DNA of 64,000 nt from Burkholderia sp. BCC0506 (GTDB lineage Bacteria > Pseudomonadota > Gammaproteobacteria > Burkholderiales > Burkholderiaceae). Made by a program: the position numbers and the translations under genes. The stretch is taken from NCBI RefSeq assembly GCF_902833145.1, contig NZ_CADFEN010000016.1:91034-155033 (forward strand), read 5' to 3'. Positions 1 through 64,000 of the stretch are shown here, in pieces. Positions within the stretch are counted from its first letter, which is position 1, and each line of letters starts with the position of its first letter. Under the pieces are notes generated by a model. The model ran no database searches, had not been told where the DNA came from, and was given only the letters and a program-made list of their open reading frames with translations.

Positions 1-1319
<1,319 letters not shown>

Positions 1320-1449
1320 GGGGACACCGTCGTAAAGGGGGCCTGGAGGCCGTTGAACCGTTTTCTTGTTGCCGTCGATCCCGCTTCCCGAGGGAGACGG
1401 CGCGGCCGACCGTGGTTGGGCAGGCTTCGCCCGGGCCACCGGAATTCGG

Positions 1450-1479
1450 AATATACGCGACGAATCAAGGGAATAGCAA
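1450..1479 (-). promoter_or_regulatory. Candidate sigma-70 promoter for gltB
   Basis: On the minus strand TTGCTA (1479-1474) and TATATT (1455-1450) are separated by 18 bases, in an AT-rich patch of otherwise GC-rich DNA. This would give a leader of about 125 bases before gltB. The remainder of the gap between gltB and the upstream transposase-like gene shows no other gene. Confidence 0.5.
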
Positions 1480-1560
1480 CAAAAACCGCTTGATAGAACC
1501 CCAATTAAACGAATGCCTTGATGTGGTGCCGTTTTATTGGGGACGTATCGTTTTGGTGCA

Positions 1561-1590
1561 AAAAGAAACGGCGCCCGCAGCGCCGCTTCC
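1561..1590 (-). terminator. Intrinsic terminator of the transposase-like gene
   Basis: Read on the minus strand, a GC-rich hairpin (GGCGC, loop TGCGG, GCGCC) is followed by GTTTCTTTTT. It lies about 20 bases past the stop of the transposase-like gene and would separate its transcript from gltB. Confidence 0.6.
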
Positions 1591-1607
1591 GGCCCGGCTT
1601 TCCGGCA

Positions 1608-2321
1608 TTACTGCTGGATCGGCGGGGTGTTCTCGCGCACCTTTCTGGGGCGTCCGCGCGGCAACGGCGAGACGCGCCGGTTCGCGGTGCGCGCCGCCCA
1701 CTCGCGATAATTCTCGCCGCCGAGCACCCAGCCCTTCAGCGTCGCCTGCTGCAGCTGATCGGCCTGCCGCTCGTCGAGCGGCTGCTCGCACAGCTCCTTG
1801 TACGCGCGCTGACGGTCGAACGGCGTATTGCCGAGCGCCCAGTAGAGCGGATGGTCGGTGATCAGGCTGTCGACGGTGAGCCCCACGTGATGCCGGTAGC
1901 TCGACCACCGATAGGCCTCGGGCGTCGCGACGAGCTGCGAACGCACCGGGCTCATCTCGACCACGCGGCTCGCGAGCAGGAAATAGCGCTCGCCTTCGAT
2001 CACGGTCGCGCGATAGCGGCCTTCCCACAGAGTGCCGCGGCGCGAATAACGCCGGTTGAAATGCGCGACGTAGCGACGGCCGACGGCCTGCATCGCCTTC
2101 GGCAGGCTGGCCTCGTCGCTCGGCGTCACGAGGAGTTGCACCTGGCGCGGCAGCAGCACATAGGCATGCACCGACAGGTGATGATCGCGCGCGGCGGCCT
2201 TCAGACAATCGATGAAGAGTTCGTAGTCCTGGTCGTCGACGAACGCGGGTTGCTGATCCAGGCCGCGCAGTATCACGTGCTGCGGCTGGTCGGGAACGTA
2301 GAGTCGTGCTAACCGTGCCAT
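1608..2321 (-). CDS. REP-associated (Y1/IS200-like) transposase homologue with replaced catalytic residues
   Basis: A 237-residue protein of the RAYT type: start MARLARLYVP, a central HAYVLLP block, GTLWEGRYRA and YRWSSYRHH are family hallmarks. Active members carry a His-x-His metal site in the block usually read as MPNHVHLL. Here it is LPRQVQLL, with Gln60 and Gln62 instead of the two His. The catalytic Tyr region, usually YIELNPVRA, reads VVEMSPVRS, with Val120 at the Tyr position. The reading frame is intact, full-length and free of stops. An intact frame with both active-site elements lost suggests a retained, non-transposing DNA-binding protein, not ordinary decay. No flanking inverted repeats or target duplications are visible. 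Its own terminator follows. Confidence 0.85.
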   Translation of the reverse strand: MARLARLYVPDQPQHVILRGLDQQPAFVDDQDYELFIDCLKAAARDHHLSVHAYVLLPRQVQLLVTPSDEASLPKAMQAVGRRYVAHFNRRYSRRGTLWEGRYRATVIEGERYFLLASRVVEMSPVRSQLVATPEAYRWSSYRHHVGLTVDSLITDHPLYWALGNTPFDRQRAYKELCEQPLDERQADQLQQATLKGWVLGGENYREWAARTANRRVSPLPRGRPRKVRENTPPIQQ

Positions 2322-2456
2322 GCTGAATGTCCGTTTGAACGCGTTAGGAAATACCCGGAGGTCCGAAAATGCGCACCTGCGTAGAATGCCTGCCCCAGCG
2401 GCGCGCGTAAGCGTACGGTCGTGCGAATCCTAGGGAGAAAACTCTAACTTACGAGC

Positions 2457-2486
2457 TTGTTTGGTTTTAAACGCAGTCGTCATAAT
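2457..2486 (+). promoter_or_regulatory. Candidate promoter of the OmpW-like gene
   Basis: TTGTTT (2457-2462) and CATAAT (2481-2486) are 18 bases apart and sit 29 bases before the ATG at 2515. A strong GGAGGAGA ribosome site lies at 2502-2509. The promoter overlaps a possible upstream TTG codon, which supports the ATG start. Confidence 0.5.
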
Positions 2487-2514
2487 GAGCACGCCTTTGA
2501 TCGGAGGAGACACA

Positions 2515-3246
2515 ATGAAACGAAAACTGGCCATTACGGGGGCCGCAGCGCTCGCATTCGCATTTGCGGGCGGTACGGCACACGCACAATCCGCAGGTGA
2601 TTTCTACGTCAGCACCGGCTGGCTGCATCTTTCACCGCAGGACAGCAGCGACCCGCTGTTCGTCTATGGCGTAGGCGGCACGCCCATCAACCAATCGATT
2701 CCCAACACCGGCGCCGGCATCAACGACGCCGATACGCTCGGGCTCGCCGCGGGCTACTTCGTCACCGACCATATCTCCACCGAGCTCGTCATGGGGATAC
2801 CGCCGAAGTTCGACATTACCGGCAAGGGTCAGTTCGAAAGATTCGGCGTACTCGGCCGTGCGTACCAGTGGAGCCCCGCCGTCCTGCTTCGCTACCACTT
2901 CAACGACGCCAACGCGAAGTTCCGTCCGTATGTCGGCATCGGCGCAACGTATATCTGGTTCACCGGCGCGAAGATCACGAACAGCAGCTTCGAGAACGGC
3001 GTGCTCGGCGGCCCGACCAGCGCGACGACCAGCAACCAGTGGGCGCCCGTCTTCAATGCCGGCTTCACGTACAACTTCACGAAACACTGGTTCGCGGGCC
3101 TGTCGCTCTCGTACATCCCTGTCAGCGTGACCGCGACCTTCACGACGGCCCGCCGGACGCCGGTCGGGACGCTGACGGAAACGTCGAAGGCCCACATCTC
3201 GCTGAACCCGATCGTCACGTACCTGAACGTCGGCTACCGCTTCTAA
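2515..3246 (+). CDS. OmpW-family outer membrane protein
   Basis: A 243-residue protein with a signal peptide (MKRKLAITGAAALAFAFAGG, cleavage after AHA), then GDFYVSTGWLHLSPQDSS, typical of the OmpW/AlkL eight-strand barrel. The C-terminus TYLNVGYRF ends in Phe, the usual outer membrane assembly signal. OmpW-like barrels form narrow hydrophobic channels in the outer membrane; the substrate cannot be told from sequence. The ATG at 2515 is chosen because GGAGGAGA precedes it closely and the signal peptide begins there. Monocistronic, with a terminator after it. Confidence 0.9.
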   Translation: MKRKLAITGAAALAFAFAGGTAHAQSAGDFYVSTGWLHLSPQDSSDPLFVYGVGGTPINQSIPNTGAGINDADTLGLAAGYFVTDHISTELVMGIPPKFDITGKGQFERFGVLGRAYQWSPAVLLRYHFNDANAKFRPYVGIGATYIWFTGAKITNSSFENGVLGGPTSATTSNQWAPVFNAGFTYNFTKHWFAGLSLSYIPVSVTATFTTARRTPVGTLTETSKAHISLNPIVTYLNVGYRF

Positions 3247-3329
3247 GCGTAGTCGAATATTTGGGGAATGGTTAATCCTGCTGCAATTTGTAGCGGAATT
3301 TTCCTGGCGTAACGTCTCCACGATGCAAA

Positions 3330-3366
3330 ACGCCCCGGCGGAAATCCCGTCGGGGCGTCGTTTTTT
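3330..3366. terminator. Bidirectional terminator between ompW-like gene and ugpQ
   Basis: ACGCCCCG and CGGGGCGT pair, with further inner pairing, and the hairpin is followed on the plus strand by TTTTTT and on the minus strand by TTTTGC. It lies between convergent genes and can serve both. The rest of the 188-base gap shows nothing else. Confidence 0.8.
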
Positions 3367-3434
3367 CGCGTCGGGCACGTTTCGGGCGAGGGTTTTACCG
3401 GAGGCCGCCGCGACCGTGGCCGTCGCGCTGACCG

Positions 3435-4205
3435 TCAGACGACGTCGATGTCGTCCAGCGCGTCGGGCGCGATCAGGTCGATGCGGTCCGTGCAGACGGC
3501 GTCGACGCCCCAGCGGGCGAGTTCGCGCGCCCGTTCGAGGTCGTTGACCGTGTAAACCAGGATGCGCAGCCCGGCGGCCTTGATCGCGCGCACGAGCGGT
3601 TCGTCGAGTCGGCTGTGGTCCGCATGCAACGATACGCAGTCGAGCGCGTCGATGACCTGCGCACGCCAGTCGTCCGGTACGGCTTCGTAGAGCATCCCGC
3701 GCGGCAGCGCCGGCGCGGTCGCGCGCGCCTGTCGCAGCGCGTCGAACGAGAACGACGACAGTAGCGGCGCAACGGCGGCATCGCGCCAGTACGCAGCCGC
3801 ATCGGCCGCCACGCGCCGCCCGGTTTCGCGCTCGCGCCCCGGGCACGGCTTGATCTCGACGTTCGCGGCCAGCCCGTGCGCGATGCAGCGCGCCGCCGCG
3901 GCCTCGAGCGTCGGCATCCGTTCGCCCGCGAAGCGCGCGTCGCGCCACGCGCCCGCATCGAGCGCGGCCAGCGCCGCATAACGCATGCCCGCCGCCGCTC
4001 CGTGGCCGTTCGAGGTCCGGTCGACCGTGTCGTCGTGCAGCAGGAAGGTCACGTCGTCGGCCGACAGCTTCGCGTCGAACTCGACCATCCGGTGACCGCG
4101 CCGCGCGCCCTCGTCGAGCGCGGCAAGCGTGTTCTCCGGCGCGAGCGTGCCGCCCCCGCGATGGGCGACGACGCGCGGATAGGGCCAGTCGGTACGGATC
4201 GTCAT
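3435..4205 (-). CDS. ugpQ: Glycerophosphodiester phosphodiesterase
   Basis: A 256-residue cytoplasmic GDPD enzyme that hydrolyses glycerophosphodiesters to glycerol-3-phosphate and an alcohol. Visible motifs are AHRGGG (His15, Arg16), PENT with Glu24, VEFDAKLS (Glu42, Asp44) and LLHDDTVDRT (His57 general acid). It lacks a signal peptide, so it acts on substrate already imported. It is the last gene of ugpBAECQ, 27 bases after ugpC, which fits use of phospholipid head groups as carbon or phosphate source. Confidence 0.94.
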   Translation of the reverse strand: MTIRTDWPYPRVVAHRGGGTLAPENTLAALDEGARRGHRMVEFDAKLSADDVTFLLHDDTVDRTSNGHGAAAGMRYAALAALDAGAWRDARFAGERMPTLEAAAARCIAHGLAANVEIKPCPGRERETGRRVAADAAAYWRDAAVAPLLSSFSFDALRQARATAPALPRGMLYEAVPDDWRAQVIDALDCVSLHADHSRLDEPLVRAIKAAGLRILVYTVNDLERARELARWGVDAVCTDRIDLIAPDALDDIDVV

Positions 4206-4232
4206 CGTCGGTCTCCCGGCAGTCCAACGGTG

Positions 4233-5318
4233 TCAGCCGGCACGCTTGCCGGTTTCGGGATCGAAGAAATGCAGCCGGTGCGCGGGCAGCGCAGCGGCCA
4301 GCGCCGTGCCGCGCGCGGGACGGTCCGCGTGCGGCAGGCGCACCGCGACGTCGTGATTGCCCCAGCGGCCGTGCGCGAGATTGTCCGCGCCGAGCAGCTC
4401 GCACGAATCGACCGGCAGCGTCGCCTGCGCGACGCCCGGCTGCGGCGTCATGTGTTCGGGACGCACGCCGAGCACCCAGTCGCGCCCGGTGGCGATCTCG
4501 CCGCCGATGCCGGGCGCGCCGGCAACCGGCAAGGCCGGGCCGCCGCCCGCGACCGTGAAGGTCGCGCCGTCTTCCGACAGCCGGCCGTGCATCAGGTTCA
4601 TCGCGGGCGAGCCGATGAAGCCCGCGACGAACACCGTCGCCGGCTTCTCGTAGACGTCGACCGGCGCGCCGATCTGCTCCGCGTAGCCGCGGTTCATCAC
4701 GATCACCCGCTGCGCGAGCGTCATCGCCTCGATCTGGTCGTGCGTCACATACACGCTCGTCGTCGCGAGCCGCGCGTGCAGCCGCTGGATCTCGAGGCGC
4801 ATCTGCACGCGCAGCTTCGCGTCGAGGTTCGACAACGGCTCGTCGAACAGGAACACCGACGGCTCGCGCACGATCGCGCGTCCCATCGCGACGCGCTGCC
4901 GCTGGCCGCCCGACAGCTCGCGCGGCCGCCGCGCGAGCAGCGGCTCGAGCTCGAGGATCTTCGCGGCCGCGGCCACCCGCGCATCGATCGTCGCGCGCTC
5001 GATCCCGCGGATCTTCAGCCCGTAGCCCATGTTCTGCGCGACCGTCATGTGCGGATACAGCGCATAGTTCTGGAACACCATCGCGATGTCGCGGTCCTTC
5101 GGCTCCAGCGTGTTGACGACCCGGTCGCCGATCGCGATCTCGCCGTCCGTCACGCTCTCGAGCCCCGCGATCATCCGCAGCAACGTCGACTTGCCGCAGC
5201 CCGACGGGCCGACCAGCACGATGAATTCGCCGTCGGCGATCTCCACGTCGATGCCGTGCAGCACGTGCTGCTTGCCGTCGTAGGATTTCCTGACGCCCTT
5301 CAAGCTCAGCGCAGCCAT
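4233..5318 (-). CDS. ugpC: sn-glycerol-3-phosphate ABC transporter ATPase
   Basis: A 361-residue ATPase of the MalK/UgpC class. The Walker A is GPSGCGKST (about residues 37-45), the signature is [15 protein letters not shown], Walker B is [12 protein letters not shown], and the switch His is in [12 protein letters not shown]-terminal TOBE-like regulatory region follows ([19 protein letters not shown]). It powers the UgpA/UgpE channel in the inner membrane. It lies between ugpE and ugpQ in the cassette. Confidence 0.95.
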
Positions 5319-5350
5319 ACCTGGTCCTTCTCCCGGTTACCGTCGGTCGT

Positions 5351-6196
5351 TCATTTCTCGGAATCGACGAGGCCGCGCACGAACCAGCGCTGCATCGCCA
5401 GCACGACGACGAGCGGCGGGATCATCGCCAGCAGCGTCGCCGCCATCACGTATTGCCATTCGGTCGCGGCGTCGCCGCTCGCGATCATCGTCTTGATGCC
5501 CACCACCGCCGTCGACAGCGACGCCTCCGTCGTGATCAGGATCGGCCACAGATACTGGTTCCAGCCGTAGATGAACGTGATCACGAACAGCGCGGCGATG
5601 CTCGTCTTCGACAGCGGCAGCACGACGTCCCAGAAAAAGCGCAGCGGCCCCGCGCCGTCGATGCGCGCCGCATCCATCAGCTCGTCGGGCAGCGTCATGA
5701 AGAACTGGCGGAACAGGAACGTCGCGGTCGCCGATGCGATCAGCGGCAGCGTGAGCCCCGCGTAGGTGTTCGTCAGGTGCAGCGTCGACACGACCTGCAC
5801 GGTCGGAAAGATCCGCACTTCCACCGGCAGCATCAGCGTGACGAAGATCAGCCAGAACGCCGTGTTGCGAAACGGAAAGCGGAAATAGACGATCGCGTAC
5901 GCGGACAGGATCGACACCGCGATCTTGCCGACCGCGATGCCGAGCGCCATCGCGAAGCTGTTCACGAGCAGGCGGCCGAACGGCGCCGTCGTGCCGCCGC
6001 TGCCGTGCCCCCAGATGTACGCGACGTTCTCGAACAGGTGCGTGCTCGGCACGAGCGACAGCGGCACCGTGAACACTTCCTGCGCGTTCATCGTCGCCGC
6101 GCAGAACGCGACGTAGACGGGAAACACGATCAGCACGACGCCCGCGATCAGCACCGCGTGGCAGAACAGGTCGAAGCCCTTGCGATTTTCGATCAT
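5351..6196 (-). CDS. ugpE: sn-glycerol-3-phosphate ABC transporter permease UgpE
   Basis: A 281-residue inner-membrane permease with about six hydrophobic segments, the first being [19 protein letters not shown]. The EAA loop that docks on UgpC is visible as [24 protein letters not shown]. The start MIENRKGFD is set by the overlap of its ATG with the ugpA stop (ATGA at 6196-6193), a sign of translational coupling. It pairs with UgpA to form the channel. Confidence 0.95.
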
Positions 6197-7077
6197 GCGT
6201 ATTGCACCCTGCGTTCGACGAAGCGGAACTGGATCACCGTGAGCGCCACGACGATGATCATCAGCACGACCGACTGCGCGCCCGAGCTGCCGATGTCGAG
6301 CCCCTGGAAGCCCTCCGCGAAGATCTTGTAGATCAGCGTCTTGGTGCTCTGCGCCGGGCCGCCGCCGGTGGCCGCGTCGATCACCGGGAAGGTGTCGAAG
6401 AACGCGTAGACGAGGTTCACGACCAGCAGGAAGAAACTCGTCGGCGACAGCAGCGGCAGCACGATGTTGAAGAAGCGCCGCACCGGGCCGGCGCCGTCGA
6501 TCGCCGCCGCCTCGATCAGGGAGCGCGGGATCGCCTGCAGCCCCGCGTAGAAGAACAGGAAGTTGTAGCTCACCTGCTTCCACACCGACGCCAGCACGAC
6601 GAGGAACATCGCCTGCCCGCCGTTCAGCGCGTGGTTCCACACGATGCCGCCCTTCGCGAGCGCATACGTGATCAGGCCGATGCTCGGGTTGAACAGGAAC
6701 GCCCACAGCACGGCCGCGATCGTCGGCGCGACCGCGTACGGCCAGATCAGCAGCGTGCGGTACACGCGCGCGCCGCGGATCACGCGGTCGGCGCACGCGG
6801 CGAGCAGCAGCGACACGACGAGCCCGCTCACCGTGACGAGCGCGCTGAACACGAGCGTCGTGCGGAACGAATCGAGATACAGCGGATCGGCGAACAGGTG
6901 CGTGAAGTTCGCGAAGCCGACGAATTCGCTCGACGTGCCGAACGCGTCCTGCGTCTGCGTGGACTGCCACAGCGCGACGCCGGCCGGCCACAGGAAGAAC
7001 ACGGCGGTGATCGCGAGCTGCGGCGCGATCAGCAGGTACGGCACCGGGCTCGTACCGAAACGGGAACGGGATTGCAT
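6193..7077 (-). CDS. ugpA: sn-glycerol-3-phosphate ABC transporter permease UgpA
   Basis: A 294-residue inner-membrane permease. After a short cytoplasmic N-terminus comes the first membrane span ([19 protein letters not shown]). The EAA loop reads [24 protein letters not shown]. It is 96 bases downstream of ugpB and overlaps ugpE by four bases. UgpA and UgpE form the heterodimeric membrane part of the importer. Confidence 0.95.
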
Positions 7078-7173
7078 CGCGGATATCCGGTCAGACGAAA
7101 CGGAAGGGAAACCGCGCCGCCGGACGGCGCGCGCTGACGCGCGGCACCACCGGCGGCACGAAGCGATGCGCGC

Positions 7174-8508
7174 TCAGCCGCCCGACTTCTCGAAGCGGCG
7201 CAGCAGTTCGTCGCCGCGCGACGCGGCCGCATCGAGCGCGTCCTTCGGCGCCTTCTTCTGCGCCCAGACCTGTTCGAACTCCTCGTCGACGACCGTGCGG
7301 ATCTGCGGCATGTTGCCCAGACGCAGCCCCTTCGTGTACGGCAGCGGCGGCTTGTTCAGCATCTGCTTGATCGCCGTTTCGGCGCTCGGGTTCTTCGCAT
7401 AGAAGCCCTGCTGGCGCGTCAGGTCGTACGCGGCGGTCGTGACCGGCAGGTAGCCCGTGTCCTGGTGCCACTTCGCGGCGACGGCAGGCGTCGCCAGGTA
7501 CGCGAGGAATTTCGCGACGCCCTTGTAGGTCGCCGGATCCTTGCCGGCCAGCACCCACAGGCTCGCGCCGCCGATGATCGCGTTCTGCGGCGCGCCCTTC
7601 ACGTTCGCGTCGTACGGCATCATGCCCGTGCCGTAGCTGAACTTCGCGAACTTCTGCACGTTCGCGAGCGCGCCGGACGACGTCGTCAGGATCCCGCAGT
7701 CGCCGCTGTAGAACTTCGCCGACGCTTCATCCTTGCGGCCCGCGTACGTGAACGTGCCGTCCTTCGCCATCTGCTGCAGGAACGACAGATGCGCGATCTG
7801 CTGCGGCTTGTTGAACTCGAGCACGGCGTCGGTACCGTCGAAGCCGTTGTTGCGGCTCGCGAACGGCAGCCCGTGCCACGCGCTGTAGTTCTCGAGCTGG
7901 ATCCAGCCTTGCCAGCCGGTCGTGAAGCCGCACGCCATCCCCGACTTGCGCAGCGCCTCGGCATCGGCCTTCACGTCGGCCCACGTCTTCGGCGGCTGGT
8001 TCGGGTCGAGGCCCGCCTTCTTGAACGCGTCCTTGTTGTAGTACAGCACCGGCGTCGAGCTGTTGAACGGCATCGAGACGAGGTGGCCCGTCTTCGCGTC
8101 GCTGTAGTAGCTCGCGATGGTCGGCACGAACGCCTTTTCGTCGAGCGTCACGCCGGCCTGCTTGAACACGTCGTACACCGGTACGACGGCCTTCTTCGCC
8201 TGCATCATCGTCGCCGTGCCGACTTCATAGACCTGGAGGATCGCCGGCGCGTTGCCGCTGCGATAGGCCGCGATGCCGGCCGCGAGCGCCTGGTCGTAGG
8301 TGCCCTTGAAGACCGGCACGATCTTGTAGTCGCTTTGCGACGCGTTGAACTGGTCGGCGATCGCGTTGACCCGCTCGCCGAGCGCAGCTTCCATCGCATG
8401 CCAGAACTGGATTTCCGTCGCGGCGAGCGCGACGTGCTGCGCCCCGAACAGCAGCGCGCCGCCGAGCGCGATCGAACGAACCAGTGTCCCCGCAGGCTTC
8501 TTCTTCAT
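7174..8508 (-). CDS. ugpB: sn-glycerol-3-phosphate periplasmic binding protein
   Basis: A 444-residue extracellular solute-binding protein (family 1). A signal peptide ([20 protein letters not shown], cleavage near ALAATE) directs it to the periplasm. [16 protein letters not shown] and the aromatic-rich [20 protein letters not shown] match UgpB. It is first in ugpBAECQ. A Shine-Dalgarno sequence (AGGAGAGAGG) precedes the ATG, and a LacI-type operator-like palindrome sits just upstream, between promoter space and ribosome site. Confidence 0.94.
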
Positions 8509-8522
8509 CGACCTCTCTCCTA

Positions 8523-8536
8523 TGAAAACGTTACCA
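8523..8536. promoter_or_regulatory. LacI/GalR-type operator-like site before ugpB
   Basis: TGAAAACGTTACCA is an imperfect palindrome centred on CG with the TG...CA ends and the AAACG/CGTT core common in LacI-family operators. It lies 15-28 bases before the ugpB start, where a bound repressor would block the operon. No regulator gene is adjacent, so the assignment rests only on the site. Confidence 0.35.
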
Positions 8537-8598
8537 ACAGCGTGTGCAACATTCCCGTCGCCATTGAACCGGCGAAGTCTAGTGATCGTTTGTGACAG

Positions 8599-9807
8599 TC
8601 AGTTGTCGCTGATGACGAACAGGCGCTGATATTCCTTCAGCGCGAAGCGGTCGGTCATGCCGGCGATGTAGTGCGCGACGAGACGCGGCTGCTGCGCGGC
8701 GTCGTCGGTCTGGTACGGCGGCGGCAGCAGGCGCGGATCGTCGATGAACGCGTCGAACAACCCCGTGACGACGCGTTGCGCCTTGCTCGCCATGCGCATC
8801 ACCTTGTAATGGCGATACAGGTTCTTGAAGAGGAAGCGCTTGAGGGCGGCCGCCTGCGCGGCGACCTCGGGGCTGTGCGACACGAGCGGCGGCGCGGCGC
8901 GCACGTCGTCGAGCGACGCGGGCGCGACGCGCGCGAGATTGCGCGTCGTCTCGTCGATCAGGTCGACGATCAGCGTGTTGATGATGCGGCGCACCGTCTC
9001 GTGCACGAGACGGCGGCCTTCGAGGTGCGGGAATTCGGCGAGCGCCGCTTCGTAGTGACGCTGCCACAGCTCGACTTCGGCGAGCTGCTCGATCGTGATC
9101 AGGCCGGAGCGCAGGCCGTCGTCGACGTCGTGGTTGTTGTACGCGATTTCGTCGGCGATGTTCGCGAGCTGCGCTTCGAGCGACGGCTGGCGGCCCTGCA
9201 GGAAGCGCTCGCCGAGCGCGCCGAGCTTGCGCGCATTCTCGCGCGAGCAGTGCTTCAGGATGCCTTCGCGTGTCTCGAAGCACAGGTTCAACCCGTTGAA
9301 CGCACCGTAGTGCTCCTCGAGCTCGTCGACCACCGCGAGGCTTTGCAGGTTGTGCTCGAAGCCGCCATGCTCGCGCATGCACGCATTCAGCGCGTCCTGC
9401 CCGGCATGGCCGAACGGCGTATGGCCGAGATCGTGCGCGAGCGAGATCGCTTCGACGAGATCCTCGTTCAGGCGCAGGTTGCGCGCGACCGAGCGCGCGA
9501 TCTGCGCGACTTCGAGGCTGTGCGTGAGGCGTGTGCGGAACAGGTCGCCTTCGTGATTGACGAAAACCTGCGTCTTGTATTCGAGCCGGCGAAACGCGGT
9601 CGAATGGACGATGCGGTCGCGATCGCGCTGGAATTCGGTGCGCGCCGCCGGCGGCGTTTCCGGATGGCGGCGGCCGCGCGACTGCGACGCATGCGCGGCA
9701 TACGGAGCGAGATGGGCTTCCAGCGCCGCCAGCGTCGGCGGTTCGGCCACCGGCGCAGTGGATGCGCGGCTGGCTTCGGGCAGTGTGCGGCTGGATGTCT
9801 CGCTCAC
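8599..9807 (-). CDS. dgt: Deoxyguanosinetriphosphate triphosphohydrolase-like HD protein
   Basis: A 402-residue HD-domain phosphohydrolase of the dNTPase family, which removes triphosphate from deoxynucleotides. Metal ligands are visible as His96 (THSLEV), His125-Asp126 ([14 protein letters not shown]) and a downstream Asp in [40 protein letters not shown] is the family N-terminal block. It lies 40 bases downstream of aroB on the same strand, an order common in Burkholderiales. Its substrate preference (dGTP or several dNTPs) cannot be read from the sequence. Confidence 0.92.
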
Positions 9808-9847
9808 GTCTCCTCCATGTCAGGGGCGCCGGCGGATCCGGGCGCCG

Positions 9848-10927
9848 TTAGCCGGTCGTCTGCGCCAGTGTAGCGAATACCGCTTCGTCCGGCGCCTGCG
9901 TGATCAGCGTATCGCCGAATCGCTTCAGCAGGATGAACTTGATCGCGCCGGCCTCGGCCTTCTTGTCGACGCGCATCAGGTCCATGTAGCGCGCGCCACC
10001 GAGCGCGGGGCCGCGGGTCGGCAGGTGCGCGGCGGCGATCACCGCGTCGAGGCGTTGCCGCGATGCTTCGTCGAAAAGGCCGAGCCGCACCGACAGGTCG
10101 CCCGCCATCACCATCCCGCAGCCCACCGCCTCGCCGTGCAGCCATTCGCCGTAGCCGAGCCCGGCCTCGATCGCATGGCCGAACGTGTGGCCGAAATTCA
10201 GGATCGCGCGCAGGCCGCCTTCGCGCTCGTCGGCCGCGACGACGCTCGCCTTGATCTCGCACGAACGCTTCACCGCATGCGCGAGCGCCGCGGGCTCGCG
10301 ACGGTTCAGCGCGTCGACGTTCGCCTCGATCCAGTCGAAGAATGCCGCATCGGCGATCGCGCCGGTCTTGATGATCTCGGCCACGCCGGCCGCCAGCTCG
10401 CGATCGGGCAGCGTCGTCAGCGCGCCGATGTCCGCGATCACGGCCTGCGGCTGGTAGAACGCGCCGATCATGTTCTTGCCGAGCGGATGATTGATGCCCG
10501 TCTTGCCGCCGACCGACGAATCGACCTGCGACAGCAGCGTCGTCGGCACCTGGATGAACGGCACGCCGCGCATGTAGCACGCGGCGGCAAAGCCCGTCAT
10601 GTCGCCGACCACGCCGCCGCCGAGCGCGACGAGCGTCGTCTTGCGATCCGCGTGATCCGTCAGCAGACCGTCGAAGATCAGGTTCAGCGTTTCCCAGTTC
10701 TTGTACGCCTCGCCGTCCGGCAGCACGACCGTCGACACGCGCTTGCCGAGCGGCGCGAGCGCCGCGCGCAGCGCGTCGCCGTAGAGCGGATCGACCGTCG
10801 TGTTCGTGACGATCGTGACCGACGAGCCGTTGATGTGGGGCGCGAACAGCTCGGTGCGGCCGATCAGGCCGGCGCCAATATGAATCGGATAGGCGCGGTC
10901 GCCCAGATCGACGTTGACAGTAATCAT
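9848..10927 (-). CDS. aroB: 3-dehydroquinate synthase
   Basis: The second shikimate-pathway enzyme turns DAHP into 3-dehydroquinate using NAD and a divalent metal. The 359-residue protein starts [15 protein letters not shown]. The nucleotide-binding stretch [13 protein letters not shown] and the metal and catalytic region ([30 protein letters not shown]) are intact. Its ATG overlaps the aroK stop (10927-10924), so the two genes are coupled. A longer open frame upstream runs antiphase through aroK and is not used. Confidence 0.96.
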
Positions 10928-11478
10928 GCTTGTAGCGGCTTGGCGATGACGCCGGCCAGTTCGAGTTGCATCAGCACCATGTTGACGAGACCGTTGACCG
11001 ACGGACGGCCGGTCTCGATGACGAAATCCGCGCATTCGCGGTACAGCGGGTCGCGCACTTCGTACAGCGCTTCGAGACGCCCCTTCGGATCGTCCGTCTG
11101 CAACAGCGGGCGATTCTTGTCCTTGCGCGTGCGCAGCCACAGATCGTGCGGATTGGCGCGCAGGTAGACGACGATGCCGTGGGTTTTCAGGCTGTCGCGA
11201 TTTTCCGGGCGCAGCACCGCGCCGCCGCCCGTCGCGAGCACGATGTTCTCGCGCTGCGTGAGATCGGCGATCACCTGCGTCTCGCGATCGCGAAACCCGG
11301 CCTCGCCCTCCAGCTCGAAGATCACCGGAATGCGCGCGCCCGTACGGGCCTCGATTTCGTGGTCGGAGTCGAAGAACGTCCTGTCGAGACGACGCGCGAC
11401 CGCACGGCCCACGGTGGTCTTACCCGCTCCCATAAGGCCGACGAAAAATACGTTTGCATGTGGGTCCCGCGCTTGCAA
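10924..11478 (-). CDS. aroK: Shikimate kinase
   Basis: It phosphorylates shikimate with ATP. The 184-residue form begins at a TTG codon (11478-11476) just before [22 protein letters not shown] lies about five bases upstream as ribosome site, and the Walker [12 protein letters not shown] then falls close to the N-terminus as in the family. A further in-frame ATG at 11583 would add 35 basic residues and overlap the end of pilQ, so it is less likely. Other motifs are DSDHEIE, GFRDRE and GGGAV. Confidence 0.93.
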
Positions 11479-11518
11479 CGGCTTCCTCTGCTTCAATCTT
11501 GCTGGTGTGTGGCGCAGC

Positions 11519-13150
11519 TTACTGGCAAAGCGGCTGCCTTGTCGAGCCTGCGTCGGCGGCTTCCGGCCCCGTTTTCTCGGCATCCGTGTCGCCCGTGCCG
11601 GGTGCGCGGCAACGCGCGTCGACGACGGTCGGCGTGATGAAGACCACGAGTTCGTTGCGCTGGTCGCGCTGCGCCCGGTGCCGGAAAAGCGCGCCCAGAA
11701 GCGGTATTTTGCCCAAGAGCGGCACCCGCGTCACATCGTTCCGGTTCAGTTGTTCATAGATGCCGCCGATGGCAACCGTCCCGCCATTCTCGACCTCGAC
11801 GCGCGTCTGCACATGCTTCGTATGGATGGCGGGGCCGGCCGCGGTCGGCTCGCCGACGCTGTCCTTCGTCACGTCGAGATCGAGCACGACGCGCCCGTCC
11901 GGCGTGATCTGCGGCTCGACCTCCAGCTTGAGCGTCGCGCGGCGGAACTGCACGCCGCTCATGCCATTGCCGACCTTCGCCTGGTACGGCAGCTCGGAAC
12001 CCTGTTCGACGATGGCCTTGACGCGGTCGGCCGTCACCACCCGCGGACGCGAAACGATCTGGCCCTGACCCTGCGCCTCGAGCGCGCTCAGCTCGATGTC
12101 GAGCACGCGGCTGAGCGGCGCGGCGAACAGCGTGAAGCCCGCGGTCGCCGCGTCGAAGCCGCCGAGCGGCCGCGCGGCGAGATCGAGCGCGTTGCGCGCG
12201 TCCGCCGTGAAGGACGCGCCCTCGGCCGACGACGGCCGCCCCTGCGCACGCAGCGCGACACGCGCGCCGAGGTTGCGCGAGAAACCCTGCTCGCCTTCGA
12301 CGATGCGGGCCTCGATCCGGACCTGCCGCGACGGGCGGTCGATCGCGTCGATCAGGCCCGCGATCTGAGTGATGCGCGGCGCGAGATCGGTGACGAACAG
12401 CAGGTTCGTGCGCGGATCGGCCGCCGCGGCGCCGCGCTTCGACAGCAGGCGCTGGCCGGTCGCGCCGGCCAGCAGCCGCTGCACGTCCTGCGCGCGCGGA
12501 TAGTGCAGCACGAACGTCCGGCTGTCGAGCGGCTCCAGATCGGCGGCGCGCGCATGCATTTCGAAGCGCTCGCGTTCGCGCGCAGCCAGTTCGGCTGCCG
12601 GCGTGACCCATATCACGTTGCCGCGCCGGAACATCGCGAGCCCGTGCGTGTCGAGCAGCGTGTCGAACGCCTCGCGCCAGCGGACATTGTTCAGACGTAA
12701 CGTCACCGTGCCGCGCACCTGTTCGCCGACGACGATATTGAGCCCCGTGAACCGCGCGATCGCGTCGAATGCAGCCGCGAGCCCGACGCCCTGCAGATTG
12801 AGCGAGATCCGCCGTGCGTCGTCCGCATCGCCCGGTTGCCGCGCCGTGGCGTCGCTCATCCGGGCCGGCGGCGCAAGCGGGATCGGCGGTCCCTCCAGCG
12901 CCGGAACCGGTGCGACGGTTTCCGTCTGGCGTGCCGCGCGTGCCGCCTGATCGAACGGCGGCGGGCCGGCGTCTTGCGCCACCGCGCCGTCCGTGCCGTC
13001 GGTCGCCCGCAGCGGTTGCGGCAGGCCCGGCATCGACACATCCATCGATCCGGCGGGCCAGACCGCCGGTAGCGGCGGCAGCGCCGCGCTCGCGCCAGCC
13101 GCCGTCACGCCGGCCCAGAGGACGAACACCCAATAGCCGTGTTTCCTCAT
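11519..13150 (-). CDS. pilQ: Short PilQ-type secretin
   Basis: Outer-membrane secretin of the type IV pilus or DNA-uptake machine, 543 residues against about 700 in typical PilQ. A signal peptide ([15 protein letters not shown]) is followed by a Pro/Ala-rich linker to about residue 110. Then come an STN/Secretin_N region ([20 protein letters not shown]), a second N-domain ([18 protein letters not shown]) and the secretin domain ending in [16 protein letters not shown] see no AMIN peptidoglycan-binding domains in the N-terminal part. The start is chosen where ATGA overlaps the upstream stop (13150-13147). The gene is last of the pil block and 40 bases before aroK. Confidence 0.88.
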
Positions 13151-14013
13151 GGCCGGCCTCCTTCGTCCAGGACGAGCCGCTGCGATCCGTCCGCCGTCGC
13201 AAGCGTCACGGCCGCGCGCTCGACGCGCACCACGCGCGCGGCCCCGAGCGCGTCGCCAGGTCCGACGGCCGTGAACGTGCCATCGCCGTCGTCGAACATC
13301 GCGAGACCGGTACGCGCGTCGCGAATCGTGCCGGCAAGGCGCGACGCGCGGCCCGCCGCTTCGGCCGGGCCGATCTCGCCGAACGGACCGGCGCCGGGCG
13401 CAGCGGCGCGAACCGGCGTGTCGTCCGCCGCGGCTCTCGCCGCCCGCAGCGCCGGAAACACGTCGACGGACATGTCCACCCGTGGCGCCGACAGGCCGCG
13501 CTCGATACGCAGCGCCGACGGGACGGCCAGCACCGGAAAACGCGCCAGCCCGCCGACCATATTCAGCAGCGCGCCAAAACCGCCATCCGCGGCGATGTGC
13601 ACGGTGCGCCGGGCGTCCGGTGCCGCACCATCGACGCGCTGCGGGTCGATCGATACGCCGTGCAGCCCGCTCGACGCGGCGAGATCGGCCAGCTCCAGCA
13701 TCAGCGCCGCCCATTCCGGCGCCTGCGGCGAGCGATCGTCGCGCATCGACGCACGAGGCCCGTCGCGCCGTTGCCCCGCGGAAGCGAGCAGGCGTTGCGC
13801 ATCGGCCGCACGCGCGTGCGCTGCGGCCAGCAACGCGCGACCATGCGCGAGCCCGCTCCAGTCGGCCGCACTCGCCAGATGAATGCCGCCTGCCAGCACG
13901 GCAACGAATGCGAGCACGCAACCCGTGGCATGCGCGGCCGCCGGCGACACGCGCGGCACGCCGCCCGGCCCGGCACCTCCGCTCGGCGCCGGCCGATGCA
14001 CGAGCGCCGTCAT
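13147..14013 (-). CDS. PilO-like and PilP-like regions in one protein
   Basis: A 288-residue protein at the position normally held by pilO and pilP. Residues 1-28 are cytoplasmic and 29-50 form one membrane span (HATGCVLAFVAVLAGGIHLA). Residues 55-190 resemble the PilO alignment-subunit fold (WAALMLELADLAASSGL, then a beta-rich half to VDMSVDVFPAL). Residues 222-285 resemble the PilP beta-domain that contacts PilQ (LAGTIRDARTGLAMFDDGDG, VVRVERAAVTLA). There is no lipobox, so the PilP part is not a lipoprotein here but is tethered through the PilO span. It overlaps pilN and pilQ by four bases each. The fold assignment is by position and pattern and needs a profile search. Confidence 0.65.
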   Translation of the reverse strand: MTALVHRPAPSGGAGPGGVPRVSPAAAHATGCVLAFVAVLAGGIHLASAADWSGLAHGRALLAAAHARAADAQRLLASAGQRRDGPRASMRDDRSPQAPEWAALMLELADLAASSGLHGVSIDPQRVDGAAPDARRTVHIAADGGFGALLNMVGGLARFPVLAVPSALRIERGLSAPRVDMSVDVFPALRAARAAADDTPVRAAAPGAGPFGEIGPAEAAGRASRLAGTIRDARTGLAMFDDGDGTFTAVGPGDALGAARVVRVERAAVTLATADGSQRLVLDEGGRP

Positions 14014-14657
14014 GCGCCACCTCCCGACACGTTCCGCGACGACATCGCGTCGTGCCAGCGGAGTTGCACCGAGAACCGGAACGGCATCCCGGCCGGGGAA
14101 GCCGGTGTATCCGACGCAGGCTTCAACGTCTCTATATCGATCCGCCAGTCGCGCTGCTCGCGCGCCATCGCCGCGAGCCAGCGCGCGGCCGCCCGGTAAC
14201 TCGCCGCACGCGCATCGAGCACGGCGCCGGTCGACGTCATGCGCAGCGCGTCGAGCCGGACAGGATCGGCATGCACCTGCGTCAGGGTCGCCAGCAACCC
14301 GGCCATGCGCCGGTACGGCGCGGCCAGCGTAGCCGCCTGCGCGTCGCGTTGCGCGACGGCCGCAGCGGCGCGGGCGGACTGCGTCGCAGCAGCCACCTGT
14401 GGCTGCAACTGCCGCAGCCGGGCCTCCACGCTGACGCGCTCGGCGTCCACCCGCCATCGCGACAGCACGGCAGCGCCTGTCCACAGGCCGGTGCCGAACC
14501 CGCCGAGCAGGATCGCCACACCGCACTGCACGGCCCGGCGACGCCGCACGGCCCGCGCCAACCGCTCGCGGTACGGCAGCAGGTTGAAGTCGCCGAGTAC
14601 GGCCTGCTCGACCGCCACCGCCGCGCCCCCGCTCGCCGCCACGTGACCGGCCATCAT
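14010..14657 (-). CDS. pilN: PilN-like pilus assembly protein
   Basis: A 215-residue bitopic inner-membrane protein. The short cytoplasmic tail carries FNLLPYRERLARA (about residues 24-36), the conserved PilN motif that binds the PilM groove. A membrane span follows at about 43-65, then an Ala-rich coiled-coil-like stretch and a ferredoxin-like periplasmic part. It overlaps pilM (ATGA at 14657-14654) and the next gene by four bases each. Confidence 0.85.
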   Translation of the reverse strand: MMAGHVAASGGAAVAVEQAVLGDFNLLPYRERLARAVRRRRAVQCGVAILLGGFGTGLWTGAAVLSRWRVDAERVSVEARLRQLQPQVAAATQSARAAAAVAQRDAQAATLAAPYRRMAGLLATLTQVHADPVRLDALRMTSTGAVLDARAASYRAAARWLAAMAREQRDWRIDIETLKPASDTPASPAGMPFRFSVQLRWHDAMSSRNVSGGGA

Positions 14658-15577
14658 TCCCACACCCCGCGCAACGCGAGCCCGAACGCGACGGCAAACG
14701 CGGGGCCGCCCGCCATGCCGGTGCGCGCGCACGGCTGCCCGTCCCAGCCCGTGCAGTCGAACGGGACCACCGCCGTGCCGAGCACGTCGCCGATCTCGGC
14801 GACAGACGTATCGAAGCGGGCGATACATCGCTCGTCCCCGGCGACGAGTACGCAACGAACCGCCCCGAGCGCGCGCCGGCGCAACGCATCGGGAAGCGCT
14901 TCCGGCAGCGTGCCGGACAGCGTCAGCACCGGGACGGCCGACGAGCCGTCGATTCGCCAGCCGCGCACGCCCGCATCGCAAAACCACAGCACGGCGTAGG
15001 TATCGTGCGCGTCGAGTTCGAACCGCGCGGCATAGCGTAGCGCGCGCAGCACGGCGGCCGACTCGCCGTCGATCACCGTGAGGTCGATACCGGCCTGCGC
15101 GGCCACGTCGATCCGTCGCTCGAGCAACGCCAGCGGGGCCACCGCCACCGCGATCTCGCCGGACCGCACGCCGCCGTAGTGCCGCCAGTCGAAAGCCAGA
15201 CTGTCCGGCGCCAGCCCCGAGATGCGTTCGGCCGCCTGCCGCGCGGCGTCCGGAATGTCGCCGCGCCCGGCCAGATCGAGCGTCGCGGTGCGCATCTCGT
15301 CATCGTGCAGCGCCATCACGCCGCGCGCATCGCACCGCACATCGGACGCCGACAGCCGCGACACGGCTGCCGCGAGCGACCGCGCGACCGCCGCCCAGCG
15401 CGCGTCTTCCGGCCCGCCCGCCAACCCCACAGGCTCCCGCTCGAGCCCCTCGACGCGCACATCGGCGCCTCTGCCGCGCCGGCTCAGCACGGCCACCCTC
15501 ACCTCATGCGCGCCGACGTCGATTCCCGTCGACCGGTGCCTGCCCTGTGCAAACCGCGCCACCCATCGTCCTGCCAT
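14654..15577 (-). CDS. pilM: PilM-like actin-fold pilus assembly protein
   Basis: A 307-residue cytoplasmic protein with an actin/FtsA-like nucleotide-binding start (RSTGIDVGAHEVRVAVL) and LTVIDGESAAVLRALRYAA further in. It anchors PilN to the inside of the membrane. Family members are about 350 residues, so this one is short and diverged. The ATG at 15577 is chosen because GGGAGG stands seven bases before it; an ATG 57 bases upstream lacks such a site. First gene of the pil block, divergent from mrcA as in many proteobacteria. Confidence 0.78.
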   Translation of the reverse strand: MAGRWVARFAQGRHRSTGIDVGAHEVRVAVLSRRGRGADVRVEGLEREPVGLAGGPEDARWAAVARSLAAAVSRLSASDVRCDARGVMALHDDEMRTATLDLAGRGDIPDAARQAAERISGLAPDSLAFDWRHYGGVRSGEIAVAVAPLALLERRIDVAAQAGIDLTVIDGESAAVLRALRYAARFELDAHDTYAVLWFCDAGVRGWRIDGSSAVPVLTLSGTLPEALPDALRRRALGAVRCVLVAGDERCIARFDTSVAEIGDVLGTAVVPFDCTGWDGQPCARTGMAGGPAFAVAFGLALRGVWE

Positions 15578-15750
15578 CCCAGCCTCCCGAGATCGTCGCG
15601 GCCCACGCCGCGTTTCCGAGACCTGATTCTGCAAAGCGACGCGTGCGGCCGACAGTCGGCCGAACGGCCAGCATCTGCTCGCGGCGGCCGTGCCCGGACT
15701 ATGCTGACGGCACGCCGACCCGCGGCTTTCCGACGGGCGGCCCCCGCGTC

Positions 15751-15778
15751 AAGACCGGTCTTACCGGGCAGCTATAAT
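15751..15778 (+). promoter_or_regulatory. mrcA promoter with a 12-base palindrome at the -35 region
   Basis: A perfect TATAAT at 15773-15778 lies 20 bases before the mrcA start. No good TTGACA is present at the right spacing. Instead a perfect palindrome AAGACCGGTCTT occupies 15751-15762, covering the -35 position. It may be an activator or repressor site. The leader would be only about 13 bases. The remaining part of the 220-base pilM/mrcA gap shows a weak CATAGT on the minus strand for pilM. Confidence 0.5.
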
Positions 15779-15797
15779 CGCGGGACTGTTTTCCGGT

Positions 15798-18191
15798 ATG
15801 CCTATGCAATCCACGACTCCTACGTCCCCGCCTCCTGCCCCGGAGCCGAAGAAGCGGCCCTGGTGGCTGAAAGTCCTGCTCGGCTTCGCCGCGATGTGCG
15901 TGGCCCTCGTCGTGGCCGGCGGCCTCGTGCTCGGCTACGCGCTCGTCGTGGCCTGGCCCAACATGCCGTCGCTCGACGCGCTGACCGACTATCGTCCCAA
16001 GGTGCCGCTGCGCATCTATACGTCCGATCACGTGCTGATCGGCGAATTCGGCGAGGAGCGCCGCGACGTCGTCCATTTCAAGGACGTGCCCGACTCGCTG
16101 AAGAAGGCGATCCTCGCGATCGAGGACGCGCGCTTCTACGACCACGGCGGCGTCGATCTCACGGGCATCATCCGCGCCGGCTTCGTCGCGCTGACGAACG
16201 GCCATGCGTCGCAGGGCGCGAGCACGATCACGATGCAGGTCGCGCGCAACTTCTTCCTGTCGAGCGAGAAGACCTACACGCGCAAGATCTACGAGATGCT
16301 GCTCGCGTACCGGATCGAGCGCGCGCTGACGAAGGATCAGATTCTCGAGGTGTACATGAATCAGATCTATCTCGGCCAGCGCGCGTACGGCTTCGCGAGC
16401 GCCGCGCGCGTGTATTTCGGCAAGGACCTGAAGGACATCACGCTCGCCGAAGCGGCGATGCTCGCGGGGCTGCCGAAGGCGCCGTCCGCGTACAACCCGG
16501 TCGTCAATCCGAAGCGCGCGAAGGTGCGCCAGGAATACATCCTGCAGCGGATGCTCGAACTGAACTTCATCACGCGCGAACAGTACGACGAAGCCTCCGC
16601 GCAGCCGCTCGTCGTCAAGGGGCCGGGCCGCGATTTCAGCGTGCATGCCGAGTACGTCGCGGAAATGGTCAGACAGATGATGTACGCGCAGTATCGCGAG
16701 GAAACCTACACGCGCGGCTTCAACGTCGTCACGACGATCGATTCCGCGGACCAGCAGGTCGCGTACACCGCGCTGCGCAAGGGCATCATGGATTACGAGC
16801 GCCGCCACGGCTATCGCGGGCCGGAAGGCTTCATCGAGCTGCCGGCCGGTGCCGACGATCGCGAACAAGCGATCGACGACGCGCTGCTCGAGCATCCCGA
16901 CAACGGCGAGCTGATCGCGGCGGTCGTGACGGCCGCGAACCCGCGCCAGATCACGGTGGCGTTCATCGACGGCAGCACCGCGACGATCGAGGGCGACAAC
17001 CTGCGCTTCGCGTCGGGCGCGCTGTCGGCCAACGCGCAGCCGAATCGCCGCATCCGCCCGGGCGCGATCGTCCGCGTCGTGAAGAACGACGCCGGCAAGT
17101 GGTCGATCACGCAGTTGCCGCAGGTCGAAGGCGCGTTCCTGTCGATCGTTCCGCAGGACGGGGCGATCCGCTCGCTCGTCGGCGGCTTCGACTACAACAA
17201 GAACAAGTTCAATCACGTCACGCAGGCGTGGCGGCAGCCCGGTTCGTCGTTCAAGCCGTTCATCTACTCGGCGTCGCTCGACAAGGGCCTCGGGCCGGCC
17301 ACCGTGATCAACGACGGCCCGCTGTATTTCAGCGCCGCGGAAACGGGCGGCCAGCCGTGGGAGCCGAAGAACTACGGCGGCGGCTTCGAGGGCCCGATGT
17401 CGATGCGCACCGCGCTGCAGCGCTCGCGCAACCTCGTGTCGATCCGGATCCTGAACCACATCGGCACGAAATACGCGCAGCAATACATCACGCGCTTCGG
17501 CTTCGACGCCGACCGCCATCCCGCCTACCTGCCGATGGCGCTCGGCGCCGGCCAGGTCACGCCGCTGCAGATGGCCGGCGCGTACTCGGTCTTCGCGAAC
17601 GGCGGCTACCGCGTCAATCCGTACCTGATCGCCGAAGTCACCGATCCGAACGGCGCGATCGTCGCACGCGCGCAGCCGCTCGTCGCCGAGCAGAACGCGC
17701 CGCGCGCGATCGACGCGCGCAACGCCTACGTGATGAACAGCCTGCTGCAGAGCGTCGCGCAGCGCGGCACCGGCGCGCGGACCAACGTGCTGAAGCGCAC
17801 CGACCTCGCGGGCAAGACCGGCACGACGAACGATTCGCACGACGCGTGGTTCGCCGGCTACCAGCACACGCTCGCGGCGATCGCATGGATCGGCTACGAC
17901 AATCCGCGCAGCCTCGGCGATCGCGAAACCGGCGGCGGCCTGTCGCTGCCGGTCTGGATCGACTACATGGGCGCCGCGCTGAAGGGCGTGCCGGAGTTCA
18001 AGCCGGCGGTACCGGACGGCGTCGAATCGCTCGGCGGCGAACTGTATTTCACCGAGTTCACGCCCGGTCACGGCTTCGTGTCGACGGTCGGCGTGCCGCA
18101 GGCGCCGGCCGCGCAGAACGTCGACGAGGCCGTGCCGCACGTCGACGAACAGGAAAAGCAGGACATCATGAACCTGTTCCGCGGCCACTGA
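15798..18191 (+). CDS. mrcA: Penicillin-binding protein 1A, bifunctional glycosyltransferase/transpeptidase
   Basis: A 797-residue class A PBP that polymerises and cross-links peptidoglycan. A membrane anchor lies at about 22-51. The GT51 domain shows EDARFYDHGG with catalytic Glu109, then GASTITMQVARNFFLS and RKIYEMLLAYRIE. An OB-like insert follows. The transpeptidase domain has the active Ser in SSFK (Ser483 to Lys486), SRN, and KTGTT near residue 670. The ATG at 15798 or the one at 15804 could start it. Divergent from pilM; a terminator follows. Confidence 0.95.
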   Translation: MPMQSTTPTSPPPAPEPKKRPWWLKVLLGFAAMCVALVVAGGLVLGYALVVAWPNMPSLDALTDYRPKVPLRIYTSDHVLIGEFGEERRDVVHFKDVPDSLKKAILAIEDARFYDHGGVDLTGIIRAGFVALTNGHASQGASTITMQVARNFFLSSEKTYTRKIYEMLLAYRIERALTKDQILEVYMNQIYLGQRAYGFASAARVYFGKDLKDITLAEAAMLAGLPKAPSAYNPVVNPKRAKVRQEYILQRMLELNFITREQYDEASAQPLVVKGPGRDFSVHAEYVAEMVRQMMYAQYREETYTRGFNVVTTIDSADQQVAYTALRKGIMDYERRHGYRGPEGFIELPAGADDREQAIDDALLEHPDNGELIAAVVTAANPRQITVAFIDGSTATIEGDNLRFASGALSANAQPNRRIRPGAIVRVVKNDAGKWSITQLPQVEGAFLSIVPQDGAIRSLVGGFDYNKNKFNHVTQAWRQPGSSFKPFIYSASLDKGLGPATVINDGPLYFSAAETGGQPWEPKNYGGGFEGPMSMRTALQRSRNLVSIRILNHIGTKYAQQYITRFGFDADRHPAYLPMALGAGQVTPLQMAGAYSVFANGGYRVNPYLIAEVTDPNGAIVARAQPLVAEQNAPRAIDARNAYVMNSLLQSVAQRGTGARTNVLKRTDLAGKTGTTNDSHDAWFAGYQHTLAAIAWIGYDNPRSLGDRETGGGLSLPVWIDYMGAALKGVPEFKPAVPDGVESLGGELYFTEFTPGHGFVSTVGVPQAPAAQNVDEAVPHVDEQEKQDIMNLFRGH

Positions 18192-18209
18192 CCCGCGGCC
18201 ACGGCCATG

Positions 18210-18236
18210 AAAAAAGCGCCCCGCGGGGCGCTTTTA
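18210..18236. terminator. Bidirectional terminator of mrcA and cyaY
   Basis: GCGCCCC (18216-18222) and GGGGCGC (18225-18231) are flanked by an A-run on the left and TTTT on the right, so it works for both convergent genes. Confidence 0.85.
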
Positions 18237-18253
18237 CTTTGGGTGCGACGTAT

Positions 18254-18268
18254 GGGGCGCAGCGCCCC
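18254..18268. repeat. Short GC-rich palindrome
   Basis: GGGGCGC, one A, GCGCCCC form a perfect seven-base stem just before the cyaY stop. It lacks a T-run. It resembles the palindrome at 24313-24331 in carrying a GGGGCGCAGC core. Confidence 0.4.
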
Positions 18269-18273
18269 GGCCG

Positions 18274-18615
<342 letters not shown>

Positions 18616-18636
18616 TTAAATTGTTCAGGGACGATC

Positions 18637-18915
18637 ATGCGAGTCGTTTTCCGGATGAGCGCGATTGTAGCGGCTTTGGCGATTCTTGCCGGCTGCGGTC
18701 AAAGCGGCGCGCTCTATCTGCCCACCGTGCCCCCGATGCCCAAGCCGATCCACCAGCAGGACACGCCGCCGTCGGACGTGAAACCGACCGACGAAAACGC
18801 GTCGTCCGACGAGTCGCCCGACACGTCCGGTTCGCCGCTCACGCTGTCGCCCGAGCTGTCGAGCAGTGCATCGACCATGCCCGCCCCGGCATCGGGCCCG
18901 ACCGCCACGAAGTAA
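18637..18915 (+). CDS. lptM: LptM (YifL-like) small lipoprotein
   Basis: A 92-residue lipoprotein. The signal sequence ends in the lipobox LAGC, and the mature N-terminus CGQSGALYLP matches the LptM signature, which mimics LPS and helps LptD mature. The rest is a Ser/Pro-rich low-complexity tail. AGGGA precedes the ATG at 18637 by six bases; a second ATG is at 18655. In many proteobacteria lysA follows lptM; here a terminator follows and lysA is absent from the window. Confidence 0.82.
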   Translation: MRVVFRMSAIVAALAILAGCGQSGALYLPTVPPMPKPIHQQDTPPSDVKPTDENASSDESPDTSGSPLTLSPELSSSASTMPAPASGPTATK

Positions 18916-18949
18916 CGACGCGAGGCCGCCCGCGCGGCGCTCGAAACGA

Positions 18950-18983
18950 GGCGATGACTCCCCGGTCATCGCCTTTTGTTTTG
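18950..18983 (+). terminator. Terminator of lptM
   Basis: GGCGATGA and TCATCGCC pair around CTCCCCGG, followed by TTTTGTTTTG on the plus strand. It also closes the gap to the convergent msrQ. Confidence 0.8.
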
Positions 18984-18996
18984 CGCGGCCGCCTCG

Positions 18997-19680
18997 TCAC
19001 GCGCGCACGCGCCGCCATCCCCACGCAACCAGCCGCCAGCCGAGCAGCGCGGCGACGATCGCCGCGTAGAGCTTCGGCTGCGCGAGATCGTGCTTGCCGG
19101 CCCGCATCCACCAGAAGTGCAGCACGCCGAACAGCGCGATCGCGTAGATCGCGCTGTGCAGCGTCGCCCAGTGGCGACCGAGCCGGCGCACCATCGCGCG
19201 CGGCGACGTCGCGGCAAGCGGAATCAGCAGCACGAACGCCGCGAAACCGACCGTGATGAACGGGCGCTTGCCGACGTCCTTCAGGATCGCGACGACGTCG
19301 AACCACTTGTCGAACCACAGATAGGTCGTGAAATGCAGCATCGCGTAAAAGAACGCGAACAGCCCGATCATCCGGCGAAAGCGCAGCAGCGGCGCGAAGC
19401 CTGTCATGCGCCTGAGCGGCGTGACGGCAAGCGTGATGCACAACAGCACGAGCGTCCACAGGCCCGTCGAGCGCGTGATGAATTCGATCGGGTTCGCGCC
19501 GAGCCGGTCGGTCAGCCCGAACAGCACGAGGCGCGCGAGCGGATAAAGGCCGGCCGCGAATACCAGCACCTTGGCCGGTGCGAGCCAGCGCGGCGCGGCG
19601 CGGGCCGCACCGGCCCGCGCCGTACGTGCGTCCGGTCCGGCGCCTGCAGCACGCGCAGGCGTGAGCGTCGAAGGCGGCAT
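18997..19680 (-). CDS. msrQ: MsrQ, haem-binding membrane subunit of the MsrPQ methionine sulfoxide reductase
   Basis: A 227-residue inner-membrane protein of the ferric-reductase-like fold. It passes electrons from the quinone pool or flavin to MsrP. About six membrane spans are seen, with His-rich sites such as FFYAMLHFTTYLWF, HWATLHSAIYAIALF and GVLHFWWM that can carry b-type haem. The extra N-terminal 40 residues are Ala/Pro-rich. The ATG at 19680 is used; a GTG four codons upstream is possible. It follows msrP by 20 bases. Confidence 0.93.
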   Translation of the reverse strand: MPPSTLTPARAAGAGPDARTARAGAARAAPRWLAPAKVLVFAAGLYPLARLVLFGLTDRLGANPIEFITRSTGLWTLVLLCITLAVTPLRRMTGFAPLLRFRRMIGLFAFFYAMLHFTTYLWFDKWFDVVAILKDVGKRPFITVGFAAFVLLIPLAATSPRAMVRRLGRHWATLHSAIYAIALFGVLHFWWMRAGKHDLAQPKLYAAIVAALLGWRLVAWGWRRVRA

Positions 19681-19700
19681 GTCGTTTCTCACGGTCGCGC

Positions 19701-20696
19701 TCAGAAATTCTTCTTCAGGTCCATGCCCTGATACATCGATGCGACCAGGTCGCCGTAGCCGTTGAACATCAGCGTCTTGCGCTTCGGCGTGAAGAAGCCG
19801 TCCTCGCCGATGCGCCGCTCGGTCGCCTGGCTCCAGCGCGGATGGTCGACGTTCGGGTTCACGTTCGAATAAAAGCCGTATTCGTTCGCCGCGTACGTGT
19901 TCCAGCTCGTCTTCGGCTGCTTGTCGACGAAGCGGATCTTCACGAGCGACTTCGCACTCTTGAAGCCGTACTTCCACGGCACGACGATCCGCACCGGCGC
20001 GCCGTTCTGGTTCGGCAGCACCTGCCCGTAGACGCCCATCGTCAGCAGCGTCAGCGGATTCATCGCCTCGTCCATCCGCAGCCCTTCCGAGTATGGCCAG
20101 TCGAGCACGGGCGTCGACAGGCCCGGCATCTGCGACGGATCGGCCAGCGTGACGAACTGCACGTACTTCGCGTTACCGGTCGGCTGCACGCGCTTGATCA
20201 GCTCGGACAGCGGCACGCCGATCCAGGGAATCACCATCGACCAGCCCTCGACGCAGCGCAGCCGGTACACGCGCTCCTCGAGCGGCGCGAGCTTCAGCAG
20301 CTCGTCGAGATCGAACACTTTCGGGTGCTGCACCTCGCCCTCGACGCTCACGCGCCACGGGCGCGGCCGCAGCGTGCCCGCGTTCTGCGCCGGGTCGCTC
20401 TTGTCGGTGCCGAACTCGTAGAAGTTGTTGTAGGACGTGATGTCCTTGAACGGCGTGACCTTGTCGATGGCGACGAACTTCGGGTTCGTTTTTGCCGCGA
20501 GCTTCGCCGCCCGCGCGTCGGGCGACGCATACGCGGCGAGCGCCGCGCCGCTGGTGCCGAACAGGCCGCCCGCGGCCGCGACGCCGGCCGCCTGCAACAC
20601 GCGCCGCCGATTCTCGAATACCGCGCGCGGCGTGATCTCGCTCGGCGCGATATCCGCGCCGGTCAGTACGTTACGCAAAGGGCGTTTGATCCACAT
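19701..20696 (-). CDS. msrP: MsrP, periplasmic molybdopterin methionine sulfoxide reductase catalytic subunit
   Basis: A 331-residue sulfite-oxidase-fold enzyme that repairs oxidised methionine in periplasmic proteins. A Tat signal is visible ([10 protein letters not shown] at about 29-38). Cys148 in [10 protein letters not shown] is the expected molybdenum ligand. [13 protein letters not shown] and [17 protein letters not shown] are MsrP blocks. The ATG at 20696 gives the normal Tat leader; an ATG 39 bases upstream adds a Cys-rich stretch that does not fit. Transcribed with msrQ. Confidence 0.95.
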
Positions 20697-20793
20697 CGTG
20701 CAGCTCCTCCTGCATGCGTGGCACGCATGCTTCATCAGCGTTCGACCCGGCCCATCGTGCGCCGTTCGACGCCCGGTTCGCCCGCCCCGTTAC

Positions 20794-20829
20794 AAAAGAA
20801 AACCGCCGGGCACGCAGTGCACCGGCGGT
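20794..20829 (-). terminator. Terminator of the ccsBA operon
   Basis: On the minus strand ACCGCCGG...CGGCGGT pairs over a short GCAC/GTGC inner stem, followed by TTTTCTTTTG. It lies about 25 bases past the ccsA stop and upstream of msrP. Confidence 0.8.
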
Positions 20830-20855
20830 CGATAGTCGGACGAGCGGCGGAAATC

Positions 20856-22046
20856 TTACAGCTTGCCGTAGCTGTGCAGCCCGGACAGGAACATGTTGAC
20901 GCCGAGGAACGCGAACGTCGTGACCAGCAGGCCGGTGAGCGCCCACCATGCGGCCACCGCGCCGCGCAGGCCCTTCATCAACCGCATGTGCAGCCAGGCC
21001 GCGTAATTCAGCCACACGATCAGCGCCCAGGTTTCCTTCGGGTCCCAGCTCCAGTAGCCGCCCCATGCCTCGGCCGCCCACAGCGCGCCGAGGATCGTCG
21101 CGATCGTGAAGAACGCGAAACCGACCGCGATCGACTTGTACATCACGTCGTCGAGCACGTCGAGCGTCGGCAGGCGATCGGCGAGGATTCCGCGTTCCTT
21201 CATCAGGTACGCGACCGACACCATCGCCGACAGCGCGAAGCTGCCGTAGCCGATGAAGTTCGCCGGCACGTGGATCTTCATCCACCAGCTTTGCAGCGCC
21301 GGCACGAGCGGCTGGATCTGCTGCGCATCGCGCGCGACCGAGTACCACATCAGGAACCCGACCGCCGCGCTGATGACCAGCAGCACGAACGCGCCGAGCG
21401 AACGCGTGCCGTAGTGGCCTTCGTAATACAGATAAAGCAGCGCGGTGATCAGGCTGAACAGGACGAACACCTCATAGAGGTTCGACACGGGGATATGCCC
21501 GACGTCCGCTCCGATCAGGTAGGACTCGTACCAGCGCACCATCAGCCCCGTGAAACCCATCAGCACCGCGACCCACGTGAGCTTCTGGCCGATCGCGGCG
21601 CCCGTTTCGGCGCGCGCGAGCAGGCCGATCCAGTAGAAGATCGTCGCGAGCACGAACAGCGCGCTCATCCACAGGATCGCCGACTGGCTCGACAGGAAGT
21701 ACTTGAGGAAGAACGCCGAATCGGCGCGGGCAAGATCGCCCTGGTAGATCTGGATCGACAGCAGCGACAGCACGGCGATCGACGCCATCATCAGCCGCGC
21801 GGGCTTCCAGCGCCAGCCGAGCGCGACGAGCGCCGGCACGGTGCCGATCATCACCGCCTTGTCGTAGTAATCCATGTGCGCGTTGTAGTGCACGAGCGCA
21901 TAGCCCGCGCCCGCCACCAGCGCCAGTGCGAACAGCCAGTCGAACACCGACAGGCGCGCGAGGAACGGACGGTCGTCGAACAGCGGCGACGATGCCGGCG
22001 CCGGGGCCGACGCCGTACGGGAAGAGGAAACTTGCGTGAGATCCAT
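20856..22046 (-). CDS. ccsA: Cytochrome c biogenesis protein CcsA/ResC (System II)
   Basis: A 396-residue polytopic membrane protein of the haem-handling family. The tryptophan-rich WWD signature reads WGGYWSWDPKETWALIVWL, flanked by His residues in loops (KIHVPANFIGYG, WLHMRLMKG). With CcsB it moves haem across the inner membrane and joins it to CxxCH apocytochromes. The ATG at 22046 lies four bases after the ccsB stop, indicating one operon. Confidence 0.94.
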   Translation of the reverse strand: MDLTQVSSSRTASAPAPASSPLFDDRPFLARLSVFDWLFALALVAGAGYALVHYNAHMDYYDKAVMIGTVPALVALGWRWKPARLMMASIAVLSLLSIQIYQGDLARADSAFFLKYFLSSQSAILWMSALFVLATIFYWIGLLARAETGAAIGQKLTWVAVLMGFTGLMVRWYESYLIGADVGHIPVSNLYEVFVLFSLITALLYLYYEGHYGTRSLGAFVLLVISAAVGFLMWYSVARDAQQIQPLVPALQSWWMKIHVPANFIGYGSFALSAMVSVAYLMKERGILADRLPTLDVLDDVMYKSIAVGFAFFTIATILGALWAAEAWGGYWSWDPKETWALIVWLNYAAWLHMRLMKGLRGAVAAWWALTGLLVTTFAFLGVNMFLSGLHSYGKL

Positions 22047-22050
22047 GATG

Positions 22051-24264
22051 TTACCGGGTGGAATTCTCGGAATCGGAACCGCCGCCGGCAGGCGGGCGGG
22101 CCGTCGACGCCGCACCGGCGGGCGCGGCATCGCGAGGTGCGGCGCGCAATGCGGCGCCGGCCGCGTCGCGCGTCTGCACGAATTCTTTCTCGAAATCGAA
22201 GGTCTTGCGGGCCGTGGACATTGCCATCACCACATCGACGCCCGAACCGGCGTCCTTCAGCCAGAACCAGAGTCGCCGCTCGCGCACGTAGAACATCGAG
22301 AAGATGCCGGCGACCAGCAGCAGGCTGCCAAGATACACCAGATTCTTGCCGGGTGCGCGCGTCAGCTGAAATACCGAAGCTTGCACCTGCTTGAAGGAGT
22401 CAAGCTGCAAGTAGACCGGCGATCCATACAAGAAGCTGTCGGATAGCGCGTTGATCGCGTTCTGCACGAAGCGGATCGTGTCGGTGCCCTGCTGCGCGGC
22501 CGGCTCGCCGGCACGCTCGCGCGCGATCTGCCAGACTTCCCACATCGAGCCCTCGAGCATCCGCAGCAGCAGGCTCGCGGCCTTCTCCTGCTCGCCCTTC
22601 GGCACCGAGCGGTCGATGAAGGTCGCCACCGCCTGGAAGCCGCCGACCGGCTGGCCGTCCGCGCCGCGGCCGACGCTGTCGTCGCTCGCCGCAAAAAGGG
22701 TCAGCACCTTCGACGCGCTGTCCTGCAGGCGGCCGCGCAGCGATGCGTCGCCCGGCAGCGAGCGCTGCGCGAAGCGCGCGGCGGCCTCGGTGCGCACGGC
22801 CGGATCCTCGAGCGCGGCGCGCAGGCGCATCCATTCGCCGATCGAGTCCTGACTGTCGGCCGGAATCCGCATGTAGCGGAACGGATCGTTCGGGCTCGCG
22901 CGCACGCCGGCGAGGAACACGCGCTCGCCGTTCATGTCGACGGGCAGCATGTAGTTGTTGAATTCGCGCGCCTGGCCGTCCTTGCCGCGGATCTTGTACT
23001 GCACCGACGGGCCGATGTTGTGGAGCTGCGTCGGCTTCGACGTCTTCGCGCCCGAGCCGAGCCGCTCGTCGAACACCTCCTTCAGCGAGCTCGTCGTCGC
23101 GACGCCGCGCACGTCCGGCTTGCCGTTCGCATCGGCCATGTTCTCGACGTTGATCGCGCGGAAATCGGAGAACTCGATCGTGTCGCCGTCGGCACCCGGG
23201 ACCTGCAGCGGCGCTGAACTGCCGATCGTGCCCTTCACGGGGACGGTCGCCGCATTGCTGCCGGTCATCGGATAGGCCGTCATCTGCATCTGCGAGCCGC
23301 CGTCCTGGAAGCTCGACTGGTAGATCGACACGCCCTTGTACGTGAACGGCTTGTTGACCTCGACCCGCGCCGGGATCTTCCGGCCGGTCTCGCGATCGAT
23401 CACGACGATGTCGCTCGCGAACAGCTTCGGCATGCCCGTCGTGTAGTAATCGACGATGAACTTGTCGAGCTGGATCGAGAACGGCAGATCCTGGATCAGC
23501 GAGCCGCTCGGCTGGTTCAGGATCGCGGTCGACACGAACTGGCCCTCCGGCACCCACGCGTAGCCGCGGAAGGTCGGGTTCGACGCGGACAGCCGATGGT
23601 CGGGCGAGATCTCGCTGATCGTCGCGCTCGTGTTGACCGGGCTCTTGCCGAACATCCACATCTGGAATTTGATCGGCAGGTTGCTGTCGAGCAAGCCGCC
23701 GATACAGATCACGACGATCGCGAGGTGCGCGGAGATATAGCCCCACTTGGTCATCGCGCCGCGCTTCGCGGAGATCAGCGTCGCGCCGTCGGTTTCACGC
23801 ACGACGTGCTTGTAGCCGGCCTTCGCGACGAACGTGGCGAGCGTCGCCGCGACGCTCGCACGCGTGCCGGACGCCGTGTATTCGGCCTTGTGGTGGAAGG
23901 CGCGCAGGCTGCCTTCGCGGACCTTGTCCTTCCAGCTCTTCGCGTCGGCGAGCATCTTCGGCGCGTTGCGGATCACGCACAGCGAGATCGACGCGACGAG
24001 GAAGATCAGGATCAGCATGAACCACCACGCGCTGTACACGTTGTACAGGCCGAGCGAGCGGAAGATGTCCGCCCAGAACGGCCCGAACTGGTTCACGTAG
24101 TTCGGATACGGATCGTCCTGGGTCAGGACCGTGCCGATGATGCTCGCAATGGACAGCACCACGAGCAACGCGATCGCGAAGCGCATCGAGCTCAGCAGCT
24201 CCACCGCACGTTTCGACGCACCCTGACTCGACTTCGACTGCAACCCCGACGTGGTAACGCTCAT
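22051..24264 (-). CDS. ccsB: Cytochrome c biogenesis protein CcsB/ResB (System II)
   Basis: A 737-residue membrane protein that forms the System II synthase with CcsA. Three N-terminal spans are visible (MRFAIALLVVLSIASIIGTV, WFMLILIFLVASISLCVI, AHLAIVVICIGGLLDS). A large periplasmic domain follows, then one C-terminal span (LVYLGSLLLVAGIFSMFY). The last 60 residues are an Ala/Pro-rich cytoplasmic tail. Long ResB proteins of this kind are usual in betaproteobacteria. First gene of the pair, downstream of a cytochrome c4 gene. Confidence 0.93.
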   Translation of the reverse strand: MSVTTSGLQSKSSQGASKRAVELLSSMRFAIALLVVLSIASIIGTVLTQDDPYPNYVNQFGPFWADIFRSLGLYNVYSAWWFMLILIFLVASISLCVIRNAPKMLADAKSWKDKVREGSLRAFHHKAEYTASGTRASVAATLATFVAKAGYKHVVRETDGATLISAKRGAMTKWGYISAHLAIVVICIGGLLDSNLPIKFQMWMFGKSPVNTSATISEISPDHRLSASNPTFRGYAWVPEGQFVSTAILNQPSGSLIQDLPFSIQLDKFIVDYYTTGMPKLFASDIVVIDRETGRKIPARVEVNKPFTYKGVSIYQSSFQDGGSQMQMTAYPMTGSNAATVPVKGTIGSSAPLQVPGADGDTIEFSDFRAINVENMADANGKPDVRGVATTSSLKEVFDERLGSGAKTSKPTQLHNIGPSVQYKIRGKDGQAREFNNYMLPVDMNGERVFLAGVRASPNDPFRYMRIPADSQDSIGEWMRLRAALEDPAVRTEAAARFAQRSLPGDASLRGRLQDSASKVLTLFAASDDSVGRGADGQPVGGFQAVATFIDRSVPKGEQEKAASLLLRMLEGSMWEVWQIARERAGEPAAQQGTDTIRFVQNAINALSDSFLYGSPVYLQLDSFKQVQASVFQLTRAPGKNLVYLGSLLLVAGIFSMFYVRERRLWFWLKDAGSGVDVVMAMSTARKTFDFEKEFVQTRDAAGAALRAAPRDAAPAGAASTARPPAGGGSDSENSTR

Positions 24265-24312
24265 TCAAACTCCGACTAAGGGGACCCAGCCCCACGCTCA
24301 CTATGTTCGCCG

Positions 24313-24331
24313 TGGGGGGCGCAGCCCCCCA
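24313..24331. repeat. Short GC-rich palindrome upstream of ccsB
   Basis: GGGGGGC, loop GCA, GCCCCCC with a closing T-A pair gives an eight-base perfect stem. It shares the GGGGCGCAGC core with the palindrome at 18254-18268. No T-run follows on either strand. It lies 49 bases before the ccsB start in a 219-base spacer. Confidence 0.45.
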
Positions 24332-24377
24332 TCGCCTGCAAGCCTTTCCATCCCGGCTCGGCCCGGCGAGTGCCGAC

Positions 24378-24423
24378 AAAAAAGAAGGGCGAGGCAACCG
24401 CAACGGCGCGGCGCCCCACCCTT
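24378..24423 (-). terminator. Terminator of the cytochrome c4 gene
   Basis: On the minus strand AAGGGTGGGGC pairs with GCCTCGCCCTT (two wobble pairs) and is followed by CTTTTTTG. It separates the cytochrome gene from ccsBA. Confidence 0.75.
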
Positions 24424-24483
24424 TTCTTGTTCTGACGCCGGCCGCCCTTCGGGCGCCCGGTCATGCCATTCGCGGCCGACCGC

Positions 24484-25143
24484 TCAGCGCAGGCCCGCGA
24501 TGTAATCCGCGACGGCCTTGATCTCGGTATCCGACAGCCGCGACGCGATCTGATGCATCGCCTCGTTGTTGTTGCGCGCGCCGGCACCCTGCTGGAACGC
24601 GGTCAACTGCGCGACCGTGTAATCGGCCCACTGCCCCGACAGACGCGGGTACTGGACCGGGATCCCCTGCCCCGTCGGCCCGTGGCAGCTCGCGCAGGCC
24701 GGTACGCCCTTTTCCGCGATGCCGCCGCGATAGATCTTCTGGCCGACCGGCACGGTCGCCGCATCGCGTGCGGTACCGAGCTTCGTCGTCTGCGACCCGT
24801 AGTACGCGGCGACGTTGCGCATGTCGTCCGCGCTCAACGCGCTCGCGAATCCGACCATCACCGCGTTGTTACGCACCGGCCCCTTCGCGCCCGGCTGCGT
24901 CTTGAAGTCGTTCAACTGCTTGACCAGATATTCGGGATGCTGGCCGGCGAGCTTCGGGAAACTGCCCGACGCGCTATTGCCGTCGGCGCCGTGACACGAC
25001 GCGCAGACCTGCCCGGCAATCGCCTTGCCGCGGTCCAGATCCGGCTTGGCCGCATCTGCCGCGTTTGCCTCCGCTACGAAACCTACGAACCCTGCTGCAA
25101 CCTGAAGCACCATCAGAGACTTGCACAGTCGATTCATTCGCAC
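24484..25143 (-). CDS. Dihaem cytochrome c4
   Basis: A 219-residue periplasmic electron carrier. A signal peptide ends near ANAAD. Two haem sites are present: CASCH at Cys47-His51 and CASCH at Cys150-His154. Each half has its own Met-ligand region (NNAVMVGFASAL; NNNEAMHQIASRL), as in cytochromes c4 that feed cbb3-type or other terminal oxidases. It lies just upstream of the ccsBA genes, which would attach its haems. Confidence 0.92.
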   Translation of the reverse strand: MRMNRLCKSLMVLQVAAGFVGFVAEANAADAAKPDLDRGKAIAGQVCASCHGADGNSASGSFPKLAGQHPEYLVKQLNDFKTQPGAKGPVRNNAVMVGFASALSADDMRNVAAYYGSQTTKLGTARDAATVPVGQKIYRGGIAEKGVPACASCHGPTGQGIPVQYPRLSGQWADYTVAQLTAFQQGAGARNNNEAMHQIASRLSDTEIKAVADYIAGLR

Positions 25144-25260
25144 ACCCTGTTTCGTCTTGTGGGAATTTGAGGTTCTGCAAAAAACGACGGCGTCCAGTCT
25201 ACCGCAGAAGCCACATAAAAGCGCGAGGCAGGCGCCCGGTGGCCTTCGGTAAAACCGTCG

Positions 25261-25272
25261 TATTGTACAATA
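25261..25272. promoter_or_regulatory. AT-rich palindrome in the cytochrome c4 / engB divergent spacer
   Basis: TATTGTACAATA is a perfect 12-base palindrome. It contains TACAAT, a possible -10 for engB, and its mirror for the divergent cytochrome gene. No convincing -35 is seen on either side. The rest of the 208-base spacer shows nothing clear. Confidence 0.35.
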
Positions 25273-25351
25273 TCGTGCTGAAAGCTCCCGCGCCTATCGG
25301 GGCTACCCCGCCTCCACCAAGCGGCTCGCGCCGCCCGTCCTTCCGGTTCCC

Positions 25352-26011
25352 ATGGCCTTTCTGCTCCATCAAGCCCGCTTCTACACGACCGTCAACCATC
25401 TGCGCGACCTGCCGCCGACGGTCCAGCCGGAAATCGCGTTCGCGGGCCGCTCGAATGCCGGCAAGTCGACGGCGATCAACGTGCTGTGCAACCAGAAGCG
25501 GCTGGCCTTCGCGTCGAAGACGCCCGGCCGCACGCAGCATATCAACTACTTCTCCGTCGGCCCGGCCGCCGAGCCCGTCGCGAACCTCGTCGACCTGCCC
25601 GGCTACGGCTACGCGGAAGTGCCCGGTGCCGCGAAGGCGCACTGGGAAATGCTGCTGTCGTCCTATCTCGCGACGCGCTCGCAGCTCTGCGGCCTGATCC
25701 TGATGATGGACTCGCGCCGTCCGCTGACCGATCTCGATCGACGGATGATCGAGTGGTTCGCGCCGACCGGCAAGCCGATCCACACGCTGCTGACCAAGTG
25801 CGACAAATTGACGCGCCAGGAAAGCATCAACGCGCTGCGGACCACGCAAAAGGGGCTCGATGCGTATCGCGACCAGGGCGTCCAGGGCAAGCTGACCGTC
25901 CAGCTGTTCTCCGCACTGAAGCGCACGGGGCTCGACGAAGCGCACGAGCTGATCGAGAGCTGGGTGCGGCCGTCTGCCGCCGACGAAAAAAACGCGCCTG
26001 TAGCACAATGA
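25352..26011 (+). CDS. engB: Ribosome biogenesis GTPase EngB/YsxC
   Basis: A 219-residue essential GTPase acting in large-subunit assembly. G1 is GRSNAGKST (residues 32-40), G2 lies around [11 protein letters not shown]3 is [11 protein letters not shown]4 is TKCDKL and G5 is SALKRTG. Length and order match the family. Divergent from cytochrome c4. The hairpin downstream (26084-26104) has its T-run on the opposite strand, so engB has no obvious terminator before hemB. Confidence 0.95.
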
Positions 26012-26076
26012 TCGGGCAACGCGCGGCCGGGCTCGGCGGCGCGCACCTGACGGCGCCTGCGGATTCGGCCGGCTCA

Positions 26077-26104
26077 TAAAAAAACCCGCCGTTTAACGGC
26101 GGGT
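26077..26104 (-). terminator. Intrinsic terminator of the candidate small RNA
   Basis: The perfect stem ACCCGCCGTT / AACGGCGGGT is followed by TTTTTTT only on the minus strand; the plus strand continues CAAACAGCC with no T-run. It therefore ends minus-strand transcription between two plus-strand genes. Confidence 0.8.
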
Positions 26105-26182
26105 CAAACAGCCTAATCGAAAAACGACAGGCACCCGCTCAGGGAGGAGAAGCGGGGAGCTGCACGCAACGCGTGCCGCTCG
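26077..26182 (-). ncRNA. Candidate small RNA with an anti-Shine-Dalgarno loop
   Basis: Transcribed against both flanking genes. A -10-like TATGAT (26194-26189) would start RNA near 26182; no clear -35 is seen. The RNA then folds as stem 1 (GAGC-GCACGC with GCGTGC-GCTC, 26181-26157) directly followed by stem 2 (CCCGCT with AGCGGG, 26156-26134), whose 11-base loop TCTCCTCCCTG contains CUCCUCCC, complementary to Shine-Dalgarno sequences. A 29-base T-rich single strand follows, then an intrinsic terminator (26104-26084, stem ACCCGCCGTT/AACGGCGGGT) with seven T. The layout is that of a trans-acting sRNA. Not tied to a named family. Confidence 0.6.
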
Positions 26183-26231
26183 ATCGCTATCATATACCAA
26201 CGATCTCGAAAATGACCTAAGGGTTCCGTAA

Positions 26232-27263
<1,032 letters not shown>

Positions 27264-27283
27264 TCGCGCCGCCAAGCGCCAGC

Positions 27284-27322
27284 AAAAACGGCGGCACACC
27301 TCGGTGTGCCGCCGTTTTTTTG
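27284..27322. terminator. Bidirectional terminator between hemB and dsbD
   Basis: ACGGCGGCACACC and GGTGTGCCGCCGT form a 13-base perfect stem with a two-base loop, an A-run to the left and seven T to the right. Serves the convergent hemB and dsbD. Confidence 0.92.
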
Positions 27323-27391
27323 TTTACCGTCGATCGACTCAATCAACCGGCCCGCCTTCTCCGTTCGCCGGTTCGCGCCGGCGGCCCACCG

Positions 27392-29239
27392 TCATACCGT
27401 CGGAACGGCCGCCCGGTCGAGGCTGCGCAGGAACGTGTCGGCCGCCTGATAGCCGACCACGCGGCCGATCTCGTTGCCGTTGCGATCGAAGAAGATGATG
27501 CCGGGCGGCCCGAACAGGTTGAAGCGCTTGAGCAGCGCCTGATCGTCCGCGTTGTTCGCGGTGACGTCCGCACGCACGAGGTGAAGCTGCGCGAGCCGCG
27601 CCTGCACACGCGCGTCGGTGAACGTCAGATGCTCCATCTCCTTGCAGCTCACGCACCAGTCGGCGTAGAAGTCGAGCATCACGGGCCGGCCCGACGTCTT
27701 CAGCAGCGCGTCGAGTTCGCCGCTGGAGCGCACCGCGGCGAACGCGGGGCCTTCCTGCGCGGCAGCCGCGCCGGCCGTCGCCGCACCGCCGGACGCGGCC
27801 GTACGCGCGGCCAGCACGGCGAGCGGCTTGACGGGATCGGTCGAGCCCGCAGCCAGGCCCACGAGCAGCGTCGCGGCCCAGATCGCGAGCGCGGCGCCCA
27901 CGCCGCGGCCCAGGCGACGCCAGATCGACGCAGCGCCGGCATGCGGCGTGAACAGGCCGAGCGCCGCGGCCGCGATCAGCAGCCACAACGCCGCGAGCAC
28001 CATCTTCAGCGCGCCCGCCAGCACCGGCCACACGATCCACAGCGCGGCCGCGAGCAACACGATGCCGAAGAACACCTTCACGCCGTCCATCCACGCGCCC
28101 GCGCGCGGCAGCACCGTCCCGGCCCCGACCCCGACGACCAGCAGCGGCACGCCGAGCCCGAGCCCCATCGCGAACAGCGCCGCGCCGCCGAGCAACGCAT
28201 TACCGGTGTGCGCGATGAAAGCGAGCACGGCGAACAGCGGCGCGGTCATGCACGCGCCGACGACCAGCGCCGACAACGCGCCCATCGCCGCAACCGCGAC
28301 GAAGTGGCCGCCCTGGCGCGCGCCCGATGCCGCGGCCGCGCCGTTCTGCCAGCGCTCCGGCAATGCGATGTCCCTGCCCGAGATCAACGACACCGCGAAC
28401 GCGGTCAACAGCACGCCGAACGCGCCGAGCACCCACGGGTTCTGCAACCATGCGCCGAGGCTCTGGCCGACCAGCGCTGCGGCAATGCCGAGCACCGTGT
28501 AGACCAGCGCCATGCCGACCACGTAGGTCAGCGACAGCGCGAAGCCGCGTGCATGCGTCGCGCGCGTGCCTTGGCCGATGATGATCGCGGACACGATCGG
28601 AATCATCGGGTACGAACAGGGCAGCAGGCTCAGCACGACGCCCGCGACGAAATAGAGCGCGACGATCGTGAAGAAGCCATGACCTTCGAGCAGCGACTGC
28701 GCGAAATCGGCGCTCGTGACCTTGTCGAACCAGCTGCCCGCGGCAGCCGTGTCGCCGGACGACGATGCAGCGCCGAGCGCGGCGCCGTCGACCTTCATCA
28801 CGTGCTCGGCGGGCGGATAACAGATCCCTTCGTCCGCACATCCCTGGGACGTCACCGCGAGTTCGAACGGCCCGGCCGCCTGCTTCACCGGCACGTGGAC
28901 GACGACTTCATCGCGATACGTTTCGACGTTCTTCTGGAACGTCTGGTCGAACTTCACGTGGCCGGCCGGGAATTGCGGCTCGCCAAGCGTCGCCTGGCCG
29001 CTCTTCACCGCGAACGCGAACCGCTCGCGATACATGTAATAGCCGTTGGCGATCTTGAAGCGGACGTCCACCTGCCCCGGCGATTCGCTCGCGCTGAACT
29101 TGAACGCGACCGACGGATCGAGGAAATCGTCGGCCGCGCGCGCGACGGACAGGCCGCCCAGCACGAGCACCAACGACAACAGGGCCGCAAGAAACCGCAG
29201 CGCGCGCACGCGCACCGAAAGCGCCATACCGTTAAACAT
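27392..29239 (-). CDS. dsbD: Thiol:disulfide interchange protein DsbD
   Basis: A 615-residue membrane reductase that carries electrons from cytoplasmic thioredoxin to periplasmic partners (DsbC, cytochrome c maturation). A signal peptide ends near residue 36. The N-terminal alpha domain has Cys134 and Cys140 (GCADEGICYPP). The membrane beta domain of about eight spans has Cys208 (LPCSYPMIP) and Cys330 (GACMTAP). The C-terminal thioredoxin-like gamma domain has Cys529-Cys532 (DWCVSCKEM). All three redox pairs are intact. Its ATG overlaps the cutA end by eight bases; an ATG at 29227 would avoid this. Neither has a clear ribosome site. Confidence 0.95.
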   Translation of the reverse strand: MFNGMALSVRVRALRFLAALLSLVLVLGGLSVARAADDFLDPSVAFKFSASESPGQVDVRFKIANGYYMYRERFAFAVKSGQATLGEPQFPAGHVKFDQTFQKNVETYRDEVVVHVPVKQAAGPFELAVTSQGCADEGICYPPAEHVMKVDGAALGAASSSGDTAAAGSWFDKVTSADFAQSLLEGHGFFTIVALYFVAGVVLSLLPCSYPMIPIVSAIIIGQGTRATHARGFALSLTYVVGMALVYTVLGIAAALVGQSLGAWLQNPWVLGAFGVLLTAFAVSLISGRDIALPERWQNGAAAASGARQGGHFVAVAAMGALSALVVGACMTAPLFAVLAFIAHTGNALLGGAALFAMGLGLGVPLLVVGVGAGTVLPRAGAWMDGVKVFFGIVLLAAALWIVWPVLAGALKMVLAALWLLIAAAALGLFTPHAGAASIWRRLGRGVGAALAIWAATLLVGLAAGSTDPVKPLAVLAARTAASGGAATAGAAAAQEGPAFAAVRSSGELDALLKTSGRPVMLDFYADWCVSCKEMEHLTFTDARVQARLAQLHLVRADVTANNADDQALLKRFNLFGPPGIIFFDRNGNEIGRVVGYQAADTFLRSLDRAAVPTV

Positions 29240-29558
29240 GAAATAGACGTTGAGTTTCGCCGGTCACCCACTGGCCATACGCGGCCGAGGCCGTCGTCTG
29301 CCACGAAACGATTTCGGGTGTCTCGTAAGGATGATGCGCGGCAATAAATCGCTCCAGTTCGAGCGCCCGCACGGGGCTCGTCTTGAACAGCAACTGGATC
29401 TCGTCGGCCGTTTCGACCTTGCCCTGCCAGTGATAGCGCGACTTGATCGTGCCGAGCTCGGACACGCATGCAGCGAGCCGCGCGTCGAGCGCGCCGTCGG
29501 CAAGCGCCGCCGCCGTCGCCGCATCGGGGACTGTCGTCAGCATCAGCACCACTATCAT
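29232..29558 (-). CDS. cutA: Divalent-cation tolerance protein CutA
   Basis: A 108-residue CutA1, a small trimeric ferredoxin-like protein found near dsbD in many proteobacteria. The family blocks are MLTTVPDAATAAALADGALD, LAACVSELGTIKSRYHWQGK and HPYETPEIV. Its biochemical role is uncertain, although it binds copper in vitro in E. coli. GGAGGGCGCG precedes the ATG. It is translated just ahead of, and overlaps, dsbD. Confidence 0.93.
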   Translation of the reverse strand: MIVVLMLTTVPDAATAAALADGALDARLAACVSELGTIKSRYHWQGKVETADEIQLLFKTSPVRALELERFIAAHHPYETPEIVSWQTTASAAYGQWVTGETQRLFHV

Positions 29559-29707
29559 TCGCGCCCTCCTAACCGTTCTACCGGCTCCTGCCGGCGCCGG
29601 TTACCCGTTCAGGGACCGCGCCGGTTGCCCCGTATCGTAGCGCAGCGCGCGCGACACTGCCGGCACCGGCCTGCGACAATCGATCGCAGCCTGCCTGCAT
29701 CTCGAAA

Positions 29708-29742
29708 ACAAAAAGGGCCAAGCAATCGCTCGGCCCCTTTCA
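29708..29742 (-). terminator. Terminator of the alpha operon after rplQ
   Basis: On the minus strand GGGGCCGAGC and GCTTGGCCC pair across AATC, with one mismatch, then CCTTTTTG. It lies 22 bases past the rplQ stop. Confidence 0.85.
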
Positions 29743-29764
29743 GATACTGCTGCGTACCGGAAGC

Positions 29765-30160
29765 TTACTCAGCTTCTTGCACGTTTTCCGTTTCGTCGAC
29801 TTCCGGACGGTCGAGCAGCTCGACCAGTGCCATCGGTGCGTTGTCGCCGACGCGGAAGCCGAACTTCAGCACGCGCAGGTAGCCGCCCGGACGGTTCGCG
29901 AAACGCGGACCGAGCACGTCGAACAGCTTCGCGACCGAGTCACGATCGCGCAGGCGGTTGAACGCGAGGCGACGGTTTGCCAGCGACGGCTTCTTGCCGA
30001 GCGTGATCAGCGGCTCGACGACCTTACGGAGTTCCTTCGCCTTCGGCAGCGTCGTCTTGATGACTTCGTGCTCGATCAGCGAGTTGGACATGTTACGGAG
30101 CATAGCCAGACGGTGGCTGCTCGTGCGGTTCAGTTTCCGCAGACCATGACGATGGCGCAT
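29765..30160 (-). CDS. rplQ: 50S ribosomal protein L17
   Basis: A 131-residue L17 with the conserved start [17 protein letters not shown] and the central [13 protein letters not shown]. It is the last alpha-operon gene, but is separated from rpoA by 139 bases that hold a strong terminator-like hairpin (30233-30275), so its expression may be reduced or separately driven. An acidic tail ([12 protein letters not shown]) extends beyond the E. coli protein. Confidence 0.97.
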
Positions 30161-30232
30161 TTCAGTTTCCTTGATTCAAAGTTTTGATCCAGCTCTTCTA
30201 TCGCACCTCGGAGGGTGCACGGGCCGGTAGCG

Positions 30233-30275
30233 AAAAAAAAGCAAGATGCGGATTTTAAAGGAAAATCCGCATCTT
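30233..30275 (-). terminator. Strong terminator-like hairpin inside the alpha operon, rpoA/rplQ junction
   Basis: On the minus strand AAGATGCGGATTTT pairs perfectly with AAAATCCGCATCTT across a five-base loop (14 pairs), followed by GC and eight T. It has all features of an intrinsic terminator but lies between two operon genes. Confidence 0.8.
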
Positions 30276-30299
30276 TGCCAACTACAGCAACAACCGGGC

Positions 30300-31277
30300 T
30301 TACTTGTCGAGACCAGCCGGCGGCCAGTTCTCGAGCTTCATGCCCAGCGTGAGACCGCGCGAAGCGAGCACTTCCTTGATCTCGTTGAGCGACTTGCGAC
30401 CGAGGTTCGGCGTCTTCAGCAGCTCGTTTTCCGTGCGCTGGATCAGATCGCCGATGTAGTAGATGTTCTCGGCCTTCAGGCAGTTCGCCGAACGAACCGT
30501 CAGTTCGAGATCGTCCACCGGACGCAGCAGGATCGGGTCGATCTGCGGTGCACGCGACGGCGCTTCGGCTGCCGTTTCCGTGCCTTCCAGCGCCGCGAAC
30601 ACGGACAGCTGGTCGACCAGGATGCGGGCCGACTGGCGGATCGCTTCTTCCGGCGTGATCACGCCGCTCGTCTCGATGTTCATCACGAGCTTGTCGAGGT
30701 CGGTACGCTGCTCGACCCGTGCGCTTTCGACTGCGTAGCTCACGCGGCGAACCGGCGAGAACGATGCGTCGAGCACGATGCGGCCGATGATCTTGGCCGT
30801 GTCTTCGCCATAGCGACGGACGTTGCCCGGAACATAGCCGCGACCCTTTTCGATCTTGATCTGGACGTCGAGCTTGCCGCCCTTCGACAGATGCGCGATC
30901 ACGTGATTCGGGTTGATGACTTCGCAATCGTGAGCCAGCTCGATATCGCCGGCCGTCACGACGCCTTCACCTTCCTTGCGCAGCGTAACCGTCACTTCGT
31001 CACGGTTATGCAGCTTGAACACCACGCCCTTCAGGTTCAGCAGCAGGTTGACGACGTCTTCCTGCACGCCATCCAGCGTCGAGTACTCGTGCACCACGCC
31101 CGCGATCGTGACTTCGGTCGGCGCGTAGCCCACCATCGACGACAGCAGCACGCGGCGAAGCGCATTGCCCAAGGTGTGGCCGTAACCGCGTTCGAACGGT
31201 TCCATGACCACCCTCGCGTGGTTCTCGCCCAGCGATTCCACGGCGATGATCTTGGGTTTCAGCAAACTGGTTTGCAT
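30300..31277 (-). CDS. rpoA: RNA polymerase alpha subunit
   Basis: A 325-residue alpha subunit. The N-terminal dimerisation domain shows [20 protein letters not shown]. The flexible linker is followed by the C-terminal DNA- and activator-binding domain ([37 protein letters not shown]), with the Arg of TVRSANC at the position of E. coli Arg265. Lies between rpsD and rplQ. Confidence 0.98.
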
Positions 31278-31348
31278 GGGCTTTCCTTTTCAATACCCTC
31301 GGCTCGTTACACCGATAAGGCTGACCGGTAACAACCAGAAAATAAACA

Positions 31349-31391
31349 GCCGAGGCCCCTCCTTGCGCAACGCAATCGGGGTACCTCGGCC
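31349..31391 (-). terminator. Terminator-like hairpin in the rpsD/rpoA spacer
   Basis: On the minus strand GCCGAGG with CCCC pairs with GGGG and CCTCGGC around a 15-base loop, followed by TGTTTATTTTCTGG. Weaker than the rpoA/rplQ hairpin. It may be an attenuator, an mRNA processing site or an S4-responsive structure. Confidence 0.45.
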
Positions 31392-31401
31392 GTCAATCGG
31401 A

Positions 31402-32025
31402 TTAACGCGAATACAATTCGACGATCAGGCTTTCGTTGATGTCGCCTGCGATTTCAGCGCGTTCCGGCATTTGCTTGAACGTGCCTTCGAACTTCTTCGC
31501 ATCGACTGCAACCCAGCTCGGCATGCCGCCTTGCTCGGCCAGCGACAGCGCTTCGACGATACGCGCCTGCTTCTTCGCCTTTTCGCGGATCGCGATGACG
31601 TCACCCGCCTTCACTTGCTGCGAAGGGACGTTTGCGACGACGCCGTTCACGGTGATCGACTTGTGGCTCACCAGCTGACGCGCTTCAGCGCGGGTCGAGC
31701 CGAAGCCCATGCGATACACGACGTTGTCGAGGCGCGACTCGAGCAGTTGCAGCAGGTTTTCACCCGTGTTGCCCTTGCGGCGATCGGCTTCAGCGAAGTA
31801 GCGACGGAACTGACGCTCCAGCACGCCGTAGATACGCTTGACCTTCTGCTTTTCGCGCAGCTGCGTGCCGTAGTCGGACGTACGTGCGCCCGAGGTACGG
31901 CCGTGCTGACCCGGCTTGCTGTCGAGCTTGCACTTGTCGGCGAGCGAGCGGCGTGCGCTCTTCAGGAACAGGTCGGTGCCTTCACGGCGGGACAGCTTGG
32001 CTTTGGGGCCGATATAACGTGCCAC
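31402..32025 (-). CDS. rpsD: 30S ribosomal protein S4
   Basis: A 207-residue S4, an early 16S rRNA binder and translational repressor of its operon in other bacteria. It starts with GTG ([20 protein letters not shown]) at 32025, preceded by AAGGAA at eight bases; an ATG six codons upstream would add MIKECK and lacks family support. The S4 RNA-binding domain is seen in [20 protein letters not shown]. Confidence 0.96.
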
Positions 32026-32110
32026 TTTGCATTCCTTTATCAATCAGTCACGCGGATCGGAATCCGCGCTAGTCCGCTCCCTTTGGGGCGAACGGTGGGC
32101 TTAGTCAATC

Positions 32111-32148
32111 AAAAAAGCAACGCCCGTCGACGCTGAGCGGCGACAGGC
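32111..32148 (-). terminator. Terminator-like hairpin in the rpsK/rpsD spacer
   Basis: On the minus strand GCCTGTCGCCGC and GCGTCGACGGGC pair with one mismatch across TCA, then GTTGCTTTTTTG. It lies 32 bases past the rpsK stop. A second small hairpin (GCGGAT/ATCCGC) lies nearer rpsD in the same 154-base spacer. Confidence 0.65.
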
Positions 32149-32179
32149 AATGCGCTAGCACGAACGTGCCAGCACATCC

Positions 32180-32581
32180 TTAGATACGACGACGCTTCGG
32201 CGGACGGCAGCCGTTGTGCGGAATCGGGGTGACGTCCGAAATCGCGGTGATCTTGATGCCGAGGCCGTGCAGTGCGCGCACTGCCGACTCGCGACCCGGG
32301 CCCGGGCCCTTGATCCGCACTTCCAGATTCTTCACGCCGTATTCCATCGCGACGCGGCCAGCCGACTCGGCTGCGACCTGAGCAGCGAACGGCGTCGATT
32401 TGCGCGAGCCCTTGAAGCCCTGACCGCCCGACGTCGCCCATGCCAGAGCGTTGCCTTGGCGATCGGTGATCGTGATGATCGTGTTGTTGAACGACGCGTG
32501 AACGTGAACCACGCCTTCAGCGACGTTCTTCTTAACCTTCTTGCGAACGCGTTGCGCCGCGGTGTTCGAAGCCTTAGCCAT
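32180..32581 (-). CDS. rpsK: 30S ribosomal protein S11
   Basis: A 133-residue S11 of the 30S platform. [20 protein letters not shown] and the basic C-terminus [18 protein letters not shown] are diagnostic; the N-G pair in HNGCRP is the usual isoaspartate site. It is 28 bases after rpsM. Confidence 0.97.
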
Positions 32582-32609
32582 TACGTTTTCCTGTAACTGT
32601 CAGTTCCGC

Positions 32610-32975
32610 TTACTTCTTCAGCGCTTGCGCTGCACGACGCGGACCCTTGCGGGTACGTGCGTTCGTACGCGTACGCTGACCGCGCATCGGCAGGCCCTTG
32701 CGATGACGGACGCCGCGGTAGCAACCGAGGTCCATCAGGCGCTTGATGTTCATCGTCACTTCACGGCGCAGATCGCCTTCGACGACAAACTTGCCTACTT
32801 CTTCACGCAGCTTTTCCAGGTCTGCGTCGGTCAGATCCTTGACCTTCTTCGAAAAATCGACGCCAGCTGCCACGCAGATGCTGCGCGAACGGGTGCGGCC
32901 GATACCGAAGATAGCCGTCAGGCCGATCTCGGTATGCTGGTGATTCGGGATGTTAACCCCTGCGATACGAGCCAT
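32610..32975 (-). CDS. rpsM: 30S ribosomal protein S13
   Basis: A 121-residue S13 of the 30S head that contacts the P-site tRNA and the 50S bridge. [20 protein letters not shown] starts it and [20 protein letters not shown] is the conserved C-terminal RNA-binding tail. First gene of the alpha group, 38 bases after rpmJ. Confidence 0.97.
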
Positions 32976-33013
32976 TGTTTTTCCTCAAACAAAAAGCGCA
33001 AACAAACGCGCGG

Positions 33014-33130
33014 TCAGCCTTGGCGCTGCTTGTGGCGCGGATCCGAGCTGCAGATCACGCGAACGACGCCTTTGCGCTTGATGATCTTGCAATTGCGGCA
33101 AATGCGCTTAACCGATGCCATCACTTTCAT
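33014..33130 (-). CDS. rpmJ: 50S ribosomal protein L36
   Basis: A 38-residue L36 starting [14 protein letters not shown]. The zinc site is complete (Cys-x2-Cys, then a Cys in [11 protein letters not shown] and its His), so it is the zinc-binding (C+) form. It lies between infA and rpmJ's usual follower rpsM. Too short to stand out by length, but the sequence is diagnostic. Confidence 0.95.
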
Positions 33131-33150
33131 GATAATACCCTTTTTTCAAA

Positions 33151-33369
33151 TCACTTCGCCCGGAACACGATCCGCGCACGAGACAGATCGTAAGGCGTCA
33201 ATTCAACCGTCACCTTGTCGCCCGGCAGGATGCGGATGTAGTGCATCCGCATCTTCCCGGAAATATGCCCCAACACGACATGGCCGTTTTCCAGCTTCAC
33301 GCGGAAGGTCGCATTCGGGAGGTTTTCAATCACCTCACCCTGCATCTGGATTACATCGTCTTTGGCCAT
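33151..33369 (-). CDS. infA: Translation initiation factor IF-1
   Basis: A 72-residue OB-fold factor that blocks the A site during initiation. [20 protein letters not shown] and [20 protein letters not shown] are diagnostic. The ATG at 33369 is used; the frame upstream runs antiphase into secY. The location between secY and rpmJ is normal for betaproteobacteria. Confidence 0.97.
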
Positions 33370-33376
33370 AGTCCTT

Positions 33377-34726
33377 TCAACGCATCGGGATGTTGCCGCC
33401 CTTGAAGTTCGCCTTCTTGAGCAGTGATTCATACTGTTGCGACATAACGTACGACTGCACCTGCGCCATAAAGTCCATCGTGACGACGACAATGATCAGC
33501 AGCGACGTTCCACCAAAATAAAACGGCACGTTCCAGCGCAGCACCAGGAATTCCGGCAGCAGACACACGAAGACGATGTAGATCGCACCGGCCAGCGTCA
33601 GACGCGTGAGGATGCGGTCGATATATCGTGCGGTCTGATCGCCCGGACGGATGCCCGGAACAAACGCGCCGCTCTTCTTCAGGTTGTCCGCGGTCTCCCT
33701 GCTGTTGAACACCAGTGCGGTGTAGAAGAAGCAGAAAAACACGATTGCCAGCGTGTACAGCAGCACATAGACCGGCTGGCCCGGCTTCAGCGCTTCCGCA
33801 ACGTTATGCAACGTATTGGAAATCCAGCTTCCTGTCGGCTGACCGGTACTGAACCAGCCGAGAATCGTTGCCGGGAACAGAATGATCGACGATGCAAAGA
33901 TCGGCGGAATCACGCCCGACATGTTCAGCTTCAGCGGCAGATGCGACGACTGCCCACCGTAGATCTTGTTGCCGACCTGACGCTTCGCGTAGTTCACGAG
34001 GATCTTGCGCTGACCGCGTTCGATGAACACGACCAGGTAAGTCACCGCGGCGATCAGAACGACGATGATGATCGCCGAAATGATGCTCATCGAACCCGTA
34101 CGCACCAGCTCGAACAACCCACCCACGGCATTCGGGAACCCTGCTGCGATCCCGCCGAAGATGATGATCGAGATACCGTTGCCCAGACCGCGCTCGGTAA
34201 TCTGCTCGCCGAGCCACATCAGGAACATCGTGCCCGTCACCAGCGTCACGACCGTCGTCAGACGGAACAGCATGCCGGGATCGGTGACGAGGCCCGGCTG
34301 GTTTTCCAGCGCAGCCGCGATACCGAACGCCTGGAAGGTCGCGAGCACCACGGTGAAATACCGCGTGTACTGCGTGATCTTCCGTTGCCCTGCCTGCCCT
34401 TCCTTCTTCAGCGCCTCGAGCTGCGGCGAAACGATCGCCAGCAACTGCATGATGATCGACGCCGAGATGTACGGCATGATCCCCAGCGCAAAGATCGTGA
34501 AGCGGGACAGCGCGCCACCCGAGAACATGTTGAACATGCCCAGGATGCCGCCCGCCTGGCTCTGGAACAGCTTGGCCAGTTGATCCGGATCGATGCCCGG
34601 CACGGGAATGTGCGCGCCGATGCGATAGACGATCAGCGCCAGGAGCAGGAACATCGCTCGCCGGCGCAGATCGCCGAATTTCGCCGTGCTTCGACCGGGT
34701 TTTGCAAGACTCGGGCTGTTAGCCAA
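33377..34726 (-). CDS. secY: Preprotein translocase subunit SecY
   Basis: A 449-residue inner-membrane channel with about ten spans. [37 protein letters not shown] (the pore-lining second span and plug region) and [16 protein letters not shown]-like [10 protein letters not shown] are SecY signatures. It forms the Sec translocon with SecE (encoded at 63345-63725). It ends the spc group next to infA. Confidence 0.97.
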
Positions 34727-34768
34727 GTACCTTCTCCGATGAATGCAAGTGACGACGCGCTACGCGTG

Positions 34769-35203
34769 TCACTCGGCGAACGAACCGCCAGCCGCTTCGA
34801 TCGCAGCGCGCGCACCCTTGGTGGCGCCGAGACCCTTCACGACGATCTTGCGCTTCAGTTCGCCCGTCGCGATGATCTTTGCGCTCTTCGTCAGTTCGCC
34901 GACCAGGCCGGCTTGCTTCAGTGCGAGCAGATCGATCTCGTCGACCGGCAGCTTCTCGAGGTCGCCCAGGCGCACTTCGCCGACGAATTCCTTCGTCAGC
35001 GACGTGAAGCCGCGCTTCGGCAGACGACGTTGCAGCGGCATCTGACCGCCTTCGAAACCGACTTTGTGGAAGCCGCCCGAACGCGATTTCTGACCCTTGT
35101 GACCACGGCCAGCCGTCTTGCCGAGGCCCGAACCGATGCCACGACCGACGCGACGCTTGGCGTGCTTGGCGCCAGCGGCCGGCTTCAGGTTATTCAATTC
35201 CAT
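34769..35203 (-). CDS. rplO: 50S ribosomal protein L15
   Basis: A 144-residue L15. [20 protein letters not shown], then the Gly-rich extended arm [20 protein letters not shown], and the C-terminal globular domain [19 protein letters not shown]. Between rpmD and secY as in the standard spc operon. Confidence 0.97.
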
Positions 35204-35229
35204 ATCAACTCCTTGATCCGTAGGGCCGC

Positions 35230-35412
35230 TTACGCGATGACCTTAACGAGGTACGAGACCTTGTTGATCATGCCGCGGACCGCCGGCGTGTCCTGCAGCT
35301 CGCTAACCGAGTTGAGTCGGCGCAGGCCCAGGCCACGCACGGTCGCACGGTGCGATTCGCGGGTCCCGATCAGGCTCTTGACGAGCTGAACCTTGACAGT
35401 TTTTTCAGACAT
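35230..35412 (-). CDS. rpmD: 50S ribosomal protein L30
   Basis: A 60-residue L30 starting [40 protein letters not shown] and [12 protein letters not shown] complete it. An ATG three codons upstream is possible but adds nothing conserved. Lies between rpsE and rplO. Confidence 0.96.
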
Positions 35413-35427
35413 GGTGACCACCCGGGC

Positions 35428-35946
35428 TTAGCCCAAAATTTCTTCGACGGACTTGCCGCGCTTCGCCGCGATGTCTGCCGGGGTCGACTGCTTGCGCAGG
35501 CCGTCCAGCGTGGCGCGAACGAGGTTGTACGGGTTCGTCGAACCGTGGCTCTTCGCCACGACGTTCTGAACGCCCATCACGTCGAACACTGCGCGCATCG
35601 GGCCACCGGCGATCACGCCCGTACCTGCCTTCGCCGGAGCGAGGAGGACGGCCGATGCGCCGTGCTTGCCGTGCACTTCGTGTTGCAGCGTGCCGTTCTT
35701 GAGCGGCACCTTGAACATGTTGCGGCGAGCTTGTTCCATTGCCTTCTGGACAGCGACCGGCACTTCCTTCGCCTTGCCCTTGCCCATACCGATGCGGCCA
35801 TCGCCGTCGCCGACTACGGTCAGTGCGGCGAAGCCGAGAATACGGCCACCCTTCACGACCTTGGTCACGCGGTTGACCGAAATCATCTTTTCGCGAAGGC
35901 CGTCGTCGCGCTCGTCAGCCTGAACTTTCGCTTGCATCTTTGCCAT
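35428..35946 (-). CDS. rpsE: 30S ribosomal protein S5
   Basis: A 172-residue S5 that helps keep decoding accurate. [20 protein letters not shown] is the conserved loop where spectinomycin resistance changes occur; the wild-type VKGGR is present. [20 protein letters not shown] follows. Lies between rplR and rpmD. Confidence 0.97.
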
Positions 35947-35961
35947 GACGAATTCCTTCCC

Positions 35962-36327
35962 TTAGAACTTGAGCCCAGCTTCGCGAGCTGCCTCAGCCAG
36001 CGCCTTGACGCGGCCGTGGTAGCGGAAGCCCGAGCGGTCGAAGGCGACGGATTCGATGCCGGCAGCCTTTGCCTTCTCGGCAATACGCTTGCCGATCAGC
36101 GTCGCGGCATTAACGTTGCCGCCCTTGCCCGACTTGTCGGCCAGTTCAGCGCGCACTTCCGCTTCGAGCGTCGACGCGCTGGCGAGCACCTTGGTGCCGC
36201 AGGGCGAGAACACTTGAGCGTAGATGTGCGTGTTCGTGCGATGCACGGCGAGACGCGCGACCTGCAGCTCAGCGATCTTGATACGCGTCTGGCGAGCGCG
36301 GCGCAGGCGAGATTGAGTCTTATCCAT
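35962..36327 (-). CDS. rplR: 50S ribosomal protein L18
   Basis: A 121-residue L18 that binds 5S r[23 protein letters not shown] and the C-terminal [20 protein letters not shown] are diagnostic. It is 12 bases downstream of rplF. Confidence 0.97.
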
Positions 36328-36339
36328 GATTGCGCACCC

Positions 36340-36870
36340 TTACTTCTTCTTCGTTTCTTTGAGGATCACAACCTCGTCGGCATAACGCACGCCCTTGCCC
36401 TTGTACGGCTCCGGCGGACGGTAACCGCGGACTTCCGCAGCCACTTGACCGACTTGTTGCTTGTTGATCCCCTTGATCACGATTTCGGTTTGCGTCGGGG
36501 TTTCAGCCTTGACGCCTTCCGGCATCTGGTGCACCACCGGGTGCGAGAAACCCAGCGACAGGTTCAGCTTGTCGCCTTGCGCTTGCGCACGGTAACCGAC
36601 GCCAACCAGCGTCAGCTTGCGCTCGAAACCCTTGGTCACGCCGTGCACGGCATTCGCGATGATCGCGCGCATCGTGCCCGACAGTGCATTTGCTTCGCGG
36701 CTTTCGTCGACCGGCGACAGATTCAGCGTGCCGTCGTTGTTCGCCACGTTCACGAGCGGATTGATCGCTTGCGTGATGGTGCCCAGCGGGCCCTTGACGG
36801 TGATTGCACCGTCGGCCAGCTTGACTTCCGCGCCTTGCAGCGCGATCGGGCTCTTACCTACTCGAGACAT
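36340..36870 (-). CDS. rplF: 50S ribosomal protein L6
   Basis: A 176-residue L6 with its two related domains; [20 protein letters not shown] begins it and [19 protein letters not shown] is the conserved C-terminal block near the sarcin-ricin loop. Lies between rpsH and rplR. Confidence 0.97.
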
Positions 36871-36888
36871 GTTTCTCTCTCCTCGGCT

Positions 36889-37284
36889 TTAAGCGACGTA
36901 GCAGATGACTTCGCCGCCGACGCCGGTAGCGCGCGCCTTGCGGTCGGTCATCACGCCCTTCGGCGTCGACACGATTGCCACACCGAGGCCGTTCATGACC
37001 TGCGGAATGTCGTTGCGGCCGCGGTACACGCGCAGACCAGGCTTCGACACGCGCTCGAGGCGTTCGATGACCGGGCGACCTGCGTAGTACTTCAGCGCGA
37101 TATTCAGTTCGGACTTCGCACCTTCCGCCTTCACGGCGAAATCGTCGATATAACCTTCGTCCTTCAGTACTTGCGCGATTGCAACCTTGACCTTCGACGA
37201 GGGCATCGCGACCGATACCTTCTCGACCATCTGCGCGTTGCGGATGCGAGTCAGCATATCGGCGATAGGATCACTCATGCTCAT
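36889..37284 (-). CDS. rpsH: 30S ribosomal protein S8
   Basis: A 131-residue S8, the primary 16S binder that represses the spc operon in E. coli. [18 protein letters not shown] and the C-terminal [20 protein letters not shown] are diagnostic. Lies between rpsN and rplF. Confidence 0.97.
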
Positions 37285-37298
37285 TTACGTTTCTCCTA

Positions 37299-37604
37299 TT
37301 ACCAGCTCGCCTTGGTCAGGCCAGGAATCTCGCCACGGAATGCGATTTCACGAATCTTGTTACGCGCGAGGCCGAATTTACGGAACGTGCCACGCGGACG
37401 GCCCGTGATCGCGCAGCGGTTACGCTGGCGGGTCGGGTTTGCGTTGCGGGGCAGTTGCTGCAGCTCCAGGCGTGCTTCGTAGCGCTCTTCTTCCGACTTG
37501 CTTTGGTCTTCGACGATCGCCTTCAGCGCTTCGCGCTTTGCTGCGAACTTCGCGACCAGGCGGGCGCGCTTCTTTTCACGTTCGATCAGTGCCAGTTTAG
37601 CCAC
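37299..37604 (-). CDS. rpsN: 30S ribosomal protein S14, zinc-free form
   Basis: A 101-residue S14 without the CxxC zinc pairs of the short form, so the C-minus type usual in proteobacteria. [20 protein letters not shown] and [20 protein letters not shown] are diagnostic. It sits directly after rplE. Confidence 0.97.
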
Positions 37605-37611
37605 GGTAACC

Positions 37612-38151
37612 TCAGTTTCTGAACGGGAACTTGAAGCTGGCGAGCAGAGCCTTTGCTTCGTCGTCGGTCTTCGCAGTCGTCGTGATGCTGATGTTCAGCC
37701 CACGCAGTGCGTCGATCTTGTCGTAATCGATTTCGGGGAAAATGATCTGCTCTTTCACACCGATGTTGTAGTTGCCACGGCCATCGAAAGCACGACCCGA
37801 CACGCCGCGGAAGTCACGCACGCGGGGCAGGGCAACCGTCACGAAACGGTCGAGGAATTCGTACATCGCGCGGCCACGCAGCGTCACCATCGCGCCGATC
37901 GGGTAACCCTGGCGGATCTTGAAGCCTGCGATTGCCTTGCGAGCCTTCGTGACGACCGGCTTCTGGCCGGCGATCTTCGTGAGGTCGCCAACGGCGTTCT
38001 CGATGATCTTCTTGTCAGCGATCGCTTCGCCAAGACCCATGTTCAGCGTGATCTTGGTGATGCGCGGCACTTCCATGACCGACTTGTAACCGAACTTCTC
38101 GATCAGGCCGGGCACAACCTTTTCTTTGTAAAACTCTTGAAAACGAGCCAT
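37612..38151 (-). CDS. rplE: 50S ribosomal protein L5
   Basis: A 179-residue L5 that binds 5S rRNA and contacts the P-site t[41 protein letters not shown] and [20 protein letters not shown] are diagnostic. Between rplX and rpsN. Confidence 0.97.
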
Positions 38152-38167
38152 TTTTTACTCCGCTGCG

Positions 38168-38476
38168 TCAGGCGCTCAGTACGGCACCGGTCGTCTTCAG
38201 GAAGCGAACCTTCTTGCCTTCCTCGACCTTGATGCCAACACGCGACGCCTTGCCATTCGCGTCGACCAGTGCGACGTTCGAAATATGCAGGGGCATCGTC
38301 TTCGCTTCCACGCCGCCCGTCGTACCCTTCATCGGGTTCGGCTTCACATGCTTCTTGACGAGGTTGATACCTTCAACCGTCACATGTTCTGCACCGACAG
38401 CCAGCACGACGCCGCGCTTGCCCTTGTCCTTGCCAGTGACGACGATGACTTCGTCACCTTTGCGAATCTTGTTCAT
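38168..38476 (-). CDS. rplX: 50S ribosomal protein L24
   Basis: A 102-residue L24, an assembly initiator of the 50S. The N-terminal KOW motif reads [20 protein letters not shown]. It lies nine bases after rplN. Confidence 0.97.
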
Positions 38477-38485
38477 CGCGACTCC

Positions 38486-38854
38486 TTACAGCACTTCCGG
38501 CGCCAGCGAAACGATCTTCATGAATCGTTCGCTACGCAGCTCACGCGTCACCGGCCCGAAGATACGGGTGCCGATCGGCTCGAGCTTGTTATTCAAAAGC
38601 ACAGCGGCGTTGCCGTCGAACTTGATCAGCGAGCCGTCTTGACGGCGCACGCCCTTGGCGGTGCGGACCACCACGGCGTTGTAAATTTCGCCTTTCTTCA
38701 CGCGCCCGCGCGGCGTTGCCTCTTTGACGCTCACCTTGATGATGTCGCCAATGCCGGCATAACGACGCTTCGAGCCGCCGAGCACCTTGATGCACAGGAC
38801 TTCACGTGCACCCGTGTTGTCGGCTACTTCGAGCCGAGATTCGGTCTGGATCAT
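38486..38854 (-). CDS. rplN: 50S ribosomal protein L14
   Basis: A 122-residue L14 starting [20 protein letters not shown], with [20 protein letters not shown] and the C-terminal [20 protein letters not shown]. It is the first gene of the spc group. A 309-base spacer separates it from rpsQ, much wider than in E. coli, and contains a promoter and a perfect inverted repeat. Confidence 0.97.
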
Positions 38855-39163
38855 GGTTTGTCTTTCCCAACTTAATCCGGATGCACCACCATGATGCATT
38901 CGGTCAGTCTTGGTCCCGTCAGCCAATCGGCTGCTTGGGTTGGAACAGCAGCGACGGCAAACGAAACCCGCCATCGCAATTCGGTGAATCTTTCGGACAG
39001 GCAGGCGCCAGTCCGCTTCCCCCACCAACTTCGCCCGCGACGGGGCTCCCATAAAGAGGGAAGACCGGGATTATAACAAATAATCCCGGTCACGCAAGCA
39101 AAAACTTTGCGATTTCAAGCACTTCGTGGCGAAGTGCCCGTTACTGCCTACTGCGCTGCCCGC
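38855..39163 (-). other. 309-base spacer at the S10/spc operon boundary
   Basis: No gene is seen. It contains, in transcription order, a hairpin near the rpsQ end (GCACTTCG/CGAAGTGC, 39119-39137), the promoter and inverted repeat at 39063-39097, and about 200 bases of leader before rplN without a clear ORF. The long leader would suit a regulator-binding RNA region. Confidence 0.6.
39063..39097 (-). promoter_or_regulatory. spc operon promoter embedded in a perfect 12-base inverted repeat
   Basis: GACCGGGATTAT (39063-39074) and ATAATCCCGGTC (39080-39091) are perfect inverted repeats with a five-base spacer. On the minus strand the repeat contains an exact TATAAT (39075-39070), 16 bases from TTGCGT (39097-39092). 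No T-run follows, so it is not a terminator. The repeat overlaps the -10 and spacer, the place for a repressor or a DNA-structure switch. Confidence 0.6.
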
Positions 39164-39436
39164 TTAGATGACGCGAGCGGCTTCGACGAGGCGCGACACC
39201 GTCCAGGCCTTCGTCCTCGAAACAGGACGCGTTTCCTGGATTTCGACGAGATCGCCTTCGTTGTAGGTGTTCGCTTCATCGTGCGCGTGGTACTTCTTCG
39301 AACGCACGACATACTTGCCGTAGATCGGGTGCTTGACGCGGTGCTCGATCAGCACGGTGACGGTCTTGTCCATCTTGTTGCTGACGACCCGACCGACCAG
39401 CGTCCGCTTCAGCGAGGTTTTCACGCTATCGTTCAT
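39164..39436 (-). CDS. rpsQ: 30S ribosomal protein S17
   Basis: A 90-residue S17. [20 protein letters not shown] and [20 protein letters not shown] (written KYHAHDE..) are the conserved blocks. Its ATG overlaps the rpmC stop by four bases. Last gene of the S10 group. Confidence 0.97.
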
Positions 39437-39627
39437 TTCTGGTTCGCCTTCTGAGTCATGACGGTCCGCACACGTGCGATGTCGCGACGAACCTTCTTCA
39501 GCTGGCTCGTGTTCGTGAGCTGCTGGGTCGCGAGTTGCATGCGCAGGCCGAATTGCGCCTTCAGCAGGTCCGCCAGCTCCTTGTTGAGCGCGGCCTGGTC
39601 TTTCTGGAGAAGTTCGGAAGCCTTCAT
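39433..39627 (-). CDS. rpmC: 50S ribosomal protein L29
   Basis: A 64-residue helical L29 at the tunnel exit. [20 protein letters not shown] and [19 protein letters not shown] match the family. It follows rplP by nine bases. Confidence 0.96.
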
Positions 39628-39636
39628 GTTTTCTCC

Positions 39637-40053
39637 TTAGGCGCCGAGCTGGCGCACGATGAATGCCGTCTTCAGCGGCAGCTTGGCTGCAGCCAGACGG
39701 AACGCTTCGCGTGCCAGTTCTTCGGTTACGCCGTCCATTTCATAGAGCATCTTGCCCGGCTGAATCTCGGCGACGTAGTACTCCGGGTTACCCTTACCGT
39801 TACCCATACGCACTTCGGCCGGCTTCTGCGAAATCGGCTTGTCCGGGAAGATCCGGATCCAGATGCGGCCGCCACGCTTGATGTGACGCGTCATTGCACG
39901 ACGCGCCGCTTCAATCTGACGTGCGGTCAAACGACCGCGACCGATCGCCTTCAGGCCGAATTCACCGAACGACACGGCGTTGCCGCGCGTCGCCTTGCCG
40001 GTGTTACGACCCTTCTGCTCTTTACGATACTTTCTGCGTTTCGGTTGCAGCAT
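39637..40053 (-). CDS. rplP: 50S ribosomal protein L16
   Basis: A 138-residue L16 of the A-site region. [20 protein letters not shown] and [20 protein letters not shown] are diagnostic; the Arg of the [20 protein letters not shown] region is conserved. Two bases separate it from rpsC. Confidence 0.97.
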
Positions 40054-40055
40054 CG

Positions 40056-40856
40056 TTATTCTCCAGTCTTGCCGTCTTCGGGCTTGCCGGCGCCGCGGCG
40101 CGGTGCGCCACGACGAGCACCCGGAGCGCCGCCTTCGCCGTCACGGCGCGGACGACGGTCGCCCGGACGCGCATTGCGACGCGGACGCTTGTCTTCGGCT
40201 ACTTCTTCCACCACCGGTGCGTCGTTGCGGCCGAGCGTATCGCCCTTGTAGACCCACACCTTGACGCCGATGATCCCGTAAGTCGTCTTCGCTTCCGAAG
40301 TCGCGTAGTCGATATCAGCACGCAGCGTGTGAAGCGGCACGCGACCTTCGCGATACCACTCCGTACGAGCGATTTCGATACCGTTCAGACGGCCTGCGCT
40401 CATGATCTTGATGCCTTGGGCACCCAGACGCATCGCGTTCTGCATCGCACGCTTCATCGCGCGACGGAACATGATCCGGCGCTCGAGCTGTTGCGTGATC
40501 GAGTCAGCGATCAGCTGAGCATCGGTTTCCGGCTTGCGGATTTCTTCGATGTTGACGTGAACCGGCACGCCCATGCGGCGTTGCAGTTCCGTCTTCAGCT
40601 GTTCGATATCCTCGCCCTTCTTGCCGATGACCACGCCCGGACGCGAGCTGTAAATCGTGATGCGCGCGTTCTTCGCCGGTCGCTCGATGACGACCCGACC
40701 GACCGAAGCGTTCTTCAGCTTCTTCTTCAGGTATTCACGAACACCGATGTCTTCCTGCAGCATCGCCGCGAAATTGTTGTTGTTCGCGTACCAACGCGAA
40801 GCCCAATTGCGGCTGACAGCCAGGCGGAAGCCAGTCGGATGAATTTTCTGTCCCAT
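40056..40856 (-). CDS. rpsC: 30S ribosomal protein S3 with Arg-rich C-terminal tail
   Basis: A 266-residue S3 of the mRNA entry site. The KH domain is visible ([24 protein letters not shown] loop). The body ends near [13 protein letters not shown], after which about 50 residues form an acidic then Arg/Gly-rich disordered tail ([20 protein letters not shown]). E. coli S3 is 233 residues, so this tail is longer. Similar tails are known to me from related betaproteobacteria. Confidence 0.97.
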
Positions 40857-40867
40857 CGTATGGCTCC

Positions 40868-41197
40868 TTAATTCCCGACCGTCACAGTGATGTGACAGGA
40901 TTGCTTCTCGATGCGGTTACCGCGGCCCTTTGCGCGCGCGGTGAAACGCTTGAGCGATGCAGCCTTGTCGACGTAGATGCTCTTGATCTTGAGCTCGTCG
41001 ATATCAGCGCCTTCGTTGTGCTCCGCATTCGCGATTGCCGACAGCACAACCTTCTTCACGATGCCAGCCGCCTTCTTCGGCGAGAACGTCAGAACGTTCA
41101 GCGCCTTGTCGACCGGCAAACCGCGGATCTGGTCAGCCACAAGGCGCGTTTTCTGCGCCGAGATGCGGGCACCGCGATGAATTGCTTTCACTTCCAT
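40868..41197 (-). CDS. rplV: 50S ribosomal protein L22
   Basis: A 109-residue L22 whose loop lines the exit tunnel. [20 protein letters not shown] and the C-terminal [20 protein letters not shown] are diagnostic. No change in the macrolide-contact loop is obvious. Between rpsS and rpsC. Confidence 0.97.
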
Positions 41198-41209
41198 CTT
41201 GATTGCCCC

Positions 41210-41485
41210 TTATTTCTTGGCCTTCTTGTCGGCTGCGTGACCCTTGAACGTACGGGTCAGTGCGAACTCGCCAAGCTTGTGGCCGACCATGTTTTCCGAG
41301 ATGTACACCGGAACGTGTTGACGGCCGTTGTGAACAGCGATCGTCAGGCCGATGAAATCCGGCAGAATCGTCGAGCGACGCGACCAGGTCTTGATCGGCT
41401 TTTTGTCGCGCGAAGCTGCAGCCGCCTCAACTTTCTTCAGCAAATGGGCGTCGCAGAACGGACCTTTTTTAACAGAACGTGCCAT
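41210..41485 (-). CDS. rpsS: 30S ribosomal protein S19
   Basis: A 91-residue S19 of the 30S head. [20 protein letters not shown] and [20 protein letters not shown] are diagnostic. Follows rplB by ten bases. Confidence 0.97.
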
Positions 41486-41495
41486 TGCCTACTCC

Positions 41496-42323
41496 TTAAC
41501 GCTTGTGACGGCGCTGGACGATCATCGTCGTCGTGCGCTTGTTGCTGCGGGTGCGGTAACCCTTGGCCGGCGTACCCCACGGGCTCACCGGGTCGCGACC
41601 TGCAGCCGTCTTGCCCTCACCACCACCGTGCGGGTGATCGACCGGGTTCATCGCAACGCCACGCACCGTCGGGCGGATACCGCGCCAGCGGTTCGCGCCA
41701 GCCTTGCCGATCTGGCGCAGGCTATGCTCTTCGTTGCCGACTTCACCGATCGTTGCACGGCACTCGATGTGCACGCGGCGGATTTCGCCCGAACGCAGAC
41801 GAACCTGCGCGTAGACGCCTTCACGTGCGAGCAGCATGGCCGACGTACCAGCCGAACGCGCCATTTGCGCGCCCTTGCCCGGCAGCATCTCGATGCAGTG
41901 GATCGTCGTACCGACCGGAATGTTGCGGATCGGCAGCGTGTTGCCTGCACGGATCGGCGCTTCCGAACCCGACATCAGCTGTTGGCCGACGGTCAGGCCC
42001 TTCGGGGCGATGATGTAGCGACGCTCGCCGTCCGCGTACAGCACCAGCGCGATGTTCGCGCTGCGGTTCGGGTCGTACTCGAGACGCTCGACCTTTGCCG
42101 GGATGCCATCCTTCGTGCGACGGAAATCGACGATACGGTAGTGCTGCTTGTGACCACCACCCTTGTGACGCGTGGTGATACGACCGTTGTTGTTACGGCC
42201 GGCGGTCGAGCTCTGCGAGTCGAGCAGTGCCGCGTACGGCTTGCCCTGGTGCAGGTTCTTGTTGACCACCTTGACCATCGCGCGGCGACCCGGCGAAGTC
42301 GGTTTAACTTTCACGATTGCCAT
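41496..42323 (-). CDS. rplB: 50S ribosomal protein L2
   Basis: A 275-residue L2 needed for peptidyl transferase assembly. [20 protein letters not shown] and the C-terminal [20 protein letters not shown], with the conserved His in HPHGGGEG, are present. Two bases after rplW. Confidence 0.98.
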
Positions 42324-42325
42324 GA

Positions 42326-42640
42326 TTACTTGGCCTCCGCTTCAAAGTTGATTTCCTGGCCGGGCTTCAGGCAAACGTACGCCTTCTTCACGTCCTTGCG
42401 GCGGCCCATCGAACGGCCGAAGCGCTTTTGCTTGCCCTTCTGAACCAGCACGTTGACGGAATCAACTTCAACCTTGAACAGCAGCTCGACAGCCGCCTTC
42501 ACTTCCTGCTTCGTGGCATCCGGTGCGACTTCGAACACGACTTGCTCGTTCTTGTCGGCAACCAGCGTCGCCTTTTCCGAGATCACCGGTGCGAGCAGGA
42601 CCTGCATCAAACGATGATCGTTCTTGCGAATCTCGCTCAT
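42326..42640 (-). CDS. rplW: 50S ribosomal protein L23
   Basis: A 104-residue L23 at the tunnel exit, docking site for trigger factor and [23 protein letters not shown] and [20 protein letters not shown] are diagnostic. Overlaps rplD by four bases. Confidence 0.97.
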
Positions 42641-43257
42641 GACAGCAACTCCTCGATCTGGGCGACCGCAGCCTTCGTGACCAGCACTTTCTTGAAGTAG
42701 ATCAGCGACAGCGGGTCAGCGTAGCGCGGCTCGACAATCGCCACGTGCGGCAGGTTGCGCGAAGCCAGGTACAGGTTCTCGTCGACCGTATCCGTGATGA
42801 TCAGAACGGAGTCGAGACCCATGGTCTTGAATTTGTCGGCCAGCAGCTTGGTCTTCGGCGCTTCGAGGACGATGTCTTCGACGACCGACAGACGGCCTTC
42901 ACGGGCCAGCTGCGAGAAGATCGAGCAGAGACCTGCGCGATGCATCTTCTTGTTGACCTTGTGCGAGAAGTTTTCTTCCGGGGAGTTCGGGAAGATACGA
43001 CCACCGCCACGCCACAGCGGGCTCGACGACATACCGGCACGAGCGCGGCCCGTACCCTTCTGGCGCCACGGCTTCTTGGTCGTGTGCTTGACTTGCTCGC
43101 GGTCCTTCTGTGCGCGGTTACCCTGGCGAGCATTCGCCTGGTAAGCGACGACGACCTGGTGGATCAGCGCTTCGTTGTAGTCACGACCGAACACGACGTC
43201 CGATGCGTTGACCACTGCACCTTCCTGACCATTTTCGTTCAGGAGCTTGAGTTCCAT
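42637..43257 (-). CDS. rplD: 50S ribosomal protein L4
   Basis: A 206-residue L4; in E. coli it also represses the S10 operon. The tunnel loop is present in [20 protein letters not shown] and RSPLWRGGG-like [13 protein letters not shown]. Its ATG shares one base with the rplC stop. Confidence 0.97.
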
Positions 43258-43907
43258 TATTTCGCCCCCTTGGTCTTGACGGCCGGCGTCACGAAAACCT
43301 TGCCGCCCTTCGCGCCCGGAATCGCGCCCTTCACGAGCAGCAGCTTGCGCTCTGCGTCGATACGAGCGATTTCGAGGTTCTGCACCGTCACCGTCACGTC
43401 ACCCATGTGACCCGTCATGCGCTTACCCGGGAAAACACGACCCGGATCCTGCGCCATACCGATCGAGCCCGGCACGTTGTGCGAGCGCGAGTTACCGTGC
43501 GTGGCACGGCCGGAGGAGAAGTTGTAACGCTTGATCGTACCGGCGTAGCCCTTACCGATCGACACGCCTTGCACGTCGACCTTCTGGCCCACTTCGAAAA
43601 GATCGGCACCGACGACGGCGCCATTCGACAGCTCGGCTGCCTTGGCCGCATCAATGCGGAATTCCTTGAGGATTTCACCGGCTTCGACACCGGCTTTGGC
43701 GAGATGACCTGCCAGCGGCTTCGTCACGCGCGATGCACGACGGGAGCCGAATGCAACCTGCACGGCCGTGTAGCCGTCGGTTTCAACAGTCTTGATCTGC
43801 GTCACGCGGTTGTCCGACACGTCCAGCACGGTGACGGGAATCGAATCCCCTTCCGCCGTGAAGATACGGGTCATGCCAACCTTGCGACCTACGAGTCCAA
43901 GGCTCAT
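43257..43907 (-). CDS. rplC: 50S ribosomal protein L3
   Basis: A 216-residue L3. [20 protein letters not shown] starts it and the central loop [20 protein letters not shown] contains the Gln that is methylated in E. coli. The ATG at 43907 is preceded by GGAG at a good distance; ATGs at 43910 and 43919 are less well placed. A promoter and small hairpins lie in the 178-base gap to rpsJ. Confidence 0.97.
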
Positions 43908-43918
43908 CATTTTCTCCA

Positions 43919-43938
43919 TTCCCGACTGCGATTGGTCG
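43919..43938 (-). promoter_or_regulatory. Hairpin overlapping the approach to the rplC ribosome site
   Basis: On the minus strand CCGAC and GTCGG pair across CAATCGCA directly before GAATGGAG, the rplC ribosome site. Its position would let a bound ribosomal protein or folding control rplC translation. Short stem, so tentative. Confidence 0.35.
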
Positions 43939-44006
43939 GGGCTGATTTACAAAATGCCGGGCACGCAAGGCCCAACTTTTTTACGCGAATACGCGAAAAG
44001 CCAAGC

Positions 44007-44035
44007 AGTATAGCCCGACTTCCCGATTTCCGCAA
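44007..44035 (-). promoter_or_regulatory. Internal promoter between rpsJ and rplC
   Basis: On the minus strand TTGCGG (44035-44030) and TATACT (44012-44007) are exactly 17 bases apart. It would make an RNA with a leader of about 93 bases before rplC, separating rplC and later genes from rpsJ. Confidence 0.55.
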
Positions 44036-44085
44036 GCAATACAAAGACTTAGCACCGCCCGGCGAGCCGGCCGGCGCCGAAAGCC

Positions 44086-44397
44086 TTACTGCAGCTTGAT
44101 TTCCACGTCGACGCCAGCCGGCAGGTCGAGCTTCATCAGCGCGTCAACGGTCTTGTCCGTCGGGTCGACGATGTCCATCAGGCGCTGGTGGGTACGGATT
44201 TCGAGCTGATCGCGCGACGTCTTGTTGACGTGCGGCGAACGCAGGATGTCAAAACGCTGAATGCGCGTCGGCAGCGGCACCGGGCCACGGACGATTGCGC
44301 CAGTCCGCTTCGCGGTATCGACGATTTCGGCAGCCGATTGATCGATCAGACGATAGTCGAAAGCCTTCAGGCGAATGCGGATTTTCTGTTGCTGCAT
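44086..44397 (-). CDS. rpsJ: 30S ribosomal protein S10 (NusE)
   Basis: A 103-residue S10, which also acts as NusE in antitermination with NusB and Nus[21 protein letters not shown] and [20 protein letters not shown] are diagnostic. It is separated from tuf by a terminator and its own promoter region, and from rplC by 178 bases with a further promoter. Confidence 0.97.
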
Positions 44398-44419
44398 GAC
44401 GATTCCTTGAAAAGAGCGA

Positions 44420-44436
44420 GGCGATGTTGCATCGCC
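44420..44436 (-). promoter_or_regulatory. Leader hairpin before rpsJ
   Basis: GGCGATG and CATCGCC pair perfectly across three bases, about 20 bases before the rpsJ start. It may be a translational control structure in the S10 leader. Confidence 0.35.
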
Positions 44437-44519
44437 GGACACTAAAAGAACGCGAAACCTGTTGCCTGCGGGGAGCGAAGCGCCCGGTTCCGAACGGTAC
44501 TTCCACTGCTAAGCCCGCG

Positions 44520-44560
44520 ATTCTACACGAAAATTCACAGCGGTGGTGGGCGTTTGTCAA
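44520..44560 (-). promoter_or_regulatory. Candidate promoter elements for rpsJ
   Basis: On the minus strand an exact TTGACA (44560-44555) is followed downstream by TAGAAT (44525-44520). The distance between them (29 bases) is too long for one promoter, so they may belong to overlapping promoters. They lie just after the tuf terminator, and about 120 bases of leader follow before rpsJ. Confidence 0.4.
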
Positions 44561-44583
44561 TACGGCGATTCGCACACCACAAA

Positions 44584-44623
44584 GAAAAACCGGGTGCCAG
44601 ATCGAACTGGACACCCGGTTTCG
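44584..44623 (-). terminator. Terminator of the str operon after tuf
   Basis: On the minus strand AAACCGGGTGTCCAG and CTGGCACCCGGTTT pair with one mismatch across a short loop, followed by TTTTTC. Located about 60 bases past the tuf stop. Confidence 0.88.
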
Positions 44624-44683
44624 ACGGTACAACGGCGTACCGCGGGAATCGCGGGCCCCGTCGGAGCCCGCGGATCGTCGATA

Positions 44684-45874
44684 TTACTCGATGATCTTGG
44701 CGACGACGCCTGCGCCGACGGTACGGCCGCCTTCGCGGATTGCGAAGCGCAGACCTTCTTCCATCGCGATCGGCGCGATCAGCTTCACCGTGATCGACAC
44801 GTTGTCGCCCGGCATCACCATTTCCTTGTCCTTCGGCAGCTCGATCGAGCCCGTCACGTCCGTCGTACGGAAGTAGAACTGCGGACGGTAGTTGTTGAAG
44901 AACGGCGTGTGACGGCCGCCTTCGTCCTTGCTCAGCACGTACACTTCTGCCGTGAAGTGCGTGTGCGGCGTGATCGAACCCGGCTTCGCCAGAACCTGGC
45001 CGCGCTCCACGTCTTCACGCTTCGTGCCGCGCAGCAGGATACCCACGTTGTCGCCTGCCTGACCTTGGTCCAGCAGCTTGCGGAACATTTCAACGCCCGT
45101 GCAGGTCGTCTTCACCGTCGGCTTGATACCGACGATTTCGATTTCCTCGCCGACCTTGATGATGCCGCGCTCGACACGACCGGTCACCACCGTACCGCGG
45201 CCCGAGATCGAGAACACGTCTTCCACCGGCATCAGGAACGCGCCGTCAACCGCACGCTCCGGCGTCGGGATGTACGTGTCCAGTGCGTCCGCCAGGTTCA
45301 TGATCGCCACTTCGCCCAGCTCGCCCGTGTCGCCTTCCAGCGCCAGCTTTGCCGAACCCTTCACGATCGGCGTGTCGTCGCCCGGGAAGTCGTACTTCGA
45401 CAGCAGCTCGCGAACTTCCATCTCGACCAGCTCGAGCAGTTCTGCGTCGTCCACCATGTCGCACTTGTTCAGGAACACGATGATGTACGGAACGCCAACC
45501 TGACGTGCCAGCAGGATGTGCTCACGCGTTTGCGGCATCGGGCCGTCTGCTGCCGAGCAAACCAGGATCGCGCCGTCCATCTGCGCTGCGCCCGTGATCA
45601 TGTTCTTCACATAGTCAGCGTGGCCCGGGCAGTCGACGTGTGCGTAGTGGCGGTTCGCCGTTTCGTACTCGACGTGTGCCGTGTTGATCGTGATGCCGCG
45701 CGCCTTTTCTTCCGGTGCCGCGTCGATCTGGTCGTACGCCTTCGCTTCGCCGCCGAACTTCTTCGTCAGAACCGTCGTGATCGCTGCCGTCAGCGTCGTC
45801 TTGCCGTGGTCAACGTGACCAATCGTACCAACGTTCACGTGCGGCTTGGTCCGCTCAAACTTTTCTTTTGCCAT
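44684..45874 (-). CDS. tuf: Elongation factor Tu, copy 1
   Basis: A 396-residue GTPase that delivers aminoacyl-tRNA. G1 [10 protein letters not shown], switch [15 protein letters not shown]3 [13 protein letters not shown]4 NKCDMVDD and the C-terminal [15 protein letters not shown] are present. It ends the str operon after fusA. The last 98 bases are identical to the second tuf at the right edge of the window, as expected for two copies kept alike by gene conversion. Confidence 0.98.
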
Positions 45875-45917
45875 GATTCTCTTCTTTCAAAAAATAATCA
45901 GTTGGTAGCTACAGAAT

Positions 45918-48020
<2,103 letters not shown>

Positions 48021-48041
48021 TTTGATCCTCTACTGGGATGA

Positions 48042-48066
48042 CGTGATGCAGCCCTGCTGCATCACG
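48042..48066 (-). promoter_or_regulatory. Perfect hairpin before fusA
   Basis: CGTGATGCAG and CTGCATCACG form a ten-base perfect stem with a five-base loop, about 22 bases before the fusA start. No T-run follows. It could control fusA translation or mark an mRNA processing site. Confidence 0.5.
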
Positions 48067-48078
48067 CCTCAACACAAA

Positions 48079-48110
48079 CGGGCGAGGCGCCTGAAAAGCG
48101 CACCCGCCCG
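48079..48110 (-). terminator. Terminator-like hairpin in the rpsG/fusA spacer
   Basis: On the minus strand CGGGCG and CGCCCG enclose an inner GCGC pairing, followed by TTTGTGTTG. It is 34 bases past the rpsG stop. Probably a partial attenuator, since fusA belongs to the same operon. Confidence 0.45.
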
Positions 48111-48143
48111 GAATTTATTTCCGCAAACAGCCCAGCCAGGCGC

Positions 48144-48614
48144 TTAGAAACGGAAATGCGAGAACGCGCGGTTGGCTTCTGCCATGCGGTGAACTTCATC
48201 GCGCTTCTTCATCGCGCCGCCACGGCCTTCGGCCGCTTCGGTGAGTTCGCCTGCCAGACGCAGAGCCATCGACTTCTCGCTGCGCTTCTTCGCAGCCTCA
48301 CGCAGCCAGCGCATCGCCAATGCCATACGACGCGACGGGCGCACTTCGACCGGAACTTGATAGTTGGCACCACCAACGCGGCGGCTCTTCACTTCGACCA
48401 CCGGCTTCACGTTGTTGAGCGCAACCGTGAACACTTCCAGCGGGTCCTTGCCACCCTTAGTCTGGATTTGTTCGAATGCGCCATAAACGATGCGCTCTGC
48501 GACCGACTTCTTGCCGGACAGCATCAGCATGTTCATGAACTTGGCTACATCAACGTTGCCGAACTTCGGATCCGGCAACACTTCCCGCTTGGGGACTTCG
48601 CGACGACGCGGCAT
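48144..48614 (-). CDS. rpsG: 30S ribosomal protein S7
   Basis: A 156-residue S7 that initiates assembly of the 30S head and represses the str operon in E. coli. [20 protein letters not shown] and [20 protein letters not shown] are diagnostic. A hairpin (GGAGCTG/CAGCTCC) stands just before it in a 172-base spacer from rpsL. Confidence 0.97.
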
Positions 48615-48638
48615 GATTCTTCCTTTACTTGTTCAGTT

Positions 48639-48656
48639 GGAGCTGCATCCAGCTCC
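48639..48656 (-). promoter_or_regulatory. Hairpin in the rpsL/rpsG spacer, candidate S7 site
   Basis: GGAGCTG and CAGCTCC pair perfectly across a four-base loop, about 25 bases before the rpsG start. In E. coli S7 binds the rpsL-rpsG spacer; whether this hairpin is the equivalent is inference from position only. Confidence 0.4.
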
Positions 48657-48786
48657 GCGGCCACCAACAAACCCGATCACATCTTCACGACTAACCAGCT
48701 TGGCCGGGTGACCACTTACTCGACAGCACCGGCAATCCGGCACTCCCGCCTTGACCGCCCTGCGGCGATCCCTGATCAAAAACTGC

Positions 48787-49167
48787 TTACTTGGCAGCCT
48801 TTGCACGCTTCGCGCCGTACTTCGAGCGCGCTTGCTTACGGTCCTTGACGCCCTGGGTATCCAGCGAGCCGCGAACCATGTGGTAACGCACACCCGGCAA
48901 GTCCTTCACACGGCCGCCGCGGATCAGCACAACCGAGTGTTCCTGCAGGTTGTGGCCTTCACCGCCGATGTACGAAATCACTTCGAAGCCGTTCGTCAGA
49001 CGAACCTTGGCGACCTTACGGAGTGCCGAGTTCGGCTTCTTCGGCGTCGTCGTGTACACACGGGTGCACACGCCGCGACGCTGGGGGCAGTCCTGCAGGG
49101 CCGGGCTCTTGCTCTTCGTCGTTTCCGACTGACGGCCTTTGCGAACCAGTTGGTTGATGGTTGGCAT
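48787..49167 (-). CDS. rpsL: 30S ribosomal protein S12
   Basis: A 126-residue S12 of the decoding centre. [20 protein letters not shown] begins it. The streptomycin-relevant lysines are wild-type: [11 protein letters not shown] (E. coli Lys42/43 region) and [13 protein letters not shown] (Lys87/88 region). First gene of the str operon, behind a good promoter. Confidence 0.98.
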
Positions 49168-49305
49168 TGTTTATTCCTGAAATTGAACAAAATCTGCACG
49201 CCGATTTCGGGCAAAGCGAGAATCGACGCACAGTTGACTTCCGAACCGGCGAATCGGGCGCGAACTTTCGAACGCGACTCGGCCCACCGAATACCGGAAC
49301 CCAGC

Positions 49306-49335
49306 ATGATATTCCGGAAATGCCAACTAAGTCAA
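49306..49335 (-). promoter_or_regulatory. Promoter of the str operon
   Basis: On the minus strand TTGACT (49335-49330) and TATCAT (49311-49306) are 18 bases apart. About 135 bases of leader precede rpsL. The promoter stands between the recQ end and rpsL. Confidence 0.6.
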
Positions 49336-49393
49336 CGGCTTGCGTGATTTGCCGGCTGATCGCGCGGTTTTCACGAGGGGTCGGAACGCTGTG

Positions 49394-51241
49394 TCAAGCC
49401 GATTCGATGACGTCGATGATCTCGTCGCCGAAACGCTCCAGCTTGCGCACGCCCATGCCGGGGATGTGGCGCAGGTCGTCGATCGTCTCCGGCGCATTGC
49501 GTGCGATTTCGGCGAGCGTCGCGTCGTGGAAGATCACGTAGGCCGGCACACCGTCCGTCTTCGCGGTTTCCGCGCGCCACGCGCGCAGCGCATCCCAGCG
49601 CGCGCGTTCGCGGGCGCCCATGCCGGCCGTCGGGTCGACGCGCGTGCCGCTGCGACTCGACGACTGGCGAGAGCGCTGCGGCTTCACGTAGCGGCGCAGC
49701 GTGACCTTTTCCTCGTTCTTCAGCACGGGCTTCGCGGCCTCGGTCAGCATCAGCGCGCCGAAGCCGCCATGGTCGACCGCCAGGTAGCCGTACGCGACCA
49801 GCTGCCGGAAAATCGCCCGCCACTCCGGTTCGGACAGCGCGGCGCCGATGCCGAACGTGCTGAGCTGGTCGTGGCCGCGCTGCAACACCTTCTCGGTGCG
49901 CCCGCCGCGCAGGATCTCGATCAGGTGGCTCGAGCCGAAATTGAAGCCGCTCGCGCGCTGCGCGCGGAACACGCACGACAGCGCCATCTGCGCCTCGCGC
50001 GTCGCGTCCCACGACGCGGGCGGCTCGAGGCACGTGTCGCAGTTGCCGCACGGCTGGCTCGCCTCGCCGAAGTAGTTCAAGAGCCGCACGCGGCGGCACG
50101 AGATCGTCTCGCACAACCCGAGCAGCGCATCGAGCTTCGACGTCTGCACGCGCTTGTGCGCGTCGTCCGCATCGGATTCGTCGATCATCTTGCGCTGCTG
50201 GACGACGTCGCCGAGGCCGTACGCCATCCACGCGTTCGCCGGCAAGCCGTCGCGGCCCGCGCGGCCGGTTTCCTGGTAATAGCCTTCGACGCTCTTCGGC
50301 AGATCGAGGTGCGCGACGAAGCGCACGTCGGGCTTGTCGATGCCCATGCCGAACGCGATCGTCGCGCACATCACGATGCCTTCCTCGCGCTGGAACATTT
50401 CCTGGTGCTTCTGCCGCACCTCGAACTCCATCCCCGCGTGATACGGCAGCGCGCGCACGCCCTGCGCCTTCAGCCATTCGGCCGTTTCCTCGACCTTGCG
50501 GCGCGACAGGCAATAGACGACACCCGCGTCCGTCGTACCGTCGGCATTCGTGTGTTCGGCGCGGATGAAGTCGAGCAGCTGCGAGCGCGCGTTGTCCTTC
50601 TCGACGATCCGGTAGCGAATGTTCGGGCGGTCGAAGCTCGACACGAACACGCGTGCATCGTCGAGCGCGAGACGATGGATGATCTCGTCGCGCGTGATCG
50701 CATCGGCCGTGGCGGTCAGCGCGATGCGCGGCACCGACGGGAAGCGCTCGTGCAGCACCGACAGCTGGATGTATTCCGGGCGGAAATCGTGCCCCCATTG
50801 CGACACGCAGTGCGCTTCGTCGATCGCGAACAGGCCGATCTTCGCGCGCTCGAGCAGCTCGAGGAAGCGGCCCGTCATCAACCGCTCCGGCGCGACGTAC
50901 AGCAAATCGATTTCGCCTTCGCGCAGCGCGCGCTCGGTAGCCGCGGCCTCGGCGCCCGACAGCGTCGAATTCAGGTAGGCCGCGCGCACACCGACTTCGC
51001 TCAACGCGGCGACCTGGTCCTGCATCAGCGCGATCAGCGGCGAAACGACGATGCCGGCGCCCTGCCCGGCCTCGCGGCGCAGCAGCGCGGGAATCTGGTA
51101 GCACAGCGACTTGCCGCCGCCGGTCGGCATCAGCACGAGACAATCGCCGCCGCCGGCGACGTGCTCGACGATCTCGCCCTGCTGGCCGCGAAAGGCGGAA
51201 TAACCAAAGACTTCGTCGAGTATTTCGAGGGCGCGGGACAT
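49394..51241 (-). CDS. recQ: ATP-dependent DNA helicase RecQ
   Basis: A 615-residue superfamily 2 helicase (3' to 5'). Motif 0/[17 protein letters not shown] and [14 protein letters not shown], motif [19 protein letters not shown], motif III LTATA, motif [12 protein letters not shown]. The RecQ zinc site is in [12 protein letters not shown]...CGNCDTC, and an HRDC domain closes the protein ([14 protein letters not shown]-like region through [15 protein letters not shown]). It lies between rpoC and rpsL on the same strand but is unrelated to translation. Confidence 0.95.
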
Positions 51242-51438
51242 GAATGAGAACTGGGACGGCTAAGCGATGACCGCAATTTTAACAACCCGCTCGCGCGACG
51301 CGTGGCGAATCGCGCGGCGTTGGCCGTTCGGTCAGGGTTCGTTCGCGTGCATCACGGGCCTGCCGCGGCCGTACCGGACGCGAGCGCGGGGCATCATGCG
51401 CCGGCGCCGCGCAGGCACGTGATGCGCGTGAACGAGGG

Positions 51439-51472
51439 ATAAAAAAAACCGCCCGGCAGAACCGGGCGGTTT
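51439..51472 (-). terminator. Terminator of the rplJL-rpoBC unit
   Basis: On the minus strand ACCGCCCGG and CCGGGCGGT pair across TTCTG, followed by eight T. It lies about 50 bases past the rpoC stop. The remaining 200 bases up to recQ contain only a weak TAAAAT near the recQ start. Confidence 0.92.
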
Positions 51473-51520
51473 CGGTGACAGCGATGATAGCAAGGCAAGG
51501 CGGCTTGCGCCGCCTCGCGC

Positions 51521-54500
51521 TTACTCGGCTGCCGGGTGTTGCGGCTCTTCCGCCGGCGCGCTCGGCGTGCCGAAGTCGAATGCCTCTTCCGCTGCGATCT
51601 GGTCGAAACGCTCGCGATCCGACGATTCCTTCGCCTTGCGTGCCTTGTGGAACGCGAGACCCGTACCGGCCGGAATCAGACGGCCGACGATCACGTTTTC
51701 CTTCAGGCCGCGCAGATCGTCGCGCTTGCCCATGATCGCCGCTTCGGTCAGCACGCGGGTCGTTTCCTGGAACGATGCCGCGGAGATGAACGAGTCGGTC
51801 GACAGCGATGCCTTCGTGATACCGAGCAGCACGTTATCGTACGAAGCCGGGCGCTTGCCCTCGGCGATCATGCGATCGTTCTCGTCCAGCATGTCGGAAC
51901 GCTCGACCTGTTCGCCCGGGATGAAGCGCGTATCGCCGTTGTCGGTGATCTGCACACGACGCAGCATCTGGCGAACGATCACCTCGATGTGCTTGTCGTT
52001 GATCTTCACGCCCTGCAGACGGTACACGTCCTGCACTTCGTCGACGATGTAGCGCGACAGCGCCTCGATACCCTGCAGACGCAGGATATCGTGCGGATCG
52101 GCCGGACCGTCCACGATCATTTCGCCCTTGTTGACGACCTGCGCATCGTGAACCAGAACCTGCTTTTCCTTCGCGATCAGGAACTCGTGCTGGTTGCCCT
52201 CGAGGTCCGTGATGACGAGACGCTGCTTGCCCTTCGTGTCCTTGCCGAACGACGTCGTGCCGGTGACTTCCGCGAGAATGCCGGCATCCTTCGGCGAACG
52301 CGCTTCGAACAGTTCCGCCACCCGCGGCAGACCGCCGGTAATGTCACGCGTCTTCTGCGCTTCCGTCGGGATACGTGCGAGCACTTCACCGACCTGCACC
52401 TGCTGGCCGTCCTTCACGGTGATCAGTGCGCCGACCTGGAAGCCGATCTGCACCGCATGCTCCGTGCCCGGGATCTTCACTTCCTCGCCGTTCGCGTCGA
52501 GCAGCTTCACCTGCGGACGCACGCTCTTCGAAGCCTGCGAACCGCGGCGCTTCACGTCGATCACGACCAGCGTCGACAGGCCGGTCACGTCGTCGATCTG
52601 CTTCGCGACGGTCACGCCTTCCTCGACGTTCTCGAACTTCACCGTACCACCGTACTCGGTGATGATCGGACGCGTCAGCGGATCCCACGTGGCGAGCTGC
52701 GTGCCGGCCTTGATGGTCGCGCCGTCGAGCTGCAGCAGCGTCGCGCCGTACGGCACTTTGTGACGCTCGCGCTCGCGACCGAAGTCGTCGGTGATCATCG
52801 CTTCGCCCGAACGCGAGATGACGATCTGCTCGCCCTTCGCATTCGTCACGTAGCGCATCGTGGCCGTGAAGCGCACGATACCGTTGCTCTTCGCTTCGAC
52901 CGACGACGCCACTGCCGCACGCGATGCCGCACCACCGATGTGGAACGTACGCATCGTCAGCTGCGTGCCCGGCTCACCGATCGACTGCGCCGCGATCACG
53001 CCGACGGCTTCGCCGACGTTCACGAGCGAGCCGCGGCCGAGGTCGCGGCCATAGCAGGCTGCGCACAGGCCGTAACGCGTTTCGCAGGTGAGCGGCGTGC
53101 GCACGCGCACTTCGTCGATGCCGAGGCGTTCGATCTCCTCGACCGCCGTTTCGTCGAGCAGCGTGCCCGACTCGTACAGCGTTTCCTGCGTTTCCGGATT
53201 CACGACGTCCGCCACCGCGACGCGGCCGAGGATACGGTCGCGCAGCGCTTCGACGACTTCACCGCCTTCGACGAGCGCCTTCATCGCGACGCCGTTCGAC
53301 GTGCCGCAATCGTCTTCCACCACGACCAGATCCTGCGTGACGTCGACCAGACGACGCGTCAGGTAACCCGAGTTCGCGGTCTTCAGTGCCGTATCAGCCA
53401 GACCCTTACGTGCACCGTGGGTCGAGATGAAGTACTGCAACACGTTCAGACCTTCGCGGAAGTTCGCGGTAATCGGCGTCTCGATAATCGAGCCGTCCGG
53501 CTTCGCCATCAGGCCTCGCATACCGGCCAGCTGACGAATCTGAACCGCCGAACCCCGGGCGCCCGAGTCGGCCATCATGTAGATCGAGTTGAACGACTCC
53601 TGGCGCGTCTCGTTGCCGTCGCGATCGATCACCGGCTCCGTCGACAGCTGCTCCATCATCGCCTTGCCGACCGCTTCCGACGTCGCCGACCAGATGTCGA
53701 CCACGTTGTTGTAGCGTTCCTGCGCGGTGACGAGACCCGACATGTACTGGCGGTCGTACTCCTTCACCTTCTTCGCGGCGTCGCCGACGATCGTTTCCTT
53801 CTGCGGCGGCACGAGCATGTCGTCCACGCAGATCGAGATGCCGGCGCGCGTCGCGAGACGGAAACCCGACTGCATCAGCTGGTCGGCGAACACGACCGTC
53901 GCACGCAGACCGCACTTGCGGAACGCGGTGTTGATCAGGCGCGAGATTTCCTTCTTCTTCAGCGGCTTGTTCAGCACCGAGAACGGCAGGCCGTGCGGCA
54001 GGATCTCCGACAGGATCGCGCGGCCGACGGTCGTCGCGTACAGCGTGATCTTCGGCACGAATTCCGGCGCACCTTCCGACGTGTCCTCGTTGCGGACCAT
54101 TTCGGTAATCCGGACGTTGACGCGCGAGGCCAGCTCGACTTCCTTGTTCTCGTACGCGCGGATGACTTCCGACACGCCCGTGAACGACAGGCCTTCGCCC
54201 TTGCCGTTGATCGCTTCGCGGGTCGCGTAGTACAGACCCAGCACGATATCCTGCGACGGCACGATCGACGGATCGCCGTTGGCCGGGAACAGCACGTTGT
54301 TCGACGCCAGCATCAGCGTGCGCGCTTCCATCTGCGCTTCGAGCGACAGCGGCACGTGAACGGCCATCTGGTCACCGTCGAAGTCGGCGTTGAACGCCGC
54401 GCAGACGAGCGGGTGCAGCTGGATCGCCTTGCCTTCGATCAGCACCGGCTCGAACGCCTGGATACCGAGACGGTGCAGCGTCGGCGCACGGTTCAGCATC

Positions 54501-55762
54501 ACCGGGTGTTCGCGGATCACCTCTTCGAGGATGTCCCACACCACCGGCGTCTGGTTCTCGACTTCCTTCTTCGCCGCCTTGATGGTCGTCGCAACGCCCA
54601 TCACTTCCAGCTTGTTGAAGATGAACGGCTTGAACAGCTCGAGCGCCATCAGCTTCGGCAGACCGCACTGGTGCAGCTTCAGCGTCGGGCCGACCACGAT
54701 GACCGAACGGCCCGAGTAGTCGACGCGCTTGCCCAGCAGGTTCTGACGGAAACGACCGCCCTTGCCCTTGATCATGTCGGCGAGCGACTTCAGCGGACGC
54801 TTGTTCGCGCCCGTCATCGCCTTGCCGCGACGACCGTTGTCGAGCAGCGAGTCGACGGCTTCCTGCAGCATCCGCTTTTCGTTGCGGACGATGATTTCAG
54901 GCGCCTTCAGCTCGAGCAGACGCTTCAACCGGTTGTTACGGTTGATCACGCGGCGATACAGGTCGTTCAGGTCCGACGTCGCGAAACGGCCGCCGTCCAG
55001 CGGCACGAGCGGACGCAGTTCCGGCGGCAGCACCGGCAGCACTTCGAGAATCATCCACTCGGGCTTGATGCCCGAGCGCTGGAATGCCTCGAGGACCTTC
55101 AGGCGCTTCGCGTACTTCTTGATCTTCGCTTCCGAGCCGGTGTTCTTCAGCTCGGTGCGCAGCGTCTCGACCTGCTCGTCGATGTTGATCGCGCGCAGCA
55201 GTTCACGCACGCCTTCCGCGCCCATCTCGGCACGGAATTCGTCGCCGTATTCCTCGACCTTGTTGTAGTAATCCTCTTCGGTCATGATCTGCCGCGCCTT
55301 CAGCGGCGTCATGCCCGGTTCGATCACCACGTACGCTTCGAAGTACAGCACGCGTTCGATGTCGCGCAGCGTCATGTCGAGCACCATGCCCAGACGCGAC
55401 GGCAGCGACTTCAGGAACCAGATGTGCGCGACCGGCGAGGCCAGCTCGATGTGGCCCATCCGTTCGCGACGCACCTTCGCCAGCGTCACTTCGACGCCGC
55501 ACTTCTCGCAGATCACGCCGCGATGCTTCAGGCGCTTGTACTTGCCGCACAGGCACTCGTAGTCCTTGATCGGCCCGAAGATCTTCGCGCAGAACAGACC
55601 ATCGCGTTCCGGCTTGAACGTACGGTAGTTGATGGTCTCCGGCTTCTTCACTTCACCGAACGACCACGAACGGATCTTGTCCGGCGAGGCCAGACCGATC
55701 TTGATCGCGTCGAAAACTTCTTCCTGTTGGACTTGCTTGAATAGATCGAGCAGAGCTTTCAT
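51521..55762 (-). CDS. rpoC: RNA polymerase beta' subunit
   Basis: A 1413-residue catalytic subunit. The first zinc site is [20 protein letters not shown], the catalytic Mg site [13 protein letters not shown], and the second zinc site is in CGTSNG...[13 protein letters not shown]. Trigger-loop and bridge-helix regions are present ([20 protein letters not shown]). It is 21 bases after rpoB. Ends with a Pro/Glu-rich tail. Confidence 0.98.
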
Positions 55763-55783
55763 TGCCTTCTCTCCGTAGTCCGA

Positions 55784-59890
<4,107 letters not shown>

Positions 59891-60109
59891 ACGATCTCCG
59901 AATCACGGCGGGTGCTATCGAGGCGGAATACCTGGACGTTTCAAACCCGAGTGTTCACCGACTGAGACCCGATGGCCGTTCGACGGCTTGAACGAGCCGA
60001 GAAGCTTGGTGGTTGGCCGCTACCAACCGCTGGCTGACGGCAGCGGATGCCTGTGTTGCCCGCTACCCGACCAAACTTGCCTTCTGCAGTCGCTTCAGAA
60101 GACAAAGAG

Positions 60110-60151
60110 AACCGCCAATCGTGCGTGATTCACCACAACGATCAGGCGGTT
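60110..60151 (-). terminator. Second attenuator-like hairpin in the rplL-rpoB spacer
   Basis: On the minus strand AACCGCC and GGCGGTT close a stem with a further ATCGT/ACGAT helix inside, followed by CTCTTTGTCTTC. Imperfect and followed by a weak T-run, so it may be a processing site. Confidence 0.45.
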
Positions 60152-60220
60152 TTCTTTGGCTTCTGGGGCCGATTATTCGTGCTCCCGAATGAGTGCCAGA
60201 ATAACGTCCCCACAAAGCAC

Positions 60221-60256
60221 AAAAAGGCCGGCGGTGAAAATACCGCCAGCCTTCGC
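60221..60256 (-). terminator. Attenuator after rplL
   Basis: On the minus strand AAGGCTGGCGGT and ACCGCCGGCCTT pair (one wobble) across ATTTTC, followed by TTTGTG. It lies 16 bases past the rplL stop. Partial termination here would let more L7/L12 than RNA polymerase be made. Confidence 0.8.
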
Positions 60257-60271
60257 ACAGCGCGTCGAAAC

Positions 60272-60646
60272 TTACTTGACTTCGACCTTCGCGCCAGCTT
60301 CTTCCAGCTTCTTCTTGGCTTCTTCAGCAGCAGCCTTGTCGACGCCTTCCTTGATGGGCTTCGGTGCACCGTCAACCAGGTCCTTCGCTTCCTTCAGGCC
60401 CAGGCCCGTCAGTTCGCGAACGGCCTTGATGACCGAAACCTTGTTGGCGCCGGCTTCAGCCAGGACGACCGTGAATTCGGTCTTCTCTTCTGCAGCGGCA
60501 GCAGCGCCGCCGCCTGCCGGGCCAGCGACTGCCACTGCAGCTGCCGACACGCCAAACTTCTCTTCGAACGCCTTGACCAGTTCGTTCAGTTCCAGAACGG
60601 TCATCCCTTCGACTGCTGCCAGGATGTCTTCTTTTGCGATTGCCAT
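60272..60646 (-). CDS. rplL: 50S ribosomal protein L7/L12
   Basis: A 124-residue stalk protein present in several copies per ribosome. The N-terminal dimerisation part ([20 protein letters not shown]) is joined by an Ala/Gly-rich hinge to the factor-binding domain ([20 protein letters not shown]). Followed by an attenuator before rpoB. Confidence 0.97.
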
Positions 60647-60709
60647 TTGAAATACTCCTAAATTGAATTCGGATACAGCCAGCGATCAATAACGCTGATG
60701 CACGTTCGC

Positions 60710-61207
60710 TTATGCAGCTTCCGCTTGCTTCTTCTCGGCCAGCGCGGCCAGGGCACGCGCGAAGCCCGAAACAGGCGCTTGCATAACGAACAGCAGCTTC
60801 GAGAGCAGTTCTTCGCGGCTCGGGATGCTTGCCAGCGCTTGCACGCCAGCCTTGTCCATCACCTTGCCATCGAACGAACCAGCCTTGATGACCAACTTGT
60901 CATTGCTCTTGCTGAAGTCGTTGACGACCTTAGCAGCAGCAATTGCATCTTCCGAGATGCCGTAGATCAGCGGACCAGTCATCTGCTCTGCCAGCGGAGC
61001 AAACGGCGTACCTTCGACGGCGCGACGCGCCAGCGTGTTCTTCAACACGCGCAGGTAAACCTTTTGCTCACGCGCTTGCGCGCGCAGCTTGGTCAGATCG
61101 CCAACCGCAATTCCACGATACTCAGCCAGCACAACGGTCTGGGCCTTCGCGACTTGCGCGGAAACCTCAGCGACGACGGCTTGCTTGTCTTCTCTATTAA
61201 GCGGCAC
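60710..61207 (-). CDS. rplJ: 50S ribosomal protein L10
   Basis: A 165-residue L10 that anchors L7/L12 and represses its own mRNA in E. coli. [20 protein letters not shown] begins it and the C-terminal helix binds L7/L12. TCTGGAGGCTAACC places a good GGAGG before the start. The 307-base leader upstream is structured. Confidence 0.97.
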
Positions 61208-61514
61208 GGTTAGCCTCCAGAAACGATACGTTCGGCCTGCCGGTATGGCGAAACCTCACGTACCTCGTTCAACAACGGCGTCCGACCTCGTTAGGAGTAT
61301 TTCCACCTCACGCCGCGAATCGCTTCGCGGCCTGCGGCTTCACCACTGCAAAACTTTTTCGGGTTCGCCATCTGCGTTGGCTTGAATTAAGGGGATCACC
61401 CGACTGCTGCGCCCCACCAACGGTCTTTGATAACCGGTTGTTCGCCATGCAGCACGAACAACCGCCCAAAGCCCATGTAGGCCGCCTCGCGAGCGAAGCG
61501 GCCCGAATACTTGC
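61208..61514 (-). promoter_or_regulatory. Structured rplJ leader, candidate L10 autoregulatory region
   Basis: A 307-base spacer between rplA and rplJ without a gene. Hairpins seen: GGTTGTTCG/CGAACAACC (61436-61463), GCCGCGAA/TTCGCGGC (61312-61331), and GGCCGC/GCGGCC near the rplA end (61480-61503). In E. coli the L10-L12 complex binds such a leader. No confident promoter was found. Assignment is by position. Confidence 0.5.
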
Positions 61515-62213
61515 TTACTGTGCTGCCAGCGTAGCCTGGTCGACACGCACGCCGACGCCCATCGTGCTCGACAGTGCGATCTTGCGCAGGTACACGCCCT
61601 TGCTCGTTGCCGGCTTTGCCTTCTGCAGCGCGTCGATCAGCGCCGACAGGTTCGAACGCAGCGCGGTCGGCTCGAACGATGCACGGCCGATGGTCGCGTG
61701 AATGATACCGGCCTTGTCGACACGGAATTGCACCTGACCGGCCTTCGCGTTCTTGACGGCGGTTGCGACGTCCGGCGTGACCGTACCGACCTTCGGGTTC
61801 GGCATCAGGCCGCGCGGGCCCAGGATCTGGCCGAGCGTACCGACGATACGCATCGTGTCCGGCGAAGCGATCACGATGTCGAAATCCATCTGACCAGCCT
61901 TGATCTGCTCGGCGAGGTCTTCCATACCGACGATTTCCGCGCCTGCTGCACGCGCCTGCTCGGCCTTTTCACCTTGCGCGAACACGGCAACGCGAACCGA
62001 CTTGCCCGTACCTGCCGGCAGAACGACCGAACCACGAACGACCTGGTCCGACTTCTTCGCGTCGATGCCGAGCTGGACTGCGACGTCGATCGACTCGTCG
62101 AACTTCGCGCTCGCGCATTCCTTCACGAGGCTCAGTGCGTCTTCGATCGCGTACAGCTTCTGACGGTCGACCTTGGCGGCAAATGCCTGACGGCGCTTGG
62201 AGATCTTAGCCAT
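61515..62213 (-). CDS. rplA: 50S ribosomal protein L1
   Basis: A 232-residue L1 of the E-site stalk; it represses rplKA translation in E. coli. [40 protein letters not shown] and [18 protein letters not shown] are diagnostic. Its start abuts the rplK stop. Confidence 0.97.
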
Positions 62214-62645
62214 TTACACGCCCTCCACAGTGATACCCATCGAGCGTGCGCTACCAGCGATGGTGCGAACGGCTGCGTCCAGATCAGCTGCCGTAAGGTC
62301 CGGCATCTTGGTCTTCGCGATTTCTTCGGCTTGAGCGCGCGTGATCGAACCGACCTTGTCGGTGTGCGGCTTGCTCGAGCCCTTGTCCACCTTCGCCGCC
62401 TTCTTGATCAGGACGGTCGCCGGCGGCGTCTTCATCACGAACGTGAAGCTCTTGTCAGCGAATGCCGTGATGACCACCGGCACCGGCAGACCCGGCTCCA
62501 TGCCTTGAGTCTGCGCGTTGAACGCCTTGCAGAACTCCATGATGTTCAGGCCGCGCTGGCCCAGTGCCGGACCGACCGGCGGCGACGGGTTGGCTTTACC
62601 TGCAGGGATCTGCAGCTTGATAAAGCCGATAATCTTCTTTGCCAT
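62214..62645 (-). CDS. rplK: 50S ribosomal protein L11
   Basis: A 143-residue L11 of the GTPase centre, also needed for RelA activation. [20 protein letters not shown] with the Pro-rich [20 protein letters not shown] are diagnostic. The ATG at 62645 is used; one four codons upstream is not conserved. A long perfect hairpin stands between nusG and rplK. Confidence 0.97.
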
Positions 62646-62752
62646 TTGAAACCTCATTGGAACGCCGGGAAGGCGTTCGGTGAGTGATAACGCGCTTTCG
62701 CCTTTGGCTACTGACGCTCCTCAACGGCCATGACGCGGGCCGTAAGCGCGAA

Positions 62753-62776
62753 GGTGGGCAGCCGAGGCTGCCCACC
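62753..62776 (-). promoter_or_regulatory. Perfect 11-base hairpin between nusG and rplK
   Basis: GGTGGGCAGCC and GGCTGCCCACC pair perfectly with a two-base loop. It begins ten bases past the nusG stop. No T-run follows, so it looks like an mRNA stability or processing element more than a terminator. Confidence 0.6.
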
Positions 62777-62785
62777 GAATCGGGA

Positions 62786-63343
62786 TCAAACTTTTTCGAC
62801 CTGACCGAACTCGAGTTCGACCGGGGTGGAGCGGCCAAAAATGGTGACCGACACACGCACGCGCGATTTCTCGTAGTTGACTTCTTCGACGGTGCCGTTG
62901 AAGTCCGTGAACGGGCCTTCCTTGACACGCACCATCTCGCCGACTTCGAACAGGGTCTTCGGGCGCGGTTTTTCGACGCCTTCCTGCATCTGCGACATGA
63001 TCTTCTCGACTTCCTTCGGGGAAATCGGGGTCGGACGGTTACGCGCACCGCCGACGAAACCGGTGACCTTCGCGGTATTCTTCACGAGGTGCCACGTTTC
63101 GTCCGTCATTTCCATTTCCACCAGCACGTAGCCGGGGAAGAAACGACGCTCAGTCACTGCCTTGTGGCCACCCTTGACTTCGACCACTTCTTCGGTCGGG
63201 ACCAGGATCTGACCGAATTTGTCCTGCATGCCAGCACGTTCGATGCGCTCTTGAAGCGCACGTTGCACGCTCTTCTCCATACCGGAGTAGGCGTGCACGA
63301 CGTACCAACGCTTTCCGCTCGGGGATGCCGGAGTATCGCTCAT
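62786..63343 (-). CDS. nusG: Transcription termination/antitermination factor NusG
   Basis: A 185-residue factor that binds RNA polymerase beta' and couples it to Rho or to S10. The NGN domain is visible ([40 protein letters not shown]), and the C-terminal KOW domain reads [20 protein letters not shown]. One base separates it from secE. Confidence 0.97.
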
Positions 63344-63344
63344 A

Positions 63345-63725
63345 TCATTTCCAACCCAGAATCGCCGAGAAAATCACCCATTCGATCGATTTGTCGCTCA
63401 ACCAGAGGAAAATCGCCATCACGAGCACGAAACCGAACACGACGAGTGTGGTTTGCGTTGCTTCCTTGCGGGTGGGCCATACGACCTTCCGGACTTCCTT
63501 GTACGAATCCTTGGCAAATGCAATGAGGCTCTTGCCAGGGGGGGACATCAGCCCGACGGCCACGCCGGCGATGATACCTACCGCCAACGCGGCACCGCGG
63601 ACATACCACTGCTGATTGGCCAGCCAGAAGAAGCCCACGAATCCGGCCAACACCAGCAATACGCCCAGGGCCAGCATCAGCTTATCGCCGGAGGTATTTA
63701 CAGTTTCGACGGATGGATTCGCCAT
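63345..63725 (-). CDS. secE: Preprotein translocase subunit SecE
   Basis: A 126-residue membrane protein of the Sec channel with three predicted spans, like E. coli SecE. The conserved amphipathic helix and last span are in [20 protein letters not shown] and [20 protein letters not shown]. It partners the SecY encoded at 33377-34726. Between tRNA-Trp and nusG. Confidence 0.96.
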
Positions 63726-63742
63726 AACACCTTAAAACAAAT

Positions 63743-63761
63743 GCCACGTGGGACACGTGGC
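63743..63761 (-). terminator. Perfect hairpin between tRNA-Trp and secE
   Basis: GCCACGTG and CACGTGGC form an eight-base stem with a three-base loop; read on the minus strand it is followed by ATTTGTTTTAAGG. It may partly end the tuf-tRNA transcript or guide 3' processing of the tRNA. Confidence 0.45.
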
Positions 63762-63767
63762 GATTTT

Positions 63768-63843
63768 TGGCAGGGGCAGAGGGAATCGAACCCCCAACCT
63801 TCGGTTTTGGAGACCGACGCTCTGCCAGTTGAGCTATACCCCT
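63768..63843 (-). tRNA. trpT: tRNA-Trp (anticodon CCA)
   Basis: A 76-base tRNA with encoded CCA. The acceptor stem AGGGGTA pairs with TGCCCCT, the anticodon arm is CGGTCTCCAAAACCG, and the T arm reads GGGGGTTCGATTCCC. It lies between tuf copy 2 and secE, the usual betaproteobacterial order. Confidence 0.97.
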
Positions 63844-63851
63844 AAACCATG

Positions 63852-63877
63852 TTGGGGCCGGCTGCTGCCAGCCCCAA
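63852..63877 (-). other. Hairpin between tuf copy 2 and tRNA-Trp
   Basis: On the minus strand TTGGGGCTGGC and GCCGGCCCCAA pair (one wobble) across AGCA, eight bases before the tRNA. No T-run follows, so it is probably a processing structure in a tuf-tRNA precursor. Confidence 0.45.
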
Positions 63878-63902
63878 AACTGTCGATCAACGAATAACTG
63901 GC

Positions 63903-64000
63903 TTACTCGATGATCTTGGCGACGACGCCTGCGCCGACGGTACGGCCGCCTTCGCGGATTGCGAAGCGCAGACCTTCTTCCATCGCGATCGGCGCGATCA
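63903..64000 (-). CDS. tuf: Elongation factor Tu, copy 2, 3' end only
   Basis: The last 98 bases (stop TAA at 63905-63903) of a second tuf gene, cut by the right edge. They are identical base for base to 44684-44781 of copy 1 and encode the EF-Tu C-terminus ending in VAKIIE. The copy heads the tuf-trpT-secE-nusG group. Confidence 0.95.

Follow-up and report, generated by a model that had tools for sequence, protein, structure and literature searches.

The closest described relative of the RNA analysed here is ncS04 of Burkholderia cenocepacia J2315, alternatively named anti-hemB, a transcript of 105 nt that is visible in dRNA-seq, with a strong start site marking its 5' end and a 3' end confirmed by RACE (PMC5688073). 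It is flanked by two oppositely oriented genes (PMC4603805), co-purifies with Hfq (PMC4603805, PMC5688073) and is reported without significant change in seven conditions, low iron included (PMC5688073). A review describes an Hfq co-purification study with 24 northern-confirmed sRNAs, among them Bc7, for which hemB was given as a predicted target and RybB is named as a homologue (PMC6321483), and an anti-hemB RNA is also listed for B. pseudomallei (PMC3521395). Bc7 is probably the same RNA as ncS04, as suggested by the Rfam name 'Burkholderia RNA 7 (anti-hemB)' and that one review passage. The literature search did not locate the original description of the corresponding Rfam motif, RF02837, the accessible part of Weinberg 2010 holds no mention of hemB, and no stated role for the anti-hemB RNA was found in the portions of the literature examined. 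Other hairpin RNAs with exposed CU-rich stretches directed against ribosome sites are RF02278 (Betaproteobacteria toxic small RNA; ncS03, ncS05, ncS27 and ncS62) and Bordetella S17, for which action on specific mRNAs is reported. Because the RNA is already known and catalogued as anti-hemB, there is little unusual in finding it here; what the comparison contributes is three points open to testing, namely a 5' hairpin, the indication that hemB is probably not the target, and a promoter that in many relatives resembles those of an envelope-stress regulon.

The window, which is the whole stretch of 64,000 nucleotides analysed from Burkholderia sp. BCC0506, carries this sRNA gene on its minus strand at 26182-26078, as read on the sequence, between engB/ysxC (ribosome biogenesis GTPase, TIGR03598; 25352..26011, plus strand) and hemB (porphobilinogen synthase, NF006762; 26265..27263, plus strand), from which it diverges. 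We infer the 5' end, and with it the full length of 105 nt (26078..26182), from the published length and from a TATGAT at 26189..26194, a probable -10 element lying seven bases 5' of stem 1; the site is missing from the output of a simple promoter scan of the window because no acceptable -35 hexamer precedes it. Read along the minus strand, hairpin 1 (26157..26181) lies at the 5' end of the RNA and is adjoined, with zero bases between, by hairpin 2 (26134..26156), whose exposed loop UCUCCUCCCUG (26140..26150) includes the octamer CCUCCCUG (26147-26140) and is complementary to GGAGG-type Shine-Dalgarno sites. Hairpin 3 (26111..26132), absent from the original prediction, is seen in the fold, and it is followed by an intrinsic terminator (26078..26105) with a 10-pair stem (26105-26083), a loop of 3 and seven U, the corresponding run of seven T (26084-26078) being present on the minus strand only. 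The RNA folds with -54.5 kcal/mol, whereas its shuffles average about -34; the z-score is -6.25 when 106 nt are folded and -6.23 with 105 nt, none of 200 shuffles being equally good; the minimum-energy fold adds one pair within the UCUCCUCCCUG loop.

Regarding the family of this RNA, a cmscan of the whole window gave two matches above curated cut-offs, a tRNA and RF02837 (anti-hemB), the latter at 26158-26076 with 85.1 bits (cut-off 49.5) and spanning model positions 1-81 of 81. It is the one match above cut-off in the BCC0506 genome (7.29 Mb, 45 contigs), where four others fall below. The traits of the family are found at the locus: the hairpin loop with CCUCCCUG, the middle hairpin, the terminator, and hemB adjoining on the opposite strand. 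Compared with RF02837/ncS04, the window RNA has the same sequence, fold, terminator, hemB neighbour, orientation and length of 105 nt, with no essential difference, although the 81-position model begins at hairpin 2 and so lacks hairpin 1. Judged by name, length, orientation and family, the window RNA is very probably the counterpart of ncS04, whose flanking genes BCAL0264/BCAL0265 we take to be hemB and engB; the transcript, its ends and its association with Hfq are published for ncS04 of B. cenocepacia, another strain than BCC0506. The original prediction had described the minus-strand-only T-run, the abutting stem-loops, the C-rich loop and the TATGAT accurately, and its proposals of an RNA of about 106 nt, of binding by Hfq, of an anti-Shine-Dalgarno loop and of an entry in transcript catalogues under another name all agree with the fold of the locus and with what is published on ncS04.

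The alpha-r14 and Xanthomonas sX13 RNAs have CUCC-type loops and in this are like the window RNA; the kinship with alpha-r14 that had been suggested is not supported, as RF02344 (ar14) scores 16.1 bits (cut-off 58.8). Membership of RF02278 (16.3 bits, cut-off 50) and of RybB (RF00110; 16.3 bits, cut-off 40) was likewise rejected. RybB and the other enterobacterial sigma-E sRNAs would be alike in logic if the promoter found in relatives, described below, is sigma-E-dependent, while the pairing element of RybB differs from the anti-hemB loop. The BCC0506 genome holds a separate RF02278 RNA of ncS27 type (G000:C12, L005 1499-1558; 75.3 bits, cut-off 50). Directly 3' of a 459-codon frame resembling a plasmid-type primase (named by eye), the genome also has an RNA-like element that ends in a terminator and shows CCUCCCUGA in each of two hairpin loops (L002, G000:C19; about 1595-1501 on the minus strand); its RF02837 score of 35.6 bits is below cut-off. 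This element occurs in two of 41 genomes of the genus, BCC0506 and one other (191/201 bases, 100%), with a 31-base match in a third, and may therefore be a mobile-element RNA with the same loop.

The family is widespread in the order: of 300 genomes sampled, 232 have an RF02837 match at E <= 0.001 and 190 have one above cut-off, 112 of 134 genera being matched, compared with 3 of 14 control genomes with a match and none of 14 above cut-off. Some genomes have several matches (six each in G234 and G251, four in G281), in part clustered (G234:C10), and Nitrosospira briensis (L079) has two sibling copies of the sRNA about 120 bases apart. The public-genome scan for CCCGCTTYWCCTCCCTGAGCGGG returned at least 121 matches in at least 120 stretches; among the 121 matches listed, 97 have hemB within 600 nt, without exception on the other strand, and three more have it at about 1.5 kb, while engB is found in 70, on the opposite strand in 69. 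The 24 listed matches without hemB within 600 nt overstate the loss of synteny, because some of them adjoin the end of the stored DNA. In 29 loci of other genomes chosen by family, hemB was detected in 25 cases and engB in 27. The sRNA is kept where hemB was not found nearby, as in the second copy of Caenimonas (L103), in Methylovorus (L065) and in Vogesella (L067). Outside Burkholderia, many terminator loops (L009-L023 and others) bear a second C-rich stretch, CUCCCCUUU-like, which the window RNA lacks.

The cross-species alignment that might have spoken against the original prediction finds the hairpins and the loop conserved. As seen in 49 loci picked by family score and not by motif, CCUCCCUG is present in 47 by script, and the remaining two (L008 and L027), skipped by the position filter of the script, show it on inspection. 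The hairpin-2 stem CCCGCU/AGCGGG occurs in 39 of the 47, and in four loci (L241, L246, L247 and L248) the pairing is kept by changes on both sides; the public-genome loci are uninformative on hairpin 2, because the search pattern had fixed it. With regard to hairpin 1, a hairpin abuts hairpin 2 (within two bases) in 114 of 118 non-redundant loci, and hairpin-1 scores of at least 12 are reached in 91.5% of loci; when the same 34 bases are shuffled the proportion is 15.7%, and in upstream DNA it is likewise 15.7%. The 105 loci whose hairpin 1 has at least six pairs show 58 distinct 5' arms, and the arms pair at 98% of positions within a locus against 51% across loci, a comparison tilted towards the same-locus value because the arms were picked by pairing. 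The number of arm variants, taken with the pairing within loci, indicates that hairpin 1 is kept by structure and not by sequence. On this comparative evidence, hairpin 1 is part of the RNA despite its omission from the public model, which is a new point here.

The promoter differs between lineages. Many relatives have GGAACTT, 16-17 bases and TCTnA directly 5' of hairpin 1, an arrangement of sigma-E type. A weight matrix was trained on the rpoH promoters of 15 betaproteobacterial genomes, of which 14 have a sigma-E-type site (10 of the 15 found by regular expression, four, L225, L228, L230 and L231, by eye, and none in L224), and was run with a threshold of 10 on the 120 bases 5' of hairpin 2; the set comprised 118 non-redundant loci out of 149, of which two were too short. 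The threshold was reached in 67 of the 118, compared with 4.0 expected from shuffles, and all 67 hits lie between -65 and -44; within -58..-42 there are hits in 63 loci, compared with 0.8 in shuffles. The opposite strand, used as control, gave hits in 3 of 118 loci, and the matrix from the 10 regular-expression sites alone again gave 67 of 118. Twenty lower-scoring family loci were added later, and 15 of them have the promoter. The test is post hoc in its choice of motif, which was first spotted by eye in the same sRNA loci; independent of that choice are the training on rpoH, the control on the opposite strand and the 20 later loci.

By lineage, the tally covers the 63 assignable loci, leaving out unassigned metagenome bins, under family labels that we presume to be correct. 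The promoter is found in Rhodocyclaceae-type loci (7/7), Nitrosomonadales and kin (7/8), Oxalobacteraceae (4/4), Pandoraea (3/3), Paraburkholderia/Caballeronia (6/7) and Vogesella (1/1). Comamonadaceae-type loci have 1/29, the sole hit being out of place at -106, and Burkholderia has 0/4, including the window, where the best score upstream of the sRNA is 4.9 against the threshold of 10. In many other betaproteobacteria the sRNA appears to stand under a sigma-E-type promoter, a match to which seems to have been lost from the Burkholderia copies studied here, and this split between lineages is likewise new. We see about an even chance that the anti-hemB RNA was ancestrally a sigma-E (envelope-stress) sRNA, similar in logic to RybB and MicA and silencing through the invariant CCUCCCUG, and that its promoter was replaced in Burkholderia and, separately, in Comamonadaceae-type lineages, leaving a steadily made RNA. 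Such a replacement would explain why ncS04 did not respond to the conditions examined in B. cenocepacia. In Burkholderia the sRNA seems to be steadily made. If true, this reading tells when targets should be sought, which is upon sigma-E induction in bacteria retaining the promoter, and it would show how a single conserved RNA can come under different triggers in different lineages.

It is possible, with a clearly smaller probability, that the GGAACTT-TCTnA element is the promoter of another ECF sigma factor, or an activator site 5' of a sigma-70 promoter. Counted over six whole genomes, the motif occurs 26 times and so less often than its reversed control, which occurs 94 times, and the DNA upstream of the 10 best RpoE matches (10 genomes) holds three weak pattern matches (L177, L178 and L180) and no convincing GGAACTT-type promoter, both of which favour such an element, self-activation being usual for sigma-E genes. 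Three of the 26 motif hits are the promoter of the sRNA itself (L155, L196 and L217) and one (L200) precedes the Nitrosospira rpoH; two others precede protease-like and isomerase-like frames, which were named by eye only and are given no weight. No sigma-E-type site was found at the rpoH of Paucimonas, though the Paucimonas sRNA has one. What argues for sigma-E itself is that the matrix made from rpoH promoters only detects the element, and that in vitro transcription by Bordetella SigE is reported both from the rpoHP3 promoter of E. coli and from the rpoH promoter of Bordetella itself (PMC3490749). The literature search found no experiment showing sigma-E dependence of the anti-hemB RNA. In many of the rpoH promoters (L221-L223 and L225-L235), an inverted repeat TTAGCACTC...GAGTGCTAA, which we take to be CIRCE-like, overlaps or follows the sigma-E-type site, and in several the TC of the -10 overlaps with it.

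With regard to its mode of action, the window RNA is very probably the Burkholderia anti-hemB sRNA working in trans, that is, independently transcribed, held by Hfq and blocking Shine-Dalgarno sites through CCUCCCUG. In this reading, Hfq would bind an independent transcript of about 105 nt at the terminator with its U tail, and the hairpin loop presents CCUCCCUG; we infer that the loop would base-pair with the G-rich Shine-Dalgarno sites of other transcripts and that this pairing would repress the translation of several mRNAs; the same general proposal has been made for CU-rich RNAs (PMC5688073). A strict complement 5' of a start codon, CAGGGAGGAG-N3-10-RTG, has no hits in the BCC0506 genome. 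In four genomes, the pattern AGGGAGGA-N4-11-ATG has 17 hits and its reversed form 10; the 17 precede mostly short or unlikely frames with no common gene, as judged by eye; the target list based on complementarity was dropped as noise. That the complementarity searches yielded no specific target would also suit an RNA that mimics ribosome sites in general, or that acts as a sponge of other RNAs or proteins, with no defined set of mRNAs, and the loop, as we assume, resembles the 16S anti-Shine-Dalgarno end; this is nevertheless improbable, since the conservation exceeds the CCUCC core, with CCUCCCUG kept in the family-chosen loci, and the related RF02278 and S17 RNAs are reported to be active on specific mRNAs. 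Action in cis on hemB, a reading suggested by the name anti-hemB, in which the RNA would pair as an antisense with an extended leader of hemB or with an mRNA reading through from engB into hemB, draws on the divergent arrangement (97 of the 121 matches listed have hemB within 600 nt on the other strand), on the perfect complementarity of any plus-strand transcript across 26078-26182 (first 38 nt of the RNA) and on hemB being given as a predicted target of Bc7 in a review (PMC6321483), but is very unlikely, as the most conserved part is the loop, which is unmatched at the hemB start, the two arms of hairpin 1 are free to change their sequence, and hemB was not found near the sRNA in some genomes, among them Caenimonas L103, Methylovorus L065 and Vogesella L067.

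Blocking of ribosome sites in trans remains the preferred reading, with hemB a neighbour of the sRNA and not its likely target. As a candidate for the loop, hemB was rejected, the duplex having -4.7 kcal/mol, a value equalled or surpassed by 75.5% of 200 shuffles. The link to haem or iron drawn earlier from the divergence from hemB is likewise not supported, as the loop has no match at the hemB start and ncS04 is without significant change in low iron. At the other end of hemB, directly 3' of the gene, a 16-pair inverted repeat flanked by A and T runs (27284-27319 of the window) is listed as a plus-strand terminator; from its symmetry, it may terminate in both directions, facing the DsbD gene.
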